From Candidatus Saccharimonadota bacterium (GTDB lineage: Bacteria; Patescibacteriota; Saccharimonadia; Saccharimonadales; Saccharimonadaceae): a stretch of 34,437 nt of DNA. A program made the position numbers and the translations under genes. This document shows positions 1 to 34,437 of this stretch, piece after piece. The first letter of the stretch is position 1, and every line of letters starts with the position of its first letter. The stretch spans positions 1-34,437 of the forward strand of contig JAFRCG010000021.1 in assembly GCA_017404515.1 (NCBI GenBank). Reading direction: 5' to 3'. Under the pieces are notes generated by a model. That model searched no databases, was not told the origin of the DNA, and was given only the letters and a program-made list of their open reading frames with translations.

Positions 1-2
1 CT

Positions 3-128
3 GGCATGACAGTGGTTTCTGACTGCTGACTTGGAAAGCAAAAATGTCATAATTGGTAAACGGCAATAATATACATTTTTGCTTTCCAAATCTAAATAAT
101 CAAGCAGTCTAAAACCACTGTGCATGCC
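3..128. repeat. Long imperfect hairpin before fragment cluster 1
   Basis: The two arms (about 3-47 and 73-128) are reverse complements with defects. The outer stem GGCATG is followed by one extra base on the right arm, then a 10-bp stem ACAGTGGTTT, a 2-nt mismatch, and the 7-bp stem GACTGCT. An asymmetric internal loop follows, longer on the right arm and containing TCTAAAT, then a 17-bp inner stem ending AAAAATGT and a 25-nt loop. The architecture matches the hairpin at 33521-33670. It is much larger than a normal terminator and has no T-tract. The shape recalls folded integron attC sites, but canonical attC core boxes were not found. Function unknown. Confidence 0.75.
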
Positions 129-362
129 ACCCGCTTCTCCTTCTATTCCACCTTTTCCCGTCGGTATCCGCTTTCGTATGTATTTGCAGGCAATTATTAT
201 TGGAATGGAACAAATGCTGGAATGCTAGCTAATCAAGGGATCTTGGTTGACATGGTAACACTTACAAACTATACAGCAACTCAAATCGTCGGTATGAGAA
301 TATCTAGCGTATTAACTCCGCAAGATCCAGGCGACGATAAAAGAACTGGGTTCCCTCTCTGC
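120..362 (+). pseudogene. Detached FISUMP/C-type-lectin-like variable-domain fragment (cluster 1, plus)
   Basis: The frame encodes about 81 residues running from SRRYPLSYVFAG to TGFPLC, the C-terminal part of a FISUMP-like lectin fold of the type ending the DGR target at 942. The only start available is a GTG at 120 with no SD, inside the hairpin arm. There is no signal peptide and no N-terminal domain, so this is a fragment rather than a complete gene. It meets the minus-strand fragment at 371 tail to tail, and the GF-L-C ends of both form an inverted repeat (about 348-362 and 371-388). The frame stays open to 467, but only by reading antisense through the other fragment. It could be a silent donor module or a relic. 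Confidence 0.6.
157..182 (+). repeat. 26-bp element, copy 1 of 5 (encodes RRYPLSYV)
   Basis: The element begins CCCGTCGGTATCCGC and ends TTTCGTATGTA. Copies lie at 157-182 (+), 546-570 (-, 25 bases identical), 33691-33716 (+), 34081-34106 (-) and 34297-34322 (-). They are identical even at synonymous positions, although the adjacent codons differ strongly. This suggests selection, recent copying or recombination at the DNA level rather than only protein-level constraint. Confidence 0.85.
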
Positions 363-370
363 CAAGTCTC

Positions 371-595
371 GCAGCGGAGAGTAAACCCGTTGGCCTTATT
401 AAGGTTATTCTGGGGGAAGAGATTGCTACTAACCATGCCCAGGGCGTACGCACTACTATCACTGTAGGCTGCGGTAGACCACCAGTTCCCGTGGGCGTCC
501 TGGTTGTACAGGTTACCATTGCCCCAGACATAGTAGCCTGAGAACACATACGAAAGCGGATACCGACGGGCAGATGTGGAGCGGGATGGAGGCAT
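371..595 (-). pseudogene. Detached FISUMP variable-domain fragment (cluster 1, minus), DGR-like variation
   Basis: This fragment reads about 75 residues from an ATG at 595 (no clear SD) through ARRYPLSYVFSG, NWWSTAAYS and FPQNN to GFTLRC. It aligns throughout with the minus fragment at 33904-34107. The two differ mainly at the first two bases of NNC/NNT codons (for example AAC/TTC, TAC/CGC, GGC/TAC), which is what DGR mutagenesis of AAC/AAT template codons would leave. The codons fixed in both include the WWSTAAYS core and PQNN. It has no signal peptide or N-terminal domain. It is probably a detached variable repeat of another DGR target; expression is doubtful. Confidence 0.6.
546..570 (-). 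repeat. 26-bp element, copy 2 of 5
   Basis: Reverse-strand copy of the element that encodes RRYPLSYV. It matches the other copies over 25 bases and differs at the last one (GTG instead of GTA). It lies at the start of the minus-strand variable-domain fragment. Confidence 0.85.
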
Positions 596-668
596 AACAG
601 GAAGGGGGCTCGTAGGTTTTGATAATGTTGTAAAAAATACAATATTATTATTGTGGAATTGTTAATGG

Positions 669-680
669 TTGTGGTATAAT
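669..680 (+). promoter_or_regulatory. Predicted promoter of the DGR target gene (-10 at 675-680)
   Basis: A perfect TATAAT stands at 675-680, with a weak TTGTGG -35 candidate 18 nt upstream (651-656). Transcription would start near 687, exactly at the first strand of the structured leader and about 255 nt before the ATG at 942. No better promoter is visible nearer the gene. Confidence 0.5.
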
Positions 681-686
681 TGACCT

Positions 687-941
687 TGCCAGAACAATAC
701 AACCAGAACGCGTTTTTGTATGTACTTTCCCTGATAGGCCAAGTACCCTACAGAGACGAAGTTGTATAGCATATTCAAAACGATAGCAAAAAACCAAAAT
801 AGCGACCATATGTTGCTTAGAGCGGTTTTTTGCTCCGTTCTGGGTATTGTTCTGGCGAACACGCATGTGGTCGCTATTTTGTTTAATAGCATGACATAGG
901 CCACTAAGCGTGAGGAGATATAAGCAACTTAGGAGGTATAT
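687..941 (+). promoter_or_regulatory. Structured 5' leader of the DGR target mRNA
   Basis: This 255-nt non-coding leader holds three long pairings. A: 688-710 with 836-856 (GCCAGAACAATAC plus CCAGAACG, with a 2-nt bulge). B: 785-795 with 824-834 (AGCAAAAAACC/GGTTTTTTGCT), which stacks almost directly on A. C: 796-812 with 864-880 (AAAATAGCGACC...), which joins the loop of B to the region beyond A. A+B and C together would be a pseudoknot; otherwise they are alternative folds. The SD AGGAGG stands at 931-936. This could be a cis-regulatory RNA, an attenuator, or the remnant of a mobile palindromic repeat. No known riboswitch class is recognised. Confidence 0.5.
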
Positions 942-2768
942 ATGTCAAATAATCGTATTAAACAGTTTAATTTTCGGAGGAAAATATTACTTTCTTCAGA
1001 AAAGCGGGCAGTTGTGGCTTCAGCTACCGTATTTTTGGTAGCTTTTTTGACTACACTTATCGCTTCTTCTATCTTGGCGCCAATTGATTCTTCTAACGCC
1101 ACTGGTACTACAGTTACGGCTAATATTAACGCCTCAGATTATTATCTAAACATTACCTCCCATGATGTTGAAATGAACTTATCCTCCTCAATTACGGGCT
1201 CCTATGCTGCAGCTTATGACACTATTACTACCAAGACCAACTCTCCGTCCGGTTATAAGCTATATGTTTCGATGGAAAGAGACTCAGATTATGATGCCTC
1301 TCATCCAGGAAACGCCCTCTACAAGAATGGAGACAGTACTGTTAGTCCATTTATATCTCCCACTAACGGTACTTTCTCTTCCCCGGCTGCACTCGACATG
1401 AACACTTGGGGTATTAGTGTTAGTAATACTTCTACTGGCAAAGAATCTACCTTCTTTGCTGTTCCACTATTGAACTCTCCGCAGCTTCTCCAAACTACAT
1501 CATCGGCTAATGAATCTGGCGTAGATAAACGGCTAGATTTTGGCTTTGCAGCTAATGCTGCTATGCCAATGGGATCTTACGCTGGTACCATACTTTATAC
1601 TGCTACAGCCAATGCTAATAGCAGCGGGAACAATGAACTACTGGTCACTCCGGCTTCTACCGCTTCCCTAGCTGGTGGAGAATCTGTAGTTATTACTACC
1701 TCACTATATACTAATTATCCACTAGAAACCGACCAGGTAGGGGTTACTATTGGCGGCAATACCTGTACGGTTACGGCAGTTGTTACCAATGCGTCGGTTG
1801 GCACCAAGGAAATTACTTGTACCTTGCCAGCTAGCGCTACTGCCGGTAAAAAAGATGTAGTGGTTAATATCCCGCTTTTTGGCTGGAACAAGACTTTGAC
1901 CGAAGGCTTCCGCTATGGCGATTTCTGGAGTATTACTTACATGCAGGATATGACGACAGAAATATGTAACACAGTCTATACACCTTCCAATGTCGTAGGC
2001 GCTGCTGCAAGTATTATTACTGACAAAGCTAACTATACCGCTACAGCCGATGGCACCAACCAAGTCCCACAGCGCACTCTATACGATTATCGTGGAATAA
2101 ATGGAACTGGTACGGCTGCAAATCCAGCTACTGGCTCTAATGTGGCAGCCTACACTGTCAAGAAGCTTGCTGATGGTAACTGTTGGATGACGGACAACTT
2201 GAAGCTGACACTAACTGCTGGACAAGCGGTTGCTATTGCCAAGAACTCCGATGGCACCGCTAATGGCACCTGGACACCGGTAGCGTCCACTGGCGATGGC
2301 TCTGCCACAGAAGCGCTCAACCGTAATACCAAGGCCAATGACGCAACTACCGGTCAATGGTATTACTCTTGGTGGGCAGCTACAGCTGGCTCAACTGAAT
2401 CAACTGGTGGCACAGATGCTCAAAATTCTATTTGCCCTGTGGGCTGGAGGCTTCCATCCGTCTATGGCACCGTTCAGGGTAAATCGTATGGTAATCTCAC
2501 TAATGTTTATGGCATTACTACAAACGGCACATCTAGTGTCTCTGGCGACTATACTTCTACACTAGAATCTAATGTCCTTAACTTCGCTCGCTTTGGTTAC
2601 TACTACAGTGGCAGCCTGAACGCTAATAATTCCTACGGCTACTACTGGTCGTCTGCGGCGAACAATGCTAACGACGCTTACGGCTTGTACTACAATTCAA
2701 GCGATGTCCGCCCCCAGCGCAGCAGCCTCAAGTACGGCGGTCGTAGTGTGCGCTGTGTAGCCCTGTAG
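942..2768 (+). CDS. DGR target: membrane-anchored FISUMP/C-type-lectin-like surface protein with variable C-terminus
   Basis: This 608-aa protein starts at an ATG 5 nt after AGGAGG. Residues 24-46 are a hydrophobic signal anchor (or signal peptide) after a basic N-terminus, so the rest is predicted to be outside the cell. A Ser/Thr/Asn-rich beta region (about 50-225) is followed by an IPT/TIG-like region (about 229-320) and a FISUMP domain (about 330-608) with the hallmarks NCWMTDNL and ICPVGWRLP. The last 61 codons are the variable repeat. Seventeen residues differ from the template-encoded version (553, 555, 561, 565, 567, 578, 581, 583, 588, 590, 593-596, 598, 599, 602), every one of them Asn in the template. 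Scaffold residues such as YW, SSA and RCVAL are kept. The likely role is a diversified ligand- or host-binding surface protein. The ligand is unknown. Confidence 0.9.
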   Translation: MSNNRIKQFNFRRKILLSSEKRAVVASATVFLVAFLTTLIASSILAPIDSSNATGTTVTANINASDYYLNITSHDVEMNLSSSITGSYAAAYDTITTKTNSPSGYKLYVSMERDSDYDASHPGNALYKNGDSTVSPFISPTNGTFSSPAALDMNTWGISVSNTSTGKESTFFAVPLLNSPQLLQTTSSANESGVDKRLDFGFAANAAMPMGSYAGTILYTATANANSSGNNELLVTPASTASLAGGESVVITTSLYTNYPLETDQVGVTIGGNTCTVTAVVTNASVGTKEITCTLPASATAGKKDVVVNIPLFGWNKTLTEGFRYGDFWSITYMQDMTTEICNTVYTPSNVVGAAASIITDKANYTATADGTNQVPQRTLYDYRGINGTGTAANPATGSNVAAYTVKKLADGNCWMTDNLKLTLTAGQAVAIAKNSDGTANGTWTPVASTGDGSATEALNRNTKANDATTGQWYYSWWAATAGSTESTGGTDAQNSICPVGWRLPSVYGTVQGKSYGNLTNVYGITTNGTSSVSGDYTSTLESNVLNFARFGYYYSGSLNANNSYGYYWSSAANNANDAYGLYYNSSDVRPQRSSLKYGGRSVRCVAL

Positions 2769-2806
2769 GCTTGTCGCCTTTCTCCGCTAGTTCTCCGCCC
2801 GTTCTC
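2583..2806 (+). repeat. DGR variable repeat (VR)
   Basis: This stretch aligns without gaps over 224 nt to the reverse complement of 4843-5066. There are 24 differences: 23 lie where the template has A (A to T, G or C), and one is a silent C-to-T at 2597, near the 5' edge. The last changed adenine is in codon 602 (2745-2747). The following 59 nt are identical, including adenines, and run 38 nt beyond the stop codon at 2766-2768. That invariant 3' block is the expected homing-initiation segment. Confidence 0.95.
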
Positions 2807-2826
2807 CCCCACATCGGAGAATGGGC
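2797..2826 (+). promoter_or_regulatory. Stem-loop at the 3' edge of the VR
   Basis: The arms GCCCGTTCTCC (2797-2807) and GGAGAATGGGC (2816-2826) form an 11-bp stem with one G-T pair and an 8-nt loop. The left arm lies in the sequence shared with the TR; the right arm is unique to the VR side. In the Bordetella phage DGR a hairpin just downstream of the VR is needed for efficient target recognition, so this is a candidate equivalent. It lacks a T-tract and would be a poor terminator. Confidence 0.65.
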
Positions 2827-2890
2827 TGTCGGCCTAGAGAGATAAAATGGGCAAATATTGATATAAATAATCTGAGAGTGAGGAGAAAAA

Positions 2891-3688
2891 GTGCCAGGAC
2901 GAGAAAGAGAGATTATCGAAAATCAAAAGGCTTTGGCTAGAAAAGCTGCCTATGTCCGTCGCAAAAGGACGGTGATGGACCGTGAGAAAACAAATGATCG
3001 TTTGGTGATTCTCTTTCATTCTGACGGTAAGTGGTGGAAGATTGCTGGAAAATCAGTAATCTACTATACCAAATTGATTGCGCCTAGAATCAAGAAAAAA
3101 CCAAATGTTCTGCCGGATGATGACTATTCTGACAAATCAGAGCAGGGTGTAATTATGGTGGGCGACATTGAAAATTTTCTTGAGAAGGTGAAATCACTTG
3201 GCCTCAAAGAAGTTAAAGAAAGCAACGAAGAGTATCGTGCGGTAGAACTAAGTCAAAAAGTGACTCCGGAAGAATATAATGCTTTGGTCAGAGAAGATGA
3301 AGAAAAATGGGAAATGATTGGACGGATGTTGATGCCAGCGGTGAATTGGCCTGCTATTAAATCAACATTACTGGCGACGCTTAGCTTGACTAGGGAAACT
3401 ACCAGACATTTTAGTGCACCTTTGCAGCGAACGATAGGCGATGGTATGATGCTAGATGTGGTTGATATGATAAAAAATCTTAATATGACCGCTCATCGTC
3501 AAAAAGACCCACTGGAGGGTCTTATTTTTATGGAAGAGAGGCTAGATAGTTTGGACGCGTATCTGATGTGTGTAACACAACTAAGGTTGTTCCAGTCAAA
3601 TAAAGCTTATGATTACGCAACGCTAACACAACGGCTAAGAAAATTAGTAGAAAAAGAGCTAAACAAAGAAAGTAAAAGACAAAAATGA
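2891..3688 (+). CDS. DGR accessory protein: MutS-like N-terminal domain plus Avd-like helical domain
   Basis: This 265-aa protein starts at a GTG 5 nt after AGGAG (2881-2885). Its 3' end overlaps the RT start by 4 nt (ATGA), which implies translational coupling. Residues 36-115 resemble the mismatch-sensing domain I of MutS: LVILFHSDGKWWKIAGKSV is followed by a basic stretch and a helix with FLEKVKSLGLKEV. Residues 150-255 are predicted to be mostly helical and rich in basic residues, like the Avd four-helix bundle that binds the DGR RT and template RNA. MutS-like (MSL) accessory proteins are, to my memory, known in some DGRs. The Avd-like assignment of the C-terminus rests on position, size and helicity and is less certain. 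It probably chaperones template RNA or cDNA during mutagenic homing. Confidence 0.7.
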   Translation: MPGREREIIENQKALARKAAYVRRKRTVMDREKTNDRLVILFHSDGKWWKIAGKSVIYYTKLIAPRIKKKPNVLPDDDYSDKSEQGVIMVGDIENFLEKVKSLGLKEVKESNEEYRAVELSQKVTPEEYNALVREDEEKWEMIGRMLMPAVNWPAIKSTLLATLSLTRETTRHFSAPLQRTIGDGMMLDVVDMIKNLNMTAHRQKDPLEGLIFMEERLDSLDAYLMCVTQLRLFQSNKAYDYATLTQRLRKLVEKELNKESKRQK

Positions 3689-4815
3689 CATCAATTGAGT
3701 TGCCGTATCTTTTGGAAGGAAAGATTGAGCGTGAATGGCTGGAAAGAAAACTCTATATAGCTTTTATGGCGGCGCGGAAGAGAAAACTTGCGACTAAGGA
3801 TGAATATAGTTTTGAAATGAATTGGCGGGAAAATATTTCTCTGCTTGCGGATGATATTTTGCGGTGCAGATACAAACCTAGTCGTGGGATTGCTTTTATT
3901 GTGAAAAAGCCGGTGATAAGGGAGATTTTTGCAGCGCCTTTTAGGGATAGAGTGGTACATCACTTCTTATATAATATGGTGGCGGATTGGTGGGATAAAC
4001 GACTAATTTATAATTCTTTTTCTTGTAGGAAAGGCAAGGGCGTGCTTTTTGGAGTAAAAAGATTAGATAAAGACATCAAGCGAGCGACGCAAAATTATAC
4101 GGTTCCGGGATATGTTATCAAGATGGATATTCAGGGATATTTTATGAGTTTGTCGCGCGATAAACTTTTTGAACGCGTAATGTGGGGTCTAAAACGCCAA
4201 TACAAAGATAAAGGACCAATATTTCAGCTGCTTAAATATTTGTGGTACGAAATTATATTTGACGATCCGGTGAGAGGCGTGAAATTACGCCCGCCAATTT
4301 CGGCTTGGAATGAGTTGCCAGAAAATAAGAGCTTGCTGCATCAGCCAGATGGCAGAGGAATTGTAATTGGAAATTTATCATCGCAGCTACTTTCCAATAT
4401 CTATCTCGATCAGTTAGACAGATTTATAACAATGCGGCTTGGATATAAATATTATGGCAGATATGTGGATGATTTTTATATCGTAGTGCCGGAGGGAAAA
4501 TATGCGCAAGCCAAAAAAGATGTCAAAGTAATAGAAGATTATCTTTTGGGGATAGGCTTGGTACTGCACCCAAACAAGCGATATATACAGAATGTAGACC
4601 GAGGCGTAGCATTTCTTGGAATGGTGATCTATCCTTATAGGATTGTGCCCGGGCGTAGATTTAAGGAAAGCTTCTACCGAGCGGCATATGAGTATGAGGC
4701 GGGGCTAAGAAAAGACGAGGCGATTATTTCGTATTTGGGATATTGTAAGCACTTAAAGGGTAGAAAGCTTTGCCAAAAGGTGTTCAATTCTGTGGGGTGG
4801 GAATATACGATATAA
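3685..4815 (+). CDS. DGR reverse transcriptase
   Basis: This 376-aa RT of the group II intron/DGR lineage shows the expected motifs in order: RT-0/1 region with IVKKPVIREIFAAPFRDRVV (70-90), VIKMDIQGYF (144-153, first catalytic Asp), GIVIGNLSSQLLSNIYLDQL (225-244, carrying the SQ typical of DGR RTs instead of group II intron residues), YVDDF (260-264, catalytic pair) and LGMVIYPYR (311-319). There is no maturase or endonuclease domain, and the length is normal for DGRs. It copies the template RNA and misincorporates opposite adenines. It overlaps the accessory gene by 4 nt. The TR lies 27 bp after its stop, on the other strand, so template RNA running past the TR would be antisense to the RT 3' end. 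Confidence 0.95.
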   Translation: MTSIELPYLLEGKIEREWLERKLYIAFMAARKRKLATKDEYSFEMNWRENISLLADDILRCRYKPSRGIAFIVKKPVIREIFAAPFRDRVVHHFLYNMVADWWDKRLIYNSFSCRKGKGVLFGVKRLDKDIKRATQNYTVPGYVIKMDIQGYFMSLSRDKLFERVMWGLKRQYKDKGPIFQLLKYLWYEIIFDDPVRGVKLRPPISAWNELPENKSLLHQPDGRGIVIGNLSSQLLSNIYLDQLDRFITMRLGYKYYGRYVDDFYIVVPEGKYAQAKKDVKVIEDYLLGIGLVLHPNKRYIQNVDRGVAFLGMVIYPYRIVPGRRFKESFYRAAYEYEAGLRKDEAIISYLGYCKHLKGRKLCQKVFNSVGWEYTI

Positions 4816-4842
4816 ATTGTTTGGGTGAGGGGCGTTTGTCGA

Positions 4843-5066
4843 GAGAACGGGCGGAGAACTAGCGGAGAAAGGCGACAAGCCTACAGGGCTACACAGCGCA
4901 CATTACGACCGTTGTTCTTGTTGTTGTTGTTCTGGGGGTTGACATTGCTTGAATTGTAGTTCAAGTTGTAAGCGTTGTTAGCATTGTTCGCCGCAGACGA
5001 CCAGTAGTTGCCGTTGGAATTATTATTGTTCAGGCTGCCACTGTTGTAGTTGCCAAAGCGAGCGAA
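4843..5066 (-). repeat. DGR template repeat (TR), inverted relative to target and RT
   Basis: Read on the minus strand (5066 down to 4843) this is the 224-nt template of the VR. Its open frame would encode 24 Asn codons (AAC/AAT), 17 of which are changed in the present VR. No start codon or SD precedes it, and it is not a gene. The 3' part, including the TAG corresponding to the target stop and 38 nt beyond, matches the VR exactly. The orientation means template RNA must come from a minus-strand promoter, either the candidate at 5251-5280 or read-through from dus. Confidence 0.95.
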
Positions 5067-5070
5067 CTAC

Positions 5071-5245
5071 AAAACATCAATCGCCTAGAACTCCAGTATC
5101 GCTTGGTCAAGAGAAACAACTTATAATTGAAATCATCCCTTGGGATTATCCCAAATTAGCCTCGTAGTAGCGAGGGTGTTTCTGTTCTCCCGGAGATGTA
5201 GGGCCAGAGGGCAAGCAGATCTTCCCTTTGGGGCCTCGCCCCTCA
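5071..5245 (-). ncRNA. Structured leader of the predicted template RNA
   Basis: Between dus and the TR there are about 175 nt without a gene. In order along the minus strand they hold stem-loops with arms 5230-5234/5238-5242 (GGGGC/GCCCC, 3-nt loop), 5204-5211/5224-5231 (CCAGAGGG/CCCTTTGG, which competes with the first), 5160-5164/5171-5175 (CCTCG/CGAGG) and 5140-5144/5150-5154 (TTGGG/CCCAA). They would form the 5' leader of a transcript that continues into the TR. The first hairpin might instead end dus transcripts, but it lacks a T-tract. The RNA boundaries are inferred. Confidence 0.4.
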
Positions 5246-5250
5246 GTATA

Positions 5251-5280
5251 ATTATAAGACTACTTTAGGAGCCTTCTCAA
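5251..5280 (-). promoter_or_regulatory. Candidate promoter for the template RNA
   Basis: On the minus strand TTGAGA (5280-5275) stands 18 nt before a perfect TATAAT (5256-5251), with the -35 inside the last codons of dus. Transcription would start near 5244, giving a structured leader of about 175 nt and then the TR. This is the best promoter match between dus and the TR. Confidence 0.55.
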
Positions 5281-6243
5281 TTCTTGCGTATTTTTGCAAG
5301 CCATTAGCTGATTACGGAGTTCTTTGCTGCCATCCTGGCTGTTGATATACATTTTGAAAAAATGTTTGAGCGGTTCGTACGGATAATGAGAATTGCGATT
5401 TTCTAGTTCTTTTGCACGAGCGTCATACAAATCTAAGTGATATAGGAAAAGTTCTTTTAGCTCTGTTTGGGTTGGCGTATGGTCTGTAAAACAATATGGG
5501 TTTTCAAAGACGCCACGTCCAATCATAAAACCATCAATTTGAGGATATTTTGCAGCAAGGGCCTTAGCGGCAGATTTGTTTTTGATGTCTCCGTTAAAAA
5601 TTATTTTGGTATTAGGAGAAATTTGATCTCTCAAATTTAGGATTTCGGGGATGAGCTCGTAGTGGGCAGGCACCTTACTCATTTCTTTCCTAGTGCGAAG
5701 ATGAACAGTGAGTGCAGCTAAATTTTGCTCTAGCAAGAGTGGTAGCCAAGTTTTGTATTCGTCAATAAAAGTATAACCAAGACGAGTTTTGACTGAGACT
5801 GGTAGATTTGTGGCATTTTTAGCGGTTTTGATACACTCTATGGCGAGATCTGGCGTGGTAATCATAGCGGCCCCACCACCAGCCTTATTGACATGGCGGT
5901 CTGGACAACCCATGTTGATATCTAGGCCGTCAAAGCCTAATTTTTCTAGAGCGGCAGCGGTATCTGCAAAATGAGCTGGATTCTTTCCCCAAATTTGGGC
6001 AACGATTGGTGATTCTAGGTTTTTTCCATTTTGGTCTTTTGCAATGTCTAATCTTTCTAAAGCGTCGTGCCGGCCTTTTTCTGAAGCGTAGCTAGAAACA
6101 TTGGTAAATTCGGTAAAAAATACATCTGGTCTGCCAGCTTTAGCAATGACTTGGCGAAACACTATATCTGTAACGCCTTCCATAGGAGCTAGAATCAAAA
6201 AATGGGGAGGGAGTTTTTGCCAGAAAGAATTAGTATTTGACAT
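5260..6243 (-). CDS. dus: tRNA-dihydrouridine synthase
   Basis: This 327-aa TIM-barrel flavoenzyme of the Dus family reduces uridine to dihydrouridine in tRNA. It shows LAPMEGVTD near the N-terminus (FMN site), DINMGCPDRHVNKAGGGA with the GCP cysteine (general acid), SVKTRLG, IIFNGDI and IGRGVFENPY, followed by the short helical domain. The ATG at 6243 was chosen because homology begins just after it. The frame is open 47 codons further up, but those run through the terminator and the zinc-ribbon gene. TATAAT at 6258-6253 lies only 9 nt before the ATG and there is no SD, so the message is probably nearly leaderless. The Dus subtype cannot be decided. Confidence 0.92.
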   Translation of the reverse strand: MSNTNSFWQKLPPHFLILAPMEGVTDIVFRQVIAKAGRPDVFFTEFTNVSSYASEKGRHDALERLDIAKDQNGKNLESPIVAQIWGKNPAHFADTAAALEKLGFDGLDINMGCPDRHVNKAGGGAAMITTPDLAIECIKTAKNATNLPVSVKTRLGYTFIDEYKTWLPLLLEQNLAALTVHLRTRKEMSKVPAHYELIPEILNLRDQISPNTKIIFNGDIKNKSAAKALAAKYPQIDGFMIGRGVFENPYCFTDHTPTQTELKELFLYHLDLYDARAKELENRNSHYPYEPLKHFFKMYINSQDGSKELRNQLMACKNTQELRRLLK

Positions 6244-6290
6244 ATTTAGATAATTATAACATAGTTTTAGGAAAAGAAAAGCGGAATAAG

Positions 6291-6318
6291 TAAAAAGGTG
6301 GAACAAAATATTCCGCCT
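6291..6318 (-). terminator. Rho-independent terminator of the zinc-ribbon gene
   Basis: On the minus strand AGGCGGAA and TTCCACCT (6318-6311 and 6303-6296) pair over 8 bp with one G-U and a 7-nt loop, followed by a T-run. It sits 15 nt after the stop of the small gene at 6333. Confidence 0.6.
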
Positions 6319-6332
6319 AGGGTGGTTTGAGC

Positions 6333-6506
6333 TTAGACAACGCCGCTGCCTTTGCAGACAGGACAAGTTAAGTTTGGCGCCCAAAATTGGACAATAATTC
6401 CCTTTCCGTCACACTTTGGACACTTTTGCTTAGCACAGCAAGCTGCAGCTCCTTTTTCTGTCAAATGTACTCTACCACATTTTGGGCAGTTGTAAGTTGT
6501 ACTCAA
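6333..6506 (-). CDS. Small DnaJ-type zinc-ribbon protein (57 aa, TTG start)
   Basis: The frame encodes 57 residues with NCPKCG (6-11), a CC pair (23-24), CPKCDGKG (29-36) and CPVCKGSG (48-55). The last two are the CxxCxGxG repeats of the DnaJ central zinc domain, so it should bind one or two zinc ions and may act as a small chaperone-like or RNA/protein-binding factor. Translation most likely starts at the TTG at 6506, preceded by a strong SD (GGGGGTG) at about 8 nt. No in-frame ATG is available at the right place. A terminator follows at 6291-6318. Exact function unknown. Confidence 0.75.
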   Translation of the reverse strand: MSTTYNCPKCGRVHLTEKGAAACCAKQKCPKCDGKGIIVQFWAPNLTCPVCKGSGVV

Positions 6507-6544
6507 TCATTTCACCCCCTTTCGATTGAAGTGTTAGTATTATA

Positions 6545-9500
6545 TTAGATATTAGGTGCAGTGTCAAGCAGAAGCTTAATGAATTCTAGGATATCTTTGA
6601 TGCCTTTTTCTGAGTTTGGACTAAGGGCAAGTTCTGGGTTTTCCAAAAAGTCTAGAGTTTTGATGTGTGCATAGACGGCGGCAATCATAGCTTTTAATTC
6701 TTCCTCTTCTTTTTCGGTGTATTCATAGATTTTGTCGTGGACGGCAAGATCGTCGTCTGGAACAACAAAGAGAATGTGGGCTTTCTCTATTTTATATTTA
6801 CCGTAAGTGGGTGACAGATTAAGTAATAATTTATAGAATCCGAGCTGCAGGCGATATTTGTAAAGTGTTGGATGAGAATTCCATTTTTTGTCTTTGAATC
6901 CGGAAGTTTTGAAATCATAAATTTCGATGGTCTTGTCTTCTTCGTTAATATTGATGTGGTCGATTTTGCCGGTAAGAGGAATATTATTAAGGCTGATGTG
7001 TTCGTGGTAGAAATTGACCTCTGCTTTGGCGTTTTTGGCGCGCAAAATATTGCCAAATTTTTTGAGTGAAGAGCGGAGTGAAGCCTCACCTTTTTCGATG
7101 ATATATTCTAAGTCCTCAGGCGGAATAGGTGCGCCAGCAACTTGTTCCTTAAAAAACGAGATGGCATCATCGTCTGATAGATTAGCATTAGTAACTTGTT
7201 CAAAAGTAGCGTGGACAAGATTTCCAAAAGTGAGAGCTTTGGAATAAGTTTCGTCTGGGGCACAGAGGACTTTTTGATGGTAAAATGCCATTGGTCCGGC
7301 GTAGGCAATATCTATAAAAGTGGTGATATCTGTAGCGCTGAGCTTGTAATTTTCTAGGCGCTTTAGCAAAATGTCTTTGAGATTACCATCTAGATGTTGA
7401 TAATTTGAGAGCCAGTGGGCTTTTAAGTTGCTTTTCTTTTGGTCTTCTGGGAGATTTTCATAGTGTTTGATGACGATTTTGCTATCCTCTGGCAAGAATG
7501 GTGAAATAATAGTATCGTCTTTTTCGTATTCAGCAAGATATTCTAGTCTAGCTGGCGATTTGTCGTCAAAATCTTTGACGGAATTGGTCATAATGAGATG
7601 TTTTTTGGCGCGAGTAATAGCCACAAAGAACAAGCGGAGGCGCTCATCTTCGGTGATGCCGGTGTGACGAATTGAAGCTAGATTAGGTGGAAGAGACAAG
7701 AAATTATTATTACCCTTAGCATTGCCCCAAGAACGATCATCCGTGGCAACAATGAAGACATATTCAAACTCCAAGCCTTTGCTTTTGTGCGCAGTAAGGA
7801 TTTGAATAGAGTCATTAGATTCTTGGTATGGGCTGGTATTTAGGAGCGCCTCCTCGGCGGTTTCGTAATCATTCACAAAGTTGATTAGATCTTCTAATTT
7901 GAGCACACCGGAATTGTTGTTATGTGCTTTGATGGCGGCGCGAAGGACAGAAAGATTTTCGTAGAGGCCAAAGGTGTCATAACTAGTTTCAGATTTACTG
8001 TAGTAACTAAGGAAGTTAGAACGAATAGTTTTGCCATCTGCTAGTTTGATATCGGTGGCGCCGATGAGGTAGTCGATGAATATTTCTAATGGAGCGTTAA
8101 AAGAAACGCGGACTAGTTCGGAAAGTAATGTGGCGGCGGATTTTAGCTTCTCGTCATTACTACTCAAAAGGTAATCGAGAGTAGTTTGTTTCTCTCCAGA
8201 TTTTCTTTGGATGGCTTGAATAACAGTTAGCATTGGAATTTCCCAAAACGGGAAGGACAAGATTTCTAAGAACAAATGAACGGGTTGCTCGTTTTTTGAT
8301 AATTTGTAAATAAAATCTGAAAGGGTTAAAAGCTCATGAATGCGTTGATCTTCAAAGACATTATCGCGCTTTTCGTAGGAAATATTGATGTCGCTGTAGG
8401 ATTTGAGATATGGTAGAAGTGGTAGAACATATTTGTGCTTTGGTGTGATGACGGCGATTTCGGACTGAGGAACGCCAGATTCGATGAGGCTATGTATTTC
8501 AGAAGCAACCCAGTTGTATTCGGCGGAGGACTCCAAAAATTCGTGACGGGAGATATCGGCAGTTCTGACCTTGGCGGCGGTGAGCTTTTTGAGGATGCTT
8601 TTGCTCTTGGCAAAAGATTCAACAATTTGCTCGCGAATACGATAGGAAGTGTCCAAGATTTCTGAGCCGGAGCGGTAATTCTCTACCAGGGTGATAATTT
8701 TGGCATCGTAGTGAGTCTGAAAATCTAACAAGTTACTAGCGTTGGCGCCTTGGAATGCAAAAATTGCTTGATCGTCATCTCCTACCGCCATGATAATAGG
8801 TTTTTCGTAATCGGTAAGGCTATAAATTAGCTCTGCTTGAGCGGCGTTGGTGTCTTGGAATTCGTCTAATAAAATATACTGGTAGTTTTCCTCCAAAGTA
8901 AGCCTAAAGCCATTGTCAGTTTTTAGGATATTGATGGCTTGCTGAATCATGTCGGAAAAATCAAAGAAACCCGAAGCATTTAGATACTCTTCATATTTAG
9001 CCATGATGTTTGCTAGGCTGAGGAGCTTTTTGTTAGCAATGCGATTTTTGAGACGGAAGTTTCCGTTTTCGTCTAGCTCAAAATGTTTGGTTTTCCAGGA
9101 TGTGAGTGGAGAGACGGATGGTTTTTCTTTGGCGGATTCGGTTTCGTAGATTGAATTTAGCTCAAGCAGCAGGGCGTTGGCTTCGCGTTCAATATTGACA
9201 GCGATAGGATCTTTTTTGGTATATCTACTAAGTACTTCCATGATGGGGAGATAGACTTTTGCTGTTGCCTCGTTAAACTTCATACCCTTTTGATAGTTTT
9301 TGAGGCATTTGTCTAACTCTGGGTTGAGTTTTTCGGTAATTTTGATATTGTCTTCGGCGATAGTTTTGAGGTCGGCAGAATCTAGTCTGGCAGATTTGGC
9401 AGAAGAAATAGTATCAATGATATCCCGGGTTTTGGCGGTTTTCATGATATCAAATGGCGGCAAGGACTCCTGAATTTCGTGGATGATTTTGTATTGAGTT

Positions 9501-9841
9501 ACGGTGTCGATTGGAGTATCTAGATTGCGATCGTATTCGTCACTTGTGGCGTAATTTTTGTATTTGGCAATAATATCTGAGCCAAAGGCATGATAAGTAT
9601 GGATATTTACTTTGCCGGCAGCTTGCCCAATCATGGAGCGAAGGCGATTTCGCATATTGCTAGCGCCAGATTCTGTAAAAGTAAGACAGAGGATATTTTC
9701 TGGGTTGGCATCAGTATTTTTTAGGATATATTCTACTTTAGAAGACAGGAGTTGGGTTTTGCCTGTCCCTGGGCCGGCTAAGACTAAGAGTGGCCCGTCT
9801 AGATATTCTACAGCTTGTTTTTGGAGATCGTTTAGTGGCAT
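6545..9841 (-). CDS. UvrD/PcrA-type superfamily 1 helicase with C-terminal PD-(D/E)XK nuclease domain
   Basis: At 1098 aa this is longer than UvrD/Rep because a nuclease domain is attached. Visible motifs are GPGTGKT (23-29, Walker A), LLDEFQDT (324-331, Walker B), GDDDQAIFAFQGA (354-366), VENYRS (motif IV region), LTAHKSKGLEFEYVF (motif V) and LFFVAITRAKKHL (motif VI). The C-terminus has GKIDHI followed by EIYDFKTSG (about 973-979), the acidic/Lys core of a RecB/AddB-like nuclease. No four-cysteine Fe-S set is seen. It is probably an AddA/RecB-like repair or recombination enzyme. The start at 9841 has AAGGAAG upstream. gpsA ends only 9 nt before it, so the two share a transcript. Confidence 0.9.
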   Translation of the reverse strand: MPLNDLQKQAVEYLDGPLLVLAGPGTGKTQLLSSKVEYILKNTDANPENILCLTFTESGASNMRNRLRSMIGQAAGKVNIHTYHAFGSDIIAKYKNYATSDEYDRNLDTPIDTVTQYKIIHEIQESLPPFDIMKTAKTRDIIDTISSAKSARLDSADLKTIAEDNIKITEKLNPELDKCLKNYQKGMKFNEATAKVYLPIMEVLSRYTKKDPIAVNIEREANALLLELNSIYETESAKEKPSVSPLTSWKTKHFELDENGNFRLKNRIANKKLLSLANIMAKYEEYLNASGFFDFSDMIQQAINILKTDNGFRLTLEENYQYILLDEFQDTNAAQAELIYSLTDYEKPIIMAVGDDDQAIFAFQGANASNLLDFQTHYDAKIITLVENYRSGSEILDTSYRIREQIVESFAKSKSILKKLTAAKVRTADISRHEFLESSAEYNWVASEIHSLIESGVPQSEIAVITPKHKYVLPLLPYLKSYSDINISYEKRDNVFEDQRIHELLTLSDFIYKLSKNEQPVHLFLEILSFPFWEIPMLTVIQAIQRKSGEKQTTLDYLLSSNDEKLKSAATLLSELVRVSFNAPLEIFIDYLIGATDIKLADGKTIRSNFLSYYSKSETSYDTFGLYENLSVLRAAIKAHNNNSGVLKLEDLINFVNDYETAEEALLNTSPYQESNDSIQILTAHKSKGLEFEYVFIVATDDRSWGNAKGNNNFLSLPPNLASIRHTGITEDERLRLFFVAITRAKKHLIMTNSVKDFDDKSPARLEYLAEYEKDDTIISPFLPEDSKIVIKHYENLPEDQKKSNLKAHWLSNYQHLDGNLKDILLKRLENYKLSATDITTFIDIAYAGPMAFYHQKVLCAPDETYSKALTFGNLVHATFEQVTNANLSDDDAISFFKEQVAGAPIPPEDLEYIIEKGEASLRSSLKKFGNILRAKNAKAEVNFYHEHISLNNIPLTGKIDHININEEDKTIEIYDFKTSGFKDKKWNSHPTLYKYRLQLGFYKLLLNLSPTYGKYKIEKAHILFVVPDDDLAVHDKIYEYTEKEEEELKAMIAAVYAHIKTLDFLENPELALSPNSEKGIKDILEFIKLLLDTAPNI

Positions 9842-9849
9842 ATTCTTCC

Positions 9850-10671
9850 TTATAAATTAGCAATATAATTTTGAACTTGAGTAATAATATCTTTGAGGGT
9901 AGTGGCAGAGTCTGGAATGATAAAATCTGGATATTCTGATAGTGATTTGATGACAGATAGACCTTCGGTTGTGGCATTTTTCTTGGCGGTTTGATGATTT
10001 TTGAGCGCTTGACCAAAACTAAAATTGCGAGATTCTGGCGAGCATGAAAGCACTAAATCTGCTATACCACAGGAAAGTCTGAGTGTCTTGGTATCGGCAT
10101 GATTGGCTTGCAGCAGTTCTTGCATTTCGGAGGCGACAGTAGTAAGATATGGCATTAATTTTGAAATATCAGTATCTTTCTCTGGTTTTTCCTGGCCGGA
10201 TTCGCCATAGAGACCAGCGCCAATAGCATAGATATTTTTGAGTGCGCCGCAAAGTATAATACCTAGGGTGTCTTTGGTATATTCAACGGAAATTTTTTCG
10301 GTAGAAAAGAGGTTTTCTGAAATTTCGGAACTAGCGGTTAGCGTGATGGATTTTTCTTGGGCGGTAATATCATCAGCAAAAGCAGCCCCACCAAGAGCAC
10401 TAAAGCTAGAAAAATCAGAAAAAGGCTTTAGCGACAAGAAGCCTTTACTGGCACAGATAAGATGTATATTTTTAGGAAGCTGCGGTAGGATATTTTGATG
10501 TTGATCTGACGGTGCGGCATAGATAATAATTTCTGTGTCTGATATAGCTTCGTCTAAACTAATGTTAGGAAATTTGATGGGATCATAATATTTGGTTTCA
10601 TGACCGTTGTAACTGAGAATTTTGCCTAGAGCTTCGCCAAAAGCGCCAGCGCCCAAAATTGATACTTTCAT
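9850..10671 (-). CDS. gpsA: Glycerol-3-phosphate dehydrogenase [NAD(P)+]
   Basis: This 273-aa protein makes sn-glycerol-3-phosphate from dihydroxyacetone phosphate for phospholipid synthesis. It has the N-terminal dinucleotide-binding GAGAFG (7-12), ICASKG with Lys76, and GALKNIYAIGAGLYGE with Lys145, the catalytic region of the family. The C-terminal helical domain carries RNFSFG and TTEGL. It is shorter than the usual 320-340 aa, as is common in CPR proteins. TATAAT at 10684-10679 is 7 nt before the ATG, predicting a leaderless message. It is followed at 9 nt by the helicase gene. Confidence 0.9.
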   Translation of the reverse strand: MKVSILGAGAFGEALGKILSYNGHETKYYDPIKFPNISLDEAISDTEIIIYAAPSDQHQNILPQLPKNIHLICASKGFLSLKPFSDFSSFSALGGAAFADDITAQEKSITLTASSEISENLFSTEKISVEYTKDTLGIILCGALKNIYAIGAGLYGESGQEKPEKDTDISKLMPYLTTVASEMQELLQANHADTKTLRLSCGIADLVLSCSPESRNFSFGQALKNHQTAKKNATTEGLSVIKSLSEYPDFIIPDSATTLKDIITQVQNYIANL

Positions 10672-10708
10672 AATAATAATTATACTCTATGAAAGAGGTT
10701 TTTAAAAA

Positions 10709-11917
10709 TTATTCATCTGGTGATATACTCAAAATGACTAAATTTTCTAGATGTGGAGTTCTTGGGAAGAAATTATAAGGGGTAATATTCTTAATGTGGT
10801 ATATTTTTGTAAGGATTTCTAGGTCTCTGGCCTGAGTAGCGGGGTTGCAAGAGAGATAAATAATGTTTTTGGGCTTAGTTTCCAAAAGTTTTTCTAGCAA
10901 TTTTTGATCACAACCAGCACGAGGTGGGTCTAGAATAACGGTTTGATCAGGAGCGATATAAGACAGGACATCTTCGGAATTTGACAAAATTGCCGTGGCA
11001 TTAGAAACTGACGAGGTGTTCTTCTCTAATTCTTTGAAGGCCGCTTTGCTGTTCTCTACTAGAGTTAGATTCTTGTCGCCTGCGACAGATAGGCCGATAG
11101 TGCCAACTCCGGCGTATAAATCTAAAACATTTTCGGTTTTGATGTGCTCTTTGATTTTTTCTAGAGCCATTTCGTAAACCGGTAGGTTGATTTGGAAAAA
11201 ACCATTAGGCGAATAGGAATATTCTTTGCCTAAGATTTTGTCGGTGAGATTTGGAAAAACTGGATGGGGCTTGTTGTTTTCGTAGAGACCGCCAGAAATT
11301 TCGCCAGTTTGGTTGGCGCGCAAAAGCAAAGATTGATATTTTCTGGCTTCGGCGTGGTTTTTGTTGAGATCGGTAATGATTTTGGTGGCGTGTTCAAAAA
11401 TTTCTGGACGCTCGATACTGGAAGATGAAATTGGCATTTTGTGGTGCGTACCGCGAATATGGAAGGCTAGATCTATCTTTTCGGTTTCATTATTCCAATA
11501 GAGTGCATATTCCATTTTGTTGCGGTAAAAGAAATCGTGATTGTCTGTTTGGACAGATTTTGGGAGTAGATTTTCGTCTATCTTGAGATTAAACTGTCGG
11601 AATAGTTCCTCTAGGATGAGCTTTTTCTGCTTAAGTTCGTAAGTATAATCCATGATTTGCCAGGGGGAAGTAGAGAGAAAACATAAATCTTTTGGTGCTA
11701 TTCTGTGTTCTGATGGATTTTTGACTTCTTCAGCAATCGCTTCAAAATAATGGCTTTTTTGCTTGATGATTTTATATTTGACGACAGTCTCTCCGGGCAA
11801 GGTATTCCAGAAGAAACCTTTTTTGCCATCTTCCCTAGCGCCAATTCCCTGTCCACCAGGGACTAATTTTTCAATGCGGACTGGCTGGTCGGTGACGGTT
11901 ATAGGAAGTTTTGACAT
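10709..11917 (-). CDS. 23S rRNA (uracil-5-)-methyltransferase, RlmD/RumA family
   Basis: This 402-aa SAM-dependent m5U methyltransferase has an N-terminal TRAM-like RNA-binding region (about 10-60, EKLVPGGQGIGARE), FFYRNKMEYALY, the SAM motif VLDLYAGVGTIGLSVA (about 263-278), VILDPPRAGCD, and YLSCNPATQARDL near residues 354-366 with the nucleophilic cysteine at 357. The [4Fe-4S] cysteine cluster of E. coli RlmD is not present (only one Cys, in DLCFLST). It could equally be a TrmFO-independent TrmA-like or RlmCD-like enzyme. The start lies 2 nt after the stop of the permease gene. Confidence 0.88.
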   Translation of the reverse strand: MSKLPITVTDQPVRIEKLVPGGQGIGAREDGKKGFFWNTLPGETVVKYKIIKQKSHYFEAIAEEVKNPSEHRIAPKDLCFLSTSPWQIMDYTYELKQKKLILEELFRQFNLKIDENLLPKSVQTDNHDFFYRNKMEYALYWNNETEKIDLAFHIRGTHHKMPISSSSIERPEIFEHATKIITDLNKNHAEARKYQSLLLRANQTGEISGGLYENNKPHPVFPNLTDKILGKEYSYSPNGFFQINLPVYEMALEKIKEHIKTENVLDLYAGVGTIGLSVAGDKNLTLVENSKAAFKELEKNTSSVSNATAILSNSEDVLSYIAPDQTVILDPPRAGCDQKLLEKLLETKPKNIIYLSCNPATQARDLEILTKIYHIKNITPYNFFPRTPHLENLVILSISPDE

Positions 11918-11919
11918 GA

Positions 11920-13227
11920 TTATTCATACCTCAGGGCGTCAATTGGATCTTTTAAGCTAGCTTTTCTGGCTGGGGCAGTTCCGGCAATGAAAGCAATTGC
12001 CATGATAATAACAGTAATAACCGCCATATTTAGAGGGTTAAATACTACTAGTTCAAAAGTTGGAAAATCGGCGAGGAAAGTGCTATGCGCAATAGCGTTG
12101 ACAGAATAGCCAATTATCATAGAAATGGTAATGCCAAGGACGGACCCCCAGAAGCCAAGTAGAATTGCCTCGATAGAAAATTCGAGGAAGATTTTGCTTT
12201 TGCTCATACCAAGGGCTTTTTCCAAGCCAATTTCGCGGGTGCGTTCTTGGACAGACATATAGAGTGTATTGATGATTCCGATGGCTGCGGCCAAGAGTGC
12301 TATACCACCAAAGATGTTGAAGACAATGAGAATTGCATCAAAGAAAGTACGAATCATGCCAACAGTGTCGTCAACAGTAATAAACTCGTAGCCGATTCTG
12401 CGAAACTCTTTGTGAATTTCATCCATCTTGGAGGGATCAACATTACCAACGGCTATATAGTTTTGAATACTGCTTTCTGGGACTCCTTCCATTGACAAAT
12501 TGTATAATTCATTGTCTAATTTTTGATTGATATGTAGATTTCCATCCATGGATAAAATACCAGGAGCCTGTACTCCTACGATGGTTGCTTTTGCTGAGGC
12601 AATACAATTATCTGGAGAAATATAGCATTTGGCGGTTTGCTTGACAGCGATTTCTACGGTTTTGCCAAGAGCGTCTTTGGCGTTTTCAAAACCAAATGGC
12701 TCTAGCCAATCCTCGTTGATTAGGATTTCTCCCTCTCCTGTTTCGTTGCTGGTCATTCTGCCAGCAGAGAGATCAACATTGAAATTACCTTCTGGAAAAT
12801 ATTCTACGGAGACATCAAATTTTTTGTCCTGATTTTCCAACTTCATCCATTCGGTGGAGAGCATATGGAAAATTTCGAGGTTTTCTACACCATCGACGGC
12901 GCGCATTTTTTTGAGGTCTTCATTGTTAATGTTAGCACCTAGAAATCCGCCAGTGCTTTCGTTGTATTCTTTTACTTTTTTGTTGCCACCTCCACCCATC
13001 ATGCCGGCAACTTGATCATACATGGCAGCTGGAAAAACTTCGATAAAACTATCGCCACCAATGGTAGCAACTTGCTTATCAATAAAATCGTTGACGCCAG
13101 AGTTGATAGCATTACTTAGAATAATAGTAAAACTACCAATGAAAACCGCAAGAATAGTAAGAAATGAACGAGTTTTACTGCGAAATAAATTATGGTTTGC
13201 AGTTTTAATTAAATCTGATATTTTCAT
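11920..13227 (-). CDS. ABC transporter permease, MacB/FtsX family (second permease)
   Basis: This 435-aa membrane protein has one N-terminal transmembrane helix (about 19-42), a large extracytoplasmic MacB-core-like domain (about 45-305) and three C-terminal helices (about 307-420), with the conserved NTLYMSVQERTREIGLEKAL coupling-helix region. The layout matches MacB/FtsX-type permeases, which use ATP to move or release envelope substrates mechanically rather than to import solutes. It is clearly paralogous to the upstream permease (shared TANHNLFR and TRSFLTILA motifs), so the two probably form a heterodimer with the ATPase at 14584. AAAGGA precedes the ATG. Substrate unknown. Confidence 0.9.
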   Translation of the reverse strand: MKISDLIKTANHNLFRSKTRSFLTILAVFIGSFTIILSNAINSGVNDFIDKQVATIGGDSFIEVFPAAMYDQVAGMMGGGGNKKVKEYNESTGGFLGANINNEDLKKMRAVDGVENLEIFHMLSTEWMKLENQDKKFDVSVEYFPEGNFNVDLSAGRMTSNETGEGEILINEDWLEPFGFENAKDALGKTVEIAVKQTAKCYISPDNCIASAKATIVGVQAPGILSMDGNLHINQKLDNELYNLSMEGVPESSIQNYIAVGNVDPSKMDEIHKEFRRIGYEFITVDDTVGMIRTFFDAILIVFNIFGGIALLAAAIGIINTLYMSVQERTREIGLEKALGMSKSKIFLEFSIEAILLGFWGSVLGITISMIIGYSVNAIAHSTFLADFPTFELVVFNPLNMAVITVIIMAIAFIAGTAPARKASLKDPIDALRYE

Positions 13228-13265
13228 TATGAGTCCTTTAAAAATATAATCTGCTAAATATTTGA

Positions 13266-14582
13266 TTATTCGTATCTGAGCGAATTGATTGGATCTTTTT
13301 TGCTAGCTTTTCTAGCTGGTAAGACACTTGCAATGAAGGCGATAATCATGATTGTGACAATAACAGGAATGACAGTTGCCGGGGTGTATTCGACAAGATT
13401 GAAAGTTGGGAAATTCTGCATAAAACCTTCGCCAGTATGAGCGGCGGAATTTACGGCTGAGCCCAAGAGAATTGAGGCGAGAGCACCAAAGGCTGATCCC
13501 CAGAAGCCAAGCATGATAGCTTCAACGGCAAAACTAAGGAAGATTTTACCGCGTCCCATGCCAAGGGCTTTCATGAGGCCAATTTCGCGGGTGCGCTCCT
13601 GGACAGACATATAGAGCGTATTGACAATACCAATTACTGCAGCGAGTAAGGCGATATAACCAAATACGGTGAAGATGGTGATAATGACATCAAAGAAAGA
13701 TTTGATTTGACCCATGATATCTTTTAGAGTGACGGCGGTAAGACCGATTTTGTCTAATTCAGATTTGATCTCATCGACGGTGTATTTTTGATAGTCGTAT
13801 TCTGCGGCAATGGTATAGACTTTGTCTTTTTCGGTAGCTGGAAGATATTTGGTGTTTTCTTCGTAGAGTTTTGCGTTCAGGGTAGTATTAATAACCATGG
13901 AACCGCCGCTAATTACAGATGGAGCCTGGACACCAACGATTTTAGCCGGGAAAGTAACTAAGTCTTTAGTTACTGGATCGGACCAGACGAAATTGAGAGT
14001 TTTACCAATGGCGTCTTCTTCGTTTTCGTAGCCGAGTTCTTTGGCCCATTCTTTGCTAGGGAGTATAAGCTCATTTTCTGAAGAATTATTGTCGATCATT
14101 TTGCCAGCAAGTAGGTCAAAATGGACACTGTCATTGGTCATGAGGTTGAGCGACGGTACAAATTTTTCACCGTTTTTGGTGCTTTCGACATAAGTAACGG
14201 TGCTAAATTTGCCATCCAAGACAGAACCCCTGATGATGCCGGGAAGATCTTTGACTTTTTCAATTTGGTCTGGAGTGATGGCAACTAACCCCATCTCGTT
14301 GGTATCACCATTAGTATATTTTTTAGGAGCGCCAGTGTATGAGCTGATTTGAACTGCGGATGTATTGTTCCCATCTTCTTTTTTGCCATACATTTGGATG
14401 AGGCCTTCGCCGCCAAAAGCAGCAGATTGATCGTCGAGAAAACTGTTAATGCCGGCCTGAGTAGCGCTGGTGGTAACGATACAAAAGCTACCAATAAAAA
14501 TTGCAAGAATTGTTAAAATTGTGCGGGTTTTATTGCGGAAGAGGTTGTGATTTGCAGTTTTGATAATATCTATTAGTTTCAT
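13266..14582 (-). CDS. ABC transporter permease, MacB/FtsX family (first permease)
   Basis: This 438-aa protein has an N-terminal transmembrane helix (about 18-40), an extracytoplasmic domain and three C-terminal helices with NTLYMSVQERTREIGLMKAL. The ATG at 14582 was chosen because the SD AGAGGA lies inside the end of the ATPase gene and homology with the sister permease begins there (MKLIDIIKTANHNLFRN). The frame stays open further upstream inside the ATPase gene, but that is out-of-frame shadow. The ATPase stop codon is at 14584-14586, 1 nt before this start, so the genes are coupled. Confidence 0.9.
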   Translation of the reverse strand: MKLIDIIKTANHNLFRNKTRTILTILAIFIGSFCIVTTSATQAGINSFLDDQSAAFGGEGLIQMYGKKEDGNNTSAVQISSYTGAPKKYTNGDTNEMGLVAITPDQIEKVKDLPGIIRGSVLDGKFSTVTYVESTKNGEKFVPSLNLMTNDSVHFDLLAGKMIDNNSSENELILPSKEWAKELGYENEEDAIGKTLNFVWSDPVTKDLVTFPAKIVGVQAPSVISGGSMVINTTLNAKLYEENTKYLPATEKDKVYTIAAEYDYQKYTVDEIKSELDKIGLTAVTLKDIMGQIKSFFDVIITIFTVFGYIALLAAVIGIVNTLYMSVQERTREIGLMKALGMGRGKIFLSFAVEAIMLGFWGSAFGALASILLGSAVNSAAHTGEGFMQNFPTFNLVEYTPATVIPVIVTIMIIAFIASVLPARKASKKDPINSLRYE

Positions 14583-14583
14583 G

Positions 14584-15348
14584 TTATTTCCTCTCATTAG
14601 CCTTTTTAACGCGGGCGGCTTCGGTTTCACGCTTGATGGAGGCGGTCTTTTTGAGGTCTTTTCTAACGGTCTGATCAGAGATGATTGTACCATCGGAAAT
14701 CCTAATAATGCGATTGCAAAGTTTGGCTAAATCTTCATCGTGGGTAACAATAATCAAAGTGACACCTTGTTTCTTGTTGAGATTGAATAGTAAGTCGGTG
14801 ATTTTGTCGCCGGTTGCAGAATCTAGGTTGCCAGTTGGCTCGTCGGCAAAGATAATGCGGGGATTATTGACGATGGCACGAGCAATACAAACGCGCTGTT
14901 TCTGGCCACCAGAAAGATCGGTAGCTTTATTTTTGGTCTTAGATTCTAGATCGACGATTTTGAGCGCTTCCATAGCGGCTTTTTTGCGCTTGCCGCGTGG
15001 AAGTTTGGCAATTTTTAGGGGTAAGAGTACATTTTCTAAGACAGTATCCCCGGCGTTCATAAAAAATTGTTGAAAGACAAAGCCAAAACGCTCGTTGCGG
15101 AGTTTGTTTAAGTCCCTGCTTTTTAGTTTGGTGGATTCAATTCCATCAATTAGAACTTCGCCTTTGGTTGGTTTGTCTAGGAGTGCCAAAAGGTGCATTA
15201 GAGTGGATTTTCCGGAACCAGATTTCCCAACGATGGCGACTGATTCCCCTTCATTGATGCTAAGATTTATATTTTTTAGAGCAGTAAAAGCAGTAGCTTT
15301 TTTGCCGTAGGTTTTGGTGAGGTTTTTGACCTCAATAACTTTGTTCAT
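14584..15348 (-). CDS. ABC transporter ATP-binding protein, MacB/LolD type
   Basis: This 254-aa ATPase carries GKSGSGKST (42-50, Walker A), a Q-loop in FVFQQFF, the signature LSGGQKQRV, IIFADEPTGNLDS (Walker B and D-loop) and VTHDEDLA (switch His). The extra C-terminal basic stretch (ETEAARVKKANERK) is not part of the core. It is the first gene of a three-gene operon with two FtsX-type permeases; AAAGG precedes the ATG. The family includes exporters of peptides and lipoproteins and machines that regulate cell-wall hydrolases. Nothing here shows which. Confidence 0.92.
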   Translation of the reverse strand: MNKVIEVKNLTKTYGKKATAFTALKNINLSINEGESVAIVGKSGSGKSTLMHLLALLDKPTKGEVLIDGIESTKLKSRDLNKLRNERFGFVFQQFFMNAGDTVLENVLLPLKIAKLPRGKRKKAAMEALKIVDLESKTKNKATDLSGGQKQRVCIARAIVNNPRIIFADEPTGNLDSATGDKITDLLFNLNKKQGVTLIIVTHDEDLAKLCNRIIRISDGTIISDQTVRKDLKKTASIKRETEAARVKKANERK

Positions 15349-15434
15349 GTAAGCCTTTCTATTAGTTATATGGTTATCAAGCCGTTAAAAAATAAATCCA
15401 AGTTAGCTGAGCTAACATTTTTATTATACTAGGT

Positions 15435-15463
15435 TTGGTGTTTTTGACAAGATATGGTAAAAT
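15435..15463 (+). promoter_or_regulatory. Promoter of tRNA-Gln
   Basis: TTGGTG (15435-15440), a 17-nt spacer and TAAAAT (15458-15463) put the start about 4 nt before the mature tRNA. A TTGACA also occurs at 15445 but is too close to the -10 to serve with it. Confidence 0.5.
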
Positions 15464-15473
15464 GAAGAGGTAT

Positions 15474-15548
15474 TGGGCCGTCGCCAAGTGGTAAGGCAAC
15501 GGGTTTTGGTCCCGTCATTCGCAGGTTCGAATCCTGCCGGCCCAGCCA
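15474..15548 (+). tRNA. tRNA-Gln (UUG)
   Basis: The acceptor arms TGGGCCG/CGGCCCA pair over 7 bp starting with U-A, as in other glutamine tRNAs. The anticodon stem ACGGG/CCCGT encloses TTTTGGT, giving anticodon TTG. The T-arm GCAGGTTCGAATCCTGC is canonical, and the CCA end is encoded (15546-15548) after a G discriminator. Confidence 0.95.
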
Positions 15549-15588
15549 AAAGATTAAAATAGACCCGAAGGGTCTTATTTTAATCTTT
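15549..15588 (+). terminator. Strong hairpin after tRNA-Gln
   Basis: AAAGATTAAAATAGACCC and its near-perfect complement (15570-15588) form an 18-bp stem with a GAA loop and one bulged T. The A-rich and T-rich outer ends would work as a terminator in either direction. Confidence 0.8.
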
Positions 15589-15627
15589 GAGTGAACGAAG
15601 CAAGGAATTTCCTGCCTGTCAGTTATG

Positions 15628-16455
15628 CTAGTCCGCCAAAACTGCCTTCATGAAATTTTGAAGGTCAATAATGGAACCATCTTTTCTCTGGGCGAGAGTG
15701 GAGATATATCCGCGCCAGTCGCCAGTATCGCCAACAGCATCTACGCGATAGAATTTTATAACATCAGCCACTCCGGCTAGTTGGCCATAGCTTTTGAAAC
15801 TATGTTTTTCCAAAGCGTCTACAATTGGCATATATTCCACAGAGCCGTCTGCAAGCAAGAACAAGAGCACATCACCATTTACATCTTGACCGGTTTCGCC
15901 GATGGTTAGATCTATCACTGGCTGAGTAAAGGAAATAGTTTTGAGTTCGCGATCGGTTAAATCGGTAGAGATATTATAAAAATTAGAGATATAGGACCAG
16001 TAGATGTAGAGGTCGACGGCGGTATTATCGGCATTGATGTAAGCGCCAAAGACGCCGTTTCCATCATTGGTGGCACGATGGACGCTAAGGCGGTAAATAA
16101 CATCAGGGGTGGGGTTGGCAATTTTGTCGGTGTAAAAACCAAAAGTTTCGACTTCGGCGGTTTTATCTACGATGGTGGTTGGGGTGGTAGGAGTAGTGCT
16201 GGATGTAGTGGTGTTTTGACTGCGGTTTGTGAGGAGCCAAATTACGACGATGATAGAAGCGAGCGCAATAACACCTAGGAAAACTGACAAGATAACTAGT
16301 TTGATATTGGGAGAGGTGGATGATTGGGATGATGGATAGGCTGTAGGCGTTGGACTAGGCTGGAAATTGGGTGTGGAATTAGTAAATGGGTTTTGGCTGC
16401 TGTTCTCTGTAGTGCTATTGCTATCATTTGACTGTGGTGTAAAATCGTCTTGCAT
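15628..16455 (-). CDS. Single-pass membrane protein with extracytoplasmic domain, unknown function
   Basis: This 275-aa protein has a disordered N-terminus of about 50 residues rich in Pro, Ser, Thr, Asn and Gln, one transmembrane helix at about 52-76, a Thr/Pro-rich linker (about 80-95) and an extracytoplasmic mixed alpha/beta domain to the end. There is no signal peptidase site, so it is a type II-like anchored protein. An ATG with AGGAG at about 6 nt is preceded by TATAAT near 16476, a normal leadered promoter. I do not recognise the domain. It lies beside a lipoprotein gene and a giant membrane protein gene, so a role in the envelope is likely. Confidence 0.8.
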   Translation of the reverse strand: MQDDFTPQSNDSNSTTENSSQNPFTNSTPNFQPSPTPTAYPSSQSSTSPNIKLVILSVFLGVIALASIIVVIWLLTNRSQNTTTSSTTPTTPTTIVDKTAEVETFGFYTDKIANPTPDVIYRLSVHRATNDGNGVFGAYINADNTAVDLYIYWSYISNFYNISTDLTDRELKTISFTQPVIDLTIGETGQDVNGDVLLFLLADGSVEYMPIVDALEKHSFKSYGQLAGVADVIKFYRVDAVGDTGDWRGYISTLAQRKDGSIIDLQNFMKAVLAD

Positions 16456-16498
16456 AAGTCTCCTATTTTGGTGTTATTATAGCATAAGTTTTTTCCAA

Positions 16499-16528
16499 AG
16501 GAAAACCACCCTATTTCTAGGGTGGTTT
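16499..16528 (-). terminator. Terminator after the lipoprotein gene
   Basis: AAACCACCCTA (16503-16513) and TAGGGTGGTTT (16518-16528) form a perfect 11-bp stem with a 4-nt loop. On the minus strand it is followed by TTTTCCTTT. It lies just after the stop of the gene at 16542. Confidence 0.85.
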
Positions 16529-16541
16529 AGGTGGGGGTGAT

Positions 16542-17300
16542 TTATTGCTCGCCACGAGCCTTGATAAGGCCCTTGCTGATGTCGGTTCCAGAAGACATCC
16601 CTTTTGGTATACCGTTTTCGTCCCATTCCTCTGGGTTGGTGCGATAATCTAATACTCGAGCAACTGTCAACGGGAGCGTATATAGATCTATCGCATTGAG
16701 GGGAGTTGTAGCATAATAGCGCATGAGTGTACTTTCGTCTTTGATGAAGATATCCGTCTCTTCGGCGGTTTTTTCTCCGAAGCTTACAGTGGCTGTTAAC
16801 TCGCCATCCGTATGCTTATCATCGAGCATAAAGCCAAAATAGATTCCATCTCGATTGAATCCGGAATATATGAATCCGTCGATTTTGTTCACAAAGAGGT
16901 TTTCACCATCTTTATTTAAGAGATAATATATACCGTTATCATATGGGTCTTCAGCCAAAGTGTACCCCAACGCTTTGGCATAAGCATCCAAATCGTAGAC
17001 GCCGTCTTTATTGAACTTTTCAATATCGACTTCTCCAGGATCTGTAGGCTCTTCTGCCGGCTCTACTACAGGATCTTCAGTTTCCTGTTCGATGGGCTCA
17101 GGCTCATCGACATTGACCACCTCTTCAGTAACTTCCCCTTTTGTTTCTTCAACTTCAGGCCCTTCTTTCTCTACCGGTTTAATGTTATTAATGATTATCA
17201 TTTTTTCCTCTTTAGTATCGGTAGTAGCTTTTTCTTCTTTACCACAAGATATAAGTAAAAAAGAGAATGCAATCATAGAACAAATTAAAAACTTCTTCAT
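16542..17300 (-). CDS. Putative lipoprotein with acidic linker, unknown function
   Basis: This 252-aa protein starts with MKKFLICSM and a hydrophobic stretch ending LLISC, a lipobox-like motif with Cys19 as the lipidated residue. Residues about 22-95 are a low-complexity linker very rich in Glu, Val, Pro and Thr. The remaining 155 residues form a globular domain. The SD AGGAGGTGAGG is strong. The gene is divergent from the 1091-aa membrane protein gene. The domain is not recognised. The lysine-rich N-terminus and the very long SD differ from neighbouring genes, so acquisition by transfer is possible but not shown. Confidence 0.8.
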   Translation of the reverse strand: MKKFLICSMIAFSFLLISCGKEEKATTDTKEEKMIIINNIKPVEKEGPEVEETKGEVTEEVVNVDEPEPIEQETEDPVVEPAEEPTDPGEVDIEKFNKDGVYDLDAYAKALGYTLAEDPYDNGIYYLLNKDGENLFVNKIDGFIYSGFNRDGIYFGFMLDDKHTDGELTATVSFGEKTAEETDIFIKDESTLMRYYATTPLNAIDLYTLPLTVARVLDYRTNPEEWDENGIPKGMSSGTDISKGLIKARGEQ

Positions 17301-17368
17301 TTTTCCTCACCTCCTAAGGTACAAAACTTGCACTAAAAGTGCTGTATCTATATTAATTATACCATAAG

Positions 17369-17397
17369 TTGCTTGAAAAATCAATATATAATATAAT
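17369..17397 (+). promoter_or_regulatory. Promoter of the 1091-aa membrane protein gene
   Basis: TTGCTT (17369-17374), a 17-nt spacer and TATAAT (17392-17397). Only 10 nt separate the -10 from the ATG at 17408, so the 5' UTR would be about 3 nt and no SD is present. Confidence 0.6.
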
Positions 17398-17407
17398 AAT
17401 AAGCAGT

Positions 17408-20400
17408 ATGGACGAAGAAGGCAGTCAGGGCTCACTTGGTGCTTATGAGAATATGGAACGATCTGATATTCGTCCGGATTTTTATGCTGAAGACGAAAAT
17501 AATGATGATGAAAACAAAAAATCAAAGTCAAATGTAGCAAAAGATGCACTAAAAAAAGGCGAAAGTGCTGCTGCGAAGAAGGGCTTAGAAACAGCACTAA
17601 ATGCTGCTACTGGTGGCGTAGGTGGCACAGCTATGAAGGCACTATCTGCGGCAAAGGGTGCCGAAAAAGCCATTGACAGTGCCAAAGGTGGAGAGCAGAG
17701 TCTGATAGATGGAAAAGGCACGCTGAAAAAAGCAACTCCGATAGTGGCAATCTTGGCGATTTTGGTTTTTGGATATGGGCTACTGTCTTTTGTCGGACAA
17801 TGGCTATTTCCGATGGCATTTAAATCTCGCGAGGTGGAAGATAAAAATTCTACTTTGGCTTCTACCACAGAGAGAACAGATGCGCTTACAAATGAGGTAC
17901 AGCTAGGAAATGATGAAAGTTCCTCTGTAAAATCTGGGGTAATTTTTGAGGAAATGGGCTTTACGGAGGATCAAATCAAGAGTTTTGAGGCTGCTGGGCT
18001 TAGCTATAAAGATGAAAATGGAACAAGAGCTTTAGTTTTTGATAAAGGTGACGGCAATACTATGGTAATAACATCAGATAGCAGGGTAAGTGCCACTTCT
18101 AATGAGGCTTTGGCAGAGGGTGATGATCTGGTGCAAGATTCTGGTGCGGAGGTCAACCTACTTTCTGTAACAGAGAAAAAACAGCAAGTGCTAGATGATT
18201 TAGGAATTGCGGCAACTGGTAGCAATGTGGTGGGGTTTTCTGAGGCAATGAATGATTGGAGCTTTAAGGAGAGGTATATTATTGCTACGAGGTCTTGGCG
18301 TGGAAATATTTCTGGATGGTTTTCGGATATGACAGAGACAGTAATTAATAGATTGGGGATATCTAGGAATAATTATAAAAATTTTGAACTAACTGGTGAT
18401 GCCACTAAAGACGAGGAAGCTTTTTTGGAGCTGACGGCAGAAAAACCGGCAGCTAGTACTGACGACGATGTCGGCGAGAAATCTTTGAAAGAGAGAGTAG
18501 AAGAGGTAGCAAAAGCTTCTAAAGATAAGGATTGTGGCGCGGTATCGGCGGCTAATGATATAGAGGGAGTGATTACAGCGGATCAGACTGCCAAGCAGGT
18601 GAGTGCTGGTTCGCTCTGGCTAGAAGCAATAGACAAGACAATGGCCGGACAAGGTAATTTTGCACCACTAACTTCGGCAGCGAACATAGTGGTGAGAAAC
18701 GGCGCAGCCGATACAGAGGGGATACACTATCTGTTTGGTAGCGGAAAGTTGGACCAGCACAATGATAATCTACTTTCTGTTAGTGCAGAAGCTAATATTG
18801 GTGGCAATGGCACGGCAAATCTTGGTGCAACTACAGATGGTGGTAAAACTTATCGGGAGTGTGTTTATGAAGGAAATGTTAATGAAAAAAATGCAGAAGG
18901 TGCCATAGTTAAAATTGGCTCAATGTTCAAGAAAATTTTGTCTTGGGCCAAAGGTGCGCTTGAATCTTTGAAAAATCTGTTTAAGAGATTTACGAATGGC
19001 GCAACAGATGTTGCATTGTCTGTTCTCGATCCAACTATTGCTAAGTACGAAAAAATGAAGGATCAGAAATATTTTACGGGGGATGATTCTGCGGTGCTTG
19101 GCGAGGCCCTAGTTTCTTCTGCGGGGAGGATTATGGGAGAAAAAGCAAAGACAGCTGGACAAGTGCCGGGAGACAATGCTTCGGTAATTGCATATTATCG
19201 GGAACAGCAGGAAGTAATTGCGGAAAAAGCAGAGTTTGAGCGCCGAACCAAGAGCCCATTTGATATTACTAGCGAGCATACTTTTTTGGGTAGCTTGGCT
19301 TATAGTTTGATGCCACTGGCGGTTTCTACGCAGTCAATTTCTGTTACATCGATAATGTCAGGAATCGGAAACCTCTTTTCTAGTGCTTTGACGAACTTAC
19401 TCCCAACATCTAGTGCAGTTTCTGAAACAGATTTCACCTTTTCTAGAGGAGATTGTGTGCTTAGCAATTCCCTGCTCTCGGTGGCAGATGGATATTGTTT
19501 GCAATACTATATTTCAGATCCGACACAGCTAGCCAAGACACCGGTTGAGATTTTTGATAATACCGCAAAATTGAGGTATGACAATGGAGGATATAAATAT
19601 CGATCAGATGTGTCTTCTAGTGATAGAGAATATGGCAGTGGAGCGCTAAATTCAGCTGAGGATTCGTTATCCCACTATTGGCCACTACCAACTGGTGGAG
19701 CTGATATTGTCTTGTATGACGGGACGGCAAATGGATGTGAATCAGCCTGGAAATACACAGATACTGTAAATGGCACAGTGACGACAAGAACTTATCATCT
19801 TGATGAACCAGTAGAATGGAAATATTCTAGATATACAAACTTTGAATATGAAGGGTACAAGACTGGTTGGCCAAATCGGACTAACCCGGATTCTAATACT
19901 GCCGAGAGAGAGCCTGCCAAAAACGATGATGTACCTGGAGAATGTGTGCTAGATTTTGCAGTAAAAGATAAACAGCCGGTAATTAACCAGAATGGGGCTC
20001 TGATGCTGTTTATGTTGCTTTCTGGTCAGCGTGGTAGTGACTGGGGATCAACTGATGAGAGCAATTTGGAAAAATATGCTAAAACTGATTTTACCCATGG
20101 CAGAGTGAGCATTTGTAGGCTAGATGGTAATTGCGATAGCAGGATGGAAGAGGTAGCGTTTAGCCCAGAAGAATCCAGGTGGATAGGCGGAACGGCATAT
20201 ACGATGAGGACGGCAGAAAGTGTAGGCGGTGATATGGGTGGTATTTATGATGTCTATAATGGAGATGAGAAAGTATTTAAAGACAATACAATGGGCAATA
20301 ATTATTTCTGGGAAGAACAAAAAATCTATCAATCCTATGTAGAGCTCTTGGAATGGATGGAATCTACCAACAAAGTTACGAAGGCTAATACGGCGATTGC

Positions 20401-20683
20401 GATGGCAAAATATTATCAGGATAATCCATTAGATAATTCTTATGAAGGAATTATTGCACGCTATTCTGGAATGAGTAAGGACCATGTGGTGGCGGTGTTA
20501 GATTTGATGAATTATATGGAATTTTTGGCTAAATACGATCCATCAGACCTCTATCCGTTGCCAGTAGAAAAAGCAGAAGACATATATTATGAAGACACAG
20601 AAATAGTTGACTCCAGTGATTATATTGCAGAGAGAGTGGAAGTAGAATACGAAGAATTAAGAAATCGAGCAGTATTAGTCTAG
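17408..20683 (+). CDS. Giant membrane-anchored extracytoplasmic protein, unknown function
   Basis: This 1091-aa protein has an acidic N-terminus, an Ala/Lys/Gly-rich region (about 45-105), a transmembrane segment at about 108-135, and a long soluble part. A second hydrophobic stretch (about 622-664, around LAYSLMPLAVSTQS) suggests another membrane contact. Several cysteines occur in the C-terminal half. The ATG at 17408 was preferred over a TTG at 17369 because that TTG forms the -35 box. Size and layout recall the large membrane proteins encoded near type IV secretion or pilus genes in Saccharibacteria, but no VirB motif is recognisable. It is convergent with iscU, with no gap between the stop codons. 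Confidence 0.8.
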   Translation: MDEEGSQGSLGAYENMERSDIRPDFYAEDENNDDENKKSKSNVAKDALKKGESAAAKKGLETALNAATGGVGGTAMKALSAAKGAEKAIDSAKGGEQSLIDGKGTLKKATPIVAILAILVFGYGLLSFVGQWLFPMAFKSREVEDKNSTLASTTERTDALTNEVQLGNDESSSVKSGVIFEEMGFTEDQIKSFEAAGLSYKDENGTRALVFDKGDGNTMVITSDSRVSATSNEALAEGDDLVQDSGAEVNLLSVTEKKQQVLDDLGIAATGSNVVGFSEAMNDWSFKERYIIATRSWRGNISGWFSDMTETVINRLGISRNNYKNFELTGDATKDEEAFLELTAEKPAASTDDDVGEKSLKERVEEVAKASKDKDCGAVSAANDIEGVITADQTAKQVSAGSLWLEAIDKTMAGQGNFAPLTSAANIVVRNGAADTEGIHYLFGSGKLDQHNDNLLSVSAEANIGGNGTANLGATTDGGKTYRECVYEGNVNEKNAEGAIVKIGSMFKKILSWAKGALESLKNLFKRFTNGATDVALSVLDPTIAKYEKMKDQKYFTGDDSAVLGEALVSSAGRIMGEKAKTAGQVPGDNASVIAYYREQQEVIAEKAEFERRTKSPFDITSEHTFLGSLAYSLMPLAVSTQSISVTSIMSGIGNLFSSALTNLLPTSSAVSETDFTFSRGDCVLSNSLLSVADGYCLQYYISDPTQLAKTPVEIFDNTAKLRYDNGGYKYRSDVSSSDREYGSGALNSAEDSLSHYWPLPTGGADIVLYDGTANGCESAWKYTDTVNGTVTTRTYHLDEPVEWKYSRYTNFEYEGYKTGWPNRTNPDSNTAEREPAKNDDVPGECVLDFAVKDKQPVINQNGALMLFMLLSGQRGSDWGSTDESNLEKYAKTDFTHGRVSICRLDGNCDSRMEEVAFSPEESRWIGGTAYTMRTAESVGGDMGGIYDVYNGDEKVFKDNTMGNNYFWEEQKIYQSYVELLEWMESTNKVTKANTAIAMAKYYQDNPLDNSYEGIIARYSGMSKDHVVAVLDLMNYMEFLAKYDPSDLYPLPVEKAEDIYYEDTEIVDSSDYIAERVEVEYEELRNRAVLV

Positions 20684-21142
20684 CTAGTGATGATTGCGAT
20701 AATCTTGGATGGCGGAGGCTAGAGCTTCGTGTCCTAAGACTGAACAGTGAAATTTATGTTTAGGGAGTCCACCAAGATAACTTTCGATTTCTTCGGCGGA
20801 AATTTTGAGAGCAGAATCGAGGGTTTTTCCTTTGGCTAGTTCTGACAAAGCGGAAGTGCTAGCGATAGCAGAGGCACAGCCATAAGTTTTCCATTTAACA
20901 TCTTTGATGATAGATTCCTTCTTGCCGGTTTTTGGATTTTTCTTGGCTTCTACTTGAATCATCATTAACATTTGATCGCCACAGATAGGGTTGCCAACGA
21001 TTCCCTTGCCGTCGGCTTGGTATTTAGTTTCGTCGCCCATGAGGAAATTCCTAGGGTTTAGAAAATGCTCTTTGACGATGTCGGTATAGACCCATGGGGT
21101 GCCGGCAGCAAAACCATTGGCAGCGGTTTTTGATTTAATCAT
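20684..21142 (-). CDS. iscU: Iron-sulfur cluster scaffold protein, IscU/SufU family
   Basis: This 152-aa scaffold assembles [2Fe-2S] or [4Fe-4S] clusters. It shows the three ligand cysteines in GNPICGD (Cys54, with Asp56), YGCASAIASTS (Cys89) and FHCSVLG (Cys133). It has a 25-residue insert-like lysine-rich stretch (about 66-82). The ATG at 21142 has AAGGAG upstream and overlaps the end of the cysteine desulfurase gene by 8 nt, so the two are translationally coupled. It is the last gene of the nrdD-nrdG-iscS-iscU operon. The lysine-rich insert could mark SufU, so the choice between IscU and SufU is not certain. Confidence 0.9.
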   Translation of the reverse strand: MIKSKTAANGFAAGTPWVYTDIVKEHFLNPRNFLMGDETKYQADGKGIVGNPICGDQMLMMIQVEAKKNPKTGKKESIIKDVKWKTYGCASAIASTSALSELAKGKTLDSALKISAEEIESYLGGLPKHKFHCSVLGHEALASAIQDYRNHH

Positions 21143-22283
21143 TTTGGTCTCCTTTAGTTTTGAGAGTGCTAATGCCTTGCAATCTCTTGACTATATCTGG
21201 TAAATATTTTATAACATTTTGTACATCACTTTTGGTGGATTCTAGTCCAAAAGAAAATCTAACGGAGGCATGGGCGACTTCGGCGTCATGATGTGTGGCC
21301 ATAAGGACATGGGATGGTTTGCCGTCTCCAGAGGCACAGGCAGAACCGGTGGAAGTAACAATCTTCCCTTCTAGATCTAGATATAACTGGATAGATTCAC
21401 CTTCGGCGGCCTCAAAGGAACAATTTAAGATGTTTGGCAGTGAGTTTTTGAGTGGAGTATTGATAGAGGCGAAAGGAACCTTTGCTAGAATTTCTTTAGC
21501 TAAAAGATCTCTTAATGGGCGGATTTTTTGAGCAAAAATTTGTGGGGTATTTTTTTGCAAAGCATACTGAGCGGCGGCGCCAAAACCGCAGATATTGATA
21601 GTCTGATAAGTGCCGGCACGCCGAGATTTTTCCTGATGTCCGCCGATGATTAGAGGGGTGAAAGGGCTGCCTTTTTTGACATAAAGCGCACCAATGCCGA
21701 TAGGTCCACCGATTTTGTGGGAGCTGAGGGTGAGATAATCTACATCTAGAGATTTGACATCAACGAGGATTTTTCCAAGGGCCTGTGTAGCATCAGTGTG
21801 GAACAACGCGCCGGACTGGTGAGCGAGTTTGGCCAGCTTTTTGACATTCTCTATGGTGCCGATTTCGTTGTTGCCAAGCATGATAGAGACAAGCTTAGGT
21901 GAAGTTTTTGATAGTAAATTTTGGTAGGTAGCAAAATCTATTTCGCCAGATTTTTGGACTGGGATAGTAGTAGCTTTGCAGCGGACCTTGGCAGATTCTA
22001 AAAGAGATGGATGTTCGATGGCGGAAACTAAAACTTTTTCTCCGGCAAATATATTGGTGACAGTATTATTGCTTTCGGAACCGCCAGAAGTAAAGACGAT
22101 TTCTTGGGGGTCAGCATTGATGAGATTAGCAATATTGTCTCTGGCATCCTCTATAGCATTCATGGCAAGATGCCCTGGCGTATGGAGAGAAGAGGCGTTG
22201 CCAGGTAGATCCATAGCTTTTAACATGGCTTTTTTAGCACACGGTAGAAGTGGGGTGGTAGCGGAATAATCAAGGTATACCAT
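21135..22283 (-). CDS. iscS: Cysteine desulfurase, NifS/IscS family
   Basis: This 382-aa PLP enzyme supplies sulfur to the scaffold encoded next to it. It has YLDYSATTPL at the N-terminus, a His in SAIEHPS (91), the PLP lysine in SSHKIGGPIG (Lys190) and the mobile-loop cysteine in STGSACASGDG. The ATG at 22283 was chosen because GGAGG stands just upstream and homology begins there. The frame is open 9 codons further up, inside nrdG. The nrdG stop codon is at 22285-22287, so the genes are adjacent. In this operon it probably serves the Fe-S cluster of NrdG. Confidence 0.92.
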   Translation of the reverse strand: MVYLDYSATTPLLPCAKKAMLKAMDLPGNASSLHTPGHLAMNAIEDARDNIANLINADPQEIVFTSGGSESNNTVTNIFAGEKVLVSAIEHPSLLESAKVRCKATTIPVQKSGEIDFATYQNLLSKTSPKLVSIMLGNNEIGTIENVKKLAKLAHQSGALFHTDATQALGKILVDVKSLDVDYLTLSSHKIGGPIGIGALYVKKGSPFTPLIIGGHQEKSRRAGTYQTINICGFGAAAQYALQKNTPQIFAQKIRPLRDLLAKEILAKVPFASINTPLKNSLPNILNCSFEAAEGESIQLYLDLEGKIVTSTGSACASGDGKPSHVLMATHHDAEVAHASVRFSFGLESTKSDVQNVIKYLPDIVKRLQGISTLKTKGDQND

Positions 22284-22284
22284 G

Positions 22285-22764
22285 TTATTCCTCCTTGATG
22301 ATTTCGCCATTTTTAAGATGCAAGAGGCGTTGATTCCTGGAACCCCGGAATTTGAGTGTGAGATCTCTTTGCTCTAAGATGAAAGGACCGTCAATTAAGG
22401 CGTCTAGGGATTTTACAAATTCCCATTTGGCGCCGCCAGCCTTTTTTAGCTGTTCGTAAGTGTAGCCAGAGAAACTCCAGATATTCCAGCCTAACTCTTT
22501 GCGGCACCAATCGGCAATTTCTTTACAATCTTCTGGTTGCTCAAATGGTTCGCCACCACAGAAGGTGATGCCGGCTTGACCTTTAAATTTTTTGAGACGG
22601 TCTTTGATTTCTGATACGCTTACTTCAAAACCGCCATTAAAGTCCCAAGTTTCCGGATTTTGGCAGCCTTTGCAGCGACGAAAGCAACCTTGGGTCCAGA
22701 GCACGGCGCGAAGACCATAGCCATTCACGATGTTATCGTGCTCTAGTGGACCAGATAAACGCAT
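22285..22764 (-). CDS. nrdG: Anaerobic ribonucleotide reductase-activating protein
   Basis: This 159-aa radical SAM activase has the cluster motif in TQGCFRRCKGC (Cys27, Cys31, Cys34) and the SAM-binding GGEPFEQ. It produces the glycyl radical on NrdD using SAM and a [4Fe-4S] cluster. Its length is normal for the family. It starts 1 nt after the nrdD stop codon, so it is in the same message and probably made in step with NrdD. Confidence 0.95.
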   Translation of the reverse strand: MRLSGPLEHDNIVNGYGLRAVLWTQGCFRRCKGCQNPETWDFNGGFEVSVSEIKDRLKKFKGQAGITFCGGEPFEQPEDCKEIADWCRKELGWNIWSFSGYTYEQLKKAGGAKWEFVKSLDALIDGPFILEQRDLTLKFRGSRNQRLLHLKNGEIIKEE

Positions 22765-22765
22765 A

Positions 22766-25138
22766 CTATTCCTTTCCTAGTGCTGCTTTTTTGCTGGCTT
22801 TTTTCTTTTCACGAGCAGCTTTTTCTTCCTTGGAGTATACGCCGTTTTTGTGATTTTCGCAAGCAATATCTTTTTCGCTGACATTGTGTTTGACGCGAGC
22901 AGCTTCTTCTGCTTTTTTGCCGTCGTTCCAGCGTTCCAAGGAACCAACTAGGTAACCAGTGATGCGACGGAGACGCTCAAATAGAACATCGTCTTCAATA
23001 CGGCCGCAAGATGGGCAGCGATTGCCTTTGATGATGCCGGCAAAGCCACAGACTGGATCGCGGTCTACTGGGTGGTTAACAGAGCCATAGCCAACGCCAG
23101 AATCGTGCATTTTACGGATGACAGCTTCAAAGGCTTCAATGTTGTCAGATGGGTCGCCGTCTAGCTCGATGTAGGAAATGTGACCAGCATTACAAAGTGC
23201 GTGGTAAGGGGCTTCTTTTTCGATTTTGTCGAAGGCGGAAATAGGATAATATACTGGCACATGGAAAGAGTTGGTGTAGAAATCTCTATCTGTGACTCCT
23301 TTAATTTTGCCATATTCTTTGCGATCGATCTTGGTGAAGCGACCAGCTAAGCCCTCAGCTGGAGTAGCAAGTAGAGAGAAATTGAGCTTGTATTTTTTGG
23401 TATATTCATCACATCTTTCACGCATATGGGTGATGATGTCTAGGCCAAGTTCTTGGCATTCTTCGGATTCGCCATGGTGCTCGCCTGTCATAGCCACTAG
23501 ACATTCTGCTAGGCCGATGAAGCCAATAGAGAGTGTACCATGTTTGATGACATCACGAAGTTTGTCGTTCCAATTAAGTTTTTCTGAATCAAACCAGTTG
23601 CCTTGGCCCATCAAGAATGGGAAGTTTCTGACATGTTGATTAGCTTGGAATTCGTAGCGTTCTAGGAGTTGGTCTTTAACAAGATCCATCATGTCGTCAA
23701 GATTTCTGTAAAAACCAGACCAATCTGCTTCTTTGCGCTCTTTGAGGCAGATTCCGTGTTTGATGCCAAGGCGGACAAGGTTGATGGTGGTAAAAGAAAG
23801 ATTGCCACGGCCAGTGACGATGCCATCAGACTCTGGGTAGCAAGAGCCAAAGACGCGTGTACGGCAGCCCATGGTGGCGATTTCAGTGCGGTAATCCCCT
23901 GGCTTGTAATATTGGAGGTTAAATGGTGCGTCGATAAAGGTGAAATTTGGGAAGAGACGCTTGGCAGAAACTTCCATACTGCGTTTGAAGAGATCGTAAT
24001 TTGGGTCTTCTGGGTTGTAGTTGACTCCCTCTTTGACTTTGAAAATGCTGATTGGGAAGATTGGGGTTTCGCCTTTACCAAGGCCGTTCATGGTGGCTTC
24101 TAGGAGATATTTGCTAACTAGACGACCACTTGGACTAGTATCGGTGCCGAAATTAATAGATGTAAATGGTACTTGAGCGCCAGCGCGAGAATGCATGGTA
24201 TTGAGGTTGTGGATGAAACCTTCCATGGCCTGAAAAGTTTGCTTTTCGGTGTCTTCGCTGGAGGTCTTGATGACGCCAGCTGGAACTTTGAGCTTTTTGA
24301 GTTTGTCATCATCGCCAAATTTGATATCGTCTGGGATGTTGATTTTGAGCTTCTTACCAGTGAATTCCTCATATTTTTCTAGGTTGCGTTTTAGGGCTTT
24401 TCTGAAAGTCTTGTCAACGCCTGGAGCCATAGCGTAATCAAAGTTTGGAATGGATTGTCCACCGTGCTGTTCATTTTGATTAGCTTGGAGGATAATAGCA
24501 GCAAGTGCGGCATAAGAGCCAATGGAATTAGGGGTGCGAAGATGACCATGTCCAGTATTAAAGCCGCCTTCAAATAACTTTAGTGGGTCAGTTTGGCAAC
24601 AGGTGAGAGTGCCGGTAGCATAAAAATCTAGGTCGTGAATGTGAATATCGCCATTATCATGAGCGGCGGCGAATCTAGGATCCATCAAGACGGTTTTGGC
24701 AAACTCTTTAGAGCCTTCTGCGCCAAACTGGAGCATCTTACCCATGGCGGAGTTACCATCGACATTAGCATTGGAGCGTTTGATATCAGAATCTTCGGAG
24801 GCGTCAGCAAGAGAGATTTTTCTGTAGGCATCCATGAGATTGGATTTGGCTTCACGGGTGCGGTTGCGCTCTTGGCGGTAGGTGATGTAGGCTTTAGCGG
24901 TGCGTTTGAAGCTAGACTCCATTAAGATTTGCTCTACGATGTCTTGGATTTGTTCTACGGATGGAGTACGCTTGGTGATAGTTTCCTCGGCGCGTTTAAC
25001 AGCTTTTTCGGAAAGCTGTTTAGCACGATCATATTTGAATTCTTCAGTGGCAGCGCCAGCAGCAGCGATAGCATCAGTAATCTTTTCTGGATTAAAGTTA
25101 ACGATTTTGCCGTCGCGTTTTTGAATTTTTTTGAACAT
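22766..25138 (-). CDS. nrdD: Anaerobic (class III) ribonucleoside-triphosphate reductase
   Basis: This 790-aa enzyme reduces ribonucleotides to deoxyribonucleotides without oxygen. It has an N-terminal ATP-cone (about 1-90, KRDGKIVNFNPEKI), the catalytic barrel, and near the C-terminus DPVCGF and NRCPSCG (Cys697, 708, 711; zinc site) followed by RITGYLVG, where Gly728 is the likely radical site. A lysine-rich tail of about 40 residues follows the conserved end and is unusual. AAGGAGG is 8 nt before the ATG. Two NrdR boxes overlap the promoter. Together with nrdG and the Fe-S genes it forms a functional unit. Confidence 0.95.
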   Translation of the reverse strand: MFKKIQKRDGKIVNFNPEKITDAIAAAGAATEEFKYDRAKQLSEKAVKRAEETITKRTPSVEQIQDIVEQILMESSFKRTAKAYITYRQERNRTREAKSNLMDAYRKISLADASEDSDIKRSNANVDGNSAMGKMLQFGAEGSKEFAKTVLMDPRFAAAHDNGDIHIHDLDFYATGTLTCCQTDPLKLFEGGFNTGHGHLRTPNSIGSYAALAAIILQANQNEQHGGQSIPNFDYAMAPGVDKTFRKALKRNLEKYEEFTGKKLKINIPDDIKFGDDDKLKKLKVPAGVIKTSSEDTEKQTFQAMEGFIHNLNTMHSRAGAQVPFTSINFGTDTSPSGRLVSKYLLEATMNGLGKGETPIFPISIFKVKEGVNYNPEDPNYDLFKRSMEVSAKRLFPNFTFIDAPFNLQYYKPGDYRTEIATMGCRTRVFGSCYPESDGIVTGRGNLSFTTINLVRLGIKHGICLKERKEADWSGFYRNLDDMMDLVKDQLLERYEFQANQHVRNFPFLMGQGNWFDSEKLNWNDKLRDVIKHGTLSIGFIGLAECLVAMTGEHHGESEECQELGLDIITHMRERCDEYTKKYKLNFSLLATPAEGLAGRFTKIDRKEYGKIKGVTDRDFYTNSFHVPVYYPISAFDKIEKEAPYHALCNAGHISYIELDGDPSDNIEAFEAVIRKMHDSGVGYGSVNHPVDRDPVCGFAGIIKGNRCPSCGRIEDDVLFERLRRITGYLVGSLERWNDGKKAEEAARVKHNVSEKDIACENHKNGVYSKEEKAAREKKKASKKAALGKE

Positions 25139-25199
25139 AAAAATTATACCTCCTTAATACAGTATGTTCGATAATTTTTGTTTGATTTAGTTTTGTCTG

Positions 25200-25247
25200 A
25201 CGCTATATTTAGTGTCTGATACCATTTTAGGACACTATATATAGCGT
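25200..25247 (-). promoter_or_regulatory. Two NrdR boxes in the nrdD promoter
   Basis: ACGCTATATTTAGTGT (25200-25215) and ACACTATATATAGCGT (25232-25247) are close matches to the 16-bp NrdR palindrome. Their centres are 32 bp apart, the three-turn spacing typical of cooperative NrdR binding. NrdR represses ribonucleotide reductase genes when dATP is high. No nrdR gene is in the window. Confidence 0.9.
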
Positions 25248-25252
25248 GTCAA
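25224..25252 (-). promoter_or_regulatory. Promoter of the nrdDG-iscSU operon
   Basis: On the minus strand TTGACA (25252-25247), exactly 17 nt, then TAAAAT (25229-25224). One NrdR box lies between -35 and -10 and the other just downstream, so bound NrdR would block the polymerase. The 5' UTR is about 80 nt. Confidence 0.85.
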
Positions 25253-25271
25253 TACTAAATATGCTTAATTT

Positions 25272-25290
25272 TGTTGTAATTTTTACAACA
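25272..25290. repeat. 8-bp inverted repeat in the nrdD upstream region
   Basis: TGTTGTAA and TTACAACA with a 3-nt loop. It could be an operator or a weak terminator. It is not needed to explain either neighbouring promoter. Confidence 0.4.
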
Positions 25291-25341
25291 TTAGTATAAG
25301 GAGTAAAACAGAGGCGGCAGAGCGTGATATAATAGATGAAG

Positions 25342-25533
25342 ATGCAAAAATATAATCAACGAAATACCTATCAGCCAAAACTTTGTTGGGTGGGAGATAC
25401 CCAAAAGATTTGTTATGCCACAAGAGATGAGGCGGAGGTGGCAGCTAGAGTGGCGGAACATGACCATGGTGCGCCAAAGCTTTCAGTATATAAATGTGAA
25501 TTTGGAGATCACTACCACCTCTCATCTAAGTAG
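25342..25533 (+). CDS. Small hypothetical protein (63 aa)
   Basis: The 63-65 aa product contains CWVGDTQKICYATRDEA, an Ala/Glu-rich helix and YKCEFGDHYHLSSK, with Cys and His residues that could bind a metal. The family is not recognised. TATAAT at 25328-25333 is so close that the ATG at 25336 would be at or before the transcript start; the ATG at 25342 fits a leaderless message. It is divergent from nrdD and convergent with the cutinase gene, whose stop begins right after this one. Confidence 0.65.
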   Translation: MQKYNQRNTYQPKLCWVGDTQKICYATRDEAEVAARVAEHDHGAPKLSVYKCEFGDHYHLSSK

Positions 25534-27546
25534 CTAGCGGATGCCAGATTTTGGGGCGAGAATGGTAGCTGGCTGTTTGCTGCTAGCAGAATCTTTGGCT
25601 GGTGCGTCTATATCGATGGTAAAGGAAACGGGCTCGCCAATTTGTCCAGAGTTAGAGATTGGGGTAATAGTAATGGTAGAAGATCTTGTGAAGTCGGTGA
25701 TTTGGAGACTGGTTTGATTGGTTGCTCCTAAAATAGCTCCATCTACGGAAACGAATACTCCCGCAGTGTCTTCGCCAAGAGAATAGCTAAGATTTAGGGT
25801 AGTACTATCCAGTGAATAATTTAGATTAGATATGCTAGGTAGGGCCGACATAGAAGATGTGACGGAGAGCAAGGCGGAGGCAGTGCTAGATTGGCCGCTG
25901 GAATTGGTGGCTTTGAATTGAATGAAACCAGAACTTGGCTGATTATAAACTTTAGAAATGCTTGGGCCGGTACTGGTAGATTCAAAAACTCCATCAAAAT
26001 CTAAATCCCACTCGTATTTGACGATGTTACCATCGGTGGTGACGGTGAAAGTGATTTCGTCGCCAACCAGACCATAGTAATTTGAAAGGCTAAAATTAGC
26101 ATTAGGGCGAAGTAAGAGATAATCGGTGCTGAGGCTATCAGTAGTTGTAAATATTGCGCCGCCAGTCAGGGTAGTAATATTGTCATAGAAACTAGCACTG
26201 CCAGTGGTATTAACTACATAGATGTTTACTGGATCGATTTCAAGGGAGCGTTTTACTACTTGTTCTAGAGTAGTGCCATCGCGATCTGGTGACAAAAAAG
26301 TAGCGTCAGTTAAGACAATAATTGATTTGGTGGCATTAGGTTTCCAATGCTGTTCATTCATGATGGTGAGGAGTGCAGAGAGCGCTGATTCTGGCTCGTC
26401 TCCTCCGCCGGCTAATTTGATGTGTCCAATAAGATCGCAGAACTCTTCATAGGTGGCGCCAAGGTCTAGCATTTTGATAGGGGTGGCATATTCGGGCCTA
26501 GCATTACTGGTTGCATCGATTAGATCCCCGTAGGTATAAAGAGCGATACGCCCACCGCCGTCGATAGTTTCTTTGGCTAGACGCTTAGCTTCATTGATGT
26601 AATTGCGGATATGTGTAGTCATAGAGGTAGTATGATCAATCAAAAAGACGGTGTCACGATTGGAATAGGCAGTAGTCTTGGCGGAAGTTTTCTTGAAAGT
26701 GGTTTTTAGCTTCTCGATGATGATGTTGGCGGCGGATTGAAAATGCCCGTCTGATACATAATTAAGATGCCCAGCTTTTAGGGCGCTGTCTATAGCATTG
26801 TCAAAGACATCTGCTGTAGAGAAGTCAACGGTGAACTCTAACCCGGCGCCACACATGAAATCTTTGTTATTACACCAGAGACCAATTTTGCCAGCCCAGC
26901 TAGAAGGCTCATATGGCTTTTTGCCGCCAAGGATACCTTCAGAAGTATTACAGTTGGGAGCAAAAACGCGGTAGTCTGATAGATTTTCACCTCGACAAGC
27001 CGGTGGGAAAAGACCTTTCCCTTCTGGCAAATACAAGTATGGATCACCAAAGGTGGCAGAGTAGATAACTTTGTTTGGATCTAAATCTGGTATAGAGTCC
27101 GTCATTACCATGGCTCCTTGGGAATAGCCACCAAGGACAAATTTAGTGTTTTTGCAGAGGTTGCTAGTTTGGCTGATGTAGGATTTTAGCTCGGTTTTTC
27201 CCTGTCTGACGCTATTTCCAAAATCAAAAGCTCTGCCAGCGGAAATTTTGGCGCCGATAGCCGAGATTGTATCCATAGCAATAGCTGGGTACTGCCCTCC
27301 TCCGTAAGAGGCTGAACCCAGCTCATAGAAGCTATATTTTAGTCCTAATGAAGCTTTGCGGAGCACTGTTTCGATAGATGACTTGAAGCTGGAATATTCG
27401 GCAGCTCCAAGTGATTGGCCAGAGCCTCTGGCAAAGATAAATTTTACATCATCACAGCTTTGCGCTGATATTGGTGTAGCTAAGGGGAGTGAGACGACAG
27501 TGAAGGCTACAGCACTGGCGGCTATTAATGCGATAATTCTACGCAT
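25534..27546 (-). CDS. Secreted cutinase-like serine esterase fused to von Willebrand A and PKD domains
   Basis: This 670-aa protein has a Sec signal peptide (residues 1-28, SLPLATPISAQS). Residues about 30-285 are a cutinase-family alpha/beta hydrolase: GYSQGA with Ser142, Asp229 between the paired cysteines 225 and 232 (WCNNKDFMC), and His260 in GHLNY, so the triad is complete. Residues about 296-475 form a vWA domain with a MIDAS motif DHTTS (304-308) and TDAT (413-416). Residues about 483-562 are PKD-like (YEWDLDFDG), and a further beta domain follows. Cutinases in Actinobacteria act on lipids and esters of the mycolate envelope. In an epibiont this enzyme could attack host surface lipids, with vWA and PKD as adhesion modules. 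GGAGG precedes the ATG. Confidence 0.88.
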   Translation of the reverse strand: MRRIIALIAASAVAFTVVSLPLATPISAQSCDDVKFIFARGSGQSLGAAEYSSFKSSIETVLRKASLGLKYSFYELGSASYGGGQYPAIAMDTISAIGAKISAGRAFDFGNSVRQGKTELKSYISQTSNLCKNTKFVLGGYSQGAMVMTDSIPDLDPNKVIYSATFGDPYLYLPEGKGLFPPACRGENLSDYRVFAPNCNTSEGILGGKKPYEPSSWAGKIGLWCNNKDFMCGAGLEFTVDFSTADVFDNAIDSALKAGHLNYVSDGHFQSAANIIIEKLKTTFKKTSAKTTAYSNRDTVFLIDHTTSMTTHIRNYINEAKRLAKETIDGGGRIALYTYGDLIDATSNARPEYATPIKMLDLGATYEEFCDLIGHIKLAGGGDEPESALSALLTIMNEQHWKPNATKSIIVLTDATFLSPDRDGTTLEQVVKRSLEIDPVNIYVVNTTGSASFYDNITTLTGGAIFTTTDSLSTDYLLLRPNANFSLSNYYGLVGDEITFTVTTDGNIVKYEWDLDFDGVFESTSTGPSISKVYNQPSSGFIQFKATNSSGQSSTASALLSVTSSMSALPSISNLNYSLDSTTLNLSYSLGEDTAGVFVSVDGAILGATNQTSLQITDFTRSSTITITPISNSGQIGEPVSFTIDIDAPAKDSASSKQPATILAPKSGIR

Positions 27547-27574
27547 AATCCTCCTATTGTTAAAGATACTTTCT

Positions 27575-27604
27575 AGTATAAGTAAAGAATGTCATCCTGT
27601 TCAA
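27575..27604 (-). promoter_or_regulatory. Promoter of the cutinase-like gene
   Basis: On the minus strand TTGAAC (27604-27599), an 18-nt spacer, TATACT (27580-27575). It overlaps one end of a short repeat (27602-27619) that also occurs at 29832-29849. Confidence 0.5.
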
Positions 27605-27684
27605 GCATGAGCTCGATAGTTTTTTGAAATTTCCAAATAAGTAGTCTTTTGCTATAATAAAATAAATTGAAGAATGGAGGAATC

Positions 27685-28239
27685 ATGCCGGACAAAGCTA
27701 AAGGAATGAGTTGGGACGAATATTTTATGAGTATTGCGGATGTGGTGGCGTCAAAGAGCAAAGATCCTTCTTCTAAGAATGGCTGCGTAATTGTAGATAG
27801 TAAACATCGTCCAGTGTCTTTTGGTTATAATGGTATGTTACAAGGGGCAGACGAGAGTAAAATGACCTTGACAGAGCGACCAATGAAATATTATTTTTCT
27901 ATTCATTCAGAGATGAATGCACTGCTTTTTGCCAAGCGTGATGTTTCTGGCTGCACACTGTATAACAAAATGGCTTCCTGCGAAAACTGCCTAAAATACT
28001 GCCTCCAAGCCGGTATTACCAGATTTGTGTATAAACAATTTCGGGTGAATTCTTTTACATCCGACAAGAAAAAATCAATGAATACTATTGATACAGATGA
28101 AGCGGTAATTAGGATGTTGGCCTCGATGCCACATGTAGAGACGCTAAATATCTCTAATGGTAATACTTATATTGAAGATATCTTGGAGTCTTACGAAAAG
28201 GACTCTGCAGAATACAAACGCCTCACAAAGTGGCTATAG
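27685..28239 (+). CDS. dCMP/cytidine deaminase-like protein (ComEB family)
   Basis: This 184-aa zinc-dependent deaminase has SIHSEMNALLF (zinc His and catalytic Glu) and MASCENCLKYCL (Cys pair). The N-terminal half carries SSKNGCVIVD and SFGYNGM, as in dCMP deaminases, which give dUMP for thymidylate synthesis. The extended C-terminus (about 110-184) is not typical. The ATG at 27685 was chosen because GGAGG is 4 nt upstream; a TTG at 27667 lacks an SD. TATAAT stands at 27653-27658. Its neighbours ung, tdk and tmk fit a role in the dUTP/dTTP balance. Confidence 0.85.
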   Translation: MPDKAKGMSWDEYFMSIADVVASKSKDPSSKNGCVIVDSKHRPVSFGYNGMLQGADESKMTLTERPMKYYFSIHSEMNALLFAKRDVSGCTLYNKMASCENCLKYCLQAGITRFVYKQFRVNSFTSDKKKSMNTIDTDEAVIRMLASMPHVETLNISNGNTYIEDILESYEKDSAEYKRLTKWL

Positions 28240-29798
28240 ATATTCTATCAAGTCGGGGTTTAGATGCTCAAGGAAATTACGCTTTTTTGTTTCCTGGCTT
28301 GGTCTAACGGTTTTAGATAAGATGTAGAGCTTTTCTTTGGGGCGAGTAAGGGCAACATAAAATAATCTAGCTTCGTCTTCAAAGATGGTTTTGGTGTTAT
28401 CTCCAAAAATTTCAAAAAGTCCATTGGTTTTGTCTTTGCTGGGGAATTTGTTGGCGTCTATCTCTAGCAAAATAACGATGATTCTAGACCTTTAGAGCGA
28501 TGGATGGTAGAAAAAGTGATTAGTTCGCTTTCTTTTTCGGTGATAATTCTGTTTTTGATAAGGTACTTAGTGATAGTTTGATAAAAAGACGCTAGTGACC
28601 AACCAGCAAAAGATAAATCATTGTTGCGATGAAGAATTTTGATGGTTTTCCCGGGGTGAGCCTTGATGATTTCGGCGACAAGGTTAAGATAATTTTTGAG
28701 GAGTAGTGGCTCAGATTTTAGAAAAGCGGATGAATTTTCGATTTTGGGAAAATTAGATTCTAATTTTCCAATATCTTTGATGAAAATTTTTGCACCTTTG
28801 ATTTTACTCTTGGCTTTGCAACCTTGGTAATCATTTAGGATAGAGGACATAAAAAAGTTGGCAGATTTGACGATTTTCTTGTCGCTGCGATAATTGGTGG
28901 GAATAAAAAGTCTGCAAGAATCTTCTGAAAAGAAATGCGTAAAATGCTGAAAATACTTTACATCTGAGCCGGCAAAACGATTGATGGCTTGCCAATCGTC
29001 GCCAACAACTAGGAGATGGGCGGTAGGATTAGTGCGTCTTAGAGACTTGATGAGTTCTAGAAAAAGTAAGGAAAAATCCTGGTATTCATCTACAAGAATA
29101 TAGCTATATTTTTCGGCTTCGAGTTGCAGTTTGCTGGCCTCAGCGATAAGTTGGTTGAAATTAAGATGGTCGCGCCGCCGGAGTTCTTCTTGATAATCAT
29201 AAAAAATATGTTCTAATTTAATTAGAGTGGTCTTTTGCTCTGAGTCTGGGAGATTTTGGATAGCTTGACTGAGCTTGGAATAATCTAAAAAATACAGCTG
29301 TTCGGCACGGATAATAAACTGTTTGGTAAGAGTAAATAATTCCGATATTTGGTCCTTAGAAGTGGCAGATTTTTTGAGGCAGTTAAAAATAATTTGGTCT
29401 TCTTCCCTGGCGGTGAGGAGCCGATTTTTTAGAGAGCGATTTCCGCCGAGCATCTTATATGCGTAAGCGTGAAAGGTGGTAGCAATTTGGCACTTTTGTG
29501 ACAGAATTGGCTGGTCTTGATACTGAATCTTTTGTAGGCGTTCATTAATTTCTGTGCAGGCTTTACGATTAAAAGCAAATACAATGATTTCTGATGGGGG
29601 GATATTATCATGAGTAATGAGGTAAATGATTTTGGCAACAAGTGTGCGGGTTTTGCCAGAGCCGGCGCGAGCTGTAACAATGGTGTTCTGGTGTGAATCC
29701 AAAATAATAGCCGCTTGGTGCTTGTCTAGAGTATAGCTTTTCCCATCTTCGGAAATATTGTCCTGAAACCATTTTTGGACAGACTTTATGCCTTTCAT
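28234..29798 (-). pseudogene. UvrD-like DNA helicase, split by a frameshift
   Basis: The N-terminal part (29798-28464, 444 aa) has TARAGSGKTRTL (Walker A), LVDEYQDFS (Walker B), VVGDDWQAINRFAGSD and ends in FSTIHRSKGLE followed by a stop six codons later. The C-terminal part (28470-28234, -1 frame) continues with ILLEIDANKFPSKD and FYVALTRPKEKLYIL (motif VI). The frames would join at about 28474 if one base were restored (KGLE then IIVILLEID). No slippery heptamer is visible, so a deletion mutation, or an assembly error, is more likely than programmed frameshifting. The real start is probably the ATG at 29798, 6 nt after TATACT (leaderless). Confidence 0.85.
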
Positions 29799-29878
29799 AG
29801 CTAGAGTATAGATAGTATATTCTAAGCTATGCAAGCATGAGCCTGATAGATTTTTTATAAAAGCAATAGCGGTAAGAC

Positions 29879-30526
29879 TTACCAGTTTATTTCTGGGAGT
29901 TGATGCGACTTTAAGAATTCGTTGGTCTTGCTAAAATGATGATTGCCAAAAAATCCATAATGCGCAGAAAGTGGCGAAGGGTGCGGACTTTCCAAAATTA
30001 AGTGCTTTTGCTTATCTATGAGATTTGCTTTTGCCCTAGCGTCTCTGCCCCAAAGCAAGAAAACCAAATGCGGGCGAGTTTCATTTAGATATTTAATGAC
30101 AGCTTCGGTAAAAATTTCCCAGCCGTGTCCACGGTGAGAGCCAGCTCGGTGGGCTTCTACGGTGAGAGTATTGTTGAGTAATAAAACTCCTTGATCTTGC
30201 CAGCTAGTGAGGTTGCCGGTAGAGTTTTGGTGCTTGCCGATGTCGCTATCGATTTCTTTATAGATATTGACAAGTGAAGGCGGAATTGGCTGAGTGTCTG
30301 GTACGGAAAAAGCTAGACCGTGAGCGGCGCCTGGTGTATGGTAAGGATCTTGCCCAAGAATTACAACGGTAACTTTGTTTAGGTCGGTAGTGAAAGCACG
30401 AAAAACTTGTGCTTTTTTGGGAAAAATTTGTTTCTTTTCGTATTCGGCATGTAGAAAATTGCTTAGCTCTTTGAAATAAGGCTTGCTAAATTCTGATTCT
30501 AAAAACGGTTTCCAACTTTCGTGCAT
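29879..30526 (-). CDS. ung: Uracil-DNA glycosylase (family 1)
   Basis: This 215-aa enzyme removes uracil from DNA. It has VVILGQDPYHTPGAAHGLAF (55-73; Asp60 is the water-activating residue), the Ser/Thr-Asn motif in VLLLNNTLTV, FLLWGRDA, and the His loop HPSPLS. The ATG at 30526 was chosen because the 12-codon extension upstream reads through the promoter. TATAAT at 30539-30534 lies 7 nt before it. The gene is divergent from tdk. Confidence 0.93.
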   Translation of the reverse strand: MHESWKPFLESEFSKPYFKELSNFLHAEYEKKQIFPKKAQVFRAFTTDLNKVTVVILGQDPYHTPGAAHGLAFSVPDTQPIPPSLVNIYKEIDSDIGKHQNSTGNLTSWQDQGVLLLNNTLTVEAHRAGSHRGHGWEIFTEAVIKYLNETRPHLVFLLWGRDARAKANLIDKQKHLILESPHPSPLSAHYGFFGNHHFSKTNEFLKSHQLPEINW

Positions 30527-30533
30527 TAAATAT

Positions 30534-30549
30534 ATTATACTGATATAAT
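30534..30549. promoter_or_regulatory. Back-to-back -10 boxes of ung and tdk
   Basis: TATAAT on the minus strand (30539-30534, for ung) and TATAAT on the plus strand (30544-30549, for tdk) are 4 bp apart. Each stands 6-7 nt from its ATG, so both messages should be leaderless. Both genes share 29 bp of intergenic DNA, and the -35 of each would lie in the coding start of the other. Confidence 0.65.
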
Positions 30550-30555
30550 GTAGAT

Positions 30556-31146
30556 ATGGCAAAACTATATTTTAGATATGGGGCAATGGGGTGTGGCAAA
30601 ACAATGCAACTTTTGCAAGTGGCGTTTAATTACGAAGAACGCGGACATAAAGTTTGCGTGATGAAGCCAGCGACGGATACAAAAAATGGTACAAAACTTT
30701 TGACTAGGATTGGTCCAGAACGAGAGACGGATTTTTGTTTTGAAAAAGATTCGGATTTGTTTAATTTTGTAAAAGAAAATTTTTCGGATGCGCACTGTGT
30801 GCTAGTTGACGAAGCACAGTTTTTGACACAGGAACAGGTAGATCAGCTGATGATGATTACGATAAAACTTGATATTCCGGTTATGGCATATGGACTAAGA
30901 TTGAATTTTAAGCGTGAAGCGGGCGGATTTGATGGCGCAACACGGCTTCTTCAGATTGCGCATGATATTGAGGAGATTAAAACGATTTGCGAATGTGGTA
31001 AAAAAGCAACATATAATGCGCGATTTGTAAATGGAAAGATGGTGGCGGACGGACCGGATATCCTGATTGATGATGGCAAGAGTGAAATTACCTATAAGGC
31101 GATTTGTCCGGCATGTTATCAAAAACATCTAGAAGGGAGAAAGTAA
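30556..31146 (+). CDS. tdk: Thymidine kinase
   Basis: This 196-aa type II thymidine kinase has YGAMGCGKT (8-16, P-loop), LVDEAQFLT (Walker B, about 85-93), the lasso-region YGLRLNFK, and a zinc site made of CECGKK and CPACYQKH. It phosphorylates salvaged thymidine. Its TAA and the tmk start overlap as TAATG, so the next step (dTMP to dTDP) is translated from the same message. No SD is present; TATAAT is 6 nt before the ATG. Confidence 0.95.
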   Translation: MAKLYFRYGAMGCGKTMQLLQVAFNYEERGHKVCVMKPATDTKNGTKLLTRIGPERETDFCFEKDSDLFNFVKENFSDAHCVLVDEAQFLTQEQVDQLMMITIKLDIPVMAYGLRLNFKREAGGFDGATRLLQIAHDIEEIKTICECGKKATYNARFVNGKMVADGPDILIDDGKSEITYKAICPACYQKHLEGRK

Positions 31147-31757
31147 TGTTTATCGTGATTGAGGGGCAAGATGCCACTGGCAAGGATACCCAAGCTGGAC
31201 TACTAGCGGAATATTTGCGTGGACAAGGCAAAAAAGTAGTGACATATTCCGAATCTGGTAATGGTAGCAAGGATGAGTTTATAAAAGCGGTGGCACATGT
31301 AAATTTGGATAAGAAATTTGATGCAGATATCAAATCTCACGCTTTGCTTTATCTAACAAATCGATACGAACAATGGAAAAAGTTGGCGGAGCCGGCACTA
31401 AAAAATGGAGATGTAGTAATTGTGACGAGAAATTGGCTTTCTACGCTAATTTATATGGGCTATGTAGGTGGAATGAGTAAAAATACAATCGTGAGATTAC
31501 ATAAGCTAATTATGCCGGAAAAATATTTTAGGCCGGATAAAATTGTGGTGTTTACGATTTCGGAGGCGGAGCAGGCAAAGAGGCTTGGCACGCAGGGGCG
31601 TACGGGAGAGATTTGGAAATCGAAGGGCGAAAGTTTTCAACAAAAATTAAATAATGCATACCTGAAAGTTATAAAAGAATATAATTTGCCAACACTTTCC
31701 GCGGAGGGGACAATTGAAGAAGTCTTTGCGAACCTTCGTAAATTATTTGAACTTTAG
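31146..31757 (+). CDS. tmk: Thymidylate kinase
   Basis: This 203-aa dTMP kinase has FIVIEGQDATGKDTQ (2-16, P-loop), the TRNWLST region (substrate DR-like motif) and a LID region around RLGTQGRTGEIW. The ATG at 31146 overlaps the tdk stop and has GGGAG upstream. Fourteen upstream codons in frame belong to the tdk region. The 3' end overlaps the convergent histidine kinase gene by 15 bp. Confidence 0.92.
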   Translation: MFIVIEGQDATGKDTQAGLLAEYLRGQGKKVVTYSESGNGSKDEFIKAVAHVNLDKKFDADIKSHALLYLTNRYEQWKKLAEPALKNGDVVIVTRNWLSTLIYMGYVGGMSKNTIVRLHKLIMPEKYFRPDKIVVFTISEAEQAKRLGTQGRTGEIWKSKGESFQQKLNNAYLKVIKEYNLPTLSAEGTIEEVFANLRKLFEL

Positions 31758-32759
31758 GACAAAAACATTGGTTTTGGATTCTTTGTCGACATAGGCGGAG
31801 AGTTCCCAGCCGTTTTTGTCAGCAATAGATTTAGCAATTGCAAGGCCAAGACCAACACCTTCGGCGGTTTTGTCGGTTTGATAGAAGCGATCAAAAAGGT
31901 GTGGAATCTTGGTTTCATCCATCGGTTTACCGTCTGAGACAATAGAGATGCGGTCTTTTTTAATATTGAAGCCAACGCAGTTTTTGCCGTATTTGATACC
32001 GTTATCGGTATAAATATTGAGGATTTGTTCAAGGGCCTGCTTATTGAGCTTAATATGGTCGGTATTTTTTATGCTACTGGATTTTGTGAGGATAATGCCC
32101 TTCTCTTCGGCTTTGGGGTCAAAGGCAGAAATAATATTATCAATTATTTTGTTAAGATTAACTTCTTTTAATTTGATTTCGTCGGTCACGGATTCGCTTC
32201 GGGCAAGAGCAAGTAGCTGATTATTCAGTTCTGCCAGATCCTCCGCCTTTTTGGCAACATTATCTAGCCATTTATTGTCTTTGATATCGGCGGCTTCAAG
32301 ATTAGCCTGAATAACAGCGAGTGGAGTTTTGATCTCGTGTGAGGCGTTGGCAATGAACTCTTTTTGGGCTTCATAGGCTTCGCGGACAGGTTGAATGGCT
32401 TTTTCGGCGAAGAAAAATGAAATGAAAAGTACGGCAATTTCTACAGCAACGCCGGTAACTAGCAAGCTGATTAGGAGAGCGCTTAACGAATCGTTCCGTT
32501 CAGCGTGGATACGCTCATCTAAAAAATTGTTAAAACGGATGGTTTCATCGGTCTGTTCATTGGCTGTAGGTTTGGCTGGTGGTTCAGCCTGCTGCGGAAC
32601 AGGCTGCTCGGTGGTGTTTTCCGGGCTGTACGGCATCATATCGCGGTGCTTAGATGCATTGGCGGCAATAAAATAAATACTTGAGAAAGCAACAGCAAGG
32701 ACGACAGTACTAGTCAAAAGGTTAGTTAAGATAAATTTGCGTTTTAGCTTTTTGAACAT
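31743..32759 (-). CDS. Sensor histidine kinase
   Basis: This 338-aa kinase has two transmembrane helices (about 14-33 and 95-118) around an extracytoplasmic loop rich in Pro, Gln and Glu. A HisKA domain carries NASHEIKTPLAVIQ (His141), and the HATPase domain has DNGIKYG, SDGKPM and GVGLGLAIAKSIAD. The loop is only about 60 residues, so it may sense the membrane or bind a small ligand. The start overlaps the end of the response regulator gene. Signal and targets are unknown. Confidence 0.92.
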   Translation of the reverse strand: MFKKLKRKFILTNLLTSTVVLAVAFSSIYFIAANASKHRDMMPYSPENTTEQPVPQQAEPPAKPTANEQTDETIRFNNFLDERIHAERNDSLSALLISLLVTGVAVEIAVLFISFFFAEKAIQPVREAYEAQKEFIANASHEIKTPLAVIQANLEAADIKDNKWLDNVAKKAEDLAELNNQLLALARSESVTDEIKLKEVNLNKIIDNIISAFDPKAEEKGIILTKSSSIKNTDHIKLNKQALEQILNIYTDNGIKYGKNCVGFNIKKDRISIVSDGKPMDETKIPHLFDRFYQTDKTAEGVGLGLAIAKSIADKNGWELSAYVDKESKTNVFVLKFK

Positions 32760-33406
32760 AATTTGTAGCCAAGGCTCCTGATAGTTTTAATTTTACATTT
32801 ACTATTTAGTTTCTTCAATTTTTTACGAAGGTAGCTAATATAAACTTCGACATAGTTTTCTTCTCCAATACTCTCCGTACCCCAGACATGAGCCAAGAGA
32901 TACTCTTTACTTTGAACATGATCTGGGTTTTTGAGCAGAGATTCCATAATGGCGGCTTCTTTTTCTGACAAATGGATATCATTGAGAGTGCGGTCTTTTA
33001 AATTGTAATACAGGTCTCCAAAACTGATGACCTTTTCGTCTTGCAGTGGTGGACGACGAATGAGCGCGCGAAGCCTAGCTACTAGCTCTGATGTCTTGAA
33101 AGGCTTGGCCAAGTAATCGTCGGCGCCAAAATTTAGACCTTTGATTTTGTCTTCCGCCTGAGATAGTGCAGAAAGCATAATAATAGGCGTCTTGATATTG
33201 CGTTCACGCAAAGTTTTTAGAATGTCAAAACCAGAGATTCCTGGCAGCATGACATCCAGCACGATGGCGTCATAAATTGGTTTAACTGCTAAATCTAGAC
33301 CTTCTTCTCCGTCCGCAGTCCAATCGACGGAAATGCCGGATTTGTCCAAGACATGAATTACGGCATCGGCTAGGAATTTTTCGTCTTCTACATATAATAT
33401 TCTCAT
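32744..33406 (-). CDS. OmpR/PhoB-type response regulator
   Basis: This 220-aa protein has an N-terminal receiver domain (MRILYVEDEKFL, phosphoacceptor Asp51 in IVLDVMLPG, conserved Lys in YLAKPF) and a C-terminal winged-helix DNA-binding domain (about 125-218). It is first in an operon with the histidine kinase, with a 16-nt overlap. TAGAAT at 33418-33413 lies 6 nt before the ATG, without an SD. Confidence 0.93.
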   Translation of the reverse strand: MRILYVEDEKFLADAVIHVLDKSGISVDWTADGEEGLDLAVKPIYDAIVLDVMLPGISGFDILKTLRERNIKTPIIMLSALSQAEDKIKGLNFGADDYLAKPFKTSELVARLRALIRRPPLQDEKVISFGDLYYNLKDRTLNDIHLSEKEAAIMESLLKNPDHVQSKEYLLAHVWGTESIGEENYVEVYISYLRKKLKKLNSKCKIKTIRSLGYKLCSKS

Positions 33407-33520
33407 GTTCTTATTCTACCTAGGTTTGCTTAAAGTTTTCTTAAAATGATATTTTATTCCTTAAAATTTACAGGGGTGGAAACCTTAAAATATAGTTTTA
33501 TTGTAACATAAATAAGTACG

Positions 33521-33670
33521 GGGGCCTGCATAAAACAGGCTACTAGAGTTTGGGACTTAGCCTCTGTACATTTTTACAACAGGCAAAGTATTTGCCAGTT
33601 GTAAAAATACAGAGTCTAAATCTGGTCTAAATCTCATTACAAACTCTAGTAGCCCTGTTTTATCGGCCCC
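33521..33670. repeat. Long imperfect hairpin before fragment cluster 2
   Basis: From the ends inward the arms pair as GGGGGCC, ATAAAACA, a bulged G, GGCTACTAGAGTTTG, an asymmetric internal loop that is longer on the right arm and contains two TCTAAAT copies, CTCTGTA, a bulge and TTTTTACAA. The tip is a small hairpin GGCAAA-GTA-TTTGCC. The general plan is the same as 3-128, although the stem sequences differ. It ends about 20 bp before the RRYPLSYV module on the plus strand. Nothing else is seen between the response regulator and this hairpin. Confidence 0.75.
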
Positions 33671-33677
33671 CTCCTCC

Positions 33678-33899
33678 TATTCCACCGGTGCCCGTCGGTA
33701 TCCGCTTTCGTATGTATATGCTGGAGGATACTTATGGTCAACTGGCGATGGAAGATCAGATTACCAAGGAACAGGTGGACAATACTACTCTAGCACAGCG
33801 GTAAGTGGCACTCCCAGCAAACAATACATGCTCATGTTTTCCAATATTATGGATCCGCAATATGGAAACTATAAAATATTTGGTTTTCCTCTCCGCTGT
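33678..33899 (+). pseudogene. Detached FISUMP variable-domain fragment (cluster 2, plus)
   Basis: The frame encodes about 74 residues from YSTGARRYPLSYVYAG through YYSSTAVS to FGFPLRC. It has no start codon with an SD, no signal peptide and no upstream domain. The end meets the minus-strand fragment in an inverted repeat (GGTTTTCCTCTCCGCT at 33882-33897 and its complement at 33906-33920), the same tail-to-tail arrangement as in cluster 1. The frame continues open to 34017 only as antisense of the other fragment. Confidence 0.6.
33691..33716 (+). repeat. 26-bp element, copy 3 of 5
   Basis: Plus-strand copy, identical to copy 1 over 26 bases. It marks the start of the plus-strand variable-domain fragment. 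Confidence 0.85.
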
Positions 33900-33920
33900 A
33901 AGATTAGCGGAGAGAAAACC
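33882..33920. repeat. Palindromic junction between convergent fragments
   Basis: GGTTTTCCTCTCCGCT, an 8-nt spacer, and AGCGGAGAGAAAACC are complementary apart from one bulged base. The palindrome arises where the conserved GF-LR coding ends of a plus and a minus fragment meet. It also contains the TAA stop of the minus fragment (33904-33906). Cluster 1 has the corresponding junction at 348-388. Confidence 0.8.
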
Positions 33921-34107
33921 CGTAGGCTTTATTATCGTTATTCTGGGGGTAGAGACCGCTACTACCCATGTACAGGGTGTACGCGTCGTTACTACCACTG
34001 TAGGCTGCGGTAGACCACCAGTCTCCGCTGGAGTCCTGGTTGCGTAGGAAACCATCGCCCCAGCCGTAGAAGCCTGAGAATACATACGAAAGCGGATACC
34101 GACGGGC
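33904..34107 (-). pseudogene. Detached FISUMP variable-domain fragment (cluster 2, minus, module B), DGR-like variation
   Basis: This fragment encodes about 67 residues from ARRYPLSYVFSG through NQDSSGDWWSTAAYSG and YPQNN to YGFSLR, where TAA replaces the expected Cys codon. It aligns with the cluster 1 minus fragment, with differences concentrated at the first two bases of NNC/NNT codons. It is fused in frame to module A upstream through GMALRSTT. The stop arises from the palindromic junction. It is likely a detached variable repeat. Confidence 0.6.
34081..34106 (-). repeat. 26-bp element, copy 4 of 5
   Basis: Minus-strand copy at the start of module B, identical to copies 1, 3 and 5 over 26 bases. 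Confidence 0.85.
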
Positions 34108-34323
34108 TGTTGTGGAGCGGAGAGCCATGCCGACATTTTTAGAGTATTCACTTACAGGGTTGAGGTTGTTATTGTGTACTCCTAGGTTGATAGCTTTTGT
34201 ACTATCCGTAGTAGTACTAGTCCAAGCAAAAATAAATTCGTTTTGATATCCTAGCCAACCGCCATTATCACCATACCAGTAGTAATCGCCAGACATTACA
34301 TACGAAAGCGGATACCGACGGGC
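34108..34323 (-). pseudogene. Detached FISUMP variable-domain fragment (cluster 2, minus, module A)
   Basis: This module reads ARRYPLSYVMSGDYYWYG and ends VGMALRSTT, where the next module begins in the same frame. It is therefore a head-to-tail copy of the same domain, with GMALR at the place of the terminal GF-LRC. The possible start codon is the ATG at 34296, without an SD. Its A/T-rich codons resemble the two plus fragments rather than module B. The upstream side is a hairpin (34382-34427), not a signal peptide or N-terminal domain. Confidence 0.55.
34297..34322 (-). repeat. 26-bp element, copy 5 of 5
   Basis: Minus-strand copy at the start of module A, identical over 26 bases to copies 1, 3 and 4. 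Confidence 0.85.
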
Positions 34324-34381
34324 AGAAGGTGAAGCAGGAGTATTTGTGCTTGACTGACAACATAAGCTCTAGTATAATGAT

Positions 34382-34427
34382 GACAAGTAGAGACTATATC
34401 TCTAGGAAATATAATCTCTAGCTTGTC
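34382..34427. repeat. Imperfect hairpin upstream of module A
   Basis: GACAAG, TAGAGA and TATAT blocks pair between 34382-34400 and 34408-34427 with single bulged bases. It is a smaller relative in form of the hairpins at 3-128 and 33521-33670 and again precedes a variable-domain module. The window ends 10 nt later, so it may be larger. Confidence 0.55.
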
Positions 34428-34437
34428 GGGTTTAGAA

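Follow-up and report, generated by a model that had tools for sequence, protein, structure and literature searches.

Organization of the locus and the TR/VR pair

The window, that is, the whole 34 437 nt stretch of DNA analysed here, derives from a Saccharibacterium of the ruminant gut. At the sequence level it is confirmed to hold a genuine and complete diversity-generating retroelement (DGR), as the initial annotation had proposed, based on a reverse transcriptase (RT) match, an accessory protein with the Avd fold, adenine-specific differences between template repeat (TR) and variable repeat (VR), and a hairpin at the VR end. ORF positions and TR placement gave the order that had been described, namely a target gene with the VR, an accessory gene and the RT on the plus strand, followed by the TR on the opposite strand. 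The target gene (942–2768, plus strand) encodes a protein of 608 aa with a hydrophobic segment near the N-terminus (about residues 24–46) and a C-terminal FISUMP/Fib_succ_major-like domain ending in the VR, identified by profile matches slightly under the curated cut-offs (PF09603, E=7e-7; TIGR02145, E=1.7e-9). The accessory gene (2891–3688, plus strand) has a GTG start and encodes 265 aa, and the RT gene (3685–4815, plus strand) encodes 376 aa with YVDD and IGNLSSQ motifs and an RVT_1 match (E=2.7e-12). The TR (4843–5066, minus strand) lies 27 bp past the RT stop codon.

Realignment of the VR (2583–2806, plus strand), which forms the 3′ end of the target gene, with the reverse-complemented TR reproduced every base of the earlier claim, a match of 224 nt without gaps. 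An independent ungapped scan recovered the identical pair and found none better within the first 8 kb; as a positive control, the same scan recovered the annotated TR and VR of BPP-1. The 24 mismatches comprised 12 A>G, 7 A>T, 4 A>C and a single C>T at 2597, the last being silent (GGC>GGT). Given 62 A in the 224 nt of template, the binomial chance of at least 23 of 24 mismatches falling on A is about 3e-12. Codon comparison likewise bore out that all 17 altered residues replace Asn (AAC or AAT). The final 60 bp of the repeat, which include the stop codon, were identical in the two copies, and the homology ended at 2806/4843.

An inverted repeat with an 11-bp stem and an 8-nt loop (2797–2826, plus strand) spans this end of the VR homology, and its second half is missing at the TR. 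It is a candidate homing hairpin or cruciform, for which the hairpin adjoining the VR in BPP-1 is a precedent (PMC3240598). As a trait of the clade, a hairpin 3′ of the VR was not significant among 19 loci.

An antisense-TR clade with an extended accessory protein

The top PDB match of the RT was the BPP-1 DGR RT (8ub7, E=1.8e-17). A tree of the kind suggested in the initial annotation placed it in a Saccharibacteria clade of 25 members with support of 100/100, and a TR/VR pair was present in every tree neighbour for which a pair was found; the RT thus groups among RTs carrying such pairs and not outside them. In nearly all loci of the clade the TR followed the RT gene and lay antisense to it. 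All 19 loci in which a long TR/VR pair could be assigned unambiguously were antisense, with mismatches summing to 443 at A and 16 at other bases, a sum that leans toward A as the finder itself filters for A bias. The TR was also antisense in 15 of 15 further loci of the clade. The exceptions were one locus with a sense TR (L110), one that was ambiguous (L097) and three that yielded no TR. In four relatives (L081, L098, L100 and L102) the VR was also on the TR strand. The inverted TR described earlier is therefore real, but it is not an oddity of one locus: at the level of sequence, the antisense layout is a trait of the whole Saccharibacteria clade.

These data also bear on whether the DGR was once active and is now silent, with the VR as a frozen product. 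The non-A difference at 2597 and the lack of an RT of this type in many genomes of the genus would fit such a history, but none of the three ORFs is disrupted, all but one of the 24 differences fall on A, the 3′ part of the repeats and the stop codon are identical, and the same pattern was found in 34 loci of the clade. We consider loss of activity quite improbable.

The accessory protein consists of an N-terminal alpha/beta domain and a C-terminal four-helix bundle (residues 149–263). The latter has the Avd fold, matching chains of 4dwl and 8ub7 (VIA Z 14–15; Foldseek TM about 0.8 on the target). Helical bundles match broadly in structure searches, yet Avd and its known relatives 2gsc and 2rld ranked first. 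A profile of the clade accessory proteins matched the ORFs at the avd position in relatives, and the match to the proteins of sense-TR relatives was confined to the Avd part. For the N-terminal domain, MutS domain I (PF01624) was considered, MutS-like (MSL) proteins being already known as DGR accessories (PMC10053308). The Pfam match to MutS_I was weak (E=0.07, in one of 21 members), and the structural likeness to several MutS chains in a single register (VIA Z 4–5) tied with that to GFRP and KCTD H1. The assignment was not adopted, since the likeness is weak and unrelated folds score equally.

The sister lineages in the RT tree are of the sense-TR type. The Bacteroidota, phage and BPP-1 relatives combine a sense TR with a stand-alone Avd, whereas Avd is N-terminally extended in the inverted clade. 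Inversion of the TR and extension of Avd most likely have a single origin at the base of the Saccharibacteria clade.

Inverted DGRs have been known since 2012, when Schillinger et al. described group 4 in Shewanella baltica OS155, Vibrio sp. RC586 and Photobacterium angustum S14 (PMC3521204). In both group 4 and the window, RT and TR are on opposite strands and TR/VR differences are A-specific. In group 4, however, the TR, VR and target share one strand, opposite the RT (PMC3521204), whereas here the target, VR, accessory gene and RT are co-stranded and the TR alone is reversed; the lineage of the window DGR is also another one, and its accessory protein is extended. The G5 cassette pattern of Yan et al. 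(2019) likewise places the RT in the opposite orientation to the remaining components and, in the portion of that source available to us, is set by order and strand only, without accessory or clade data (PMC6642488).

Production of the template RNA

The initial annotation had noted that antisense placement affects how template RNA is made, and the TR/VR differences show in what way: with mismatches at A rather than T, only the minus-strand transcript can have served as template. The RT operon mRNA can thus not supply it. Read-through of that mRNA across the TR would have a plus-strand gap of only 27 bp between RT and TR to cross, but the resulting template would carry U at the differing sites, whereas the mismatches are at A of the TR strand in every inverted locus, making this source so improbable that it can practically be dismissed. 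Template RNA and RT mRNA would instead be convergent and controlled separately, and the TR is likely preceded by a promoter of its own. The group 4 DGRs were likewise taken to prove that template RNA can be transcribed apart from the RT mRNA (PMC3521204).

The template RNA is probably transcribed from a separate minus-strand promoter at 5280–5251, a consensus match (TTGAGA-18-TATAAT) whose −10 box precedes the TR by 184 nt. This candidate scored 11/12, higher than any other site in the region, and both its strand and its position suit a TR promoter. An exact TATAAT occurred 170–185 nt upstream of the TR in seven of the 19 clade loci, with upstream sequences that differ among them; this clustering was noticed after the fact, and a bin test gave P of about 0.003 before correction. 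The alternative is that template RNA arises by read-through from dus (5260–6384, minus strand), the co-oriented gene directly upstream of the TR, with its end at 5260, or from another upstream promoter on that strand, leaving the DGR the same except for a dedicated TR promoter. Consistent with read-through, the TR promoter is a consensus match only, and the promoter scan as a whole was no better than shuffles (nine sites, 6.5 expected). Promoters scoring at least 10/12 numbered only two in the first 19 loci, against 0.6 expected. The strand and position of the best site and the clustering of −10 boxes behind differing upstream sequences argue against read-through, which we regard as unlikely relative to a dedicated promoter.

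Intrinsic terminators on the TR strand directly behind the TR were found in five of the 19 loci, compared with 0.46 expected. This suggests that the template RNA is probably a short transcript of its own, at least in these loci, with its own terminator directly behind the TR. In BPP-1 (mtd/avd/TR/brt), the window DGR has a counterpart with an Avd-fold accessory, a related RT, a 3′-terminal VR in the target gene, A-specific differences and a VR-adjacent hairpin (PMC3240598). The order in BPP-1 is avd-TR-spacer-RT on one strand, and the spacer that follows the TR on its 3′ side is structured and recruits RT-Avd (PMC12875486), whereas here the RT stop codon lies 27 bp beyond the TR. A terminator right behind the TR, as in those five relatives, leaves little space for the 3′ spacer that underlies the Bordetella priming model.

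On the 5′ side of the TR lies a candidate structured RNA element (5112–5183, minus strand), 45 nt before the repeat, with a 7-bp closing stem (AGAAACA/TGTTTCT) around two hairpins in a three-way junction. In the discovery set, a junction with the AGAA core preceded the TR in 8 of 19 loci (0.5 expected) and the closing stem covaried, but the core stem recurred in none of 15 held-out loci. A closing stem defined without regard to sequence was present in 11 of 19 discovery loci (2.5 expected) and 4 of 14 held-out loci (2.0 expected). On the held-out counts the element was dropped as a clade-wide feature and kept for the window and some relatives. Folding-energy z-scores of the TR flanks in the inverted clade were weak (mean −1.05 upstream and −0.81 downstream), and that of the 3′ spacer of sense DGRs was somewhat stronger (−1.53). 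An Rfam search gave a single match, to a miRNA model and attributable to chance.

Taken together, the locus is very probably a working inverted-TR DGR of a ruminant-gut Saccharibacterium, with a probable minus-strand template promoter of its own and, most likely, a one-time origin of the inversion and the Avd extension at the base of its clade. Transcription from the minus-strand promoter near 5250–5280 would yield a template RNA with a structured 5′ leader followed by the TR. This RNA would be copied by the RT together with the extended Avd, with random bases placed opposite template A. The cDNA would then take the place of the 3′-terminal VR in the putative surface-protein gene, directed there by the adjoining hairpin and by the 3′ section of the repeat that is identical in both copies. 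The AAC and AAT codons would be mutated to NNC and NNT, where stop codons are impossible. The clade-wide antisense TR indicates that DGR template RNA can be a separate transcript, probably with its own start, and the small set of natural variants makes the RNA needs of the clade RTs directly testable.

Saccharibacteria live attached to host bacteria, so diversification of a putative surface lectin bears on keeping or changing hosts.

A second DGR and dispersed VR-like cassettes

The same genome carries a second inverted DGR on contig C29, a sister of the window DGR; both have the template in antisense. Associated with the C29 DGR are about 86 in-frame VR-like cassettes dispersed over the genome, 27 of them close copies. 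Most are N-truncated domain pieces, and they lie in some 20 tandem and head-to-head arrays with a common 24-bp start. An unrelated gene family was rejected as their identity, as A accounted for 74 % of mismatches with the C29 TR as reference, compared with a mean of 32 % when any cassette was taken instead. The C29 DGR thus appears, from these alignments, to be the source of the small target-domain copies.

The cassettes were compared with shufflon-like systems, which are marked by inverted site-specific repeats, alternative C-terminal pieces and a dedicated recombinase. The cassette repeats are present in both orientations with in-frame pieces, and the genome encodes two tyrosine recombinases. 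Contigs C1 and C9 have 141 bp in common and part from each other at the repeat. A search for a full-length expressed gene for the C29-type cassettes found none. Tentatively, the C29 DGR may serve no single gene in this species, its VRs having been copied into coding-constrained cassettes that could form a stored repertoire of diversified putative lectin domains, exchangeable at the shared 24-bp start; the same would hold in a related species (G307). If so, retrohoming hypermutation and cassette exchange would be two stages in one diversification system, and use of the dispersed cassettes would link hypermutation with a repertoire kept in store.

DGRs with remote targets are known from cyanobacteria (PMC7517822) and Thiohalocapsa PB-PSB1 (PMC10907252), with several dispersed VRs and mobile elements suspected in their spread. 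The C29 DGR resembles these in having several VRs scattered over the genome, but their targets are whole genes, unlike the truncated, arrayed cassettes found here.

Five cassettes recognized by sequence match sit at the ends of the window. At the left end, a diverged cassette of the second DGR's type (165–364, plus strand; 24-bp repeat at 159–182) is followed by one that matches the C29 TR over 193 nt with 17 A and 6 other mismatches (363–562, minus strand). At the right end are a diverged cassette (33699–33898, plus strand), one that aligns with the C29 TR over 112 nt, with 13 mismatches at A and 4 elsewhere (33899–34098, minus strand), and a further diverged cassette in frame with the next (34115–34314, minus strand).

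The template and variable repeats in their genomic setting

The contig under study, C13, is one of 29 making up a 763 kb genome estimated as 98 % complete, and the window covers the whole of it. Close relatives of its reverse transcriptase (RT), some from the same genus, belong to Candidatus Saccharibacteria of ruminant guts, and on this basis the host was assigned to the Saccharibacteria of the ruminant gut. The target gene (942–2768) encodes a protein of 608 aa that has a hydrophobic segment near its N terminus and ends in a FISUMP-like domain. The variable repeat (VR; 2583–2806, plus strand) and template repeat (TR; 4843–5066, minus strand) were realigned over 224 nt without gaps, and the differences listed in the initial annotation were reproduced exactly: 23 of 24 fall at template A (12 A>G, 7 A>T and 4 A>C), the sole exception being a silent C>T at 2597, and all 17 resulting residue changes replace Asn. 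The two repeats are identical over the 3′ 60 bp. A blind scanning script also found the pair, and recovered the annotated pair of Bordetella phage BPP-1 used as positive control.

The RT (3685–4815) carries YVDD and IGNLSSQ motifs, and its top match among solved structures was the RT of the BPP-1 diversity-generating retroelement (DGR) (8ub7, E=1.8e-17). The accessory protein (2891–3688) was modelled using seven homologues (pLDDT 86). In the model, residues 149–263 are predicted to form an Avd-type bundle (4dwl and 8ub7, Z 14–15), with the known Avd relative 2gsc as nearest structure, while the N-terminal 140 residues (pLDDT 88) show a weak, not decisive likeness to MutS domain I. An accessory type of this kind, MSL, is known from DGRs (PMC10053308). 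An 11 bp inverted repeat (2797–2826) starts within the end of the VR and lacks its second half at the TR, the placement expected of the BPP-1 hairpin shown to be necessary for homing (PMC3240598). With RT, Avd-type accessory and TR/VR pair all present, the reading of the locus as a DGR with an inverted TR is supported.

Distribution of the inverted layout

RT relatives were gathered from 199 genomes of the family and from GTDB contigs, and their loci were scanned for TR/VR pairs. In the RT tree the window RT was placed within a 25-member clade (support 100/100) in which an antisense TR prevails. The TR was antisense and downstream of the RT in 19 loci with unambiguous long pairs, and likewise in L086, which has a short pair; of the remaining members, L110 has a sense TR, L097 was ambiguous and scanning of L095, L103 and L105 found no TR/VR pair. 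Additional non-duplicate loci of the genus had an antisense TR in 15 of 15 cases. The order initially described as unusual is confirmed, its antisense TR is a trait of the clade, and the locus is a DGR of this inverted-TR Saccharibacteria clade.

In sister and outer lineages (Bacteroidota, phages, other Saccharibacteria and BPP-1) the TR is mostly sense and upstream of the RT. Accessory proteins of clade members carry an N-terminal extension, unlike those of the sense-TR relatives, which are short and match the accessory profile in the Avd part only. On the simplest reading of these sequence comparisons, inversion and accessory extension would share a single origin, at the clade's base or close to it. 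A few distant RTs (L118–L120 and L131) have other antisense layouts, and inversion has therefore arisen more than once in DGRs.

Two accessory proteins among 21 members (L084 and L097) have an apparent additional N-terminal helix-turn-helix domain (PF01381 matches), which suggests DNA binding. In L110, from genome G009, the sense TR lies upstream of the accessory gene and an antisense VR lies past the RT; TR and VR may possibly have swapped roles.

Inverted DGRs were reported in 2012 from three gammaproteobacteria, with the argument that RT mRNA and template RNA are not necessarily one unit (PMC3521204). In a 2019 survey an inverted pattern is outnumbered more than 20-fold by the standard pattern (PMC6642488), and a global survey recovered a DGR clade restricted to Patescibacteria (PMC8144416). 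An incomplete literature search found no account of a DGR clade that combines an inverted TR with an extended Avd and a template promoter of its own; given this coverage, the claim of novelty is limited to a variation on already described inverted DGRs.

Making of the template RNA

DGR mutations occur opposite template A. Because the differences lie at A when the TR is read on the minus strand, the template RNA must be transcribed from that strand, and the RT operon mRNA was rejected in this role. The antisense TR thus does bear on how template RNA is made, as had been proposed. A candidate promoter on the minus strand (5280–5251; TTGAGA-18-TATAAT, 11/12) lies just upstream of the TR and is among the strongest promoter-like sites within 2700–5600. 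Seven of 19 loci have an exact TATAAT 170–185 nt before the TR, a post hoc observation for which a coarse bin test was modest. Intrinsic terminators on the TR strand were found at most 70 nt after the TR in five of 19 loci (0.46 expected). The RT–Avd complex of BPP-1 is recruited by a folded spacer 3′ of the TR (PMC12875486), whereas in the inverted clade this side of the TR is taken up either by a terminator or by antisense RT sequence.

A candidate three-way-junction leader (5112–5183, minus strand) lies 5′ of the TR. Eight of 19 loci contain it and show compensatory changes in the closing stem, but the pattern did not hold up in held-out loci. Part of it (5160–5175) scores as a terminator when read on the plus strand, which could also account for a hairpin at this place.

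A second retroelement and dispersed cassettes

The same genome encodes a second complete inverted-TR DGR of the clade (L044 5062–7891, contig C29), with an RT 58 % identical, an antisense TR and an adjacent VR ORF of only 85–96 aa that is without the N-terminal part of the target. Its TR opens with most of a 24 bp repeat, CGTCGGTATCCGCTTTCGTATGTA, present at 86 sites in both orientations across the genome (reversed control, 0). This repeat forms the start of about 86 short in-frame lectin-domain cassettes standing in about 20 tandem or head-to-head arrays. Five are in the window, at its two ends (repeats at 159–182, 545–568, 33693–33716, 34081–34104 and 34297–34320).

Ungapped alignment of 27 copies to the C29 TR over at least 180 nt gave 595 mismatches at A positions of the template (0.39 per site) and 208 at all other positions (0.05 per site). 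Mismatches at A made up 74 % against this TR; with a cassette as reference instead, the share averaged 32 % and reached at most 48 %. On this pattern, the 27 cassettes are interpreted as A-mutated copies of the C29 TR. Among 57 more diverged copies, a stop occurred within 60 codons in one for the coding frame and in 51 and 57 for the other frames, and the 3′ block was in phase in 65 of 66 cassettes. From these frame and phase counts, the cassettes are in-frame VR copies, apparently retained under coding constraint.

No full-length gene of the cassette type was found in the assembly of this genome. In the related species G307 such a gene adjoins the DGR (L085), and on contig C19 of that genome (L182:5285–10001) at least 12 VR-like cassettes, related to the TR of that species, stand in tandem. 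Contigs terminate at cassettes in the window's genome, and two of them (C1 and C9) share their first 141 bp and diverge right after the 24 bp repeat, which fits either a duplicated leader or cassette exchange in the population.

The window's genome also encodes a third RT (L040, C26:38876–39403; 438 aa), which is very divergent and served as outgroup. On either side of the cassette arrays stand long imperfect hairpins that belong to a few recurring families, in the window at 1–120 (for example 28–47/73–92) and 33528–33665 and also at the ends of contigs C4, C6, C7, C10, C16, C2, C5, C28 and C23; in appearance they resemble MITEs or attC sites.
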